From Thysanoteuthis rhombus (lineage: Eukaryota > Mollusca > Cephalopoda > Oegopsida > Thysanoteuthidae), in NCBI GenBank assembly GCA_963457665.1, contig OY735219.1, positions 39,803,477 to 39,867,476 of the forward strand: a stretch of DNA of 64,000 bases, in the 5' to 3' direction. Shown piece by piece: positions 1 to 64,000 of this stretch; the stretch's first letter is position 1; every line of letters starts with the position of its first letter. The notes beneath the pieces are model-generated. The model was not told the DNA's origin. It was given only the letters and a program-made list of their open reading frames with translations, and did no database searches. The position numbers and the translations under genes were made by a program.

Positions 1-179
1 CCTCAACTTGTAAACAACAACATTCACGCTTGTTTTTAAAAATTTCAGGTTTCTTTTACTGATCAGTATCTTATTCATTGATCAACCCATATTTCCATTT
101 GTCTTAATTGATCACCCTCAACACAGTATGCTGTCTAAAGATATTGATCGCATGACAGTTTCTATTGAGTGACTAAGCA
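1..179 (-). mobile_element. Element A copy 1, partial, cut by window edge
   Basis: Terminal part of the window's most abundant repeat, here called element A. I define + as the orientation beginning TCTGGTTAGTCACTCAATAG and ending near TTGACAGTTTCTAA. A full copy is about 420-440 bp. Landmarks read in the - orientation: TTAGAAACTGTCA at one end, a GGCT/TATG tetranucleotide block, a T-rich spacer, GTCCAGCAGCATTC, GATCACTGCC, two TTGATCACCCC motifs, and TGACAGTTTCTATTGAG at the other end. This copy keeps the part from ACATTCACGC to CAGTTTCTATTGAGTGAC. The element has no ORF. The ends contain an 11-bp inverted repeat (AGAAACTGTCA), so I infer a non-autonomous DNA transposon; target-site duplications could not be resolved. 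Confidence 0.8.
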
Positions 180-580
180 GAGTTATTTCATATCAGAGCT
201 TTTAAAGGCAAGAATAGAATGAAGGTTATTGATAAAGTAATTAGTCAATTAATTCAGCCATTAATTAGTTGTAATCATGATTATTGTTTCGGTGATCTAC
301 TAGATTGTTGTCAACAAAAGAAAATAATCTTGCTATGATATATCTGTTCGGTACATTTCGAAAAAAAACTCATTTTATAATTTTCCGAGAGAAGGATTTG
401 ATAATTGATAGATGTAAAAGTACATTTCTTCATACATCTTTAATAAGATGAAGGCTCTTAATGTCTTTATGATAACTGAAGCTGACGGTAAGTTCAAAAA
501 ATATCAGATACATTTCAAAAGGTTTTCTTAACATCCTTATATAGAATTTGGACGGAATACAAAAAATCTCAAGAGACAAG
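180..580. other. Unassigned AT-rich spacer
   Basis: No recognised repeat or gene. A short open stretch from an ATG at 448 runs to a splice-donor-like GGTAAGT at 486-492, but there is no convincing acceptor. Confidence 0.4.
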
Positions 581-972
581 TCTGGTTAGTCACTGAATAG
601 AAACTGTTGTGTGACCATTGTCTTATGGCAGAATATCATGTTGGGGTTGATCAATTAAAAAAATCAGAAAAATGGTGGTGATTGACGAATAGGTTACTTC
701 TTTAATAATCTCATAGATCTCTAAAAAGCCTGAATTGAAAAAAAACAAGCAGGCTCTACGGACAAATTTAGCATAAACTTACATTACAAATTGGATCCCC
801 TCACTATGAACCTGTTTGGAGGGAATTTTCAAACGACAAAAAAAAACGTATTAAGGAGTAAATGTTGAAATTTTCCGCACTCAAGCTCCCTTCGTGTGGT
901 GTGTATGCATTGCAAGCTGGACCAACTTGCAAACTGAAGATACCTTTTTTGAAAGTTTTGGCTGACAGTTGA
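581..972 (+). mobile_element. Element A copy 2
   Basis: Near full length, from TCTGGTTAGTCACTGAATAG to GGCTGACAGTTGAA. Several interior landmarks are diverged, and the tetranucleotide block is reduced to GTATGCATTGC. The short ORFs across it are not conserved in other copies. Confidence 0.8.
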
Positions 973-1274
973 ATAATAAAAAGTAACAATATCTTTTTTC
1001 ATGATTGAAGGAGGCAGTGAGTACAAATAGAGTCCAATGCATTTTAAAAGTTTCTTTTCAACGTCTTTGAGCAGCTGCATAGTTTAGAGACTTCAAACCA
1101 AAGTTTAAAAAATGCAAAAATCTGAGAGAAATTGGAAACATTATAGAACATGGAAGGGTCATGTAGAAAAATCAGATATCTCTTGTCCAAATTTGGTCAG
1201 TTTTGAAGAATTATAAGTATTTTAAAATGAACATAAAAAATGTATTGGATACTTTTTGGACTCACTGCAAGTTA
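973..1274. other. Unassigned spacer
   Basis: AT-rich sequence between element A and an RTE fragment, with no family recognised. The open frame at 829-1080 on the - strand is largely element A antisense. Confidence 0.4.
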
Positions 1275-1795
1275 TCATCATCATCAGCAGCAGCAGCAGG
1301 CTTTTAGCATTGATAGAGAGTTGTGGTCAATCCTGGGAAAGATCTATGTCAAACCACCGACGATAGATCTTCCCCAGGATTGACCACAACTCTCTATCAT
1401 GGACGCGGTGGACCCAATACTTTCTGAACTTGTCTATTTTGTCACAACATCTTATATTTTGCCGGCCACAGTTTCATGTGTGATCTCAGGGGATTCACAT
1501 TGTGAGTTGTCCAGCAGTTATCCAACATTTTTGCAATGGGATCAGCCCATTGCCATTTGAGTTTTCTCATGGGTTCTATGATATCCCTGACTCCTGTATC
1601 TCTTAAAATATACTGTGCTGTTTTGAGGTCTTTGAATGTGATTCTCTCAAGTGCACATTGCATGGTTCTCAGTTTAAGGGTTGATCTTTTGGTTAGGTTC
1701 CATGTTTCAGCTCCATAGGTGACTATTGGGAGGATATATTGGTTGTAGACTCATCTTTCTCAAATTTATTGGATTTTCTTGTTCTTAAAGGAAAT
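1275..1795 (-). mobile_element. RTE LINE 3' fragment (copy R1)
   Basis: 3' end of an RTE-type non-LTR retrotransposon in antisense, starting with its (ATC)n tail. The - strand encodes decayed RT C-terminal signatures shared with other copies: LKWQWA with a degraded AKM after it (usually HVARM), ALERITF and LRDTGVRDIIE. The tail end carries a 37-39 bp inverted duplication of the LINE terminus (1312-1350 and 1362-1398). Stops and frameshifts make it inactive. Confidence 0.85.
1312..1398. repeat. Foldback of the RTE 3' terminus
   Basis: Arms 1312-1350 and 1362-1398 are reverse complements over about 37 bp with one or two mismatches, separated by 11 bp. Both arms start GATAGAGAGTTGTGGTCAAT on their own strand. 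The arm sequence is the normal RTE 3' terminal segment, so the terminus has been duplicated in inverted orientation. Confidence 0.85.
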
Positions 1796-2020
1796 CTACT
1801 ATAAAAAAAGCAACAGAATATAAAATGCCACTCGCTATGGCATTTGTAATTTTAAGAAGGTTTTCGACTCAGATCATTGATGCTATCATACAACAAGGCA
1901 TAGAACCCATATATGTCAGTCCTGCAAGTTATAATAGGTTATTAATATTTCAGAATTTATATGAATATCAAATTTATTTAGGAGCGGAATTTTCCATAAA
2001 CAAATTATTTTTTTCCAGAC
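1796..2020. other. Unassigned spacer
   Basis: AT-rich. Contains an 80-codon open frame (1825-2067) running into the next LINE tail. It matches nothing I recognise and has no coding signature. Confidence 0.3.
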
Positions 2021-2455
2021 ATTATCATCATCATCATCAGTCTTTTATCATCCGTTGTTGGATATAAACCTTCCCCAAGTTTTACCAAACCTCTCGATCA
2101 TGGGTGTCACAGAGCCAGTACCATCTGAACCTACCTAATTCCTCATGACATCTTATATTTTGCCTGCAACAATTTTGTATATGATCACATTGTAAGTTGT
2201 GATGCCCAGCATTTGTCTAAGATTCTTGCAACATGACCAGCCCGTTGTCATTTGAGTTTTTTAATTCTAACAAAGGCATTGCGGAGCCATTACTTTCTGA
2301 GTTTCTCATTTGTCAAGACATCTTGTATTCTGCCAACCGCAGTTTTGCATGTGATCTCTGGGGATCCATCTTGTGAGTTGTGATATCCATCAGTTGTCTG
2401 CTTTACTTGCAACATGAACAGCCCAATGCCATTTGAGTTTTCTAATTGATTCTAT
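2021..2455 (-). mobile_element. Two RTE LINE 3' fragments in tandem (R2a, R2b)
   Basis: 2021-2265 begins with (ATC)n and the RTE terminal segment. At about 2266 a second partial copy begins within the terminal segment (CATTGCGGAGCC) and repeats the same region to 2455. Both are antisense, heavily mutated and cover only the last ~200-250 bp of the LINE. They sit directly against the longer copy that starts at 2456, so three 3' ends of one family are stacked head to tail. Confidence 0.8.
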
Positions 2456-4240
2456 CATCATCATTATCATCATCAGTCTTTTAACGTCATCGTTGGACAT
2501 AGACCTTCTCAGGATCTACCACAATTCTCTATCATGGGTGCCATGGAGCTAGTATTTCCTGAATTTGTCTAGTTCTTCTCTCTATCTTGTGTTCTGTTGG
2601 CCTCGGTATCTCATATGATCTCTTAGGATCCATATTGTGAAACGTGATGTCCATCAGTTGTCTTTCATTCTTGCAACATGGCCTGCCCATTGCCATTTGA
2701 GTTTTTTAATAGTTTCTATGATGTCACAGACACCTGTTTTCTTCCTTATATACTGTACTGTCTTGTGATCTCTCCATATAAGGTTGAGCATGATTCTCTC
2801 ATGCGCACATTGCATACTTCTCAGTTTGATGGACTGTCTCTTGGTTAGGTTCCATGTTTCAGCTCCATAAGTGACTATTGTGAGAATACATTGGTTGTAT
2901 ACTCTTCTTTTTAGGATTATTTGGATTTTCTGGTTCTTGAAAGTTGAGCTTACTCTGCTGAAGGCTTGCCATCCCAGAGTGATTCTTCGCTTGATTTCCT
3001 CCTCTTTTGAGGGTCTCATGGAGATTCGTTGTCCTAGCTAGATGTAGTGGTCTGCTTTCCCCAGTTTTGCATCTTTTATCCTGACAGTTATCTTCTTATT
3101 CTCAACATGATTATTGCACATGATTTTCATTTCACTGAAGTTCATGTGTAGGCTAACTTTTTTGATTTTTTCGTTTAGATCATCTAGCATCAGTTGGAGG
3201 TTGTGTAGGTTCTCTGAAAAAAGGACAATGTCGTCTGCAAATCTAAGGTTGCTCAGATATTTACTGTCTATTTTGATTCCTCTATTTCCCAGTCCATGTT
3301 CCGGGAGATCATCTCAAGGCAGGCTGTAAAGAGTTTGGGTGCAGTTGAGCAGGCTTATAGGTCTGTAGTTGTTGAGGTCTTTGGGGTTACCTTTTCTTAT
3401 GTAGAAGTATTATAATAGCAGTGTTCCAGTCTTTCGGGACTTTACTTTGTTTCAGTCATAAGTTGAATAGAATAGCTAGCTTTCTGTTGACTCTCTTACC
3501 AGCTTTTTTGAGTAGATCGATGGTGATGTTATCTTGTCCAGGGGCTTTTCCTTTTTTTGTTTGTTTGATGGCTTGCTTTACTTCCCATGGTGTAACTTCA
3601 GAGAAGTCTCTGAACTGATTGTCAGCATCTTATGTATTCTGGTCATTGTTGTTGTATTGTCCATGTTTTGAAGAGTAGAGTTTCTGGTGAAATTCTTGGG
3701 CGCGTTCAACAATTCTGTCTCTATCTGTTGTTATGTCTCCATTTGCTTTGAGAATGCTAGTTATCTGTTTCTTTCCTGTACTGAGAGCTTTGTTTATCGC
3801 TTTAAATCTTTGACGTTTTTTGAGGTTTGTCTTGATGGCTGCTGTATACCTTCTTTTGTCTTCTCTTAGTTTTTCCTTTATTGTTTTGTTCTGTTCAATT
3901 TCTTCTATTTTCTCCCTTGTGGTCATTGGTGATTTGAGGTTTCTGCACTTTTCAATCAGTTTCATGGTTTCATCTAAGATTTTGTTAATGGTCACGGTGT
4001 TTCTTGGTTTGAACATATTGGCAGCTTCTAATAGAAAGGTTGTTATTTTGTTGTGGAGTTCGTTGACATTGGTGTTGTTTTCGTCGGTAAGGATATCAAA
4101 TCTGTTTTTCAATTCTCGCTTGAAGGCTTGGGTGAGTCATTTGGTACGTTCAGTGGCTACGGTCTAGTGTGGAACATTCTCCTGCATTCTTTATTTGCGT
4201 TTATTTGCATCTTACATCTTACCATTCTATGGTCGCCCCC
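2456..4240 (-). pseudogene. RTE-type LINE, longest copy, endonuclease to 3' end (R3)
   Basis: Antisense relic of an RTE-clade retrotransposon polyprotein (endonuclease plus reverse transcriptase). Read on the - strand from 4240 down: the apurinic endonuclease C-terminal motif GDHRMVR (usually SDHR); an Arg/Lys-rich linker, open for 160 codons at 3630-4112; the RT start with KKGKAPGQDNIT near 3530-3570; a deletion of the RT palm middle; PKLFTACLEM and YLSNLRFADDIVLF near 3220-3320, which holds the catalytic FADD; then a 121-codon frame at 2654-3019 with YGAETWNLTKR and LKWQWAGHVARM. It ends in (ATC)n at 2456. At least one frameshift and several stops. The 5' limit is a poly-C run at about 4237-4252. 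Assignment to RTE rests on the YGAETW and HVARM signatures and the trinucleotide tail. Confidence 0.9.
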
Positions 4241-4329
4241 CCCCCCCCCCCACATTCACTATGATGGTAATCAAATCATGGTAACTCTACAAATGACCCA
4301 CGCAACTCACCAGCCAAGATGGTTATGGA

Positions 4330-4575
4330 TTCTTTCCTCATGGCTTGTCTATATAAGTGTATTTCAAGACACTTTTGATCACATTATAGGGGGCTGCAAC
4401 TTTGGAAATTTGCATGAGTGCTTTTTTAGGGTCTCTATGGTCATTTTGGACCAACAATGCTCAAATATTATACTGGTACCTCTGGATAATTTTAGATAAA
4501 AGATCTATTTTTTTAGATCATTTTTCTTGATATTTAGTTCTGGTAAATGCATAGGCTGTGGTGATTCATTTATGT
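4330..4575 (-). repeat. Repeat C copy 1
   Basis: Shares with 24955-25165 and 39405-39705 the landmarks ATGAATCAC, GTTGGTCCAAAA, GACCATAGGGAC, and a segment resembling CATGCAAATTTTC. Antisense here. No ORF; class unknown. It shares vocabulary with the tandem array at 41420-42290. Confidence 0.65.
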
Positions 4576-4717
4576 GTGGTATGAATATTCAAAAATACTT
4601 TGGTATCTATCAACGATCAAACTTCCCTCAAATCTTGCTTCAGCAAATTATAAAATAATATTATTTCCCTTACAGCTTGCCGACTCTGAGTTGACTGATT
4701 ACCTACTTCAACGTACG

Positions 4718-4747
4718 GATATAAATGTACACACAAATTTATATCCA
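4718..4747. repeat. Short perfect hairpin
   Basis: GGATATAAAT and ATTTATATCC form perfect 10-bp inverted arms around a 10-bp loop, at the left edge of the mariner relic. May be chance in AT-rich DNA. Confidence 0.5.
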
Positions 4748-4759
4748 TATAAGATATAA

Positions 4760-5270
4760 CTGTTTATATGTATGATGTTTGTTTAGAGAGTATCTATCTA
4801 TTTTGAATAATATCATGAGAACCAGCTGTATGGCCCTGATGTCATCAGGGTGCCTTACTTTACATGTGAGAACAGAAACTCTCCCATGAGATAACTTAGT
4901 TGACAAGGAAATGTCACTGACTTCACCATGATTGAGTGAGTCATTCTTCATGTCTTGTTTTGGGCTTCTTGGCAAAATGTCACATCAACCAGGTTTGTCA
5001 GCCCTCCCACAGTCAAGATTAGACAACCTCTGACTCCTGAGTTCTTCCCAAGGAGATTACAGACTATGGGCAAGATTAAGGTGAATGCGATGAGGTAGCT
5101 GATTGCGATCCTGGATGAGGTCTTTACAGATTGTTTTGAAAAGTTGAAAGGATGCTGAGATAGGTGTATGAGGTTCAAAGGCAAGTACTTTGAAGTGGAC
5201 TAATACAGCATTACTCTAGGTAGGCTATTTTTTTGTTTATAGGAAATAGTTGGATATTTTCCAGACAGAT

Positions 5271-5272
<2 letters not shown>
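4760..5272 (+). pseudogene. Mariner-type transposase relic, C-terminal half, with 3' terminal repeat
   Basis: Decayed Tc1/mariner transposase. In one + frame, 5063-5200 reads GKIKVNAMR, a stop, LIAILDEVFTDCFEKLKG, then DRCMRFKGKYFEVD. This matches the C-terminal pattern of the mariner group whose transposase ends in a GEYFEGD-like motif after an ATRQLMAIP-like segment (family knowledge). Upstream, VLGFLAKCHIN near 4955-4985 fits the segment before the HPPYSPDL motif, which is itself lost. The end at about 5245-5272 (TGGATATTTTCCAGACAGAT) resembles the usual mariner 3' terminal repeat. A sister copy is at 61615-62075. Several stops; inactive. Confidence 0.65.

Positions 5273-5316
<44 letters not shown>
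5273..5316. repeat. (TA)n microsatellite
   Basis: About 42 bp of uninterrupted TA repeat, directly at the end of the mariner relic. Confidence 0.95.
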
Positions 5317-5320
<4 letters not shown>

Positions 5321-5838
5321 TGTTTGTATGGATCAATACCATAATGATTCGTATATAATATGCACTTTTTTCCCAGATTCTTAAACCTGAAACTTCGGGC
5401 TGCTTGTTATACACAAGGATCTCTTTTTCCTGCCAAGTTTCTCTTAGTGTGATTCATTTTTGCAGCTAGCTTGTTGCAATTTCAAGTGAAATACTGTGTA
5501 AATTTCATGTTTGGAAACATAATGTAAATAACATAGAATCTTATTTTTAGTTGATATGAACTTGGGTTAAAAGTTGCACTAAAGTTGAATTTTGACGCAA
5601 ATTCTGAAAAGTCAGTGTGTTCATCTGCGAGAGATTTTTTTCCAGGATTTCGTAGCCCATAACTAGGGTTACGTATCAACACAATTTATTATCCTACATG
5701 CATTCATTGGGGAATGGGCACTTATATGTGACGTGTGTTCAAAAGCAATCAGTCTGCAGATCTTGAGAGAAAAAAGAAATGAGGAAAAGTGAAGGAGGTT
5801 TTTCCTAGACTAAGAAAGTGTGTTTCTCATTTTCATAT
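5317..5838. other. Unassigned spacer
   Basis: No repeat or gene recognised. Short open frames on both strands lack coding features. Confidence 0.4.
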
Positions 5839-6225
5839 CAGTGGTGGTACTTTTTATCCCTGCCATTTGCTGCTGCACACTAATGAAATATTTCGATGCA
5901 AAAACAATCCCTGCTGCACGTTAATGAAATATTTTAATGCTAAATTCCATTACTTTTTTTATTTCATTTTTCCATTCTTTCCATTGATGGAGGATATGAA
6001 AATTTTATTTTTCTTGCCTTCTTAATAATTTGCTCATATATTTGGTTCAATAGTTTTAAAGTTACTGATTTTATAGTTATCTAAATCAAAAGTTGTCTTT
6101 TTGCTGTCAATAGAGTGAATATTTAATACAGTAACATGTGGCTGGGAATGGCAGGGATATTTTTTGAATTAATATATTTGATTAATCTTTGGCAGAAAGT
6201 GGCTGGGATAAAAAGTACTACCACT
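5839..6225. mobile_element. MITE-like element with 34-bp terminal inverted repeats
   Basis: 5839-5872 and 6192-6225 are inverted repeats matching at about 29 of 34 positions (core GTGGTGGTACTTTTTATCCC against GTGGTAGTACTTTTTATCCC). The interior is AT-rich with no transposase; one + frame (5789-6025) enters it but looks random. No clean target-site duplication seen. Class unresolved; the CAGTGGTGG left edge would suit hAT. Confidence 0.65.
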
Positions 6226-6405
6226 CCATAATAATCACCACTCCATGCAACAGATCAGTTTAATCACTGTTGCTAGGTTTAAGGTTATCCATGTTTTCTG
6301 ACATTTATATGTATCTACCTATCTTATCATCTATGAATCTATCCAGGCTTCACTCAGCCCTTACTGTCCCTAGAAGAAACTTGAAAATTTGCTCACAATT
6401 TGTGT
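6226..6405 (+). repeat. Repeat M copy 1
   Basis: Shares TTCTGACATTTATATG and CATCTACCTATCT-type sequence, then CTTGAAAATTTGC, with 63340-63520. In both places an element A piece follows directly. Confidence 0.55.
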
Positions 6406-6414
6406 AGTGATAAT

Positions 6415-6845
6415 TAAAAAAATCCGAATTTTCAAAAAAGAAAAAAATAATTGGATGCTATGAGATTAATTTGGCATGAACTTATATTGAAAATTGACCC
6501 CGCCCCGCCTAAAACCTATTTAGGGAGAAAAAAGCAAACAAACAAAAAATAATTTTTTCTACACATATTGAGGTGTATATGTTTACAATTTCCACCCTTT
6601 AGTTTTATTCTTTGTGTGATACATACATACATACATACATACATACATACATACATACATACATACGTGCATACATTTTAAGAAATGGATATATTTGGAC
6701 TGAATGAATCATAAATTGTGTTATATTGTATGATATGACACAATTTATTATTCATGCATACATATATATAACCAGCCAGACTAGATCGAAGACTGGAGAA
6801 ACCTATTTTGACATCTTTGGTTACAGTTTTGGTTGATGGTGTTCT
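6415..6845 (+). mobile_element. Element A copy 3, split by microsatellite expansion
   Basis: 6415-6600 carries the middle of element A (CCGAATTTTC to AATTTCCACCCTTT). The usual GATACATACATAG site has become a (CATA)n tract with about 80 bp of extra sequence, and the distal end resumes at 6765 (AACCAGCCAGAC) to 6845. The 5' quarter is missing. Confidence 0.7.
6621..6675. repeat. (CATA)n microsatellite
   Basis: About 13 CATA units with one interruption near the end, located at the tetranucleotide site of element A copy 3. Confidence 0.95.
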
Positions 6846-6959
6846 GATCATTTACCCTCCATTACCCAAGATTTCCACTCCATTGGAACAGAGAAAGTTT
6901 ATTTGATAATATTCTTATCCACTCCCATTGTCTGCGTCAGAGGATTAAGATATACTATT

Positions 6960-7620
6960 TCAAAAAGCATCACTACTGATAATTGTTCCGTCACAACGAT
7001 CAAAATCGAAAAGGCAAAGTTAAAGAAAGTAGAGTACAATATCTACATAGGACAACGAATCTACATTAAATCCTCAAAAGAGGAGGAAATCAAGCAAAAC
7101 ATTGCTCAAAGTTGGCAAGCTTCTGGCAGCGCAAGCTCAACCTTCAAAAACAAGAAAATCTCATTAGTTTTACAAAGAATGGTCTACAACCAATGCATCC
7201 TTCTGAAGTCACCTAGAGAGCTGAAACACGGAACCTAACCAAAAGACTGGCTTTCGAACTGGGAACCATGAAACATGCACACTCGAGAATCATGGTTAAC
7301 CACACGAGGAGATCACAAGACAGCACAATATATCTGAGGAGAAACAGGAGTCAGAGATATCACAGAATCCATTAAAAAACTCAAATGGCAATGAGCTGGT
7401 CATGTTGCAAGAATATTAGAAAAACACTGGGCATCACAACTCACAATATAAATCTGCAGAGAGCATATGCAAAATTGTGGCTTTCAAAATATAAGAAGAC
7501 GTGACAAACTATGCAGGTTCAGAAGGTACTTGATCTGCGACATCCATGATCAAGAGGTCTGATGAATTTTGGGAAGGTCTATGTCCAATAACAGATATTA
7601 AATGGTTAATGATGATGATT
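6960..7620 (+). pseudogene. RTE LINE 3' fragment (R4)
   Basis: Sense-strand RT C-terminal region. The open stretch 6903-7238 includes KIEKAKLKKVEYNIYIGQRI and SSKEEEIKQNIAQSWQA; frameshifts and stops follow. The rest of the fragment (GITRVRDI- and KWQ-type residues) is broken. Ends in a short (GAT)n at 7607-7619. Confidence 0.85.
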
Positions 7621-10370
7621 TAAGGACCAAGGGCATTTTCAAAAAGCCCCCCACCCCCGTTATGTTTCTGGTTGGTTTTCCTTAAAATGTTGAGCAGTGA
7701 CTATCTTTTTAAAGGTGTTGCTTGAGAAAAATCCGATTATATCCAGTAATTTGATATGATTTAGCTTTGGCAATTTCTAGGTTTCCGCTTTGGGTAGTTG
7801 CCATATCCGAGTACATGATAGAAGCCGTAACTTGTTCATCTTGATGGGTATAGAATCAATAAGATATGTGGAAAGTTAGGTTCTGCATCTGGGAAGTTAT
7901 TTTTTTTAAATTGCGTCTTATGGATCTTCTTTTGACCTGTCATTAGCTTCCGTGGAAAAGAATGGGAATTTTTTCTTTGAATCATGAAGAGCAGTAGTTT
8001 ATACATAATGTAGGTTTGCTTAACCTTTGTCATGATGTTTCTCCCTGAAACTCCCCTAAAAAACTGTAGTGGGCTTTAGATACTTTGTTTTTGATGGTTT
8101 TAGACTATAATTTCCAAAGAAATATATGTTTTTTAAAACAGCCATATCATTATTGTTTTTTTTTGTTGTTTTTATTTACGTTCACCGTATTTATTTCAGT
8201 ACAGATTTTATTTTGTTTTAGTATTCATATTATTGGTACAATGGTTCCTATATTGTTTGAGAGAGAAAGAGAGTTGTACTGGTTGTAAGTTCTGTGTTGT
8301 GACAAGATGATGTTGTTGAAGACAAAAGAATTTGTCTACACAGGTTTTGAGTTTACCACCACATGCTGTGATGTCACGATAAATGTTGAAGAAGGAAGGT
8401 AGACAAAAACCACCTTGACAGAAAGAACAGAGAATCTACATGCACCTAGTATAAATAACAGAGATTAAACAGACTTTGTTATTATGATAAAGACACATGA
8501 ACGTTTGGACAAACAAATAGGATGTATATATAATCATGAAACATTTATAACAATGAATATAGATCCAAAGAGAAAATACATGTTAATATTTGTAGGATCA
8601 ATTTGGATAGACAAGGCCTTTTTTGATTATATTACCAGATAATTAAGGAAGTTGATAGGACTCATGATAGAATGGGTATCTAGTGTCAGCTTGTAGCTAG
8701 GTAGAAGAGGATGATAGATGGCGCTTAAGCATAGGGTAGGATTTTGTGCAAAGTAGTTGTATTAGTCGTGAGTTAACAAAGCAGAGGTAACTGAAATGCT
8801 TTGAATTCATTAGGTATTTTGAAGACAAAAAAATAATTATGGAGACAGAGTTATCAGTGCTATGCATAACTGACAAATATGACACTTAAATTTATAAATT
8901 GTCGGGGGACTATTCTCTGACACTGAAAAACACGTGACAGGAACATTATTTAAGTCATAGAAAACACATGCGGTATATCCCATGTGCAATTCCTGGAGTA
9001 AAGTGGTTTAGAAGACAGGAGATAATCATGATTGTTGCGTAGTAGATGCAATGTCATTTCATTCATGGGAGATGGAGGTGTGAATGTGCATTTTCAAGCT
9101 AGAGAAGAGGACATGATTTAGTAGCTGAGCATATGAGAAATCTATGAAATGAAATTGGCAGTATAGAACAGTGATTTGTCATAGAGGAAGTGGAAATACA
9201 GTAAAGTTGGATTCGTCCAGGAGGCAGGCGAAATAATACTGGTTCTAGGGCGAAGGAAGAAAGAGAAAGGGGGAGAAGTAGCTGACAAAGAGAGTTGGGG
9301 GAATGAGTGAGTGAACACGTGCATTCAGAGCTTTTATAGACAGTAGATAAAGGAAGATTTGTTTTGTATGTGGGACTAGATATAAGATTTATCTGAGGCA
9401 AATACTTATTTATTTTCATATTTGATTTGAATTAAGAAATAAAGGAGTTACCTCGTTATTATATTACATTAAAGGTAAACTAAACCAATTTCAGACCTGC
9501 CAACTTCTGTCCGAAAATCTCAATATTCATTAAAAAAAATCTTGAAATTTGGGGTTGACTCTGAAGAAGTAAAAATAAGTAAAACATCTGATTTAATTTT
9601 TCCATAGATATCAATTCTTATAAACATTGTTATAGTTGACTTTTTCATTCGTGCTTTTTTTCATTAGGTCATTATTTGGTTGCCATAAGTGACGTGGGAT
9701 CTCGGATTCTTCAAGTCTTGCAGCTCATTCCACAGAGGATACAATGTATTTGAACAATATATAGAAAACAAATAGACATCAATATTACAGATAATGTAAA
9801 CACAAATGTGGAAATGTTTTACTCAAGTCTAGTCTCAAAAACTAATCTCCAAAAACTGATCAAAAGTCCTTAAAATTGTTTGAAATGTTGTTCTTGAAAG
9901 TTTATGACAAAAATGTTAAAATCGCATGAAATGGACATCAAATCATGAGATTGAAGTAAAAATTGTATGACAGAAGTTTGACAGTTGGCAGGTCTACAAT
10001 TTTTGACCAAAACCCATTGTAATAATTTTAATCACTATTTCCCTCAGTGAAGTAATTATTTATTTGCTATTCAAATATTAGGATGCCTGTCATTAAAGAC
10101 ACACTCAAAAAAGTTTAAACTGAATCTTAATAGTTACTTTCTCCAGGCACTTAGAAAGTTATTGTCATAAACAACTATGGTTTTAATTTAATTTTCCTGC
10201 AATGAATAAAACTTAAACTTAAAAAACGACAGTCTTCATTTAAATTTACTCTCATATTTCAGTTTGTTTAGAGCAAATGAAACAGTAAACTGAAGTGAAT
10301 TTTCTGTAAGAAGTTCATACTATCCACTTAAAAACAACACCTAATTTACCTTCAACTTCTATCAACACTG
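7621..10370. other. 2.7-kb region with no recognised element
   Basis: I see no element A, LINE or transposase signature. Purine-rich segments occur near 9230-9310. The longest frames (9099-9419 on the -, 7836-8033 on the -) are Ser/Leu-rich or low complexity and look random. Could be old unique intronic or intergenic DNA. Confidence 0.4.
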
Positions 10371-10492
10371 GCCGAAAATAACCGCCCTCCTACGGCCATA
10401 TGATGTCAAGTTAAGTATTGATTCAATATTTCACAGCCGTAGGTTCCACGCAACCAATGATAACCACCCGGAGGGCGGGCATTTTCAACTAA
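10371..10492. mobile_element. Small foldback element with GC-rich inverted ends
   Basis: GAAAATAACCGCCCTCC (10375-10391) and GGAGGGCGGGCATTTTC (10471-10487) are inverted repeats with one or two mismatches. Just inside, TACGGC and GCCGTA also pair. The GC-rich arms stand out from the AT-rich surroundings. Too short to encode anything; foldback or MITE fragment. Confidence 0.6.
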
Positions 10493-10504
10493 TCTTAATG
10501 ACTA

Positions 10505-10660
10505 GAGGAAAGGAAAAAAATATTTAAATGGAGTTGGTCAGGAAGAAAAGGATGGATGTAATAAGAGAGAGGAAAGAAACTAAAAGAAAGATAAAAAGAA
10601 AGAAAGAGAACAAAAGAAAACAAAGAGATGGAAAGGATAGAGTAGAGGAAGGAAAAAGAG
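10505..10660. repeat. Purine-rich tract (GAAA/GGAA type)
   Basis: Over 150 bp almost entirely A and G on the + strand, with AAAGAAAG motifs. Confidence 0.8.
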
Positions 10661-10686
10661 GAGTTTATGATAAATAAAGTAAATAA

Positions 10687-10805
10687 CCCTAAAAGTCAGA
10701 CCATAGATGCACTAGTTCTATCTTTGGTTCCTTTAAAAGCCCCTCCCTTTAGAAGCCTATTCCTTTCAAAGCTCTCACCTTTAAAAGCCCTTTTCTTTAA
10801 AGTTT
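10687..10805 (+). repeat. Repeat J copy 1
   Basis: About 115 bp related to the reverse complement of 43500-43615: shared GTCAGAC, ATAGATGC, CTAGTT, AAGCCCCT, CCTTTAGAAGCC and TTTCAAAGCTC in the same order. The ORF at 10667-10861 just reflects this repeat. Confidence 0.65.
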
Positions 10806-11294
10806 TATTTCATTATGTCAGTCAGTCAGTCAATGACTTAAAGGAGCTAAACGTATACTAATGTCATAGTAAGATGGAATTTTCTTCATGCAACTGACGT
10901 GTGCTTATCTTCTGACCCGGTAAAATCGAATTCAATGTTCTAATGACGTAATAATAAAATGTCACTTAAGTGACATCAAATAAGAGTTTTTATTTCATGG
11001 AAGGAGTAGGAGGAGATGCTTCCTGGAGATGGTGTGAGACATTTGCAATGTCGATTTGTTAGTTAATCAGCGACAGTAATCACTACTATAGATGGTGGCA
11101 CATCTAAAAACCAAGAGCCTGTATAGAGAAACAAGCAGAAGAAGAAATAAAATGAAAAAAAGAGAAAAACAAAAAAAATCAAATAGGCTTGGCTGCTGCA
11201 TGGTCAAACTCCACTCCTACCTTTATTCCAACGAGAGATGATTACTGCAACTTCTGTATTGTATATGTGATAAATTAATTAAAAAATTCACGTG

Positions 11295-11385
11295 ACTTGT
11301 CAGTTTAGTTCAGTGGTAAGAGAGTTGCCTAAATAATCATTTGGTCATGATTTCAAATAAAGGTAGCTTTTTTTATATCAGTTCT
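11295..11385 (+). repeat. tRNA-derived SINE head (family B), single
   Basis: GACTTGTCAGTTTAGTTCAG resembles an A box region and GGTCATGATTTCAAATAA a B box region, at normal tRNA-like spacing. Same family as 14340-14840 and 20050-20520, which are antisense. Anticodon stem and acceptor are degraded, so it is not a functional tRNA gene. Confidence 0.55.
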
Positions 11386-11655
11386 GCTTAATGTGACATG
11401 ATAAACAAACGGTGAAGAGTTTACTCCCCTAAATTTGGTAATGATCTGTTCTTCTTGTTGTTATGGGGGAAAAATAAAATCAACTCGAACTTAGAGTGAT
11501 GATAGCGGATATCAAAAAGATGGATTAAAGACAGAGAAGAGAACAAGGAAAAAAATGGGATGAAATGTTTTAATCCTCTTTGAAGATCAATGTTTGCATG
11601 CAGATTTGAAGTAGAGTGAAATCCGTAGGAGAGTAAATATTGATAATAGAACTGC

Positions 11656-12089
11656 TCTGGTTGGTCACTCAATAGAAACCTTCATGTAAGCAATGTCTTT
11701 TGGCAGCATGACATTTTGAGGTGATCAATTAAAAAATTGGAAAAAGAGGGTGGACAATGAATGAATTACTTCTCTTGCCTTTCACGAGGCAGTGATCCCC
11801 AAAAACTTCTGAATTAAAAAGAAAAACCATGTAGACAAAAACTAGTGGATTAATTTAGCATAAAGTTGCATTGCAAATCGACCCCCCCTCATTGAATAAC
11901 TATTAAAGGGAGGAATTTTCAGAAAAGAAAAAAAAGTTTTTTTCAGACTCAACGGGTAAATATTTAAATTTTCAGCCCCCTTGCTATGTTATTGCAGCCT
12001 GCATGCATGATACATATATGAATACCCAGCCGCACCTACTTAAAGACAATTGAAAACCTATGGTGACAATTTTGGTTGGCAGTTTCTAA
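11656..12089 (+). mobile_element. Element A copy 4, full length
   Basis: 434 bp from TCTGGTTGGTCACTCAATAG to TTGGCAGTTTCTAA with most landmarks kept. Only 31 bp separate it from the inverted copy 5. Confidence 0.85.
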
Positions 12090-12120
12090 CAGTCTTATCT
12101 ACTTATAATTTTTAGAATTC

Positions 12121-12512
12121 ATCAACCAGAACTGTCAACACAACAGTCAACAAAGGTTTCTTCAGTTTTTTAATCGATCTGGTTACCTGGTTGGATGTGT
12201 ATCACATATACAGTCCGCACCAATAGGGCTAAAAGGCTGAAAATTTTGACATTCATTGTTAATTATGTCTACAAAAAACATTTTTCCTATTTTTTACATA
12301 ATTTTCACTTCAAGTAGATTCTTAGCGGGGAGGGGGGTTAAATTTTCAATGTTAGTTTACGCTAAATTAGCCCCTTAGTTTGTGTCCAGCAGCATTCCCG
12401 CTTTGTTTTTTGGGGAAAATTCTAACTATTTTAGTGACCACTGCCTAACACTCATTTTTCCAATTTTTTAATTGATCACCCCCCCAATATAGCAATTCAT
12501 TAAATTTTTGTT
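12121..12512 (-). mobile_element. Element A copy 5, truncated at its right end
   Basis: Starts CATCAACCAGAACTGTCAAC and retains GTGTCCAGCAGCATTC and TTGATCACCCC, then breaks off before the terminal TGACAGTTTCT. With copy 4 it forms a nearly perfect inverted arrangement over 850 bp. Confidence 0.8.
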
Positions 12513-13548
12513 TTTTCCAGACATCATGACATGACATGCTGCTGGAATCTGACAGCCTGAAATCATACTTTGAAAAATGTCAGTGTGTATTATGTATGGG
12601 AAATATTTTCCAAACATTGCCCATGTTTAGTGGTTCATATTATCTACAAATGGATATCATACTCAAATAGATACAGTATATTACTGGGATAATACAAAGG
12701 CTAAGAAGGAAGAATAACTTGTCAAAGGCATTGATACCAACACCCTGGGCTAAATTCACAATTTCTGCACCAATCTTACTCCTGGTTTAGACATGTTTAT
12801 TAAGTCCACAAACACAATACAGTACCCCAATATCTATCATTTTTATTCCATCCAGACCAAGTTCCAAATCAAAACTTTCTACATGTTTAATTTTAAAACA
12901 GATTTTGTTCATATTCTCTTCATGGATGCATGCTTGATTTCCGGACCTAGAAGGCCATTTTTCGACAGTTCTGACAATGAAGTCCAATGTCTGTTAAAGT
13001 TTTCTTGTGAATCCCATCGTAGCAACTTGACCATTTGGTTCAAATACTACCCTCCATCTTTTATTGTTTATCTGAATGGCAGATCAGTTACAAATGATGG
13101 TACTGCTTACCTGTGTATCCACCTGCACACCCTGGGTGGACTGGTTGAAAGGATGTATACACGATAGAAAACTGGATTGCTTGAATTAAAACTAGGAGAC
13201 TGGAAAATCAAGTAAAATCTCTTTTCGGCCACCTTTCTGGCGGCTTCTTGTCAAGAGGCTTCCTCTTATAATACTCTTTCTTTTATAACTTTACTTGGCA
13301 TTATCTGGTTTCCCAAATGTTTATGGAATTGTGACATTTTATATCTCCTGTGAGAACCTGGAGTGCACTTACTGTCTTCCCATTGAATTTTATAGCATAC
13401 CCACAAGCTTGTCAAGAGAATTCCAGCAGAACATCATCCAATTCAAGATAACAGAACCTTGTTTTTACAGGGTCATAAGTGTGATCACACTTTGTCATTT
13501 TAATTGTTGCTCATGTAAACCACATTTATTTTGCTGAAAATGTTAGGC
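12513..13548. other. Unassigned 1-kb segment with a 124-codon open frame
   Basis: No repeat recognised. A + frame at 12793-13167 is open for 124 codons, long for this composition, and a second + frame at 13295-13537 for 80. Neither has a recognisable domain, both are rich in Phe, Tyr and Ile as expected from AT-rich DNA, and no splice signals frame them. Confidence 0.3.
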
Positions 13549-13871
13549 AAGTTACTTCTCTCATCTTTTATTGGATTTTGATCACTAGAAAGTCTATATT
13601 TTCAAAAAACAAGCATGAATGCAGCCAGACAGAAATGAAGGGACCAATCTAACATAAATTTACATTGCCAGTTGAACATCCCACTAAAAACCAATATAGG
13701 AGAAGAATTTTCAGAAAACAAAAAAAAACATTTCTTCTAGGCGTGTGAATGTTTAAATTTTGAGCCCTCCAGCTCTATTGGTATGCCCGTATGCACAATA
13801 CATGCATAGCCAGGTAGAGCAGCTCAAAAACTGAAGAAACCTATGTTGACAGATTTGATGACATTTTCTAG
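13549..13871 (+). mobile_element. Element A copy 6, 5' truncated
   Basis: Begins at AAGTTACTTCTCTC and runs to GATGACATTTTCTAG. Good match through ATGAATGCAGCCAGAC and the distal GAAACCTATGTTGACAG. Confidence 0.85.
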
Positions 13872-14339
13872 AAATTCATTGATAGTATTAAAAAAGGTGG
13901 AAAAGGCTCTCGAGAAAATACTTCACGAAAAAATATGAAGAAAAATGACTTGCTTTTAACTGACAGACGATCGCCTGAAGAATGCACCATCTTATCTCCT
14001 TATATGGTGCCCACTGACAGCCCACAATCGATGGAACAATTAAGATGATCACTCTTCGAATATCAGCCCCCTGTGTCTGTTATTAACAATAATTACAATA
14101 ATTAATGAAAGCAATTTAAAGGCATTATCTTTATCAACCAGACTTTGAATAAAAATAAAAGAATTAATGAGGAATCGGTGCTAGTGTCTTTTCAGAACAC
14201 AAATTAGAAAATTAAATTCCTATTTTTTTTGGTTGGGGGGGGGGTCTCATTTTAAAAGAACTAATGGCTCTTCAAAAAGAAATCTATGGATACTTTTTAA
14301 TCAGCAGATTTGAAAACCTCACTTTATCTGTTGATTTTC

Positions 14340-14840
14340 AAGAAAGAGAGAAAGAGTAATTGTCAGACTCCCATCCAAGTCTGAAGTTGACTTTGTTTTA
14401 TAACCATAACAAGAACAATCCCTCACCAAATTCAAGGGAGCAAAAATCAACATTTCCCTACCGTGATTTGAAATCAGGACCAACTGATTGGTAGTCTTAT
14501 ATATCTACCAAAATTATATTAGAAATTAACTTACTAAATTTTAATCAATATTTCCCTACCATGATTTGAAATCACAACCAAGTGAATAGGAGCCGGTTCT
14601 CTTACCAACTGAACTAAACTGATAAGTTTTACAAGATATAAGATATGAAAGGGCTTCTTCCATTCTGATAAACACATTTATATTAGAGGAAATATATTTT
14701 CATAATTTATTATTTATTGTACATACAATACAAAAGTTACCATAAACATCATCAGTCAGACTAAAAGTAGGAGAGGAGTGGACCCTGCGGCAGCTAGATG
14801 TGTTCTTGTTTGTTTTCAGAGACAGGACTTCCAAGATGAA
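14340..14840 (-). repeat. Dimeric tRNA-derived SINE (family B)
   Basis: Antisense. Two tRNA-like heads lie in tandem (about 14457-14505, truncated, and 14550-14630); each has GATTTGAAATCA (B box complement) preceded by CCCTACC. A shared non-tRNA body with ATACAATACAAAAGT and CATCAGTCAGAC extends to about 14840 and recurs at 20400-20520. Confidence 0.6.
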
Positions 14841-15019
14841 GGGTGTGCAAAGTTGATTATCAACACCCTCATCCTTTAGCCATCCTATTTTCATCTGCTA
14901 GAACCCTTTTAGAACATCATACTATATCCGCTTGCTGGTAAACAATAGAGCAAATTTATCTTATTCATTGACATATCGTGCTAACTTGAGAAGTTTCAAT
15001 ATACTGTTGGCCCTCTTGA

Positions 15020-15261
15020 CCTTCTGACTATAACTCCTTAGAGGCCCTGCTCAGAGAAGTCGAGGTGGAAATGAACCCATGAAATTGGATTGAGTTTGAG
15101 TTGTCGACTGCTTTCCAGCTTGTTCAAATGCTTTTGAACGAAGGCAATATCCCCAAATACCCTTTAATAATACAAACAGCTGCATACCAAGGCGTCTACT
15201 GGTACATGTCCCCCCCTGGATTGGGCGATCTCATCAAGGGCGAAGGGTTGAAAGACATGCC
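15020..15261 (+). pseudogene. Unidentified coding-like relic
   Basis: An 80-codon + frame with one internal TGA (15080-15082) and higher GC than its surroundings. Readable pieces are EALLREVEVEMNP before the stop and YPLIIQTAAYQGVYWYMSP, GLGDLIKGEGLKD after it. The composition (few Phe/Ile/Asn runs, balanced charges) is protein-like, unlike other short frames here. It follows a pyrimidine-rich CTCCTTAG that could have been a splice acceptor, and stops where repeat D begins. I do not recognise the protein; a broken host exon, processed pseudogene or unknown transposon are all possible. Confidence 0.4.
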
Positions 15262-15565
15262 ATTTTGTCTGCAGGCTTGAAAATTGGCATCAGTACTCCC
15301 TCGGACCACCTCTGAAAACATTTTTCAATCTTTGGAAAAATATCTTTTTTGACCTCTTTTGAGACTTATTTTGACTGATTCATCAGTAAAATCTAGATTC
15401 TCCAGAATCTGGATATTTCTTGATGTTTTTTCTTCTATCTTAGATGTTTTTCAGCAGAAAACGCCACTGGTGTCATAAATAGAATCTATTCTGTCCATAT
15501 TTATTCTTCAATCGAATTTTTTTGTATGACTTTAAATTTGCTGCTATAGTCAATTATTGACTATG
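15262..15565 (-). repeat. Repeat D copy 1
   Basis: Antisense copy of the repeat also at 16185-16600 and 29325-29700. Shared landmarks: TTGGCATCAGTACTCC, GATTCTCCAGAATC, ATATTTATTCTT. No ORF. Confidence 0.75.
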
Positions 15566-15634
15566 ATGGTAAGTTTGGGGCTTTCTTATAGCCTTTTAAA
15601 AAGTCAGGTATTGAGCACCTTACAGATAAGTCTT

Positions 15635-16130
15635 AGCTTTGCTTAGCTTAGCTTAGCTTATATGATATGTGATCTTTTCAGGAACAGGTTTTATGATTAA
15701 CCCTTCTCTCCAGACACCTGTCTTCACTATAGATTTTCACATGACTTCCTGTCTGTTGTGAACTTGTAGTTTTATAGAATTTCCTTTTTATCCCAATTTT
15801 TATCAAATCTGCTCTTGAAAGAATTTACATTTTTGGAACACACTATTCAATTAGGGCAGACATGGAATAGTCTACCTATGTGGACATTGAGATTATATTT
15901 TTGTACATCCAGCCTGGCTCTTTGTTGATACATTTTCTGGTTGTTTCTACCCATTTCCTGTTCTCTGTTTAATTTCTTTTGACTTCTTGCTGAAGTTACC
16001 AACCCTCTTTTCACACTTTCTGTTCATGATCTTATATATTTCTATCATGTCTTTTCTTACTCTTCTATAGCTAAAAGTTGGTAGCTTCAGTCTTGAAAGA
16101 ATTAAGTTGCTCTTCAATATTGGTAGGTAT
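15635..16130 (-). pseudogene. CR1/L2-like LINE, RT C-terminal relic
   Basis: The - strand reads LPTFSYRRVRKDMIEIYKIM, the common end-of-RT motif (L-x-YRR-x-R-x-DMIE-x-YKI) of CR1/L2/Jockey-type LINEs. Further down it reads NSFKSRFD-like and WDKKEILYN-like residues that fit the NAFKNRLDKHW-type C-terminal motif. Frameshifts and stops interrupt it. A second copy is at 40969-41330. The short GCTTA tandem at 15641-15660 marks its 3' side. Confidence 0.7.
15638..15661. repeat. (GCTTA)n short tandem
   Basis: Four to five units of a TTAGC/GCTTA pentamer. Confidence 0.85.
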
Positions 16131-16184
16131 TGATATAAAATGAATATAAACCCGTCGTCTCAGTCTCTAACAACCATAGTATGA

Positions 16185-16600
16185 AAATTTGAAGTCATAT
16201 GAAAAAATTCAATCAAAGAATAAATATGGTCACAACAAGTTCTACTGGAGTTTTTCACTGGAAAACGTCAGAAATAAAGTAAAAAAACATCTGGAAACAT
16301 TTAGGTTCTGGAGAATCTAGTTATTATTAAATCTGTCTGAATGGGGCCCCAAAAAGGTCAAAAAAGCATTTTTCCCCAAAATTAAAAAATTTTTAAAAAT
16401 TAGTTTTTACAAAGGGTCTAGTGGAGTACTAATGCCAATTTTTTGGTTTGTAGACAAAACAGTGTAGCCAGGAGCACTGGAACTCACAAGCAAACACACA
16501 AACAAACGCATGCACATATAAAAAAAAAGGATAGAACCCTCCGCCATCTTTGATGGCTGCGGTTGTTCGATGTAACAAAATTGACAATGATACAAATGGT
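16185..16600 (+). repeat. Repeat D copy 2
   Basis: Sense copy: TTGAAGTCATATGAAAAAAT, TTCTGGAGAATC, AGTGGAGTACTAATGCCAAT, GCATGCACATATAAAAA and CATCTTTGATGGCTGCGGTT in the same order as 29325-29700. Confidence 0.8.
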
Positions 16601-17670
16601 ATAGAATTATTTTTGGTGAATCCTAACTTTTCTGTTAATGTTTTGTTATCATCATAAGTTGCCTTCAACAATAAAAGAATAAAATGTAGTAAATGAGAGA
16701 AAAGAAAAATGTAAATAATGCAACTGTATCTATTAGTCTGAATCCTCCTCTATTCTGTCTGGAATGTGACTTAGATGTTTATTACTGCCAGTTATATACT
16801 GGAATTTATGTTCATACTGAGAGATTCATGGCTCATTGACTTCTATATAGTGGTCGCTAGAAGGGGTATCCCCTGGAAAAAAACTTCAATTATAAAAATA
16901 CACAAAAACAAATGATATGTAATAAAGTTTCCATAAAAAGGGAATAAAAAAGTTCCCTCACGATTTTGACCCTTAAAAGGGAAAAAAATTCTTGCTCGAT
17001 TTCAACCCCTAAAAGGGACAAAAAAAAATCAAAATTGGCGGACTGTTTCTTTTTTTTTGTCCCATTTTTCCGAAAACACAAAAATGTGGGAACAGTTAAT
17101 GTATGAACACTAATGAAAGCTTTCTGCATCACAGCTCAATCATAGCTAGTTTATATAAGATAAGTGTTCAGTTTAGCAAAATAACATTGAATTATAAGTT
17201 AGTTTCTACATATTATAACACAATTTATAATTCTTTCTGTCAGATCAAATATGTCCATTCCTCAAATACATAATAACATCGTGAATCAAACCCCTGATAG
17301 AACCTTGATAGTTTTACAATTTTCAACAACTCAACCTATGTTTTATTCCAAGTTTTAGTCAATATCCATGTGAAAAATCATATACCTGGGGTTTTCTGTT
17401 AGTCCATAATGCTTGTGCAGACAAAGACACTCATAAAGTAAAGATTTTCACATCATATTAGAAAGAAGTGTACAGATTTTTATAATCTCTTTTCTTGTAT
17501 CAAAGATTATCATTACCTGATGTTTCAGGCAGCAACTGACCAGAACTAGATCTTATCTAAGAGCAATCTAGAATTTTGTTAGACACCAAAGTTCATATCC
17601 TTGATGTATTTTCAAATTAACCAAAGAAATCAAGTGATCTGAACATTTTACAGGAAGTTTTTGTTAAATA
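16601..17670. other. Unassigned spacer
   Basis: AT-rich. A short imperfect duplication (AAAAGGGAAAAAAATTCTTGC and a similar 30-bp unit) occurs at 16935-17030. Otherwise nothing recognised. Confidence 0.4.
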
Positions 17671-17675
17671 TTAGC

Positions 17676-18015
17676 TGTGGCACAAGTGAAACTTTTATTA
17701 CACAACTTCAATATGTCATTTAGAAGTCTTTTGGGTATCACCCACTAGTCTCAGTTTGGATCGGCTTTAGAAGTCGCATAACTATGCGAGATATAAATAA
17801 CTGGTGTAAAACAGTGAGAGGGATAGATTATTCAAAATCCTAGCAAGCAGGCAGTAATTCCCCTGAGGTGTAAAACCTGTGAACTCTATCAACTTTATGT
17901 CAACTAGTGAGAACTGATTTTATGTTGTACTCTTGTGAAAACGTGAACTTGTTAATAACTCTGTCTCAAGTCCAACTTGTCAACACTCAACCAATATCAA
18001 ACCCTGAATACTGTG
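17676..18015 (+). mobile_element. Possible solo LTR with primer-binding-like site
   Basis: A roughly 340-bp stretch beginning TGTGGCACAAG, with a TATA-like GAGATATAAATAA near 17789, ends just before TGTGGCGACAGAATGC. TGGCGAC directly after an LTR is the usual tRNA primer-site start of Gypsy-type retrotransposons. No second LTR and no gag/pol were seen, so this is a weak call. Confidence 0.3.
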
Positions 18016-18336
18016 GCGACAGAATGCAACAAAATCTTGGGAAAAATTCTGAAACTCAGAAAATATGTTCACCATAAACATATAAAAGAACATCACTCAG
18101 TGTTTGAACACTTTTTTTTTTATCTTCTTCGACAAAGGGAAAGTCATTTTTGATGAGTCACTGGGGATGAAAAATAGATTTATTATGAGAATCTAAAAGG
18201 ATGACAGTTGTGGCTAGATCCAAGACGGCATTTTTATTCCAACCTGAACAGAATCTACTGGGCTGGATTTCATCTCTGTTTTTTGGTTGTATTCAAAAGG
18301 AATTCTATATTATGAATAGTCGGAACCCGTCAGTTG

Positions 18337-18367
<31 letters not shown>

Positions 18368-18371
18368 TAAT

Positions 18372-18418
<47 letters not shown>
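18337..18418. repeat. (AAT)n followed by (CAT)n microsatellite
   Basis: About 30 bp of AAT units, then about 43 bp of CAT units, forming the extended tail of the antisense RTE copy next to it. Confidence 0.95.
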
Positions 18419-19062
18419 GTCTTTTAACATCCGCTGTTGGACATAGACCTTCCCAGGATCCGCCACATTTCTCTATCATGGGCATCACATAGCTAATATT
18501 TTCTGAATTTGTCTAGTTCATCTCTCTATCTTGTACTTTGTCAGCCTTGGCTTAGTATGTAGTCTCTGGGGATCCATGTTGTGAGTTGTGATGTCCATTG
18601 GTTGTCTTTCATTCTCACAACATGACCAGCCCATTGCCATTTGAGTTTTCCAATAGATTCTATGATGTCTCAGACCCCTTTTTTCTTCCTGGTATTTGTG
18701 CTGTTTTGTGATCTCTCCATGTGAGGTTGAGCATGATTCTCTCATGCGTACGCTGCATGCTTCTCAGTTTGCAGGTTTGTCTCTTAGTTAGGTTCCATGT
18801 TTCAGCTCCATGAGTGATGACCAGGAGGATGCTGTGGTTGTATACTCCTCTCTATAGGATTATTGGGATCTTCTGGTTTTTGAAGGTTGAGCTTGCTCTG
18901 CCGAAGGCTTGCCATCCTAAGGTGGTTCTCCGCTTGATTTCTTCTTCTTTTGTGGGTTTCATGGAGATCCTAAGAAGATGTAGTGGTCTACTTTCCCCAG
19001 TGTTGCATCTTCTATCTTGACAGTTATGTCCTTATTCTCAAAGTGATTGTTGCACATTGGTT
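18376..19062 (-). pseudogene. RTE LINE 3' fragment (R5)
   Basis: Antisense, beginning in the expanded (ATC)n tail. - strand signatures include QKIPIIL-type, AWQAF-type, ERIMLN, MAMGWSCCEN (frameshifted KWQWAGHVARM region) and a conserved GGATCCCCAGAG block. It stops near 19062, where a mariner relic begins. Confidence 0.85.
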
Positions 19063-19398
19063 GAGAAAAAGAATTTTTTTCTGGACAAGGAATTCAAACT
19101 GTTTTTGCTACATGGCAATGCCTATCTTCATGTTTCGAATTCAGAACAATAATGTTATCATGGAGCTTGAATGTAGCATATTTTCCAGGACTGTCATTTT
19201 CACACTCTCACTCATTTTGCTTCATGTGACACTCTCTGTCTGGATAGTGGTTCCAACAAGTCCAAGATATTGAAACAATTGTGGAAGAGTTCATTAAATC
19301 AAAACTGGAATTTTTCTTTTGTGATGGAATACACAGTTTGATTGGAAGGTGTTACAAGTTCTTTGAAAGCCTTGTAGAATACATTGATGATTGAATAA
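19063..19398 (+). pseudogene. Mariner-type transposase relic, C-terminal third
   Basis: A + frame ending at the stop near 19396 reads DIETIVEEFIKSKLEFFF, then GIHSLIG and FFESLVEYIDD. This follows the mariner C-terminal pattern (D-x-x-x-x-VEEF-x-SK-x-x-x-F-x-x-x-GIH-x-L). Upstream, about 19105-19140 reads LLHGNAYLHVSNS, matching the LxHDNARPHVA catalytic block with the DN replaced by GN. Several frameshifts lie between. It abuts the RTE fragment and was probably split by or inserted beside it. Confidence 0.55.
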
Positions 19399-19569
19399 AG
19401 ATGCTATGAATCTACGTGAATAAGAAATTTTGTCAAAAAATGTTGAATACTTTTGCATCAACTGAATATTTGTTTGTAGATACACATCAAGAGAGGAAAC
19501 AGCTTGTGGCACTTTTTTTTTTCAACTTAGGCATTGGTTATTTTCAAAATTTCAAAATTAGATTAAAAT

Positions 19570-19805
19570 ATCATTATTGCAAATGTTTTCAGCATGTGTG
19601 TTTGTGAGTCTGATAAAAGTTATACGTCAAGTCACCAGAAAGTTTTTAGTGTGTGTGATAAAAGTTATAAAGCAAGTTAGACTACTTGACTTATATGCCA
19701 TAATACATATGGAACTTTCCACAGGCTCTGTAAATTCTAAAAAAATGAGACTTCCTGACTTATATGCCATAATATATGTGGAACTTTCTACAGGCTCTGT
19801 AAATT
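19570..19805. repeat. Tandem duplication of an ~80-bp unit
   Basis: 19680-19742 (GACTTATATGCCATAATA, GGAACTTTCC, AGGCTCTGTAAATT) is repeated at 19755-19806 with few changes; AAAAGTTATA and GTGTGATAAAAG are also doubled at 19613-19670. Confidence 0.7.
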
Positions 19806-20049
19806 AAAAAATAAAATGATACGATAATCCAATTAACTTCAACACTAACTAGCTTCTCAAGTACAATGATTGAACAAAGATATTTTTTTGAATTTCCATG
19901 TGCTCTTTTCATTGCAAATTTAATTAAACAGAAGAATTTATATCCTGTCAGTCCATTTTCTCCCAAAGAAACTATGATTTTAGATACAAGCATTTTTCTA
20001 ACTCTTGTTTGTCAAATACATGTCCATGTCGGGTGTTGAATTAATTTAT

Positions 20050-20520
20050 CTAGAAAGGCAAGAACAATCCTCAACAAATTAAGGGTAATAAAAAATTAAC
20101 ATTCCTCTACCTTGATTTGAAATGATGACCAACTGATTAGTAATCAAGTCGCTCACTGACTGAGCTTAATTGACAAGTCTCACATATCTACCAAAATTTA
20201 TGCTAGAAATACATTCTAATCATTCTAATGAATAAGTACGTTTATGAAATCAACATTTCCAAATCATGATTTGAAACTATGACCAAGTGATTGGTGGCCA
20301 GCTCTCTTCCTGACTGAGCCAAACTGATAAGTGTTGCAAATCAACAAAAATTCTTGCAACAAATACGCAAGGACTTATTTCATCCTAATGAATAAATACA
20401 TTTACACTGAAAAATATATATTTTTATAATTTTTCTATTTTTCATTTATACAATACAAAAGTCATCTTCAGTCAGAATAGATATGGGAATAGAGTTTGAC
20501 CCAGTTGCAGCCAGGCTTGT
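20050..20520 (-). repeat. Dimeric tRNA-derived SINE (family B)
   Basis: Antisense. Head 1 (20100-20185) read on the - strand has GACTTGTCAATTAAGCTCAG and GGTCATCATTTCAAATCAAG. Head 2 (20262-20345) has the same layout. Body and distal sequence match 14640-14840. The best evidence in the window that family B is a dimeric tRNA-SINE. Confidence 0.65.
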
Positions 20521-21014
20521 GTTTCAACACTTTTGCCAAACACTGCAGATAAGTTAGAATTGATAGCAGTAAAAATTGAATTAATTTGCATTATTAATTC
20601 GCATCGGTACATTGGAATTTTGACTCTTCCCTTATCCTATAGGTGCTGAATTTTTTTTTTCGTTCTAGAGAATAATTAATAGATTTGGGTAAAATTAGTT
20701 ATAATTCAGTCATAATGATGGTTGCAATATTTTCAGTTTATTTTTAGAGCCTTGGGTTAGCAGCGTTCGCAAGGAATCAAGTGACTTGAATAGGGGGTGG
20801 TTGAAGAGAAGTAGAGAGAGATATTTCTTTTTTAGTGTTGGTAAAGATAGAGGGATACAATATATACAATGGCGGGCAAAGAAAGAGATTTTTTTTTCTT
20901 TTTCACATCATATCAATCCTTATATAAGACCAAATCTCGAGATGAAAAAATAGTAAGTTCAAGACAGAGAGAAAGAAAGCAGACTCTACTGTCTTTATAA
21001 CTAATGTATACACT

Positions 21015-21419
21015 ACAACCTAACCCAGAGACAGACCCGTAAATTGAGAACCATGCAACGTGTACATGAAAGAATTATGCTGGGCCTTACATGGAGAGAC
21101 CACAAGACAGGACAGTACACCCAGGAAAAGACAAGGGTAAGGGACATCATAGAATCCATAAAAAATCTCAAATGGCAGTGGGCTGGCCATGTTACGAGAA
21201 TGGCAGACAACTGATGGACATCACGACTCACGGCATGGATTCCCTGAGATAACATGCGCAACTGAGGCCGGCAGAATATTAGATAGAGAGACGAGCTAGA
21301 TAAGTTCAGGAAGTACTGGCTCCGTGACACCCAAGATAGAGAAGTGTGGCAAATCCTGGGGAAGGTCTATGTCCAACGACGGACGTTAAAAGACTGATGA
21401 TGATGATGATGATGATGAT
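21015..21419 (+). pseudogene. RTE LINE 3' fragment (R6)
   Basis: Sense copy of the last ~400 bp: LRTMQRVHERIML, TWRDHKTGQYT, DIIESIKNLKWQWAGHVTRM and EKYWLRD-like blocks in broken frames, ending in seven GAT units. Confidence 0.85.
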
Positions 21420-21425
21420 ACACTA

Positions 21426-21447
21426 CATATATATATATATATATATT
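21426..21447. repeat. (TA)n microsatellite
   Basis: Short TA tract just after the RTE tail. Confidence 0.9.
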
Positions 21448-21514
21448 TATACTTTTCTCATTTGCCGAAGAATTATATTGAATTCGGGACGATATTTTTC
21501 CTTTTTATTTTTGA

Positions 21515-21772
21515 TGTAATGATTTTTTTTTCAGAATAAGTTTCCAGTAGGGATTCAATTTACAATGTAAGTTTATGCTAAATTGATTCCTTATTTTGCG
21601 TGTCCAGCAGCATTCAGGCTTGGTTAAAAAAAATTCCTTCTTTTTTAGCGATCCCTGCCAACTAAATTGAGAGAGAAGTAACTTATTTATTGATCCCCCC
21701 TTTTCCCAATTTATCTTATCGATCATCCCCCCACGTGGCATAGTGCCAGTAGACAATTTCTATTGAGCAACT
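21515..21772 (-). mobile_element. Element A copy 7, half length
   Basis: Keeps the right half: GGGATTCAATTTACAATGTA, GTGTCCAGCAGCATTC, TTATTTATTGATCCCCCC and ACAATTTCTATTGAGCAAC. The TTAGAAACTGTC half is absent. Confidence 0.8.
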
Positions 21773-22048
21773 CTTTATCTTAAATCTTAGCTTAAAATAC
21801 CACGATTGTTAGTAAGTAGCGTGGACTCGAAATGAAGATTAAGCATCCAACGAGATTCATACACATTTCTTATCCTTGGGCGTCTGCTTTTCCAAAGTGA
21901 GGCCAACTGTTTGCTGTCATTCTAATTAAATTGTATAAGCTTCCGTTCCTTGTTTTCCCTGAATGCCTGATATACCGCTATCTCCTTTGTTTATCAATGA
22001 ATGACGATCTTTGTGATAAAAAGGAAATGAAAAGATAAAAGAAACAGG

Positions 22049-22465
22049 TCTGTTCAGTCATTCACTAGAAATTATCAAGTGACCAACATCTCTTGGCTGC
22101 ATGCCGTCTCGGGGATAATCAATCAAAAAATCGTTGAGAAGGTGATTAATAAAACTATTACTTCCCTCGACTTTTGTTAGGTAACTAAAAAAGTCACAAT
22201 TTTGAGAAAAAAACTTATGGAAGCCAATTAAAGGGACTAATTAAGGATAAACGTAGATGGTAAATTGACCTCCCCACTAAAACCTATTTTGGGAGGGATT
22301 TAGAATAATCAAAAAAAATTTTTTACAGACATAATTAGGAGTAAATGTTTGAATTTTCTAGCTCTAGTGGCCTGTATGTATTTCACATACATTACAAAGT
22401 CAGCCAGACTGACAAACTTCAAAAAGAATAGACCTATGTTGACAGTTTTCATTGACAGTTTCTAA
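22049..22465 (+). mobile_element. Element A copy 8, full length
   Basis: 417 bp from GTCTGTTCAGTCATTCAC to ATTGACAGTTTCTAA, faces copy 9 across 232 bp. Confidence 0.85.
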
Positions 22466-22697
22466 TACTAGTAAAAAAATTAATCATAACTGACATTGTT
22501 TCATCTAATAAACTTTAAATATTTCAAGTAGTATTTTTGACTCATTGTATAGCTGATTTGTTCCCTATAGGTCTCATACCGGAAACTTTGTAGGACAAAT
22601 GGAAAAAAATTAGTTTTTATTAGTCAGTATTCATCAGTCTATCAGTATGGTAAGTCATTGAGGCCTGAATAATGATACTTTGAAAAATTTGAATTAA

Positions 22698-23084
22698 TTA
22701 GTAACTGACAACTTAATTGTCAACAAAGTTTTCTTCGGCTTTTAAATTGGTTTGGTTGGCTGTATATGTATCAAGCATACAAGCTGCATCAAGTGAGCTA
22801 GAGGACTGGAAATCGAAATATTTGCTCCCTGATGTGTTTAGTTTTAAGATATATTCCATAAATGGGTGTTTAATGGGTTCATTTTGTAATTAAAGTTTCT
22901 GCTAAATTGATCCCTTATATTGTGTCCACCTTCATTTTGTGAAAATTCAGAATTTTATTGTGACCACTACATAACAGAATCTGAGAGAAGTAACTTATTC
23001 ATCGATCACCCCTTTTTCCAATTTTCTTAATAGATCATCCCCACATTGATGTTAGTCAGGTGACGGTTTCAATTGAGCTTACCT
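22698..23084 (-). mobile_element. Element A copy 9, near full length
   Basis: From TTAGTAACTGACAACTTAA to GTGACGGTTTCAATTGAG. Partner of copy 8 in a + then - pair. Confidence 0.8.
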
Positions 23085-23559
23085 CTTTGTTTTATTAATG
23101 ACTATACTCTAGATTCTGAACATTTGTCATTAATTTGAAAGCAAATGTATCACTTTTACTTACTATATGTCAAACTGCTGAAGAGTTTTCCCCTAATCAG
23201 ATGACTCATTTTCAACTGTGAAGTAGGATGGCAGTTCCAAGAATCGGAAAAATGTTGTGTTAAAACTGGATTTAAATGAGCTGGTGGTGTTTGTATGGAA
23301 TAAAGCAACCTGATGAGAGAATGGACAGGGTTCTTCTGTTTTTTCCATAGCATTGGTAAAGATAGACAGATACGATATATTTCTTTTTTATGTAACACTA
23401 TGTCATATAATTCCCTTTTTGGATAAATCTTCAAGATAGAAATAGAAAGTATGTGAAAGGAAAAAGAAATAGAAGATAGAGAGAAAGAGAGAAGTAAAAA
23501 AAGATAGAAAGAAAAAAAGCAGACTGTATAGTGTTTATAACTTATGTATACACTCCATA

Positions 23560-23565
<6 letters not shown>

Positions 23566-23653
<88 letters not shown>

Positions 23654-23661
23654 TATATAGC
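23566..23661. repeat. (TA)n microsatellite, ~95 bp
   Basis: Long TA run with CATATATATA interruptions. It generates spurious Tyr-Ile frames on both strands. Confidence 0.95.
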
Positions 23662-23937
23662 ATTTCCATTTGCCTATGAATCATATTGCATTTTTGACAA
23701 TATTATTAGTGTTATTTTTTATGCAATCATTTTTTTTTTTTTAGATGTTTTAACAAGGATTAGCTTTAAAACCGAATTGAAAACAAATAGTTTTATTACA
23801 GAAACAAATGTTGACAAACGCTGTCGAAAATTGTGTAAACAACATTGCAGTTTTTGAACAGAGTATGTCCTTTTCCTTGTTATACCTAGCTTACATCTGC
23901 CAATGGTTGAAAAAAAGGATATGTATCCATTCATTCT

Positions 23938-24235
23938 TCTACTTGCAATATCTCCAAAATTTCTCAATGAATTTCAATGATATTTTGTTGAAGGGTGGGC
24001 GATGGGCTAAGGAAGAACTTACTGAATTTGGGGGCAGATTCATGCATTCATTTTTGATTGAGAGAGATTTTTTCCCATGAATTTCTATGTATTCAGTTAT
24101 GTTTTTCGGTTTATCTTCATAATAACTCAAAAGGTGGGCAATGGATTTCAATGACATTTTGTTATGGTTAGGCTGTGAGCTGAAGAAGAATTCATCAAAC
24201 TGGTAGGTGGTTCAAGGAATTTTACTGGTACCTCC
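23938..24235. repeat. Two diverged units of a ~180-bp repeat
   Basis: TCAATGAATTTCAATGATAT ... GGTGGGCGATGGGCTAAGGAAGAACTTACTGAATTTGGGGG-type sequence is repeated as GGATTTCAATGACATTTTGT ... GCTGTGAGCTGAAGAAG ... CTGGTAGGTGG about 180 bp later. Class unknown. Confidence 0.6.
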
Positions 24236-24357
24236 CCAGCATCGTAGCTGTTTATGAACTGATTTTAATTCAGTTTTTAGCTAGTGCATGGCAACAGAAG
24301 CGGTATCCACTCTCTGAGTGCCTTCTAGTTATACATTTTTAGATTTGCAAGCATAAC

Positions 24358-24617
24358 GGAGGTTAGAGACATCATAGAATCCATCAGAAAACTCTAATGG
24401 CAATGGGCTGGTCATGTTGCCAGAATGTAAGACAACCGATGGACATCATGACTTACAACATGGACCCCAGAGACCAAATACAGAACCGAGGCCAACAAAA
24501 AAAAAGATGGAGAGATGAACTAGACAAATTCAGAAAATACTGGCTCTGTGACGCCCATGATAGATCATGGGGAAGGTTTATGTCCAACGACGGACATTGA
24601 AGGACTGATGATGATAG
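24358..24617 (+). pseudogene. RTE LINE 3' fragment (R7)
   Basis: Last ~250 bp in sense: GAGGTTAGAGACATCATAGA, TGGCAATGGGCTGGTCATGT, TGGAGAGATGAACTAGACAA, ending in a short GAT tail. The open stretch 24397-24600 is one frame of this relic. Confidence 0.85.
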
Positions 24618-24954
24618 TACTGACTGAGTGACAGGCTGAGATACTGAAAAAAACTTTCATTTCTTCCCACTCCATTTATATCTTTTGTCTAAAACTGCAA
24701 GGGTCAGAACTTGTACACCTATGGTCTGACTTTCAGGCTTGTTTTCATATTTCTCTGATTTCCTTTCCGCCATATTTTTTTGCTTTCATATTGATCGTCT
24801 CATCCATAGCATTTTGGTTCCTCTTAACAATGAAGTATCTTGCATAAATCTCCTGCCAGTGACTAAAAGACGCTCACATTGAATATTATCGGATGGTTTG
24901 AGTTATAGAAGAAAATTTAGATGTTAATAACCAGAGGAATAACTACTGATTGAA

Positions 24955-25165
24955 ATTTTCTGCCTTTGAAATTTTGGTAAAATCAACAAGTAATTATCCG
25001 TGCCTCATATAAATGAATCACTGTAGCCCGCGAGTGTCATCCCAGAACTAATCGTCTTCAAAGATGGTGCTTAGTGGTGTGCTCATGCAAATTTTCAAGA
25101 TTACAGCCTGCAGAATGCAACCAAGAATCCGGAGACTCATAGATAGACACACTGATGAGCAAAGA
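24955..25165 (+). repeat. Repeat C copy 2
   Basis: CCTCATATAAATGAATCACT, GATGGTGCTTAGTG and CTCATGCAAATTTTCAAG-type sequence shared with 39405-39705. Confidence 0.6.
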
Positions 25166-25394
25166 GAGGAAAATCGGTGGCCCACTTGGCTGGTTGGTCA
25201 GGCCATTTGTGGGGCTACAATAGTTTGATGAATAAGTTTAAACAAGTTTCTAAATAAATGAGTCCAGCAAATATGGTTCCCTCTACAGAAGACTCCAGCA
25301 ATGTATACCTTTTAGAGTTCAATATAAAACTATTAGTCCTTAATACAAAAGTTTTTTTGTTTTTTTTCTCCAAACTATGGAACATAGTTAACAT

Positions 25395-25475
25395 GGTTAA
25401 AAGCAGCCAAGTTTATACTGAACTCCCTCAGGTTAAAGGGTCTGAGTTTGATTCACGCTGTAGATTCACTCTTTA
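25395..25475 (+). repeat. tRNA-like SINE head
   Basis: CATGGTTAAAAGCAGCCAAG as a diverged A-box side and TCTGAGTTTGATTCACGC as a good B-box side. Not a functional tRNA; class different from family B. Confidence 0.4.
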
Positions 25476-26029
25476 TTTTCAATAATGCTATTGATTTGTT
25501 GGATGATAGTCAAAGTCAAAAGTTGTGATAAAAAGCAACTAAAAATCAAGATGAAGATTGAAACTAGTCAAAATTAAAAATCATTGTTGACAATTACGTT
25601 ATTTTGCAATCGTGAATATTTCCTCCAAAATTGAATATTGTTTGAAACTTCTGTAATTTGACAAATCATGCTCCAACTATGACACTCTTTGTGATAATGC
25701 TTTGTCAAAGATTTTACCTTCGGCAAATGTAAATCCTGGAATTTATAGAATTATTTGACGGGTGTTTTGTTTCAAGATGAGAGAAGTGGCACATTGATAA
25801 CCTTTAAGCCATAGATTTATGAAGTCCATCAGAATTTAAATATAGTTATCCACACATTTATAATTATGTGACAACTGACATTTAATCTTTAAAAGATTTA
25901 TGATAATGGTAATCATAGATGATTGAAAGCATGAAAGTGTCGCTGTGTCTCAAATATTTGAAAATAAAGATTATTTTTATTTGAATATTATAATTTTTCT
26001 GTCAGTAAGAAAAAAGTAAGAGAAATAGG
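25476..26029. other. Unassigned spacer
   Basis: AT-rich, nothing recognised. Confidence 0.4.
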
Positions 26030-26418
26030 TTTGGTTGGGCACTCAATAGAAACCATCATGTGCCCAATGTCTTTTGGCAGCATGCCATGTTGGGTGTGGT
26101 GATCAACTAAGAATTTGAAAAAGTGGTGATCGAGGAATAGGTTACTACTCTCGCCATTTGAATTTTGAAGAGAATTAGTGTGTGTGCTGCGAGATAAAAT
26201 AAATTGAACAGTTTAACATGAAATTACCTTGCAAATGAAACCTTATAAAAAAAAACTAGGGGAGGGTTAAAAAAAAAAAGAAATTGTTCTTTGGTAGACA
26301 TAATAGGGAGTAATAGTTTTAATTTTCAGCCTGCTAGCTTCATTGAAATGGCCCCTATGCATGACACGTACATAACGATCCAGAAATTAAAAACTAGAGA
26401 AACTTATTTTGACAGTTT
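26030..26418 (+). mobile_element. Element A copy 10
   Basis: From TTTGGTTGGGCACTCAATAG to TTGGCCAATGATTTTGAATA. Middle diverged, ends recognisable. Confidence 0.8.
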
Positions 26419-26751
26419 TGGCCAATGATTTTGAATAATTTTGAAATAATGGTCTTTGTTGATCACCATATTTTTGCTAAATACTGTGATTGAAGAATAA
26501 AATCAAACAAGAATACGATTTGAAATTCAAGATTTTGATGGATTTTTTTTTTTTCTGTTGACAAAAAAATGGAGGAAAAGTCTCAGACATGACCTGAAGC
26601 TATGTGATAAGATACTAAGTGTAAAGAAGTAATGGTTGTTTTCAAGAAGTTTTGCCCGGTATAGACAGGAAGATACAGAATGATTCAAGAATAGGAAGAA
26701 AGTGTGAAACAAAAGACACCAAAGGAATCAAATGGAAGAAATGAAAAAAGG

Positions 26752-27345
26752 TCTGGTTAGTCACTTAATAGAAACTATCACATGACTAACGTCTTTTGGC
26801 AGCATGGTATGTTGGGGTGATCAATAACAAAAAATTGGAAAATGGGGTGAACGAATTACATGAATTCTCTTGCCTTTTGTTGGGCAGTGATCATTAAAAA
26901 AAGTATGAATTTTCAAAATAACAAGCAGACACAAACTAAATGATCAATTTAGCATAAACTTGAATTGCAAATTGAATCCCCATAAGAACCTACTTATAGT
27001 GAGAATAAATAGGAAAATTTTTTTTTATAGATAAAATAAGGAATAAATATTTATATTTTCATCCCCTTAGCTCTATTGGTGCAGGAAACAAGCAGATACA
27101 AACTAAGGGATTATAGCATAATCTAAAATTGCAAACTGAACACCCCTCTAAAAAATGGATTTGAGGAAGAATTTTAAAAAATAAAAAAAAGTTTTTTCCC
27201 TAAATATTAGGGAGAAAATGATTAAATTTTCATCCTTTTAGCTCTATCGATGTGGCCAGTTCAGGTGATACTTACATAGCCAACCAACTAGGCAGCCAGC
27301 CAGACCAACTTTAAAACTGAAGAAACCTATATTGGCATTTTCTAA
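26752..27345 (+). mobile_element. Element A copy 11 with internal tandem duplication
   Basis: 594 bp. The segment from AACAAGCAGACACAAACTAA to GCTCTATTGGTG (about 26919-27085) is repeated at about 27086-27254, giving an extra ~170 bp. Both outer ends are intact in form (TCTGGTTAGTCACTTAATAG and GGCATTTTCTAA). Confidence 0.85.
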
Positions 27346-27840
27346 AAGAAAATCTGTATTATGATGATCTAATTTCAGTTTGTTGATCAGTTAATTTAAC
27401 ACAGCCAAATGGTGGATCAAGGTGAGATTTTTACCTGCCAAAAGCTGTGGATACAGGAATAAGAAACAGACTCAGTACATCAAGTTAAAGTTTTAAGACA
27501 AGGCTGCTTACATTTATTCATTCCTCAAAGAATTCATTCATTTCCCCTTGGGAAAAGAATGAACCCACTTTTACCTCCAGCTGTAAGTAAATAGCAGGGA
27601 ATGCAGTTTGAGCCATATGGCTCTGTGACGCACTTTATCAACACTAACATGTGAAACATACTTCATACTCCAACAGCAATGTGAATCAATGTTCCACAAA
27701 AAATCTAAAGGAATTATTTCAGAGACAAAATGATAAAAATGCTTTGAAGACTAATGCAATTTCCAGTCCAATTTGTGACTTAACAAGAATAATGTGAGGT
27801 CTCTATCTGATAATAATGTTCTGATTTTTGTGTATTTTGT

Positions 27841-28243
27841 CAAAACTGATATCAAAACTTATCAACAAAGTTTTCTTCCGTTTTTTTAAGCTCGTCTGAC
27901 TAGTTGCCTATATATGTTATATATGGATCATGCATACAGGCTACACTGATGGTGTTAGAGGGCTGAAAATTTAAACATTTACTCTATGTTATATAAAGAA
28001 AAAAATTTTTTTTTGTTTTCTAAGAATTTTTCCAATTAGTTCATAGTGGGGATTCAGTTTGCAATGTAAGTTCATCCTAAATTGATCCCTTAATTTGTGT
28101 TCATTCTTGTTTCCTGAAGATTTCAAAGTTTTCTCTAGTGATCACTGCCCAACTGAGGCAAAAAAAAATGAATTTATTCATTGATCATTCTTTTTCCAAA
28201 TTTTTTGATCATCTCTAAAATAGTATCCTACCAAAAGACCCAT
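27841..28243 (-). mobile_element. Element A copy 12, right end lost
   Basis: Runs from CAAAACTGATATCAAAACTT to CTACCAAAAGACC, then is replaced by the inverted-repeat element at 28245. Confidence 0.8.
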
Positions 28244-28244
28244 T

Positions 28245-28580
28245 ATTTACAGTAGTGAGTGAAACAACAGCAATGATCTCTCATTTTGCTCACTACCATA
28301 AATAATATGGTCCAAGTAAAATTTATTTCCAAAACTGTCTTCTTTCATTTACATTGTTGGATACTAATATCCATATGGTACTTACTAACAGAGCACAAAA
28401 ACAAAACAAGAAAGCGAGCAAAGAGAGGAAGGAATGTGCCTTCTGTCAGGGTCCCAATTGGTTAACACATACCTAGGCTACTTAGATGCTCCCATGGAAA
28501 TGGGCATTGGTTTGAATTCCAGCCAGGGCTAATTTCTTTATTTTCTGATTGTTATTGTTGTTTCACTCACAACTGTAAAT
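28245..28580. mobile_element. Element with ~25-bp terminal inverted repeats and tRNA-like interior
   Basis: Left end ATTTACAGTAGTGAGTGAAA and right end (inverted) ATTTACAGTTGTGAGTGAAA match over about 25 bp including the following CAACA. A third, diverged, inverted copy of the end (TTTGCTCACTACCATAAAT) lies just inside the left end at about 28284-28302. The interior at 28448-28535 looks tRNA-like (CCAATTGGTTAACACA and ATTGGTTTGAATTCCAG). Flanking GGTCC/T-AAG-AAAATTT sequences at 28311 and 28586 are also repeated. Could be a DNA transposon that captured a tRNA-like sequence, or a SINE between inverted repeats. Confidence 0.55.
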
Positions 28581-28713
28581 CAATCGGTCTGAGCAAAATT
28601 TTTTACCTGAATTGTCTTCCTTCATTCAAATATTTTTATGTATAGAAATATAATTTTTTTACAAAATAAAGGTATCATTATTTTACTGGCATCGTTATTT
28701 TATGCAAAAATTT

Positions 28714-29140
28714 TTAGAAACCATCACCCGAATCTGTCAACATCGGTTTCTTTCAGTTTTCAAGTTGGTCTGGCTGGCTGGTTATGTTAGTATGTATCAG
28801 GTGTACTGGTTGCACCAATGAAACTAGAGAGTTGAAAATCTAAACAATTACTCCATATGTCTAAAAAAGTTTTTTTCTCTTTTTTAAAATTCCCTCTCTA
28901 AATACATTCTTACTGTATGGATTCAGTTTACAGTGTAATTTTATGCTATGCTTAGTTTGTGTCCACTTGTTTTTTGAAAATCAAGGCATTTTTTAGTGAT
29001 CACTACTTTACAAAAGATGAGAGAAGAAACTTATTCATTGATCACCCCCTTTTCTAATTTTTCTAATTGATCATGCCCAACATGGCATGCTGCGAAAAGA
29101 CATTGGTTACTTGACATTTTCTATTGAGGCACTAACCAGA
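28714..29140 (-). mobile_element. Element A copy 13, full length
   Basis: 427 bp from TTAGAAACCATCACCCG to TTGACATTTTCTATTGAGGC plus ACTAACCAGA. GGCTGGCTGG/TATGT block present. Confidence 0.85.
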
Positions 29141-29324
29141 CTTATTAATACTCTTATTTCTCTTTCTTTTCCTCTTCTATCATGAACAATTCTCAATTTT
29201 ATAGTAAACAGTTTTTCTTAATCATAGGCATGTATGTTCAAATATCATTTTATGTTTCTTTATTCATGAACTAAAACTGAAAGAACTCACCATCACAGCC
29301 AATAATTGAACTGCCATAGCATCA

Positions 29325-29700
29325 AATTTTGAAGTCATGAAAAAATCCCGTCAAAGAATAAATATGGTCAAGATGAATTCTAGTCATGACATCACTGGCA
29401 TTTCCCAGTTAAAAACATCTAAAGTGAAAAAACAACAGGAAAAATCTAGATTCTGGAGAATCCAAACGTTATCAATTAACCCATCAAAATAAAGCCCCCC
29501 AAAAGCGTTTTTTTTCCAAAAATTGACAAAATATTTTTAGAAGGGTTGTAGTGGAGTACTGATGCCAATATTTGAATTTGTGGACTGAATTGTTTTGATA
29601 GGAGCGCTGGAACACACAAATAAACGCATGAACTCATGCACATATAAAAAGGATAGAACTCTTTCTTCCACCATCTCTGATGGCTATGGTTATTTAATTA
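29325..29700 (+). repeat. Repeat D copy 3
   Basis: Best-preserved D copy: GAAGTCATGAAAAAATCCC, TCTGGAGAATCC, GTGGAGTACTGATGCCAAT, CATGCACATATAAAAAGGAT, CCATCTCTGATGGCTATGG. Confidence 0.8.
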
Positions 29701-30029
29701 AACATCTTTTCTCCTCAGCATATTTCAACCACAGATACATGTCCAATTGACTATGCAAATACTGAGTACATTTCCAGAATTCTTAAAAATCAGTGTGAAA
29801 TTATTTCAAACGCTTGTTAGAAAATACAATGAAGATATGTGCCAGACTTGGAACAATAACCAGAGTTGTCATGATCAAAGACAATGTTGTATACATTTAA
29901 ATCTATGAAATACAGATGCCCATCCAAGATGCGCTTGGAAGCTCACTGAATCTGTCAGTATTGAATATTCTTGTCTGCAATAATCTCTCAAACTTCCCAG
30001 ACTAGAGCTCTCCCCTTCAACTCAGCATG

Positions 30030-31275
30030 TCATTCATTAAATCGCTTCGTGGCTGATACTTTAAAACCAGTCGTGTAGAACAACATGTGTAAAGAACTCA
30101 GACCATTTTGTGGAACTGATTAGAGGGGTGCCCATTGCCTCATCAATAATGATGTACTTTGATGTGGTCAACTTCTTAAACAAAATTCCATCAGTGGAAG
30201 CCCTGCTCATATTAAGAGACAGACTAGTAAATGACAGTGTTCTAAAGGACCGCACCAGTATACCCATTAATAACTTATTGGAAATGTTAACACTTTGTGT
30301 ACGGACTATACATTTTTGGGTCCGAATATGTATCAGCAGGATCAACACTTGGCAATGGGTATTCTCTGGTTATTCCCAATATATATGTGGAATTTTTCGA
30401 AGATTTTGCCTTAAGCTCATCATCATTGAAACTGTCAGTCTGGCTTAGATATGTGGATGACATATTTATACCCTGGCCATACAAAGTTGATGTACAGGTA
30501 TTTTTTGATTATGTGAACTCAATTGATATGGTTCACAAAGGAGAAAAAAAGAAAACAACCGACTTCATTTTCTGGAGGTACCCAGTAACACGCATGGAAA
30601 GTGTTGATAACACCACAATATTCAAGAAACCGATACATATAGGGTGATACCTGAATTCTAATTTAGACCAGCCCTTCTGTGTGAAAACAGGTTGGTCTGC
30701 TGTTAGAAGAGCCGAGCAGCAATTATCAGTTGCGACCAGAATATAGAGAAAGAGGAGTTAGAAAATAAAGGCCAGGCACTCAGAAGAAATGGCCACCTAT
30801 CCAATGTCATCTTCACAAAGGAAAAGGGTATGGGGAATACTAAATATACCATGAATGGTTCCTCCTTCATTTCAATTTTCCACATTCTTCATGTTAGGTG
30901 TGTTCCAGAAGTGATACAGAAAGCTTGTAGGAGCCACAACATACAGGTCACTTTCAATAGTTATCACACACTCCGAAATTTGCTCACTAAAGTAAGTCTT
31001 CCACGAGAGAAGAGTCTGACTAATAACTGTATTTACTTTATTTCTTGTAATTATGGAGACACTGGCTGACCTCTTAAAATTCAACTCGAGAAGCAGAAAG
31101 AAGTCATAATCAAAAGGGAAACAGAAAGGTCTGGGATGGCTTATCATACCTGGAGAGAGAAAGGTAAACGCTATCCCCTCTTGGAGGAGATCTGTATCAT
31201 AGACAGGGAATGTTGTGGGAAACTGAGAAAAATCAAAGAGGTAATCAGCATTAACATGTCAACTGATTATATGAG
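30030..31275 (+). pseudogene. Penelope-like retroelement, RT core to GIY-YIG region, broken
   Basis: Relic of a Penelope-like element: a reverse transcriptase followed by a GIY-YIG endonuclease, mobile in the nucleus. + frames: FDVVNFLNKIP-EAL (RT palm start, about 30155-30205) and NNLLEMLTLCVRT; a frameshift near 30295; then EFFEDFALSSSSLK and RYVDDIFIPWP with catalytic YVDD at 30450-30461; FKKPIHIG near 30625-30645; a frameshift, then CVPEVIQK and YHTLRNLL (30905-30990), and NCIYFISCNYGDTG before a stop at 31067. After that stop the frame still reads SGMAYHTWREKG and EEICIIDREC-RK-KEVISI (31130-31250), the usual C-terminal end of the nuclease domain. The N-terminus and pseudo-LTRs are not seen. 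The hammerhead pair at 33912-34303 lies 2.6 kb downstream. Confidence 0.8.
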
Positions 31276-32686
31276 TCAGAATTCAACCTGATGTGGTTTC
31301 CTATGCTCAAGGTGGACAAGGTATGAAAATCCAGGCCTAACAAGGAAAGGATAAAAAAGGGCGTCATCCAAATCCAACTTTATAACATTGGGAAAATTCT
31401 ACTTACCTATGTCACATTCGGATAGTACACCTGAAGGAGGCTGTTGATTGGATTGGTTGGAACATTTTGTTAACAACATAAACAACATGGAGGGGTTCAA
31501 TCATTTGGGAAATCTTTAAAATAGATTTTGTATAAAATGAAACTCAAGGAAGAATGAGATGAAAAGTTTGAACTTTGAAGCTGAAAATAAAAGAGATATT
31601 GATCTTAGTTAATTGAAATATGTGTCTAGAATGTTTTATTGAATGTCATCATGAAAACAAGAAAACAAGCTTGGCTGTGATAGAGACAAACTCCCTTGCT
31701 TCATTAAAATCTGAAAGGTAAACAAAACGGACTTTGTTTCTCCATACAGAATTATTCCAAAACCGTATCCCATTTCAACTCCTCTATTCATTACAAATTC
31801 AATGTTTATAAAAAAGAAAATGCCTTTTAACTTTGAAACAAACAAAATACTACAGGGAACATGGTTTAGACACTCAAAAATTGATTTGTTATTGTTTGTT
31901 CGGGGAAATAAAATACATCATATTCTATTCTTTTCTATTTTATTCATCATATCGAAGAAATTTGACACTGATATTTTTTTGTTGTTTATCCCATCACCAG
32001 TTTTTGTGTACATCATTTTTTTTATGTGTATGACTCATCTCTTTTTGGTGAGGTAAACTTGTTATGATATGAAAACAAAATCAACTCTTGGGTTTGAAAA
32101 AAATGTGTCCTTGTCTATTATCATCAATAAGAATATGAATGGTATCAGTTTGTAATCTCAACACAGTGATACATCTCTCAACGAGGACTATCCGTTCCAC
32201 AAGACATCTCTTTATAAGAATAATTAGATAAATGGGATTTCCATAATTCTTTCTAAATTAAAACATTGGACCCCTAAAACCTCACCAATAATGTTGTAAA
32301 TAATTTTGATGTAATAATTACTTTCTAAATGATGTATAAATACAAATAGACTTGTAAATAAAGTGATTAATAGATAATCTTATCATATGTCTGAAAATAA
32401 TCACCTGGATACTAGATATGAATCTAGATAATTATAAATGAAATCTGGATGGTTCTGGATAATTTTATGTAATTTCACAGCTTTTTTTCCTTGTTAACTG
32501 AAAATTTTTCACTGAGAGATTTCTTTTTTGGCAATTGGAACCTCTCGCTAAGTGAAATTCCGTTATAAGAGCCTTTACGATGAAAGGTGCCACTGTGCTA
32601 CACTTATCTCATTCTCCTGACAATACACTTCCTTTACAAATGGATGTGCAATCAATTATCACTTGGGAAGAATTGTTCCAATAGTT
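31276..32686. other. Unassigned 1.4-kb spacer
   Basis: No family recognised. 32505-32595 (CTCGCTAAGTGAAATTCCGT) resembles a widespread animal repeat motif of the type TTATAACGGA; I cannot name it. Confidence 0.35.
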
Positions 32687-33120
32687 TTAGTAACTGCCAA
32701 CAAAAACTGTCACCAAAAACCTATCAACATAGGTTTCTTTAGTTTTTAAGCTGGTCTGTCTGACCTGCTCTCCATGTCTGTATATAAGTATGTATGAATC
32801 CTGTGTACAAGCTTCACTAATGGAGCTAGAGGGCTAGAAGTGTTTTTGTTTTTTTTTTAAATATGCCCTCCTCCAAAAAAGGTTTTTAGTGGGGGATTCA
32901 ATTTGCAATGTAAGTTTATGCTGAATTGATTCCTCAGTTTGTATCACACATGTTTTGGGGAAATTCAAACTTTTTTACGGATCACTACCCCCAAAAAGGT
33001 GAGAGAAGTAACATTCATTGCTTACCCTTTCTTTCCAATCTTTCAATTTATCACTCCCAACATGGCATGCTGCCAAAAGATGTTGATCATGTGACAGTTC
33101 CTATTGAGGGACCAACCAGA
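32687..33120 (-). mobile_element. Element A copy 14, full length
   Basis: 434 bp from TTAGTAACTGCCAAC to GTGACAGTTCCTATTGAGGG and ACCAACCAGA. Confidence 0.85.
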
Positions 33121-33334
33121 CCTTTTCATTCCATGTCACATCACAATACAAGGGTTATCTGTCAATATTTGTCTTAATGCATTTCTCAAGATTAAATACA
33201 AAAGTCTGCTTCATATCCTAATGCTTTAACTTGATGGCAAGAGAGTTCACTCAAAATATGCTTTCCTATTATTTCCAAGATGAAGAGCTTTATTGACATT
33301 TAGTTCTATAGTCAAATGATGATCAATTTTATGG

Positions 33335-33712
33335 AACCAAACAAAAAATTTGGATTTAAAACGAGAACCATGCTACATGCACAGGAGAAAATCATGTTCA
33401 AAATCACATGGAGAGATCAGAAGACAGCATATCATATAAGAAAACCAACAGGAGTCAGAGATATCAGAGAATCCATTAGAAACTCAAATGGCAATGGGCC
33501 AATGATGTTTTAGGATGTCAGAAACTGTTGAACATCATGACACACAATGTGTATCCCAAGAGATCAAATGGGAACTATGGCCACCAAAAAAAAAGATGGT
33601 GAGACGAACTAGACAAGCTCACAAAAGTACATAGATAGAGAGGTTTGGCAAATCTTTGGCAAGGTCTATGTCTGGATCTAACAATGGCCGCTAAAAGGCT
33701 GATGGGGATGAT
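33335..33712 (+). pseudogene. RTE LINE 3' fragment (R8)
   Basis: Sense: FKTRTMLHAQEKIMFKITW, RDQKTAYHIRKPTGVRDI, NSNGNGP (frameshifted KWQWAG), then the terminal segment to CTGATGGGGATGATC. Diverged and tail-poor. Confidence 0.8.
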
Positions 33713-33774
33713 CACTCTCTATTGTGCTACTTGTTTCCTTGGGACCACTGATGAGATAAAAAAACTGGATCATA

Positions 33775-33857
33775 TACGCTGAACCTTCATTAAAATGGAT
33801 TAATAGTTGGGTTGGAGGTGTCCATTTTAGCCAAATGTCCTAGTTAAATCATGGTGA

Positions 33858-33860
<3 letters not shown>
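33775..33860. repeat. Short dispersed motif (AACCTTCATTAAAATGGA type)
   Basis: GAACCTTCATTAAAATGGAT and GTCCATTTTAGCC face each other as imperfect inverted repeats, leading into the (TA)n tract. Similar wording occurs near 35690-35715. Confidence 0.4.

Positions 33861-33911
<51 letters not shown>
33861..33911. repeat. (TA)n microsatellite
   Basis: About 50 bp of TA repeat immediately 3' (on the - strand) of hammerhead copy 1. Confidence 0.95.
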
Positions 33912-33914
<3 letters not shown>

Positions 33915-33919
<5 letters not shown>

Positions 33920-33975
33920 GTCATCTACAGACAGCTGTTTCGATGTATTACATCTCTTCAGTGTGGCTATAAACT
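33915..33975 (-). ncRNA. Type-I hammerhead ribozyme, copy 1
   Basis: On the - strand in order: CUGAAGA (33955-33961); stem II GAUGU-AAU-ACAUC (33942-33954); GAAA then a mini stem III, the palindrome CAGCUG at 33932-33937, in which C pairs with G around loop AGCU; cleavage triplet GUC (33930-33932). Stem I starts ACA/UGU next to the core and closes again with GUU/GAC (33972-33974 with 33920-33922). All invariant core positions are present. One inner stem I pair is lost (C against A). Confidence 0.8.
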
Positions 33976-34225
33976 TTCCATTATCCCATCCAGTACTGCG
34001 AGGCAGAATTGAAACCTTCACTTCAGACCCGTAGACCATTATCCTACCTCTGGACTACGGAACTGGACAGGCAGTAAGGCAGAATTTAAGTGTTATATTT
34101 AAATTACACAGAAATCCCTCATCCACCAGAGTGCTCAATTCCTATAGAAAAGCATTGCATAAGCTTACAGTGGATGAGTTACCTCACTTGAAAAGTGCTC
34201 GACCCTGAATAGAGGACCATTAATT

Positions 34226-34286
34226 ATTGTGTCATCCACAGACAGCTGTTTCGATGTATTACATCTCTTCAGTGTGACTATAGACT
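34226..34286 (-). ncRNA. Type-I hammerhead ribozyme, copy 2
   Basis: Same core as copy 1: CUGAAGA (34266-34272), stem II (34253-34265), GAAA, CAGCUG mini stem III, GUC (34241-34243). Stem I is better: CACA/UGUG next to the core plus a G-U pair, and outer GUC/GAC all Watson-Crick (34283-34285 with 34231-34233). Predicted cut between the bases complementary to 34241 and 34240. Confidence 0.85.
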
Positions 34287-34303
34287 TTCCATTATCCCAT
34301 CCA

Positions 34304-34980
34304 ATATATATATATACACAAAATTGTTTGCCATTTGGATGTAAGGTGATCCAACAGAATGTTCATAAAAAGACATTTTTTGGAGGTGGAGAAAAATTCA
34401 AGAGAAAAAACAGGTGTTCCATCTCGAAAAAATTTTTATTATCACATGGGCATGTCCTGATGCATTTCAATTTTTGCCCGCCACCTTTTTTGAGAAATTA
34501 GAAGTGATTACAGGTAAAAAGGTGTGCTTTTTACACATTTGAGATTTGATGAATGAAGTGAGGAGTTTTCTGTGTTGTGGGTTGTTTAGTAGGAGTGGGA
34601 AGGGAGGTGATTCATCTGTATAGGTGAGAATCAGGTTTGGTCTGAAATAAAGAAGGGTCTAAGAGAAGAAGGGCCAGCAGGTGTTTGTATCTGTGTCTAT
34701 GAGTATCAGATTGGTTTGAGATAAGGAGGGTTAGTGAGAGGTGGGGTCAGGATGGAATCAGGATCAGGATTTCTTCCTCTCGAATTTCTCTTCATCTTTC
34801 AATCATCATTTTACCAACATATACAATATTGGAAAGTATATACACGAGCGACTTTCTTGGATTATCTCCACACTCATTAAAAACATATTGCTACAATTCA
34901 ATATCTTCTTTGAAAGTTTAATTTTGGTTTTAGCTGCAAGAAAATAACATGAAGGTAATCATGAAAAAAATGAAAAAATA
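34304..34980. other. Unassigned spacer with G-rich direct repeats
   Basis: 34620-34765 holds loose repeats around TGAGAATCAGGTTTGGTCTG / TGAGTATCAGATTGGTTTGAG and GAAGGGTC / GGAGGGTTAG. No element recognised. Confidence 0.4.
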
Positions 34981-34984
34981 CTTG

Positions 34985-35265
34985 CATGGACACATAGCGC
35001 AGTGATTACAGCATCAGACAAATTACTGAAAAGGTTCGATCCTAGTGCAAGACAGTACAACAATACTACTAATGCTAAGAGGGTAGTACAGTCAATATAC
35101 CCCCGTCAGATAAATAAAGTGTTCGGTTCGTTATTTCCCCACATCTACCAGATGATACCTGACGAAGGCCGTAGAGTGCAATGGCCGAAACGTTGTATAA
35201 AAAACAACCAAGATGAGGATGGTTCGAATATCAATAGAAATACTTGTATGTACTTTGGGTTTTGA
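34985..35265 (+). repeat. tRNA-like head with hammerhead-like motif downstream
   Basis: 34988-35045 has ACATAGCGCAGTGATTACAG (A-box-like) and AAGGTTCGATCCTAGTGC (good B box). At 35159-35192 lies CTGACGA, then GGCC/GGCC around a 12-nt loop, then GAAAC: hammerhead-like, but with an extra A before stem II and no pairing stem I, so probably inactive or a look-alike. Related CCATAGA-GGCTGAAA motifs occur at 63028 and 63827. Confidence 0.5.
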
Positions 35266-35834
35266 CTAAAACTTTATTGATTCTGCCATAATATTATTTT
35301 CGACGATTTTTCTTCTATTAATACTACAAAGATTATTTTGATAGAATCAACAGATTTTAAGTTATAGATATTCATATTGACACATGTTGCTCTTTGCCAG
35401 AGGTTTATGAGAGTTGTGAATAACATTATACATTGAACATGATACATCATATGATTATGCAAAACATATATATATGTTTCATGAAATTATTTAACTTATA
35501 ATGAGGTTAATTAATCCAGCTCTAAGCAATTAAGATCTAATTTCTCTAAAAATCCATAAACCATTATAAGTTTGTTTACTTCAAAATGTGAAGTAGTAAT
35601 TTTGAAGCAGTCCAGTTATGATACTATGATGTTCTTTCCAGTCACTTAACTCAGATTTTGACTGTTTTATCAGATATCGGGCTTAATGGGGTCTGTTTTA
35701 ATGAGGGTTGGCTGTAGTTATATATAGTTATATCTGTATAGAAAGTAAATTAAAGAAAAACGAAGATGTTCACATTTAGCTGTTGTGACCCAGGATTGCT
35801 ATCTACAAAAATCTCCATGGAAAGCACTGGAACT
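35266..35834. other. Unassigned spacer
   Basis: AT-rich, nothing recognised. Confidence 0.4.
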
Positions 35835-36050
35835 GTTAAGACAAGTGTAGGAAGGAAGAGAGGAGAAAAGAGAGGTAATCTAATGAAAGGATAGGACGGG
35901 AGAAAAGAAAGGTAATTCAAAAAGAGAGTAAGAACTCAAGAAATGAGAGAAGAGTGAAAAAAAGTAGTTTAATAACAGGGAGGAGAAGAGATAGGGGAGG
36001 AAACAAGAAAATGATAATTTAATGAGAGGATAGGAAGGGAGAGAGACTGA
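35835..36050. repeat. Purine-rich degenerate minisatellite
   Basis: About 210 bp of AG-rich sequence with recurring GGATAGGA-GGGAGA and TAATTTAATGAGAGG-like units roughly 60 bp apart. Confidence 0.65.
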
Positions 36051-36735
36051 TGTCTGCTGCTGATACTATAAGTGTGACAAATGCAACTCTTATTACATTT
36101 ATGATTCTGAATACAAAATTTAGTTTACATTAATCTACGAGCCAGCTTTATGGACATATATCTACAGTTTCTCCAAGATAAAAATTTGATTTATTTTTAG
36201 CAGAAAAAAGAACATTATGGTATCATGGTAAGAAAAACAAAATAACAGCAGAAAACCTTAGAAGAAAATAAGAGGATTTTTCCCTATTCTTAAACATTAT
36301 TTACAAATACAAATATCAGGCCTCTGTAAGTCAGTATTACATTGAAATTATCTGATAAATCTTAGCTAGTTTTTGTTATATATGATAAGAAAACATTTTT
36401 GTTTTCATCAGGAGGGTTATTGATACTTAGTGTCCAACTAGCCTGAGATATAAATCTTCTGATTCAAACTCAGTAGCGTTATATAGATAGAGATTAGGGG
36501 CCTCTGCAGCAGCCTGGCTCCTTAAGGGTCCCCTCCAGCATTTAGTGAAACAGTTATGCCTCTAATTCTGTCACATTCACAGACCATCAGTAAAGGAACA
36601 ATTTATACTTATCACATTCAGTTGTATATAGATTTTCTATTTACTGATATTTCATACTGTCAGCATAGGAACAATATAAATGTCCAAAGATTGTCAAAAA
36701 AAGAAATGAGCCTTGTAAGCATGTGTTGAATTCAA
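36051..36735. other. Unassigned spacer
   Basis: GC-rich island at 36495-36535 (GGGGCCTCTGCAGCAGCC ... AAGGGTCCCC) has short self-complementarity and might be the end of a DNA transposon; no partner found. Confidence 0.35.
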
Positions 36736-36737
36736 GC

Positions 36738-36826
36738 CTTGCCATGAGCGCATTGTTAGCACAGTTGGTAAGAGCAGAGCCTTCACATAAGGCTGCTTCC
36801 AAGGTGGACATGAATCCGATCCTTGC
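36738..36826 (+). repeat. tRNA-like sequence, probable SINE head or tRNA pseudogene
   Basis: TTAGCACAGTTGGTAAGAGC is a near-consensus A box region. AGCCT-TCACATA-AGGCT forms a 5-bp stem with a 7-nt loop in the anticodon position, and ATGAATCCGATCC sits at the B box. Acceptor arms do not pair well. Isotype not assignable. Confidence 0.5.
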
Positions 36827-37039
36827 ATGATGCTTATTTCTTTAATCATTTGAGCTCTTAAGCTTTAAGCTTGATCTAAGCCCATTTGTTTGCTTCCTAA
36901 TGAATTATCTTTAAATTATTATATTTCCTGACCATCAACATTTTCTTTTCCTCACTTTGTTGATATTCAGACAAATTTTGGGTAAAAAGAATGAAAAATT
37001 CATTACTTCATTGTCAATTTTATCTCTTACTGCTATTAA

Positions 37040-37097
37040 TATGAAGAAATGAAAACTAAGGATTTAAGTGCATGACTTTATATATATATATATATAT
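37040..37097. repeat. Repeat ending in (TA)n, copy 1
   Basis: AAACTAAGGATTTAAGTGCA followed by (TA)9. The same flank plus TA tract occurs at 40180-40242. Confidence 0.7.
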
Positions 37098-37183
37098 TCA
37101 GCTTGTGTGTGTAGGAAATGAATGAGATTGAGGAATGGTAGCAGGGGTAGGGTAAAAGGATATATTCAGAATATATCTTAGTG

Positions 37184-37820
37184 ATCATCATCTGATTTTA
37201 TTGTCACTCATTTGACATAAACCTCACTTAGGGTTCGCTAGACCTCTCTATAGTGGATGTTGAAGAGCCAATATTTTCTGAACCTGTCCAGTTCGTATAT
37301 CATATCCTGCTGACCCCAGTTTTGCATTTGATATTTGGGGATCCATGTTGTGAGTTGTAATGTCCATCAGTTGTCTACCATTCTTGCAACATGATCAGCC
37401 CGTTACCATTTGAGTGTCTGGATGGTTCCTATGATTTTTCCCTAGTATACTGTTCTGTCTTGTGATCTCTCCATGTGACGTTGAGCATCATTCTCTCATT
37501 TGGATATCGCATGGTTCTCAGTTTGAGGGTCAATCTTTTACTTAGATTCCATTTTTCAACTCCATAGGTAATTATTGGGAAGATGCATTGGTTGTATGCC
37601 CCTCTTTTTAGAACCAATGGAATTTTTTTGTTCTTGGAGGTTGAGCTTGCTTTGTCAAAGGCTTGCCAACCAAGAGTGGTTTTTCGCTTGATTTCTTCTT
37701 TTGAGGATTTCATGAAGATTCATTATCCTGAATAAATATAGTGGTCTTCTTCCTCCAGCTTTGTGTTTTTGATTCTTAATTATCATGCATTCATTTTCAA
37801 CATGTTCATTGTACATGAGT
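37184..37820 (-). pseudogene. RTE LINE 3' fragment (R9)
   Basis: Antisense. Frame 37429-37713 reads SSKEEIKRKTTLGWQAF, PLVLKRGAYNQCIFPIITYG and MRYPNERMMLNVTWRDHKT. Starts with a short degenerate ATC tail. Confidence 0.85.
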
Positions 37821-38367
37821 AGTAACACAATCTTTTAATATTAGTACATTAGGTTTGGTTTACATGAGTATATTTTGAAACAGGAAAGGTAACAATAGCT
37901 GAAATTGGAACTATTCAGTCATTATGTTGTTTTATTGAAGGGTTTTATGAGTTACAAAACATTCTAACAGGAGTATCCCAATGGTACTTTCTATTTAGGT
38001 TTGGGGTTAGTGTGGTAGTTAGGTTTAAGGTTAGCGTGTAAACTCCTTGAATGTAATTTCCAGATCAGATGAAAAATCTCTTGGTACTTGCAATGGGACA
38101 ATAGATGCAGTAGACCTACCATATTCAGGTACCTGATTTCTTTTTTCTTGTTAAAGAACATGTTTTTCATTCATTTCAAATTTGTCATCTGCTTTCTTGA
38201 CTTTGAATTTGCTATCACTCGGACGCTGGAGAGGCAGACATTTTTAAACAGGGAAGGTCACAATTACCCTTATTTCTTTTGCATGTCTAAATCAGTGTTC
38301 CCCAAACATTTTTGGACTACCATCATCTTTCAGATCATTTATTTGATCAGTGCCCCTTGTACAGTTG

Positions 38368-38368
<1 letters not shown>
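37821..38368. other. Unassigned spacer
   Basis: Contains a small direct repeat TTTAGGTTTGGGGTTAGTGT / GTTAGGTTTAAGGTTAGCGT at 37995-38037. Otherwise nothing recognised. Confidence 0.4.

Positions 38369-38421
<53 letters not shown>
38369..38421. repeat. (TA)n microsatellite
   Basis: About 50 bp of TA repeat; spurious Tyr-Ile frames cross it. Confidence 0.95.
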
Positions 38422-38424
<3 letters not shown>

Positions 38425-39404
38425 AAATATGTATACAATATGTTTGTGTCGACATTTCTGAAATTGATCAAAGAACTGAAAAACAGACATAAACATCGTA
38501 ATAATGTAGGCTTACACGTTCGTAAACGTTACTGAGGCATCTTGAGTGATGTAAGGAAATGTATCTTGAATCTCACGGATTACTTCCTCCCCTAAACCGA
38601 GGAATTTTTATTAGAGCATGGCTCAGAAGGGTATGTTTCAGATATATATACTGAGAAGAATTGTTCACTGGAATTGAAATGTTGTTTTCTCAACTCACCA
38701 GGCATTATCCAGTTTCAGATGAAGAACTTAGGTCACTAAAAGCCAGCTCAAGTGATCTGGCACATGTTTTCTGTGGATTACAGCAGTGGAGTCTTACAAA
38801 AAAAACTTTGGGATGGGTCAGGCAATGTTTCCAACTTGAAAAATGCTTTTGTGCTAAATCAACCTTGAAAAAGTATGAAAAATGCACTAAAAACTTTCTT
38901 AGCCATTTTATGACCATCTAAATGGTTAAAAATGATAGATTGATAAAAAAAAAGGTGAAAGTAGCTAAGAATAATCAAAAAGGCCAAGAAATGATGCTAA
39001 AATGTGTTTAAAATAGTGATGTTTGCTAAATTCAACATGAAAAGTGCTAAATTGGCAAAACTGGTTTGCAACTTATGTATTTAAGTTTTGTCAAAATGTA
39101 ACCTTCTGGTGAAGTGTAACAATCTAGAATTTTTCTTTCTTTATTTCTGTCTTCCTGCTCGACTTGCCTCATCATACCATCATCTCAAAGTTTTTTCTTC
39201 AATTCTTTACAAATCATGAGGTCATGTTTGAAAAAGTTGAGGGGGTGTCTAGACCTTCCATCCCCTGGCTCATCTATTGATCACACTGACTTCAACATGC
39301 ACAGAGAGTATTTCCTACCTATAAAATCCCTTTGAGACTATCAACAGATCCTTATCATCAAACCTGATGAGGCATCAGGGTTTGTCATTTTGAATTGATT
39401 CAAA
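38422..39404. other. Unassigned 1-kb spacer
   Basis: An 86-codon + frame (38661-38921) is open but I recognise no domain; it may be an old transposon piece. Nothing else identified. Confidence 0.3.
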
Positions 39405-39705
39405 GGATTAGATATACGTGTGCCTTATATAAATGAATCACTATAGCTCGCACATATACTAAAACTGATTATCTAAAAGATTATGTAAAATCACCTGAGA
39501 AAAATAGATATTTTTATCAAAAATAATTTAGAAAAAAAAATTCCTCAAGATAAGGGCATTGTTGGTCCAAAACGACCATTGGGACCCCCAAAAGAACTTT
39601 TGGGAAAATGGTGCCTAGTGATGTACTCATGAAATTGTCCAAGGTTTTAATCCTAAAAATATGACCGGGAGTGCCCAGAGTGACACACCCATACACAAAC
39701 ATGCA
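39405..39705 (+). repeat. Repeat C copy 3
   Basis: GCCTTATATAAATGAATCAC, TTGTTGGTCCAAAACGACCA, GGTGCCTAGTGATGTACTCA as in the other copies. Confidence 0.65.
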
Positions 39706-40000
39706 TGGTGATCCGATATGTTATATGGGTATGTGTAGTTATTTCTGTCCAATATGTATCAACTAATCACAGGAATTTTAGTAATAACAAACATATTTAT
39801 TTATTTAAAAACATTTATATTTCTTCATGCTTTATCAACTCACAATTTAGTCCATTGTTTTATGTCTTCCTTCTTTTGAAGTGTTTAGATTGTTCCTCTG
39901 ACCTTTTAACTCTTAATATACATTTCTTAAAAATTGGTTCTGTATAATAACCTTTTGCTTATGATTTTCATTGTTCATTTTTTTGTCTTTTTCATTGCAG

Positions 40001-40065
40001 GTGATATTTGTGCTCACACGAGACCATGATCCTTCAGGAGATGTATCTGATAGCACCTTATGGCA
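40001..40065 (+). CDS. Candidate 65-nt internal exon of an unidentified host gene
   Basis: Preceded by a strong pyrimidine tract and acceptor (TTTTTTTGTCTTTTTCATTGCAG, ending at 40000; longest quoted part is TTTTTGTCTTTTTCATTGCA) and followed by the donor GTAAGTAT (40066-40073), which fits the metazoan 5' splice site. Only one frame is open: VIFVLTRDHDPSGDVSDSTL then W; the other two hit stops. The exon would be entered in phase 0 and left after two bases of a codon. Composition is less AT-rich than its flanks and it belongs to none of the repeat families here. I do not recognise the protein. If real, much of this window is intron of a + strand gene. Confidence 0.45.
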
Positions 40066-40179
40066 GTAAGTATATTTACTTATCATTTCTTCCTTTTTGA
40101 ATTGGTCCTTCTGTGTCAAGAAGCTGGGATTACACTGAATCAAATGGAAGGTACAACATTCAATCCATTAGTATACAAG

Positions 40180-40393
40180 AAATAAAAACTAAGGATTCAA
40201 GTACATGACTATATATATATATATATATATATATAGTCATGTATTTGAATATATATATATATATATGTATATATGTATAAATATACATATATATATATAT
40301 ATATATATGTATATAGATATGTATAAATATACATATATATATATATATATATACATATATATGTATATATATGTGTGTGTGTGTGTGTGTGTT
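40180..40393. repeat. Complex (TA)n / (TG)n microsatellite with shared flank
   Basis: AAACTAAGGATTCAAGTACA leads into TA tracts (40211-40242, 40250-40370), ending in about 12 TG units (40370-40391). AGTACATGACTATATA and TATATAGTCATGTATT form a palindrome around the first tract. Confidence 0.9.
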
Positions 40394-40529
40394 TGTGTCT
40401 GTTGTTATGCTTACTATGGATGTAGTAGAATGCATTCAGTGGATAGAAGGGCTAAAATGGGAAATATAGGCAACAAAGGATTATTGTAAATGCTTACTTA
40501 AGGATACTTACAGACTTCTTCCAGTTAGG

Positions 40530-40537
40530 CTTCTGAT
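40530..40537 (+). repeat. Target-site duplication, left (hAT)
   Basis: CTTCTGAT, matching CTCCTGAT at 40961-40968 with one change. Eight base pairs is the hAT-superfamily length. Confidence 0.8.
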
Positions 40538-40960
40538 CAGGGTCGGCCTTAAGCCAATTGTGTCCAGTTGGGTTCCCTAGGTAAGGCTTCCCCACACTTG
40601 GATATATTGTTGAATACACACAACAATACATCACAACATACACCTTGCACCACATTGCAGGTTTTACAGAGAATCACGATTTTAATTTTTCCTCTGAAGT
40701 TCTAAATAGTAAGTTGTGTTTGTTTACACGGTTTTTATTTTGAATTCTTTTAGTTTTGCTTGAATTAAATAATTTCGATCAATTCGAAGAGAGCATAAAA
40801 TTTTATTTCTGTGAAATTTTCAAACGCACATTCTGATTGCTTTCTGTTGTGCTACAGAGATATACAGTTCATTTATATTTTTAAGATCCTACAATTGTTA
40901 AGCAGAGGCTCCGCAATAAATGTCTCCAATGGGACCCAGCAGATTTTAAGGCTAGCCCTG
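40538..40960. mobile_element. Non-autonomous hAT-type DNA transposon, 423 bp
   Basis: Ends CAGGGTCGGCCTTAAGCC and, inverted, CAGGGCTAGCCTTAAAAT, typical of hAT terminal repeats of the CAGGG-GGCCTTA kind. Flanked by an 8-bp target duplication with one mismatch. The interior is AT-rich with no transposase. It interrupts the LINE frame described above, so it inserted after the LINE. Confidence 0.85.
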
Positions 40961-41419
40961 CTCCTGATGGATTTTATCCACTGGACTCACAGATTTTAAA
41001 CTGTGCGCTCTGTCACTTCCAGTTGTTATTTCAAGTTCCGCCTCATAATAATTATGTAAAATCTGATTCCCTCCAAATTTATCTTGTTGGTTTTTAAAGG
41101 TAACAACCTATTCCAGCAGAGAGTTCTATGTGTTTGCTAATCAGACTGAAAAGTGTTTTGCTTTATTGCAATTCATGCAAGATTCCTTCCAGATACGAAT
41201 GAAGTCCACTGCTGATCTGTCTTATAACCCTGACACTATCTTAAACATTTCTATCATGTCACCTCTGATATGAAAATAGCTTAGAGTTGATAGCTTCATA
41301 CTTATTTGCATGAAGAATGGTTCTTTTTCACATCTGTTTTCACCTTGTTTCATTGAATCACTTTAGCCACCAAACAAGCCGACAAATGGCAAAGTTTCCT
41401 TCCATTTTCACTTGTTTTT

Positions 41420-42290
41420 TGTGTCAGCACTATCAGACATATCATTTGTCTTAGAACTTTGCAAAATCTGATAAGCACTCCACTGGAAATCTTCCGAAAA
41501 CGTTCTTTTAGGATATTTTGAAATTCTTTATTCTTTTTTTATTCTGCACCATTTTGCTTCATTTTTTTTTTGTTTACTCTTTTAATCTTCTATCAACACT
41601 TTCGGATGCACAGTTAGCCCTTGGACTTTACAAATTTGCATGAATACTCTACCTGACATTTTCTAAAAACGACTTTTGGGATTTTAGACATCGAAAAAAA
41701 AAACGTTGAATGGATTTTTTGCAGGTTTTTCTTGACTCCTTTACTCTTGTGTCAATGCTACCAGATATACTGTTAGGCTTAAAACTTTGCAAATTCACAT
41801 GAGTACTCCATTAGACATATAAAAACATTTTGAGAAATTTTTTGAAACTTATTTTCTTTTAGATTTTAAGGAATTTTTCTTCTTTTATTCATGTTGTTTA
41901 GTTTTTTGAACATTACCGAACACACCTAGAACCTTACAAATTCACATGAGTACTTCAATAAACATCATCTAAAAACAATTTTTTTTGGTTTGGGGAAATT
42001 TGGGTGAAAGACTTTTCTAATTTTGTGTCAGTGCTACTGGACACACATTTTAGCCAAGAACCTTGCAAGCTGTGCATGAATATACCTTTTAAAATGTTTT
42101 TTGATTTTTAGAAAAAAATGCTATTAGCTGCAAAAATGATTTTTGGGTGTCTTTTTGGGTTTTTGTATAATTGTGTCAGCATTACTAGACATACTATGGT
42201 GATTCACTTAATGGTTGCCGTAGAGAAGTTTTTTTTAAAAACATCATATTTGAGGTTTTTGGTCATAAGTGGAAGGGAGAGATAATCTCG
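41420..42290. repeat. Degenerate tandem array, ~150-170-bp unit, about six units
   Basis: Units start with a TGTGTCAGCACTA-CAGACATA-type block at about 41420, 41591, 41748, 41908, 42024 and 42172 (one unit shortened). Each contains an AACTTTGCAAATTCACATGA-like segment and AGTACTCCA-TAGACAT-TAAAAAC. The last unit runs into ATGGTGATTCA, the complement of the start of repeat C. Minisatellite or satellite origin; no ORF. Confidence 0.7.
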
Positions 42291-42554
42291 GTACTCTTTC
42301 ACAAGAGGTTTTTGCTCTGTCTTTTTACCTGGTCTCACATTACAAATATATTCTTTGAAAATTTGAACAAAAAATTTGAACATTTGACAAAGAACAAAGG
42401 ATGTTTTTAAAATAGTATATCATTTGCAAAGAGATTCATTTCTTTGTTTTTTAAAAATCTTGTTTCAAGTGAATTTGTAATGTCCACTTGAGTAAGAACC
42501 GATGACTGCAATATAAGTCTTTTTCTCAAAAGGATTATAAAATATGTAGGTGTG

Positions 42555-42620
42555 TATAGGTATGTTTATGTGTGTGTGTGTGCATGTGCGTACATCTGTG
42601 TGTGTGTGTGTGTGTGTGCT
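42555..42620. repeat. (TG)n microsatellite
   Basis: Interrupted TG tract replacing the start of element A copy 15. Confidence 0.9.
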
Positions 42621-42634
42621 GATTTTTATTTACG

Positions 42635-43004
42635 ATGAAAAATTGGAAAAAAGGGTGATGAATGAATAAGTTACTTCTCTCACCTTTTGTTGAGTAATGG
42701 ATGCTTAAAAAGCGCAAATTTTAAAAAAATAAGCAAGCATAAATGCTGCTGGACTCAAAAGGGATAATGGATGAAATTAGCATAGAATTACATTGCAAAT
42801 TGAATAACCCCTTCTTAAAACCTATTGTAACGGATGATTTAGAAAAAAAAAATGTTTTTTCTAGACAAAATAACGAGTAGATGCTGATATCTTTGCCTCT
42901 TGCCTGTATGTATGACACATACATAAACAGGTTAACCAGCCATCCAGACCTACTTAAAAACCAAGAATAAAGCAATGTTAACGGTTTTGGTCGATGGTTC
43001 CTAA
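42635..43004 (+). mobile_element. Element A copy 15, start replaced by (TG)n
   Basis: Begins GAAAAATTGGAAAAAAGGG and ends GGTCGATGGTTCCTAA. Confidence 0.8.
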
Positions 43005-43495
43005 TGCATCTCCTTCTGCATTATTAATACTGAGTTGCTTCTTTCTCGATGAACAAATTTGCAATATATTTCATTTTATGAAAATTCAACTTTGTTCATA
43101 TCATTTTACATGTATGAATAATAGAATACTAATAAATCTAACCATGGCCTCAGAGGATGTATTTTGATATGAAATATAGTAACCTTAATGCTTCTTTTAT
43201 AAACTTTCATCAGATTAGCTACAAAGATAGTTTTTTTTAGATGACCTGGCATCTATAGCAGCAATAGCTGTTACTGACTGACAGACTATATGACAAATCG
43301 ACACAACAAACAACTCACACTATTTCCACAAAGCATTCCTTCCTGCTCTTTCTATAAATCTGATAAACCTTGAATGACATTTTATTATTACACCATAAGA
43401 ACAAAGAATTTTATCGCATTAAGTCAGAATGCAAACGTGTTAATCATATGAAAGAAATTTCATTTTATTATGATATTAGTGTTAAATAAAGGTTT
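43005..43495. other. Unassigned spacer
   Basis: AT-rich, nothing recognised. Confidence 0.4.
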
Positions 43496-43499
43496 TTTT

Positions 43500-43615
43500 T
43501 TCAAAGGAAAAGGCTTTTAGAGGTGGAGCTTTGAAAGAAAAGGGCTTCTAAAGGTAGGGGCTTGTAGAGGCATTGAAGATTGAACTAGGGCATCTATTGT
43601 CTGACTTCCAGGCTC
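43500..43615 (-). repeat. Repeat J copy 2
   Basis: Inverted match of 10687-10805; contains the GGCTTCTAAAGGTAGGGGCT block. Confidence 0.65.
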
Positions 43616-43689
43616 CTTACAATATTTGTTTAGGAAATATGATTACAGAAGTATTAGCCATAGATTGATTGAAAGCAATGCTAAGTTTA

Positions 43690-44128
43690 TTAGAAACCAT
43701 CAACTAAAACTTTTACCAAAGCTGTCAACATAATTTTCTTCAGTTTTTAAATTGGTCTTGCTGGCTGGCTGACTATGCATGTATGTATGTATTGCATGTA
43801 CTGGTTGCACCAATCGAGCTAGTGCCAAAAAAATTGATCGTTTACTCTTCATTATGTTAGAAAAATCTTTTTTTTCGATTTTGGACCCCTCAATAGGTTC
43901 ATGAAGGGGTCAATTTACAATATAAATTTACGCTAAATTAGTTTGTATTCAGCAGTGTTCATGATTGTCTTTTGAATATTCAGGACTTTTAAGTGACTAC
44001 TGCTGAACAAAATTAGAGGAAAGAAACTTATCATCACCCTTTTTAACAACGTTTTAATTGATCACCCTAACATGGCATGGTAACAAAAGATGTTGGTCAC
44101 GTGACAGTTTCTATTGAGTGACTTAGCT
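43690..44128 (-). mobile_element. Element A copy 16, full length
   Basis: TTAGAAACCATCAACTAAAA to GTGACAGTTTCTATTGAGTG. GGCTGGCTGACTATGCATGT block present. A mariner derivative begins 21 bp beyond its end. Confidence 0.85.
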
Positions 44129-44148
44129 GCCCCTTCTATTCTTTCCTG

Positions 44149-44601
44149 TTAGGTTGATGCAAAAATGATTGCAGTTTTTGTTATTTTAAACTTTGATGCT
44201 CATTTTTGGAATAAACTATTATTTAAATATGTTCATGTAATAAATCATTTTAAAGTGTGAATATCACTCTATTTATTCAAGCTGAACGTTTTCTTTTCAC
44301 TATTCATTCTGGCTTATTTGAGGCTGCCAAATCAAAGATGGGAAAAAAGGCAAATTCAAACAATTTTCCTGCAAGGGAAGGTCTTCAACCACCAGGAAGC
44401 ACATCTAAATGCCTTTGAAGAATTCATCGGTTCAAGGACTTCAGAATTCTATGCTTCCAGAATAAATGGACTAGTTCCTAGTTGACAAAAATGTTTAGAT
44501 TCTAAACGCTCTCATTTCAATTGATTACTTTAATTCTAAGCTGAGATATACCATTTTAAAGTTGATCGTGAAAAACTACAATTATTTTTGTACCAACCTA
44601 A
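44149..44601 (+). mobile_element. Mariner deletion derivative (irritans/MADE1-like ends)
   Basis: 453 bp with about 30-bp inverted ends: TTAGGTTGATGCAAAAATGA on the left, and TTAGGTTGGTACAAAAATAA on the opposite strand at the right; four mismatches over 30 bp. These are the well-known ends of irritans-type mariners such as those behind human MADE1. Most of the transposase is deleted, but its C-terminus remains in + frame: FLQGKVFNHQEAHLNAFEEF, then IGSRTSEFY, GLVPS, a stop, QKCLDS. The catalytic D residues are gone. TA follows the right end; TG precedes the left (expected TA, one change). Confidence 0.85.
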
Positions 44602-44935
44602 TAATTAGTATAAACACAAGTTTAGTATTTGCATTATAGAAAACATATAAGATTTTAATGATCCACTTTTATTGTAATCTTGGTGAAAGAGAGAATTTGC
44701 CTTAATTTAGTGTCAGTGTGTATACATAAATAGGAAAAAACAATTTTACTAAATTATCTCAATCTAGTTTCACTCAATGTGGGAAAAGCTATGTTTACTT
44801 TAAGAATTTCTGCATGAGTTACTCATAATTGAAATCGGAACTGAATGAGACATATATTTCGCTTGACAAAAAATTTGATGACGTTTAAAATACCTTGGGA
44901 TGAAGATTGAATTTGCTTTTAGAAAAATAGTTAAC
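44602..44935. other. Unassigned spacer
   Basis: Nothing recognised. Confidence 0.4.
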
Positions 44936-45352
44936 AGGTATGGTTATTCACTCAATAGACACTGTCGCATGACCAATGTTTTGATCAGCATGTCATGTTT
45001 GGGGCAACCAATTAAAAAATTGGAAAAATTGTGATCAATGAATAAGTCATTTCTCTCGCTTTTTGTTGGGCAGTGATTACTGAAAGAAGTCTGGATTTTA
45101 AAATAACATGCGCGAATATAACCAGACACAAACAAAGCAAGCAATTTAGCATAAACTCACATCATGAATTGAATTTCCTACTAAAAATCTATTGAGGGGG
45201 GATTCAAGGAAACTGTTTTTTTTTTGTTTGATAAGGATTAAACAATCCTATTTCCAGTTTATATGCATTATGTATACTTACATAGCTAGCCAGCCAGCTA
45301 AAGTCACTTGAAAAATAAAAAATCCTATGTTGAGAATTTTGTTTAATAGTTG
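44936..45352 (+). mobile_element. Element A copy 17
   Basis: CAGGTATGGTTATTCACTCA to TTTAATAGTTGTTTAC. CATAGCTAGCCAGCCAGC block present. Confidence 0.8.
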
Positions 45353-45411
45353 TTTACAATGCAAATTATGAAAGCAGAAAGAAAACAAATAAGTATGGAA
45401 AGATTATATAG

Positions 45412-45414
<3 letters not shown>

Positions 45415-45507
<93 letters not shown>

Positions 45508-45516
45508 GTATATATG

Positions 45517-45563
<47 letters not shown>

Positions 45564-45620
45564 GTAGTATATATATATATATATACTACATATATATATA
45601 CCACATATATATATATATAT

Positions 45621-45657
<37 letters not shown>

Positions 45658-45670
45658 TACATATACATAT

Positions 45671-45769
<99 letters not shown>

Positions 45770-45776
45770 ATATATT
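45415..45776. repeat. 360-bp (TA)n-rich block with GTAGTATA/TATACTAC palindromes
   Basis: Almost pure TA repeats with interspersed TGTA, CTACATA and ACTACATA units. Several perfect self-complementary segments. Source of the spurious Tyr-Ile ORFs. Confidence 0.95.
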
Positions 45777-45832
45777 TAATGTAGTATTCTCATATCTTGG
45801 TTGGACCCAAAACTAAATCAGTAGAAAACCAG

Positions 45833-46220
45833 GTCTGGTGAGTCACTCAATAGAAACTGTCACATAACCAACTTGACAGCATGCATTGTTGAGGGTAATC
45901 AACTACAAAAATTGAAAAAGAGGATGATGAACGAATAAATTACCTCTCTCAACTTTTATATGGCAGTGATCACTAAAAATTCCGACAAACAGATGCATAC
46001 TAAGGGATCAATTTAGTATGAACTTACATTGGAAACTGAATTCACCTCTAAAAAAGTGTTTGGGGGGAATTATTGAAAAACAGGAAAAAAAAATTTTTTC
46101 GAGACATGATAAGTGACTGTTGAAAATTTCAGCCCTCTAGATCAATTAGTTTGGCCTGATTATGTGATACATACATAGTCAGCCAGTCTGTGGGGCCAAC
46201 TTGGGAACTTCATTGGCAGT
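45833..46220 (+). mobile_element. Element A copy 18
   Basis: GTCTGGTGAGTCACTCAATA to about CATTGGCAGTAAAAGC. The end is degenerate. Confidence 0.8.
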
Positions 46221-46561
46221 AAAAGCTTAACACATTGAGCACAAAAAGTATATGATATTTTCAAAAAGTTTATAATGACTTTCTTATTCAGCTTCAAAAT
46301 TCACAGAATTTGGAGCAAAGATTTCTGATTTTTGTACTAAAATATTCAATAATCAATCTTATTTAAATATGTTTTTGATTTTCCACATTTTTCCAATCTT
46401 TGGTTAAAACTCTGTAAGTTTTGAAGCTGTATGAGAATGTCAGAATAAAACTTTTGAAATCTATTGGATGCTTTTAAATCTCACTGTAAGATAATCTAAT
46501 GTGAAGCCAATTTTCTGATGGACACACAAATAATAAAGAGACAGCAACTTTATACATTCTG

Positions 46562-46690
46562 TTATTGATTATCTTCTAATAATTCAGACTTGCGGTATGC
46601 CATCGCTGCCTTCACTTTCTTAAGTGTTATCTCAACCAAACACATTTTGCTTTGATTTCCCCTTTCTTTTATCAACTTTTGCCAAAACAT
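46562..46690 (-). CDS. Possible terminal exon or unassigned open frame
   Basis: On the - strand TTTGTTTGCACTTCACATGCAG (acceptor-like, ending at 46694; the pyrimidine part lies at 46695-46720) precedes a frame beginning MFWQKLIKERGNQSKMCLVE and ending KAAMAYRKSELLEDNQ with a stop at about 46562. The lysine/glutamate-rich end looks more protein-like than most short frames here. No homologue recognised; the opposite strand is also open (46698-47042), which weakens the case. Confidence 0.2.
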   Translation of the reverse strand: MFWQKLIKERGNQSKMCLVEITLKKVKAAMAYRKSELLEDNQ

Positions 46691-48073
46691 TCTGCATGTG
46701 AAGTGCAAACAAAAGAGAAATATTATATTGCCAGCATCCACAACAGCAACAACAAGTATCATTGCACTTCAAGGGAAAGACAAAGCTGCTCTGAATGAAG
46801 CAATTTCAAGGTTCTCGGTCCTATTGATAAATCTGCGTCTGATACCTCATATCCCAGGAAGATTCTTTTCCCTGCCAATCTCATTCCAGAATCATTCACC
46901 TGTCAGTTTCAGAGGTTGGAAGCAATGTGAATTAGCATCAGGATTGATGGAAGTAGAGAAAAAAAAATCGTTCGATTGTTTAGATTACCTCATAGAGTTA
47001 AACAACCTCTTATGGCACAACTTAGTTGGTGTTAAACTTTAGGCTGTAAGCAATGCGCAATTGGCGGATCGATGAATCCTCAGCTTGATGCAGTTATTTA
47101 GTTGAATTTTCCTCTTAAAATTTCATTCTATGATGTTTGTTGACAGATTTTTTGAGCTTCCATTGAAGGATGAACTTACTAGCCATGACTTAAGGAACAA
47201 GCATGCTCAATAGTGCTAAATGCACCAGTCATTCTATATTTATTTATCGAAATAGATACAGTCAATTACATAAGGTGCCAAGCATTGTTTACTTGTATAA
47301 CGGTGCGCTATCAGTCTCATTTAACTATTAAGTTAAGTGTTTTGGGCTCAGGTTTCCAATGAAATACAACCAGTAATAATATGTAAAACTTTTCTGTATT
47401 TCTGTACAATGTCCGTTGAAAAGTTTATGAATTGGTGTATACTGTATAAGCAAATGATCCCCACTGAATACACAATAAAAAATTAACGTTAAACTTAAGA
47501 TAAATACCATTCATAATAAAAACTTGATTATAATCATAAGTGTTTTTCAATATTTGTTGATCCCCTGTAAAAAAAGATATGGATATACTTGAATTCCTAT
47601 TGAATTTGTCCCAGCGGAAGACTTCATTGTTTCAAGTAAATGGTAGGAGATATCTTTATCAACAAAACTGTTCCTTTTGAGTGGAAAAGTCCATTTTAAC
47701 AGATATAAAAACTGAAAAAAAAAACACACTGTTCATTACTACAGTAAGATTTTATCTGAACTTCTTGAATATTAGTCACTGATAACTGGATTGAATTCTA
47801 CAGGATTGCTTATACACTGGATTATTGAAGGAGCTTATCTGACTTTTTTTGTACAACCTGTGACTGGTTCTGTTTTTGTGGCTTTTTATTAAGATATAAG
47901 AAAATGGCTCTGCCCACAATTTTGCAAATATTAATGTTTTGACAGTGAAACAATTTACTGAATCCAAGTAACTTGAATTTGTTGTAATTTATACAAAAAG
48001 ACTGGCAAGCTGAAGAATATTTACCCTGAATATCAGAATAATAAAATGTGTTGGTAATATTCATTGTTTGCAT
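46691..48073. other. Unassigned 1.4-kb region
   Basis: A 114-codon + frame at 46698-47042 is open without a recognised domain. No repeat family of this window is present. Could be unique DNA. Confidence 0.3.
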
Positions 48074-48127
48074 TATAAACCACCAACCAAAATTGTCTAT
48101 AAAGGTTTTTTCAGTTATCAAGTTGGT

Positions 48128-48161
<34 letters not shown>

Positions 48162-48506
48162 ATGTATGTATGCATTTATAAGGTATACAGAGGGCACCAA
48201 TGAGGGCTGAAAATTTCAACATTTACACCGTATCTTTTTTTTTTTTTTATTTCTCCTTAGATAGGGTTTTAATGTGTGTTCGAATTTGCAATGTAAGTTC
48301 ATGACAAATTGATCCTTTAGTTTGTGTTCAACGGCATTCATGCTTGTTTCTTGAAATTTCAGACTTTTTTGGTGATTATTGCCCAACATTGAGAGAAGTA
48401 CTTATTCATTAATCACCACTTTTCCCAATGTTTGATCAACCCGAGCACAGCATGCTGCCAAATGATATTGGTTGGATGACGGTTTCTATTGAGTGTCTAA
48501 CCAGAT
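48074..48506 (-). mobile_element. Element A copy 19, with (GGCT)n expansion
   Basis: TATAAACCACCAACCAAAAT to GATGACGGTTTCTATTGAGT. The tetranucleotide block is expanded to about eight GGCT units (48128-48162) followed by TATGTATGTATG. Confidence 0.85.
48128..48172. repeat. (GGCT)n microsatellite inside element A
   Basis: Eight GGCT units then TATG units, at the same site as the CATA expansion in copy 3. Confidence 0.95.
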
Positions 48507-48708
48507 TTGTCTTATCTGAATATTAATTTTTTAAATTGATACTAAATCCAGCAAGTTCTACCTTTTCCTGCTTACTTAATAGTCATAAAAAGTTCTGTAA
48601 TACAAAGTAACAGATGAGATGAAAAGAAAACTAGTCAAAAATTGATAATAATTGCAATGCTTCATCTGTGGAATCTAAAAATCTTCAGCCTATTATGTCT
48701 ACTATGAT

Positions 48709-49600
48709 TCATCATCATCATCAATGAATTGTCCATCATGGGGTATAGACCTTCCCCGGGATTTACCACATCACTCTATTGTGGGTATCACGGAGCCAAT
48801 ATTTTCTGAATCTGTCCAGTTTGTCTTGCCATGCCATATTCTACCAGCCTCAGTTCCCCATTTGATCTTTGGGGATCTATGCTGTAAGTCATGATGTCCA
48901 TTGGTTGTCTGCCATTCTTGCAACATTGCCAGCCCTGATGGTTTCTATGATGTCTTGTACTCCTGTTTTTTCCCCCAATACATTGCGCTGTCTTGTGATC
49001 TATCCATGTGACATTGAGCATGACTCTTTCATAAGCAGGTTGCATGGTTCTCAGTTTGAGGGTCAGTTTCTTGGTTAGATTCCATGTTTCAGCTCCATAG
49101 GTGACTATTGGGAGGATGCATTAGTTGTATACTCTTCTTTTTGAGATTAATAGGATTTCCTTGTTCTTAAAGTTTGAGTTTGCTCAACTGAAGGCTTGCC
49201 ATTCAAAAGTGATTTTTTGCTAGATATGTTCTTCTTTTGAGGATGTGATGGAGACTCGTTGTCTTCAGTAGATGTAGTGGTCTATTTTGTCCAGCTTTAT
49301 GTTTCCAATTTTGATTATTGTGCGTTTATTTCCGACGTATTTGTTGTGCATGATCTTTTGTTGTTAAAGTTCATGTGAAGGCCAACTTTCTTTCTTTACC
49401 TCATTCGGTTCATCTAGCATTGGTTGGAGGTCATGAAAGTTCTGTGCAAAAAAGATGATGTTGTCTGCAAATCTGAGGTTATTCAGGTATTTGACGTCTA
49501 CTCTGATTCCTTTGATTTCCAAGTGTAGGTGCCTGGAGATCATCTCAAGGCAGGTTGTGAAGAGTTTGGCTGAGTTGGTATCACTTTGTCCTACCCTTTT
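48709..49600 (-). pseudogene. RTE LINE 3' fragment including RT catalytic box (R10)
   Basis: Antisense, tail at 48709-48725. Frame 49364-49684 reads SAKLFTTCLEMIS, then KYLNNLRFADNIIFFAQNFH: the catalytic FADD is FADN here. Downstream 48788-49045 reads CAYER-type, MLNVTWIDHKTAQCI and RHHRNHQGWQCCKNG (frameshifted KWQWAGHVARM region). Starts inside the palm domain. Confidence 0.85.
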
Positions 49601-49730
49601 TTTTTTGAGCTGAAGAATAAGACAAGAATAAAAATGTAGCTGTATGATGAAAAAATTTAATGACGCCAGCTGTGTAACTTTCATAACTTAAATGCTGTCC
49701 CAGACAGACTGGAATGCGAGTTTAAATCTC

Positions 49731-50295
49731 ATTTGAGACTTATTCTTCATTTCCAGTCTCCGCTGATTGCTCAACAGCTGTAGAATGTACAAAAACAACC
49801 TGAGTACTGCAATAAAAAGTAACAAATTTTGAGTAGATAAAACTTGTCAAAAATTGATGATAACAAGTCTGGCCATGTTGAGGGTGATCAATGAAAGAAT
49901 TGGAAAGAGATCAATGAATGTTACTTTTCTTGCCTCTTGTTTGGTGGTGATCACTAAAAAAAGTCTTATCTTTCAAAAAACATGCCTGAAAGCAGCCAGA
50001 CACAAACTAAAAAACGAATTTAGGATAAAATTTCATTGCAAATTCATACCCCCTTCCCAAGCTGAAATATTATGGGGGGATGTTTGAAATTTCAGCTTTG
50101 TAGGTTCATTGATACATACACAGATCTCATTGGAGACTTTTTTTCCATTTCCAGTCTTTGCTGATTGATCAACAGGTGTAGATTGTAAAAAAAAAAACAA
50201 GAAAAAGTTAAAAGGCTTAAGAAAAAAAAAGCAATCAGAAATTAATGATAATAGGTCTGGCTATGTTGAGGGTGATCAATCAAAAAATTTTCCTG
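49731..50295. repeat. Tandem duplication, ~395-bp unit, containing element A copy 20
   Basis: Unit 1 begins AATCTCATTTGAGACTTATT at 49731, unit 2 at 50126 (GATCTCATTGGAGACTTTTT). CATTTCCAGTCT, GCTGATTG, CAACAG-TGTAGA and GATGATAACAAGTCTGG are in both. Confidence 0.75.
49862..50115 (+). mobile_element. Element A copy 20, with a shared internal deletion
   Basis: AAGTCTGG joins directly to CCATGTTGAGGGTGATCAAT, losing about 50 bp of the normal start. The same junction recurs at 50254-50285, showing the deletion came before the tandem duplication. Confidence 0.75.
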
Positions 50296-51683
50296 TTTTG
50301 GTGACTGTTTTGGAAGTTTATTGACAGTTCCCAATAAATACAAGGCTTCCACTAAGAAATCCAGGCTACTAGGTGCTTGATTTTTCTTAATGAAAGGATC
50401 ATTCTTATGGACCCCAGGTTTTTGAATAGTCTGCTTACTCAACAGTAATACCTTTGTGGACCGAAGGTTGGGAACAGCTGATCTATGTCTTCCTTCCCAC
50501 ATGATTTATTCCCTTACAGCTCATAATTATATAACTATGTGAAGGTTTTGTAAATGATAAACTCATTATTTCAGTCTTGTAAGTAAATCAACAAAGCTAC
50601 CTTGGCTTTATGAATCAATGTTTGTGCAATTCTTTTCTCTTCTAATCGCGATTGTTACCCAATAGATTTGTTTTCTATTATGTCTCTTTTTTCCTCTTTT
50701 TTCCAAGTTTGTTCTCAGATCAGTTACCATATAATACCAAGAGTATTATTTCACTTGTTTTTATATTTTTTCCATATGTTTGTATTTAAAAACTGATTTT
50801 TGTGATTTTTACAGACCAAAATTTAAATTACTAAATCATTGTTGTTGCTCGAGGCAAAATTCTAATGTGAATTTTTCTATGATGTCTCATTGATAACTTC
50901 CATTGAATCAAACTGCAAGTTTGCCTTTGCCTTCACTATTCATTCATTTTACAGATTTCTGGCCTTAAGATCTGGTTTTTGTTTTCTTTTTGTTCCTCAA
51001 ATTTGGAATTTGTAACTCGTCCAATCTTGCTTCGGGCAGAAAAATAACAAAATATTATCTTCGAAAATTATTTATGAAATTATTTAAACATAGCTTTATA
51101 AAGTCGTGATACTTTTTGAAAAAAATACTTGTCCAGAAGTATGTCTGGATTTAAGTTTCCTCATTCTCTTGGAAAACCTAGGAAGTCATGTATCATTTTG
51201 AAGGTTATAAGATATAGATATCATTTCTGGCAGAATTATACAAATATAAAGGTCGAGGTGACCTCATTATGTATTCAAAAAAAAACCTTTAGCCAAAACA
51301 ATGTACTGCTCTGTGTTCAGGTAGGTGGGTTAGTAAAGTCTGAGGTAACAGAGAGATGAGCTCTGTAACAAACTGTTTTAGGCTCACAATTCAAAGCACA
51401 GTAACAAATGCACATGGTCTGAAGGAGTTAAAATAGGATTGGGACAATCATTTGAATAAATTGGCGTGTGATAATTTTCTTTTTTGTTTCTCTGATTCCC
51501 TGTTTGGCAGCTAAGTGCTGTATTTGTTCAAATTTATAAAGAATAATCTAATTTCTGAAATTATGAAGATATCCAAATTTGAAATGAAAACCCAGACATG
51601 ATTTTAGGAGTTTAAGTGTTCTTGTTTTTTTTGTTTTCTATCTACTTCGTAATTACGTTTTTGACTGTCAAACATAAAAACAG
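50296..51683. other. Unassigned 1.4-kb spacer
   Basis: AT-rich; a weak tRNA-like stretch lies at 51320-51410 (GGTGGGTTAGTAAAGTC and GGCTCACAATTCAAAGC). No other element recognised. Confidence 0.35.
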
Positions 51684-52134
51684 GCCTGGTTAGTCACACA
51701 AGAGAAACCATCACATGACCAACATCTTTTTGCAGCATGACGTGTTGGGGGTGATAAATCAAAAAAATTGGAATAAGTGGTAATCAACGAATAAGTTACT
51801 TCTTTTGTCTTTTGTTGGATCACTGAACAGTCTAAATCTTAAAACAAGTGACCACAACCTCGTAACCAATTCGACATGTTTATACATTGTCCCTTCCCCA
51901 CTAAAAACCTATTTTGGAGGGAATTTAAAAAAAGAAAGAAGTCTTATCTGGATTTAATAAGGAGTAAAAGTTTACATTTTTTTCCCTACCATGCCATTGG
52001 TGCAGTCTGTAAGTGAGATACATACATACATAGCCAGCCAGCCAGCCAGCCAACCTGATCAGCTTAAAAACTGAAGAAACCTATTTTTACAGCTTGGATG
52101 ACAGTTTTGTTTCACGCTTTCTAAAAGGAATTGC
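51684..52134 (+). mobile_element. Element A copy 21, full length
   Basis: CCTGGTTAGTCACACAAGAG to TTTCACGCTTTCTAA. Tetranucleotide block reads ATACATACATACATAGCCAG and four further CCAG units. Confidence 0.85.
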
Positions 52135-52796
52135 ACTGCATTTTTATTGATGAAATGCTATGGAAATAAATCTAAATGCATGCAGAAGCGTGTAAGTTAA
52201 TGAGTAAAAACGTATCATTTGCAAGAGTTGGTTGTTGAAACGAATGCAGAAGTTTCTCACTTGAATAGATGGAACAGGAGGGAAATTCAAGTTGAGTTGA
52301 ACCAATTATCAGTAATGCTTTTCTTGTTGAAAGTATAATATGAGAAAAAAACTGAAAATTATATACAGATCAACAATTGCTTATTTAACTTTTAAAATCA
52401 CCGGAGAAAATTTGTGTTAATGTTCAAGGAAATAACTATCGGTGAAATTTACCTCCCTTCCAGCATCAGGCAAATTTTTTTGCTTATTTTCAATTCGATC
52501 TGTCATAAAAATTTCAACAATTTTTATCTCTACGGCCGAAAAGTTCCACTGTCAATTAGGAGCGGTATCAAGTGGTATATGACTTTGAAAGTTTGTTTTT
52601 TTTAATTATTGTCCTTCTATAAAAGCAGAATATTCCAGTGTTTTCTAATTCAAAAAGCTTCTATAATTTTGGATAGAATATAAAAATCTGTTTTTGAAGC
52701 TGAATTCAGATTTAAGCTGACTACCAAATGTTCTAATTGTTTTGTTGATTCAAGATCTTTTTGCATTTCTCAAATGTAAAATCATTTATAAGATAT
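52135..52796. other. Unassigned spacer between facing element A copies
   Basis: Nothing recognised. Confidence 0.4.
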
Positions 52797-53208
52797 CAGA
52801 GACCATCAACTAAATCTGTTAGCATCAACAAAGGTTTATCCAGTTTCAATATTGGTCTTGCTAGCCAGCTTGTATCTATCTTGATTACAGGCTTCACCAA
52901 TGAATCTAGAGGCTAGAAGTTTAAACACTTATTCCTTTTTATCTCTAGGAGAAACCTTTTTTTTGTTTTTTCATGATTTCTTCTATAAATAGGTTTTTAA
53001 CGTGGGGTTCAGTTAACAATGTAAGTTTTTGCTAAACTGGTCTTGTAGTCCGTGTCCTGTAACATTCACAGTTGTTTTTTTTCATACAAGAAGTGATTTA
53101 TTCATTGATCACCTCTTTTTCCAATTTTTGATTGATTGCCCCCAAGATGGCATGCTGCCAAAAGACATTGGTCACAAGATGGTTTCTATCGATTGACTAA
53201 CCAAACTG
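52797..53208 (-). mobile_element. Element A copy 22
   Basis: CAGAGACCATCAACTAAATC to AAGATGGTTTCTATCGATTG. Shares its right-hand flank with copy 23. Confidence 0.85.
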
Positions 53209-53440
53209 GTTTGTGTTTCCTTTGTTGTAGGTGGTGAATGAAAGAATCATATGAACAAGTTATGTAATAACTGACATAATCTAATTTTTCAGAAACAGAC
53301 AAGCGAACTTGTTCTTAAAATGATTAAATTTATGTGACTGTGGATCAATATTATCAAAGTGATACACTTCCTTCTTTCTTTTCATGATTTCAATATTGTT
53401 CTGATCTTGTATTCATACATTAGACTATATCAGTTGTTTT
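53209..53440. repeat. Flank shared with 55327-55560
   Basis: About 220 bp (GTGAAAGAATCAT, AATTTTTC-GAAACAGACAAG, CTTAAAATGATT-AATTTATG, GGATCAATATTAT) are repeated after copy 23 at roughly 85 percent identity by eye. Confidence 0.75.
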
Positions 53441-53789
53441 GAGCACATGACTGTGTGTGAATTTATGTGAATAAATCTGTGTGGCTTATTTCTTTCAACC
53501 CAACACTTTCTTGCCATAGTAACTTTCATGATCTTTGGTCAAGTGCCAGAAATACAAGTTCATAGCTGGATACTCTGCACATAAACCTTGTATTTCTTTA
53601 TGATAATGAAAAAAATTGACTGGCTCGTGCAATGGCTCCTAAGTCTGCTCCAAATTACTCAGTATAACAGTCACAGCCAGCAAGGGCGGGGATTGGAAAC
53701 TTTATGTCTGGAATGGAATGGGAAAATAACAGAAGAAGCTGGAAGTGCCAAGATGATACATCTAGATTTCTGGCTGAATTGCTGATAAG

Positions 53790-54290
53790 GATTCTTTTGA
53801 TTGTGGACTAAACTAGTCTTTATTGGAGGAAAATGCTGCCTAGAACTTTTTATCAAAAAACCTGGCTATGGAATATCAAAAGATTGCATAACCATTACGC
53901 TTTGAGACAATGCAGAAGGGAACTTTAAATTGAGCCGTTACTTGTTTATAGAGCTCAGGACCTTAGGGCTTGATGGAACAAACAGTTATTACCTGTTGCT
54001 TGGCAAACAATGAAAAAGGGATCAGTCAACCAAACAATATTTGAAGACTGATAAAGGTCTTATTTTTCCCTGGCATTTGTAGCTTATTATAAGACAAATA
54101 ATTTATCTTACAAAGCTCTTCCGGTCCTTAATAATGCAAGTGGCCCTCCTCATTCACTAAATGCCTTGTGTAATAATGTACAGGTTGTCTCTTCACCACC
54201 AAATATGGCTTTGCTGCTACCATTTCTGGACCAGGGTGTATCTGTAATTCTCTGAAGGCCCATTTTCTGAGAAAAACTTTCTTTTGCTGG
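53790..54290 (+). pseudogene. Tigger/pogo-type transposase relic
   Basis: Decayed DDE transposase of the pogo/Tigger (CENP-B-like) group. + frames in order: TSLYWRKMLPRTF (pattern of ETGLYWKRMPSRTF, 53810-53855); GYGISKDCITITL, DNAEGNFKLSRYLF (GGNAAGDFKLKP-type, 53870-53960); SVNQTIFED; LSYKALPVLNNASG then PPHSLNALCNNVQVV (LLLDNAPGHP block with catalytic D changed to N, 54108-54195); LLLPFLDQGVSVIL (LLQPMDQGVI, 54215-54255). Frameshifts and stops throughout. Confidence 0.75.
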
Positions 54291-54875
54291 CATTTGAGGC
54301 TATAATAGTAGAGAATACTGCTATGTTACATGAATTTCGGAAAAGTTTCTCTTGAAAAAAAATAAACATGTAGAATGTGACAGAGGAAAGAACATTCCAA
54401 AGGAGGTAACGTCAGAAGGACTTGACCAAATGTTTTGTAATTTAGAGTTAATTAAACAATTAAATGATGGATATGGATCAGATTTCAATTGAAGTATGTT
54501 TGTTGGCCATTATCTCGACAATCGTATTGCTTATTATCACAGAATTTGTACTAAAAAGGAAACATGTTAAAACTGTTCAAATGACTGTTGATGAAATTTT
54601 CTCTGGCAGTAAATTTTGTTAAAGATACATTAGTTTATTGAATTAACATTTATTTCAAATTTGCTGATATTTTCTTTATGAGAGTGTCACAATATGTACT
54701 TTACGGAGTAAATATACTTATATCGTTTGAGTCATTTATAATCAATAAATGATCAATTGTAATTTTCACCATTGATTGTTGCATTTAATTAAAATGGTTT
54801 TGATATCGACAGTAACATCTGAGGATTAATTAATTTTCATGGTCAGAAGTCATTCTGCTTCTGATTGACCCATAA
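54291..54875. other. Unassigned, possibly the rest of the Tigger copy
   Basis: No clear terminal repeat. AT-rich with a palindromic AATAAATGATCAATTG near 54744. Confidence 0.35.
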
Positions 54876-55326
54876 TTAGAAACTGTCAACTAAATCTGTC
54901 TGCATACATTTCTTCAGTTTTAAAGTTGGTCTAGTTGGCTATCTATCTATCAATCTATCTATCTATCTACCTATGTATCTCACGTACAGGCAGTACCAAT
55001 GGAGCTGGGGTGCTGAAAATTTCAACATTCTCTTTATTATGTCTACAAAACTTTTTTTTATCCCCCTTCCGAAAAAATCAGGTTTTTAGGTGGGGTTCAA
55101 TTCACAATGTAAGTCTATACTGAAGTGATCATTTAGTTTGTGTCCAGCAGGATTCATGCTCTTTTTCTGAAAATTCTAACTTTTTTAGTGATCACTGCCC
55201 AACAAGAGGCAAGAGAAATAATTTATTCATTTTTTTCCAATTTTTTAATTGATCCCTCCCAACATGACATGCTGCTAAAAGACATTGGTTACATGAAAGT
55301 TTCTATTGATTGATTAGCCAGCCAGG
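54876..55326 (-). mobile_element. Element A copy 23, with (TCTA)n expansion
   Basis: TTAGAAACTGTCAACTAAAT to GAAAGTTTCTATTGATTGAT. Tetranucleotide block has become (TCTA)n at 54940-54972. Confidence 0.85.
54940..54975. repeat. (TCTA)n microsatellite inside element A
   Basis: About eight CTAT units with two substitutions. Confidence 0.95.
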
Positions 55327-55560
55327 TTTATGCTTCTTTTATTGTAAGTGGTGAGTGAAAGAATCATGTGTACAAGTCATGTAATAACTTACATAATATA
55401 ATTTTTCTGAAACAGACAAGTGAACTTATTCTTAAAATGATTGAATTTATGTGACTTTGGATCAATATTATATAAGTGATACCTTTGCTTCTTTCTTTTT
55501 ATGGTATTGATATTGTTTTGATATTATGATCACATATCAAACTATATTAGTATGATTTAT
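55327..55560. repeat. Flank shared with 53209-53440
   Basis: Second copy of the duplicated flank. Confidence 0.75.
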
Positions 55561-55659
55561 AAGTGTTTTTGGACCATTGTTCTCATTTCTGTTCATCTTA
55601 TAAACAAAATGTTTTGGCCATTATACCCTATAGCCTTCAGGTGTGTTTTGTGACTGGTG

Positions 55660-55832
55660 ATATTTTTGAAAACTCATTTTCAGACTTTTTTGATGATCAT
55701 AGCCCAACAAAGGAGTAATTCACTCATCAATCATCCCTATTTCCATCATTTTCTATTCATCATCCCTTTGACACGGCATTCTACCAGAAGATGTTGGTCA
55801 TTTGACAGTTTCTATTGAGTGACTAACCAGAC
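55660..55832 (-). mobile_element. Element A copy 24, right third only
   Basis: GAAAACTCATTTTCAGACTT to TTGACAGTTTCTATTGAGTG plus ACTAACCAGACC. Confidence 0.8.
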
Positions 55833-55879
55833 CTATCCTATAACAATTTATAAATGATGACAAACACTAACTTATCAAC

Positions 55880-56700
55880 AGGCATTTGAAATGATCTCCC
55901 AAAACCTAGATTGATAAGAATCAGAATAGATGGTGACTATCTGAGTAACCTCAAAATTGCAGGCAACATTGTTTTTTTGCAGAGATCTCCGCAACCAACT
56001 AATGCTAGATGAACTGGATGAAGAAAGTAATGAACTTCAGCAAAAAAAAGGTCATGTACAACAATTATGTAAGAAATAAAACACAACGATTAAAATTGTA
56101 AACGCAAAGCTGGAGAAGGTAGACCTATACATCTACCTGGAACAACAAATCTCTATGAAATCCTCAAAAGAAGAAGAAATCAAGCAAAGTACCACACTAG
56201 GATGGCAAGGCTTTGGCAGAGCAAGCTCAACCTTCAGAAACAAGAAGATCCCATTAGTTCTAGAAAAAATATATGACTGATGCATCTTCTTGATTGTCAT
56301 CTATGGAGCTAAATAATGGATCCTAACCAAGAGACTGACCAGCAAAACAAGAAGCACCCAACGTGCACATGAAAGAAATATGCTCAGCATAACATGGAGA
56401 GATCACAATACAGCACAGCATATCAGAGAAAAAACAGGAGTCTGAGACATCATAAAATCCATAAGAAAACTCAAATGGCAATGGGCTGGTTATGTTACAA
56501 GAATGGCAGACAATCGCTGGATATCACAACTCAGAACATGGATCCCCATATATCACATGCATAACTGAGGTTGGCTGAATATAAGATGGAGAGAGAAACT
56601 TGAAAGGCTTCTTGACGTCCACGATAGAGAGGTATGGTGAATCCCCGCAGAATATCTATGTTCAATGATGGACAATAAAAGACAGATGATGATGATGATA
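55880..56700 (+). pseudogene. RTE LINE 3' fragment (R11)
   Basis: Sense, from AFEMISQNLD-like residues and a lost FADD (LKIAGNIVFLQ) through KSSKEEEIKQSTTLGWQGFG, ERNMLSITWRDHNTAQHI, RKLKWQWAGYVTRM to the terminal segment and (GAT)4 at 56686-56699. Frames broken by stops, e.g. at YGAK*W in place of YGAETW. Confidence 0.85.
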
Positions 56701-56884
56701 ATTTCTCTTTTTTTACACTTCCACCCAAGGATGACTGCTCCCTTTGGCCATGTCTCTGGTTCTAAAGTCAGAAAAATCTGGAAATAGAAATTTCTCGAAA
56801 TTATAGACATGCATCTATTTGATATCTTAAGAGATAATTACGCCTTAAATAATGAGATCATAATTGTATCTTTAGTATCAAAAA

Positions 56885-56985
56885 CAAGTCTGGTTAGTCA
56901 TTCAATAGAAACCATCATACTACCATTGTAAAAGGTAGTGAACAATGATAAGTTTCTCCTCTCGGATTTCGTTGTAACAGTAGTG
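56885..56985 (+). mobile_element. Element A copy 25, start only
   Basis: AGTCTGGTTAGTCATTCAAT and AGAAACCATCAT followed by a degenerate remainder. Confidence 0.65.
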
Positions 56986-57214
56986 GTCCTAGGTCCAACT
57001 GCCCTTATCCCCCGATTGTTAAATTTGCACCTCATTGCAAAAAAAAGGTTTAAGCGATTATTTTGGACTTTTATACCAATTTTCAACTTACACTTAAACT
57101 TGTTCTTTTAATCGTATCAAACACAAAATATAAAAACAAAAAGATAAAAAAAATAAAAAGGGATAACAAGTGCAACATTCCTGTATTGTAAATTTTCTCG
57201 AAATGTGGTTTTAA

Positions 57215-57430
57215 CGACTACCACCGACTTTTGACTGAAATCAACTTGTGTCAATAAAAATGTCTGAAACTTGTTATCTATTAATTTCATTATTATAATC
57301 TTGTGTTATTACTAGGAAGTACAATTGCAGAAGACTTTATATACCTGAAGACAATCGGGTTGAAAACTTGTTCACTCTTGTGAACCGGTGAAGTATGTGA
57401 ATTCGCTTTCGGGAGTGTGGCCCAGTCAAC
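57215..57430 (+). repeat. Repeat G copy 1
   Basis: CACCGACTTTTGACTGAAAT, TCAATAAAAATGTCTGAAAC, TTGTGTTATTACTAGGA and GAAAACTTGTTCACTCTTGT also occur, diverged, at 62255-62500. Confidence 0.65.
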
Positions 57431-57703
57431 AGACAAATTATAAAATTTTACAAAAATATATTTATGGGACAATTTTGATCAAATTTTCTGGATATTTTGT
57501 GAGAAATCTTCTGGAAATATTTTATAAGAAATATTCTATGAACATGCAAAAGTATTTTTCAAATTTCATTCCGGACTTTATGCTATTTTCCAAAATTGAA
57601 TTTTCAAAGAAGATATTCAAATTAAACAATGGAGCATTAAAAAGTGTGTGGTAGAGTTGCTAGGAGTCAATGTTATATATTAAAATGAAAACTTCTCTTT
57701 CAG

Positions 57704-58440
57704 GACTTCGCAGCAGTGAACAAATCAATTTTAAGAGCTGTCTCATTTCCTATACTTAGAACAGGAAGTCCCAAAAGTCTTTATGACACAGAACTTTTAA
57801 GATTGTTTTCAGTCAACTTAAGCTTTGAAAATGATCTCTCGGTTGCTGCCTTCATAACTGGCAAAATATAAGCTGTGCAAACTTTTGAGAGCTGGCAGAC
57901 AAAGTTGATTTTTCATAAATAATTAATTTGACCAGCTGACTCTTTACACTTTTTTTATCATATCTCCCATTACCATTGAAGAATTAATCATTTCTTGTGG
58001 GAATAAGTCTTTCATATTATCATTGTATTCATCAAATGAAAGTTTTGGTAATTTGTATTGTTCATTGTTGTTAACATTGTCAAAAACTTTAGGGCTTAGT
58101 ACTTTGAATTTTTGAACAATGCATTGGAAAAATTTAAAACATTCATGTAACCTATGAGATAAAATGTCAAATACTCTATAGAAAACCTACACTTTGAAGT
58201 GTTTTACACCGTTTTTTATGCTTTTGTTTTGACTCAATTTATCAAAGCATTTTTCTACACGACAAATTCTCTTCTTTTTAAAGTTAAGTTCTACCTCTCT
58301 CAACAGAGCCAATGATATAGCAGAAGTCTTGATATTTTCAATCGAGTCTTCTAGCTGTTTCATGTGCTTGTTTGCATTTCTTAGATGAGTCTCAGTCTCT
58401 TGGATGTCGATAGAGTTATGGAAGAAAGCATCTGAAAAAC
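57704..58440 (-). pseudogene. hAT-type transposase relic (ZMYM1/DUF4371-like), C-terminal half
   Basis: - strand frame from 58436 down: HLRNANKHMKQLEDSIENIK and LREVELNFKKKRICRVEKCF (pattern of the alpha-helical DUF4371 region), a stop at about 58195, then VFYRVFDILSHRLHECFKFF in the same frame, and LPKLSFDEYNDNMKDLFPQE. After two further breaks, AATERSFSKLKLTENNLKSS and GLPVLSIGNETA (57715-57840) give the hAT C-terminal dimerisation signature (ASAERSFSKLK, LSIE). Only a few lesions, so younger than many relics here, or a former host gene of the ZMYM1-like family. The 5' part is cut off by the RTE insertion at 58441. Confidence 0.75.
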
Positions 58441-59130
58441 ATTATCATCATCATCAGTCTTAAAACGTCTGTAGTTGGACATAGACCTTCTTTTTAAATT
58501 TATCCAGGATTCACCATACCTCTCTATCGTGGTCATAAAGAGTCACTACTTTCTGAATTTGTCTGGTATATCTCTCCATCTTGTATTCTGCCAACCTCAG
58601 TAGTACATGTGATCTGAGGGGATCCATGTTGTGAGTTGAGATGTCCAGCGGTTGTCTGCCATTCTTGCAACATGACCAGCCCATTGCTATTTTTCTGGTG
58701 TATTCTATGATGTCTTGAACTTGTGTTTTCTCCCTGATATACTGTGCTGTATTGTGATCCCTCCAAGTGATGTTGATCATAGTTCTTTCATGTGCAAGTT
58801 GCGTGCTTCTCAGTTTGCTGGTCAGTCTCTTGGTTAGGATCCATGTTTCAGCTCCATAGGTGACAATCGGGAGGATGCATTGGTAATATATTCTTTTTAG
58901 AACTAATGGGATCTTCTTGTTTCTGAAGGTTGAGCTTGCTCTGCCAAAGCCTTGCCTTCCAAGAGTGATACTTTGCTTGATTTCTTCTTCTTTTGAATAT
59001 TTCATGGAGATTTGTTGTTCTAGGTAGATGTAGTGGTCTACTTTCTCCAGCTTTGTGTTTACAATTTTAATTGTTGAGTTTCATTTCTGAAACAATAATT
59101 GTACATGACTTTTGTTTTGCTGAAGGTCAT
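58441..59130 (-). pseudogene. RTE LINE 3' fragment (R12), 164-codon open frame
   Basis: Antisense. Frame 58511-59005 is open for 164 codons: YSKEEEIKQSITLGRQGFGR, YGAETWILTKRLTSKLRSTQ, ERTMINITWRDHNTAQYI, then MGWSCCKNG (frameshifted WQWAGHVARM). ATTATCAT occurs at both edges (58441-58448 and about 59128-59135), a likely target duplication. Inserted into or beside the hAT relic. Confidence 0.9.
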
Positions 59131-59284
59131 GACGAGTATTATCATTTAGCTATGGTTTGCAAGCTTACTCCTTAGTCTTTCTGCCTCAGCCCTCATTTAC
59201 ATTCCTCAATTTCAAAATTAATTGTGGGTGGTTTTAAGACTTCACTAAATCTTAAAGTAAGATTTGTTTTTCTTTAAGACATTC

Positions 59285-59430
59285 TGGGTTCCTCAGGGGG
59301 ATCCAAAAAAAATTTTCAAAAAACAAGCTGACACAAACTCAGGGATCAGTTTTGCATAGACTTACATCGCAAATTGCACGCCAACTATAAACTTATTCAT
59401 GGGGTAATTTTCAGAAAACAAAAAATGGCA
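59285..59430 (+). mobile_element. Element A copy 26, middle fragment
   Basis: TTTTCAAAAAACAAGCTGAC, ACACAAACTCAGGGATCAGT and GGTAATTTTCAGAAAACAAA match the interior only. Confidence 0.7.
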
Positions 59431-59987
59431 GAGTGTTGTATTGGCCAATAATCTGATTTGTTCAAGCCACTTCTAATATCTAATGGATTGTTGGTTCAGT
59501 GAAACTCATTGCAAATTCATTCTAGTCACCCATCCCACAATTATTAAAAAAATTCATATCTATATACCTATATACACATAATTTTATGGGCTTTTTATAA
59601 TCAAAATCTATAATGACAAAATGCTCCAATAATTTTGATAATCAGAATTAATCATGAAAAATTTCTCTCTTTGAGAAAATCTTATGAATATTTTATTTTA
59701 GTATTTTTTCTTCTCTAAACCACATTCAAAATGAATCTTAATTTTTTTTTTAAACTGATTATATTAATGCAATTTCATAACAACCTTTAAAAATGAAACA
59801 AAAAAGAATTTAAAACAACTCACTGAGTAGAAAACAATTTGCAAAGAGAGATGTTTATGATTCTGTGGGATGATATGTAAAAAAAGTTTTTATTTTACTC
59901 AGACTAGTATTAGAATGTCCAATGAAATCAGTTTATAATTAGAATAACAAATATTTCAGTATGATTGGAAAATGTTTAATTCAAACT
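59431..59987. other. Unassigned spacer
   Basis: A short duplication: GTTTATGATTCTGTGG-ATGATATGTAAA occurs at 59848-59880 and again at 60985-61013, outside both ends of element A copy 27. Confidence 0.45.
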
Positions 59988-60248
59988 GGTCTGATTAGTC
60001 ATTTAAAAGAGACCATTACAGGACCAATATCTTTTGGCTGCATGCTGTGATGGGGTGATCAATTGGAAAATTGGAGAAAATAAGTTACTTCTCTCACTGT
60101 AGTTGGGTAGTGATCATTAAAAAAGTCTGAATGTCTAAAAAAATTACGCGTGAATACAGCCGAACACAAACTAAGGGATCAATTTAGTATAATCTTATAT
60201 TGCAAATTGAACCCTGTCTGTAAGAACTGATTTGGGGGGAGAATTTTG

Positions 60249-60704
60249 ATCCCATTAATCCTAAAAAGAAGAATATACAGTCAATGCATCATCCCGATAG
60301 TCACCTATGGAGCTGAAACATGGAATCTAACCAAGAGACTGACCTGCAAACTGAAAAGCATACTATGTGCACATGAAAGAAACATGCTCAATCTTACATG
60401 GAGAGATCACAAGACAGCACAATATATCAGGAAGAACACGGGGATTCTAGACATCATAGAATCTATTAGAAATCCTAAATGGCAATGGGCCAGTCATGTT
60501 GCAAGAATGACAGACAACCACTGGACATCACGACTCACAACATGGATCCCCTCAGATCACAAGCACAACCGAAGCCGGCAGAATATAAGATGGAGAGATG
60601 AACTAAACCTATTCCGAAAGTACTGGCTCCGCGATGTCCCCGATAGAGAGGTGTGGCGATTCCTTGGAAAGATCAGTGTCCAATGACGGGCGATAAAAGG
60701 ATGA

Positions 60705-60738
<34 letters not shown>

Positions 60739-60762
60739 GGTGATGATGATGATGATGACGAT
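60249..60762 (+). pseudogene. RTE LINE 3' fragment (R13), intact C-terminal frame
   Basis: Sense, inserted in element A. 60246-60686 is open for 146 codons to its natural stop: YGAETWNLTKRLTCKLKSIL, NLTWRDHKTAQYIRKNTG, PKWQWASHVARMTDNHWTSR, RWRDELNLFRKYWLRDVPDR. No frameshift, unlike other copies, so the youngest RTE insertion in the window. 5' truncated to about 510 bp and not mobile. Tail is (GAT)n changing to (GGT)n and back. Confidence 0.9.
60700..60762. repeat. (GAT)n/(GGT)n microsatellite tail
   Basis: GAT units flank a run of GGT units. Confidence 0.95.
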
Positions 60763-61049
60763 GATTTTAGAAACAAAACAAATGTTTTTTTTTCTAGATA
60801 TCATAAAGAGTTAATTTTCAGCCCTTTAGCTATATTGGGAAAGCCTGTATGCCCGGTACAAACATACATACATACATTACTCAGCTAGACCTGATAAAAA
60901 ACTGAAGAAATCTTGACTGTTTAGATTAACAGTTTCTGATTATAACAACTCATATAGCAGAACAAATTCAGTGAGGAGAGTTGTTTATGATTCTGTGGTA
61001 TGATATGTAAAGAGAAAAATCTTTTCTTTTTTTTTTTATTCAGATTATT

Positions 61050-61528
61050 ATTAAAAACCAACCAAAACAGTCACTAAAACTGTCAACGTGATTGTCTTCA
61101 GTTTTTAAGTTGGTCTAGCTGCCTGGTTGTCTGACTATCTATGTATGTATCAGATTGACAGGCTGCCCCAAAGGAGGTAATAGAATGAAATCCTCTATTT
61201 TTACTTGTCATTATGTCTGGAAAAAAACGTTTTTGTTTTTTAAATTTCCTTCTTAAATAGGTTGGGGTTTTTTTTCTTCAATTCTCAATGTAAAATTATG
61301 CTAAATTGATTCTTTTGTTTTTGACTGGCTACATTCATTTTTGTTTCCGTGAAAAATCAGACCTTTTTTTAATGACAACCGCCCAGAAAAAGACATGAGA
61401 AGTAACACATTCACTGATCACAACTTTTTCCCAATTTCAAATTTTCCAATTGATTACCCCTGACACAGCATGTTGCTAAAAAACGTTGGTCTCATATAAC
61501 AGTTTCAATTGAGTGACTAACCAGACCT
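61050..61528 (-). mobile_element. Element A copy 28, full length
   Basis: ATTAAAAACCAACCAAAACA to ACAGTTTCAATTGAGTGACT plus AACCAGACCTG. Faces copy 27 across about 110 bp. Confidence 0.85.
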
Positions 61529-61614
61529 GTTTTTTTTCAACATGTCACATCAAGTGTTTTGTATTGAGAAAATGAAGAAAATTTTAAAAATGTCGATGAT
61601 TTCTACTTCTGTCA

Positions 61615-62075
61615 GACTAGCATAATTTTACAAGGTCTGTCAGCGAATATCTCAAGAACCAGTCACGCAATTTTGATGTAATTTGGCAACCAATCAAAAA
61701 GGACCTTACTGTGCCTGCATGAACAGACACTCTCCTTTGAGCAATGAGATACCATTGAATGAACTTGTGTACTGTTTCATTCACTATGATTGAGTGAGTC
61801 ATTTTTCACAAAAAGCATTTCATCAACCAACACTGTCAGCTCCTCTTCGATTGAGATTTTAGCTCACTTTGACTTCCAAAGGAAAACACAACAAGGCAGC
61901 TGATGGCCATATTGAAAGAGGACTTCTCAGAATATTGCTAAAAGTTGAAGGAACATTAGTTTTAGTATATAACTCCCAAGGGGACTACTTTAAAAGGGAT
62001 AGGAACCATAGTAGCTGACTATTTTTTTGTTTATATTAAATGGCCGGATACTTTCCAACTAGATTTACTACAGTT
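61615..62075 (+). pseudogene. Mariner-type transposase relic, second copy
   Basis: Same family as 4760-5272. + frames give PKENTTRQLMAILKEDFSEY, KLKEH and, after a frameshift, VYNSQGDYFKRDRNHSS: the ATRQLMAIP ... SQGEYFEGD C-terminal pattern. The end CGGATACTTTCCAACTAGAT (62044-62063) resembles a mariner terminal repeat. TGATTGAGTGAGTCATT near 61790 matches 4932 in the other copy. Confidence 0.65.
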
Positions 62076-62254
62076 ATTCCTTGCTCTTCATAGTTTTCCA
62101 TTTGTGGTTTCAATAATTTGAAGTTCAGTCAGGAATATTTTTAGGAGTTCAACAATGTACCATACAAACAGCATCATGGAAAAAAAGCTGCACTTTATTA
62201 GAACATAAAAAGTTTGGGAAATTGTGAATGTATATATATTTATAACATGACAAC

Positions 62255-62500
62255 TGCCACTGACTTTTGACAAAAAGTGACATGTTTCAATAAAAATGTC
62301 ACAAACCTGTAATCTGTTAATTATAGTCTTTGTGTTATTGATAAGGAGAAAGATTGTCGGAAATTATCAACTAAATATTATTTATGATGGCAATAAAAAT
62401 CCGAAAATAATCGTGGTTAAAAACTTGTTTTCACTTACAAACCAGTTAGTCGAGTGGTAGTTTAGACATTAATTTTGTTTCCCCAATTCGCTGTACTGCA
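62255..62500 (+). repeat. Repeat G copy 2
   Basis: CACTGACTTTTGACAAAAAG, TTTCAATAAAAATGTCACAA, TTTGTGTTATTGATAAGGA. Its end (AGTTAGTCGAGTGGTAG) has an A-box-like look; the family may be tRNA-derived. Confidence 0.6.
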
Positions 62501-63335
62501 CTATTATTTATACATAAGTTTATATTTTTGGAAAGTCAAAGTGTTTGTCTATCAAAAGATTTATGGTACAAGATCTATGTTTTTTTGTGGGCAAAAAGGG
62601 ATGAGGGGATGAGCAAAAATCATTGGTGGATTTAGTGTATTCACTCCGTCCTGGTGCTCGTAACCCCTACAAATGGTAAGGGATTACATAGGGATATTAG
62701 AATTGTTATTTTTTTTTAGAGACAGCACTCCCCTAAATAGTGGCAGATGTAATTGATTTTATGAATCTATCCTTATATATTGTCTGGAACATAATCTTGA
62801 CAAACATAGCAGGTGATCATGTGAAATATTTCAACTGTAATTCCTTATGAAGTTTTATTGTATTACATCGAGTTCACATAAATTCTGGAAAATAGTTATT
62901 TGAATTTATGAGATTTTACATACATCACTAGAAATATTTGGTGGGCAGCACTTGTTTTTCTATTACCCATTAGATCTGAGTCATTATTTTATTTCAGTCA
63001 TTTTTTTAAAGATATTATCTGTTGTTTTGAGAATGCCATAGAAAGGATTGGCTGAAATGTTATGTTTCGGATACAAACAACAAATAAAAGTTCAATCATC
63101 CAGAAATCTCATGAATATTTTAAAAAGTTCTTATTATAAACTGACTCGGGAAATATTCATGATGGTGGCATTACTTGTTGTTTTGATAAATGCTATTAAG
63201 ATATGTTGGGTCAAAATTAACCACAAATAAGTTGAAGAAAACAAAAGTAATAGAAGCCTTGATTTAATCTGATTAATTCAAAACCAAATGAGCTATTCAA
63301 ACAATGCCATATTCCTTAGTAAACAATTTTTGCTT
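62501..63335. other. Unassigned spacer with a GCCATAGA-GGCTGAAA motif
   Basis: 63028-63060 carries GAATGCCATAGAAAGGATTG then GCTGAAATGTT, resembling 63827-63860 and 35166-35195. Confidence 0.4.
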
Positions 63336-63339
63336 ATGC

Positions 63340-63520
63340 CAGATTAAGGTAATAAGTTCAACTAATTAATCACTGCTACCCACAACACTAGTTTATATAC
63401 TATTTCTGGATGTAGGTTATTCTGACATTTATATGCATCTACCTATCTGTCTGGACTTTTCCATGCCCTAACCATTGATAGTCAAAACTTGAAATTTTGC
63501 ACACACATTCCTCTCAATGA
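63340..63520 (+). repeat. Repeat M copy 2
   Basis: Matches 6226-6405 (TTCTGACATTTATATGCATC, ACTTGAAATTTTGC). Confidence 0.55.
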
Positions 63521-63529
63521 ATAAGGAAA

Positions 63530-63675
63530 ATGTGTTTTTGTTTTGTTTTTTTCGAAAATTCCCCTCCAAAATAAGTTTTTAATGGAGGTTCAATTTTCAA
63601 TGTGAGTTTCTGTTAATTGGTCCCTTAAATTATGTCCAGCAGCATTCACACTTGTTTTGTTTTTGGAAAATTGAT
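63530..63675 (-). mobile_element. Element A copy 29, middle fragment
   Basis: AATTCCCCTCCAAAATAAGT, GAGGTTCAATTTTCAATGTG, ATGTCCAGCAGCATTCACAC, then ends abruptly. Confidence 0.75.
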
Positions 63676-63814
63676 ACTTCAAATGAGGTAAAAATAAGCA
63701 TATATAAATGATGATGATTCATAATTTTCCTTGGAATACTAGTTGTCTATAACTTTGAGATGATTCAATCATTTCTCTCCATATCAAATGTCAATACAAC
63801 ATTTTTGATGACTC

Positions 63815-63920
63815 ATTGTATGTAGGAGGCCATAGAATGAGTCGGCTGAAACATTGGGTTAACATTAGAGATGGAAAGAAGAGATTGAATTATCAGAAAA
63901 AAGTTGGTAAGTTCAACTAA
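63815..63920 (+). repeat. GCCATAGA-GGCTGAAAC motif copy
   Basis: GGAGGCCATAGAATGAGTCG then GCTGAAACATTGG. GGCC or GCC can pair with GGC across the loop. Third member of the motif family. Confidence 0.45.
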
Positions 63921-64000
63921 GATTATATTTCACAATGACACATGAAATTCTTTGTTCTCGTCTTTCTATTATGAATGCTAGAAGATACAAAAATATGATT

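Follow-up and report, generated by a model that had tools for sequence, protein, structure and literature searches.

Two hammerhead-like sequences lie on the minus strand of a 64,000-nt stretch of the genome of the squid Thysanoteuthis rhombus (GCA_963457665.1, contig OY735219.1, positions 39,803,477 to 39,867,476; this whole stretch is called the window below), with a tRNA-like segment between them. A preliminary description of the DNA proposed that they bound a candidate retrozyme. The locus raises the question of whether the two sequences are real hammerheads, to what kind of element they belong, and how copies of such an element come to be inserted.

Paired hammerheads at unit spacing

The direct repeats at 33912-33995 and 34223-34306 measure 84 nt each, are 95% identical and are spaced 311 bp apart. 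Read on the minus strand, both carry CTGAAGA / GATGT-AAT-ACATC / GAAA / CAGCTG / TC, the complete letters of a type I hammerhead with a 5-bp stem II and a 3-nt loop. Stem I of the family consists of CCACA/UGUGG and a distal GUC/GAC; in the window copies the distal part is GUU/GAC and GUC/GAC, so the stem I pairing noted in the preliminary description is present, together with one C-A mismatch in the 33918-33979 copy and one U-G in the 34229-34290 copy. Core, three helices and a GUC-type cut site occur together in both hammerheads. When up to three mismatches were allowed, the core pattern matched three times in the window (the two hammerheads exactly, a third site with three mismatches), against a mean of 0.17 matches in shuffled sequence and three matches in 0 of 100 shuffles.

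Covariance models gave scores that depend on the model. Rfam Hammerhead_1 scored the pair at 21.2 and 20.2 bits (E 0.016 and 0.036), below its gathering score of 34, and these sub-threshold matches appear only with a 551-nt input; over the whole 64-kb window neither hammerhead was listed and nothing reached the gathering score. On 20 further short loci of the family the best Rfam score was 27.4 bits, with every listed copy below the cut-off. Our own model, built from 46 copies of the T class only (see below), found 34229-34290 at E 1.8e-21 and 33918-33979 at E 1.1e-20, both being A-class hammerheads, and no other match in the 64 kb up to E 10. In the covariance search that had been proposed as a check, the two hammerheads stand out with the family model and stay below the gathering score with that of Rfam. 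The paired hammerheads are confirmed as a real feature of the window, and the parts of the element are as follows.

33912..34303, minus strand: retrozyme copy of about 1.26 units (hammerhead, body, hammerhead), from the direct repeats, 40 scored relatives and the fixed 3′ end in a sample of 89 copies
5′ end near 34303 and 3′ end at 33912, minus strand: ends of the retrozyme copy, from end comparison
34229..34290, minus strand: 5′ hammerhead, predicted cut 34241/34240, covariance model 85.0 bits
33918..33979, minus strand: 3′ hammerhead, predicted cut 33930/33929, covariance model 82.2 bits
33930..34240, minus strand: predicted 311-nt RNA between the two cuts, from the cut positions; GC 41%
34006..34057, minus strand: weak tRNA-like stretch with A-box-like and B-box-like blocks, from ARAGORN at lowered thresholds
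34057-34047, minus strand: A-box-like block, from its letters
34016-34006, minus strand: B-box-like block, from its letters
33863..33913, no strand: TA microsatellite on the 3′ side of the copy, overlapping its last 2 bases, from a repeat scan
34304..34317, no strand: short TA run on the 5′ side of the copy, from the sequence

Folded as a circle, the 311-nt unit has a predicted minimum free energy of -88.0, compared with -74.7 (sd 4.4) in 100 shuffles. No open reading frame of at least 110 aa overlaps the retrozyme copy, and the 311-nt unit does not hold the reverse transcriptase (RT) gene of a Penelope-like element (PLE).

Copy number, subclasses and decay

A strict core pattern with stem II left free matched 11,801 times in the 2.73-Gb assembly, and its reversed form 0 times; the strict pattern matched 10 times in a 257-Gb prokaryote collection and not at all in the viral contigs searched. 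With the whole element (395 nt) as query, 40 genome relatives were scored, most of them near full cover and 89-94% identical. The nearest relative of the window copy among these 40 is 94% identical, which gives no sign of recent activity.

For comparison between copies we used a sample of 89 exact-core matches, those first listed on contig C1. A hundred places were listed of the 11,801, of which 30 loci and 60 regions cover 92, and L053 was dropped because it coincides with L052. Selection for an exact core makes the letters of core and stem III invariant in this sample. The alignment (A1) excludes L094 and L100 and includes the two window copies.

The second pair of stem II is U-A in 45 of the 89 copies, A-U in 42 and something else in two (one G-U), which divides the family into two subclasses, the T class and the A class. 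Over the 15-pair structure, both partners are changed in 49 cells, whereas shuffles gave 26.4 and 0 of 500 reached 49; of these cells, 43 fall at this second stem II pair. Neither the count of pairs with changes in both partners (6 versus 4.6 in shuffles, 138 of 500 as high) nor the number of extra pair types (18 versus 16.5, 127 of 500 as high) is in excess; the compensatory signal comes mainly from one stem II pair. Stem I pairing stands at the permutation level (384 versus 383 of 445), as expected for copies that decay after insertion.

The same decay is visible in 39 relatives picked by whole-element similarity, where divergence is 5.6% in the core and 5.7% in the body, with no purifying selection on the core seen in these genomic copies; at non-CpG-like sites the values are 4.1% and 5.3%. 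Neutral decay of the core is expected, since copies decay once inserted. Two core-complete hammerheads are kept in 8 of the 39 relatives, one in 24 and none in 7. Paired hammerheads diverge by 7.2% within a locus and by 7.6% between loci (39 loci; 96 of 5000 permutations as low), so slight a difference that it weighs against the mechanism proposed below; as a test for origin of the two hammerheads from one molecule it is weak.

Ends of the copies and TA-repeat flanks

In the 89 copies the element has a shared 3′ end, GTC^TGTGGATGACACAATAAT, 18 nt past the predicted cut, after which the similarity decays, mostly into TA repeat. The 5′ ends, located after masking simple repeats, are variable: 20 of the 89 lie 176-201 nt upstream of CTGA and 17 form a second cluster 240-265 nt upstream of it, at a distance from the 3′ end that is close to one unit, while 6 copies in this survey are longer. 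A second local alignment agreed with many of these 5′ ends, not all, and ran into the flanks in several copies. Most sampled copies hold one unit or less. Because the 5′ ends differ between copies, the end repeats of the element are probably not long terminal repeats (LTRs).

Head-to-tail copies exist nonetheless, as a 23-mer spanning the unit junction occurs exactly 603 times in the genome, in agreement with the multimers that the preliminary description had suggested looking for. Among the 89 copies, a regular expression found letters of a following unit in 10 (some perhaps false) and an upstream core in 3. In 20 copies exceeding one unit the visible 5′ ends are scattered, and by eye at least 6 lie beyond the 120 nt fetched. 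We considered the cut site as the usual 5′ end and rejected it, as among these 20 copies only L148 and L156 begin within a few nt of the cut. Two of the 89 copies (L068 and L075) begin at or beside the cut site, where a template cleaved at its 5′ end would make them begin; they are too few to judge.

TA repeat is the common neighbor of the copies. A TA run of at least 12 is found in 61 of 89 3′ flanks and 43 of 89 5′ flanks, with 25 of 89 copies having it on both sides, compared with 86 of 2114 control windows of 48 nt. In wider windows, a TA run of at least 10 is found on at least one side in 77 of 81 copies (35 both, 17 5′ only, 25 3′ only, 4 none); this count omits L055, L094, L096, L097, L100, L116, L120 and L123, and the control belongs to the 48-nt test only. 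TA on one side is not positively associated with TA on the other (odds ratio 0.33, p 0.07; 81 copies), a pattern that would fit if copies split a repeat close to one edge, or if some of them acquired a tail. The TA-repeat flanks hide any target site duplication, which in metazoan retrozymes is longer than 4 bp when present.

Two pairs of loci, L094/L097 and L096/L100, have long common flanks with the retrozyme at the same place. They were considered as hammerheads joined to other repeat families, an idea we dropped because with such flanks they look like duplicated segments. Compared with L097, L094 has an extra stretch of about 355 bp after the hammerhead, perhaps the gain or loss of one unit.

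The tRNA-like segment

The segment between the hammerheads had been described as tRNA-like, with A and B box-like blocks. The blocks exist and the likeness exceeds that of shuffled sequence, but it is weak: ARAGORN at default settings found no tRNA in the window, and the Rfam tRNA model was listed neither for the 551-nt element region nor, up to E 5, for any of 20 copies. With the threshold lowered to 95%, ARAGORN accepted 0 of 58 copies, at 80% it accepted 7 (five shuffles gave 1, 0, 0, 2 and 1) and at 70% it accepted 26 (shuffles 6, 2, 9, 4 and 9), so some of the tRNA likeness is real. Among 20-column windows, the A-box stretch is the most divergent in the T class (0.276) and takes a middle rank in the A class (0.079); given its divergence in the T class, a conserved pol III promoter is unproven, and we treat the tRNA-like part of the squid retrozyme as a lead. 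The SINE-like Sm-alpha repeat of schistosomes also combines a hammerhead with pol III-type boxes.

The placement of the boxes does not support the earlier proposal of a pol III transcript that cuts itself twice. They lie in mid-unit, between the two hammerheads and downstream of the 5′ one, so that transcription from an internal (type 2) promoter would begin within the unit and take in the 3′ hammerhead only, and in the window copy the stretch from the 5′ hammerhead to the A box also contains TTTT twice (34194-34191 and 34151-34148). For a double cut, read-through or a multimer transcript would be needed.

Proposed mechanism and alternatives

We consider it probable that the element in the window is a decaying member of a squid family of non-autonomous, non-LTR retrozymes, whose tandem RNA would be self-cut, circularised and copied into DNA by target-primed reverse transcription (TPRT) at a TA repeat. 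Anatomy, copy number, the stem II swap, copy ends and TA flanks are observed; from them we infer all of the RNA and enzyme steps. A source RNA of tandem 311-nt units would cut itself at the hammerheads. Helix III is the palindrome CAGCUG with 1-2 intramolecular pairs, which makes it probable that two hammerheads act as a dimer, as reported for amphibians, and monomer circles would then be stable; the duplex between two such palindromes is predicted at -11.1 kcal/mol. Judging from the family, the tRNA ligase of the host would probably circularise the unit. Once alone in a circle, a hammerhead is expected to be weak, leaving the cut site sealed: its predicted alternative fold has -15.6 kcal/mol versus -8.5 kcal/mol for the hammerhead fold, and for the lone window hammerheads the predictions are -15.9 versus -6.0 and -13.3 versus -3.6 kcal/mol. 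An RT from another element would begin copying at the A/U patch ACAAUAAU, with DNA opened in a TA repeat as the primer, and would go on for up to about one turn, sometimes further. The 3′ end of the copies would then be fixed and the 5′ end variable.

Since the sampled copies cross the cut site, the template would be uncut or re-closed RNA and not a self-cut linear monomer, and either a circle or an uncut multimer fits. A circular template would explain both the head-to-tail copies and the stop near one turn; as both 5′-end clusters are A/T-rich, joining by TA microhomology could also explain the one-unit stop without a circle. The start at ACAAUAAU beside the TA repeat suggests priming by TA target DNA. 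More tentatively, it is possible that the circular RNA is itself the TPRT template, with TA DNA annealing to the A/U patch to give a fixed start 18 nt past a sealed cut site and about one turn of copying, and with a palindromic helix III through which multimers are cut and monomer circles stay closed. If true, an animal retrozyme would gain a site preference and a handle on its mobilising element.

A common 3′ end followed by TA repeat, with variable 5′ ends, is also SINE-like. Together with the weak tRNA likeness of the unit and the predominance of copies of one unit or less, it would suit an ordinary SINE of tRNA origin that ends in a (TA)n tail and is made from linear RNA, in which the hammerhead is a passenger or a 3′ trimmer and no circle is formed. 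We find this explanation unlikely, as a start set by the internal promoter is expected about 170 nt from the 3′ end, where no cluster of 5′ ends lies, TA repeat is present on the 5′ side too (52 of 81 copies), and the junction 23-mer marks head-to-tail copies. That some repeat of another kind resembles a hammerhead by chance and does not act as a ribozyme is very improbable: stem II stays paired through its swap in both subclasses, the full core, stems I-III and cut site are all found together, and the motif recurs at unit spacing, as in known retrozymes, even though Rfam scores below the cut-off in every listed copy and the core decays neutrally, at the rate of the body. Scarcely credible is an origin of the retrozyme, by truncation, from the squid PLE family that has a 3′ piece 0.7 kb away (34985-35242). 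A type I-like minimal hammerhead does sit on 7 of 8 PLE 3′ ends, but the sole similarity of the retrozyme to these eight 3′ regions is an 18-nt match (E 0.21), stems II and III differ, and the PLE ends are without TA repeat.

Relation to known hammerhead elements

By the features that can be checked in sequence, the family is a metazoan non-LTR retrozyme, in keeping with the candidate retrozyme of the preliminary description. In the sections of Cervera and de la Pena (2020, PMC7229834) used here, such elements have a type I hammerhead, units of 170-400 nt, GC below 45-50% and thousands of copies, are without LTR-type protein genes, and share their genome with PLEs that carry minimal hammerheads. 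The squid family is alike in its type I hammerhead, 311-nt unit, GC of 41%, thousands of dispersed copies, lack of LTR-type protein genes and co-resident PLEs with minimal hammerheads; the stem II swap between its subclasses also supports the assignment. Hammerhead-bounded repeats of about 150-450 bp, as dimers or more, are found here as well (311-bp spacing, with head-to-tail units elsewhere). In contrast, the common 3′ end 18 nt past the cut and the TA repeat beside 77 of 81 copies are absent from those sections, and the family further differs in its weak tRNA-like stretch and in having mostly one unit or less instead of long tandem arrays.

Axolotl hammerheads with a very weak palindromic helix III work as dimers (HHR_Amex1, same sections of PMC7229834). 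The squid hammerhead resembles those of the axolotl and newt satellites described there, with a very weak helix III closed over a palindrome and dimer action to be expected, while sequence and host phylum differ. Plant LTR retrozymes (PMC4918200, as outlined in PMC7229834) have type III hammerheads, LTRs, a PBS, a PPT and circles of 600-800 nt; the squid retrozyme shares with them two hammerheads that bound the unit, and circle formation is a feature of the plant elements. PLEs, in the part of a 2020 review used here (PMC7761336), likewise carry a type I hammerhead in a retroelement, and such a PLE end is present in the window, but at 311 nt the squid unit has no room for an RT gene, and its helices and insertion sites differ from theirs. 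According to the same part of the review, metazoan retrozyme repeats have no conserved motif that reveals a partner retrotransposon and no apparent promoters. For cephalopod hammerheads, the one relevant item found in the literature gives 235 Rfam hammerheads for the giant squid (PMC6962438).

New in the present family are the host, the shared end with its TA preference, and an amphibian-like weak helix III in a mollusc. The shared 3′ end and the preference for TA repeats are a clue to the partner, for which an element with the same end rule should be sought; on the evidence of its 8 sampled ends, the neighboring PLE is not a likely one.

Neighboring retroelement pieces

At 34985-35242 (plus strand) the window contains a fragment from the 3′ end of a young PLE family of the squid, to which it is 83-85% identical; seven other ends of the family are 91-99% identical to one of its members (L170). 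Positions 35159-35197 of this piece are a minimal hammerhead whose stem II has 6 bp (GGCCGU/AUGGCC); it folds with a z of -3.2, and Rfam does not list it. Minimal hammerheads are present in 7 of the 8 PLE 3′ ends fetched, which were hand-picked from 150 scored matches. An RT domain was found in a related open frame, and GIY-YIG in two listed relatives. None of the 8 ends adjoins a TA run, the single TA run being about 700 nt beyond the end of L176, and for want of a TA preference at the sampled ends we rejected this PLE as the mobilising partner. Its presence fits the reported co-occurrence of retrozymes and PLEs, which does not make it the partner.

Decayed remains of a PLE-type RT, with stops, lie at 30065-31290 (plus strand); their best genome relatives, among 150 scored of 849 candidates, are 38-50% identical. 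Five further pieces, at 2654-3037 (minus), 6837-7238 (plus), 48788-49120 (minus), 58511-59080 (minus) and 60231-60686 (plus), are presumably RTE-like C-terminal remains; Pfam listed nothing for two of the five. RTE was also rejected as a partner, since (GAT)n-type letters, and not TA, stand at 4 of the 5 RTE-like ends that were read in the window. Elsewhere in the assembly, contigs C198 and C514 are mitochondrial sequence assembled as multimers, with COX1 twice per approximately 20.5 kb. The COX1 protein shows 98% identity to four clusters, those of Histioteuthidae, Teuthowenia, Mastigoteuthis and a Decapodiformes group that includes Illex, and 96% identity to Euprymna and Sepia, in line with a decapodiform and probably oegopsid squid; a duplicated COX1 is typical of oegopsid squids.
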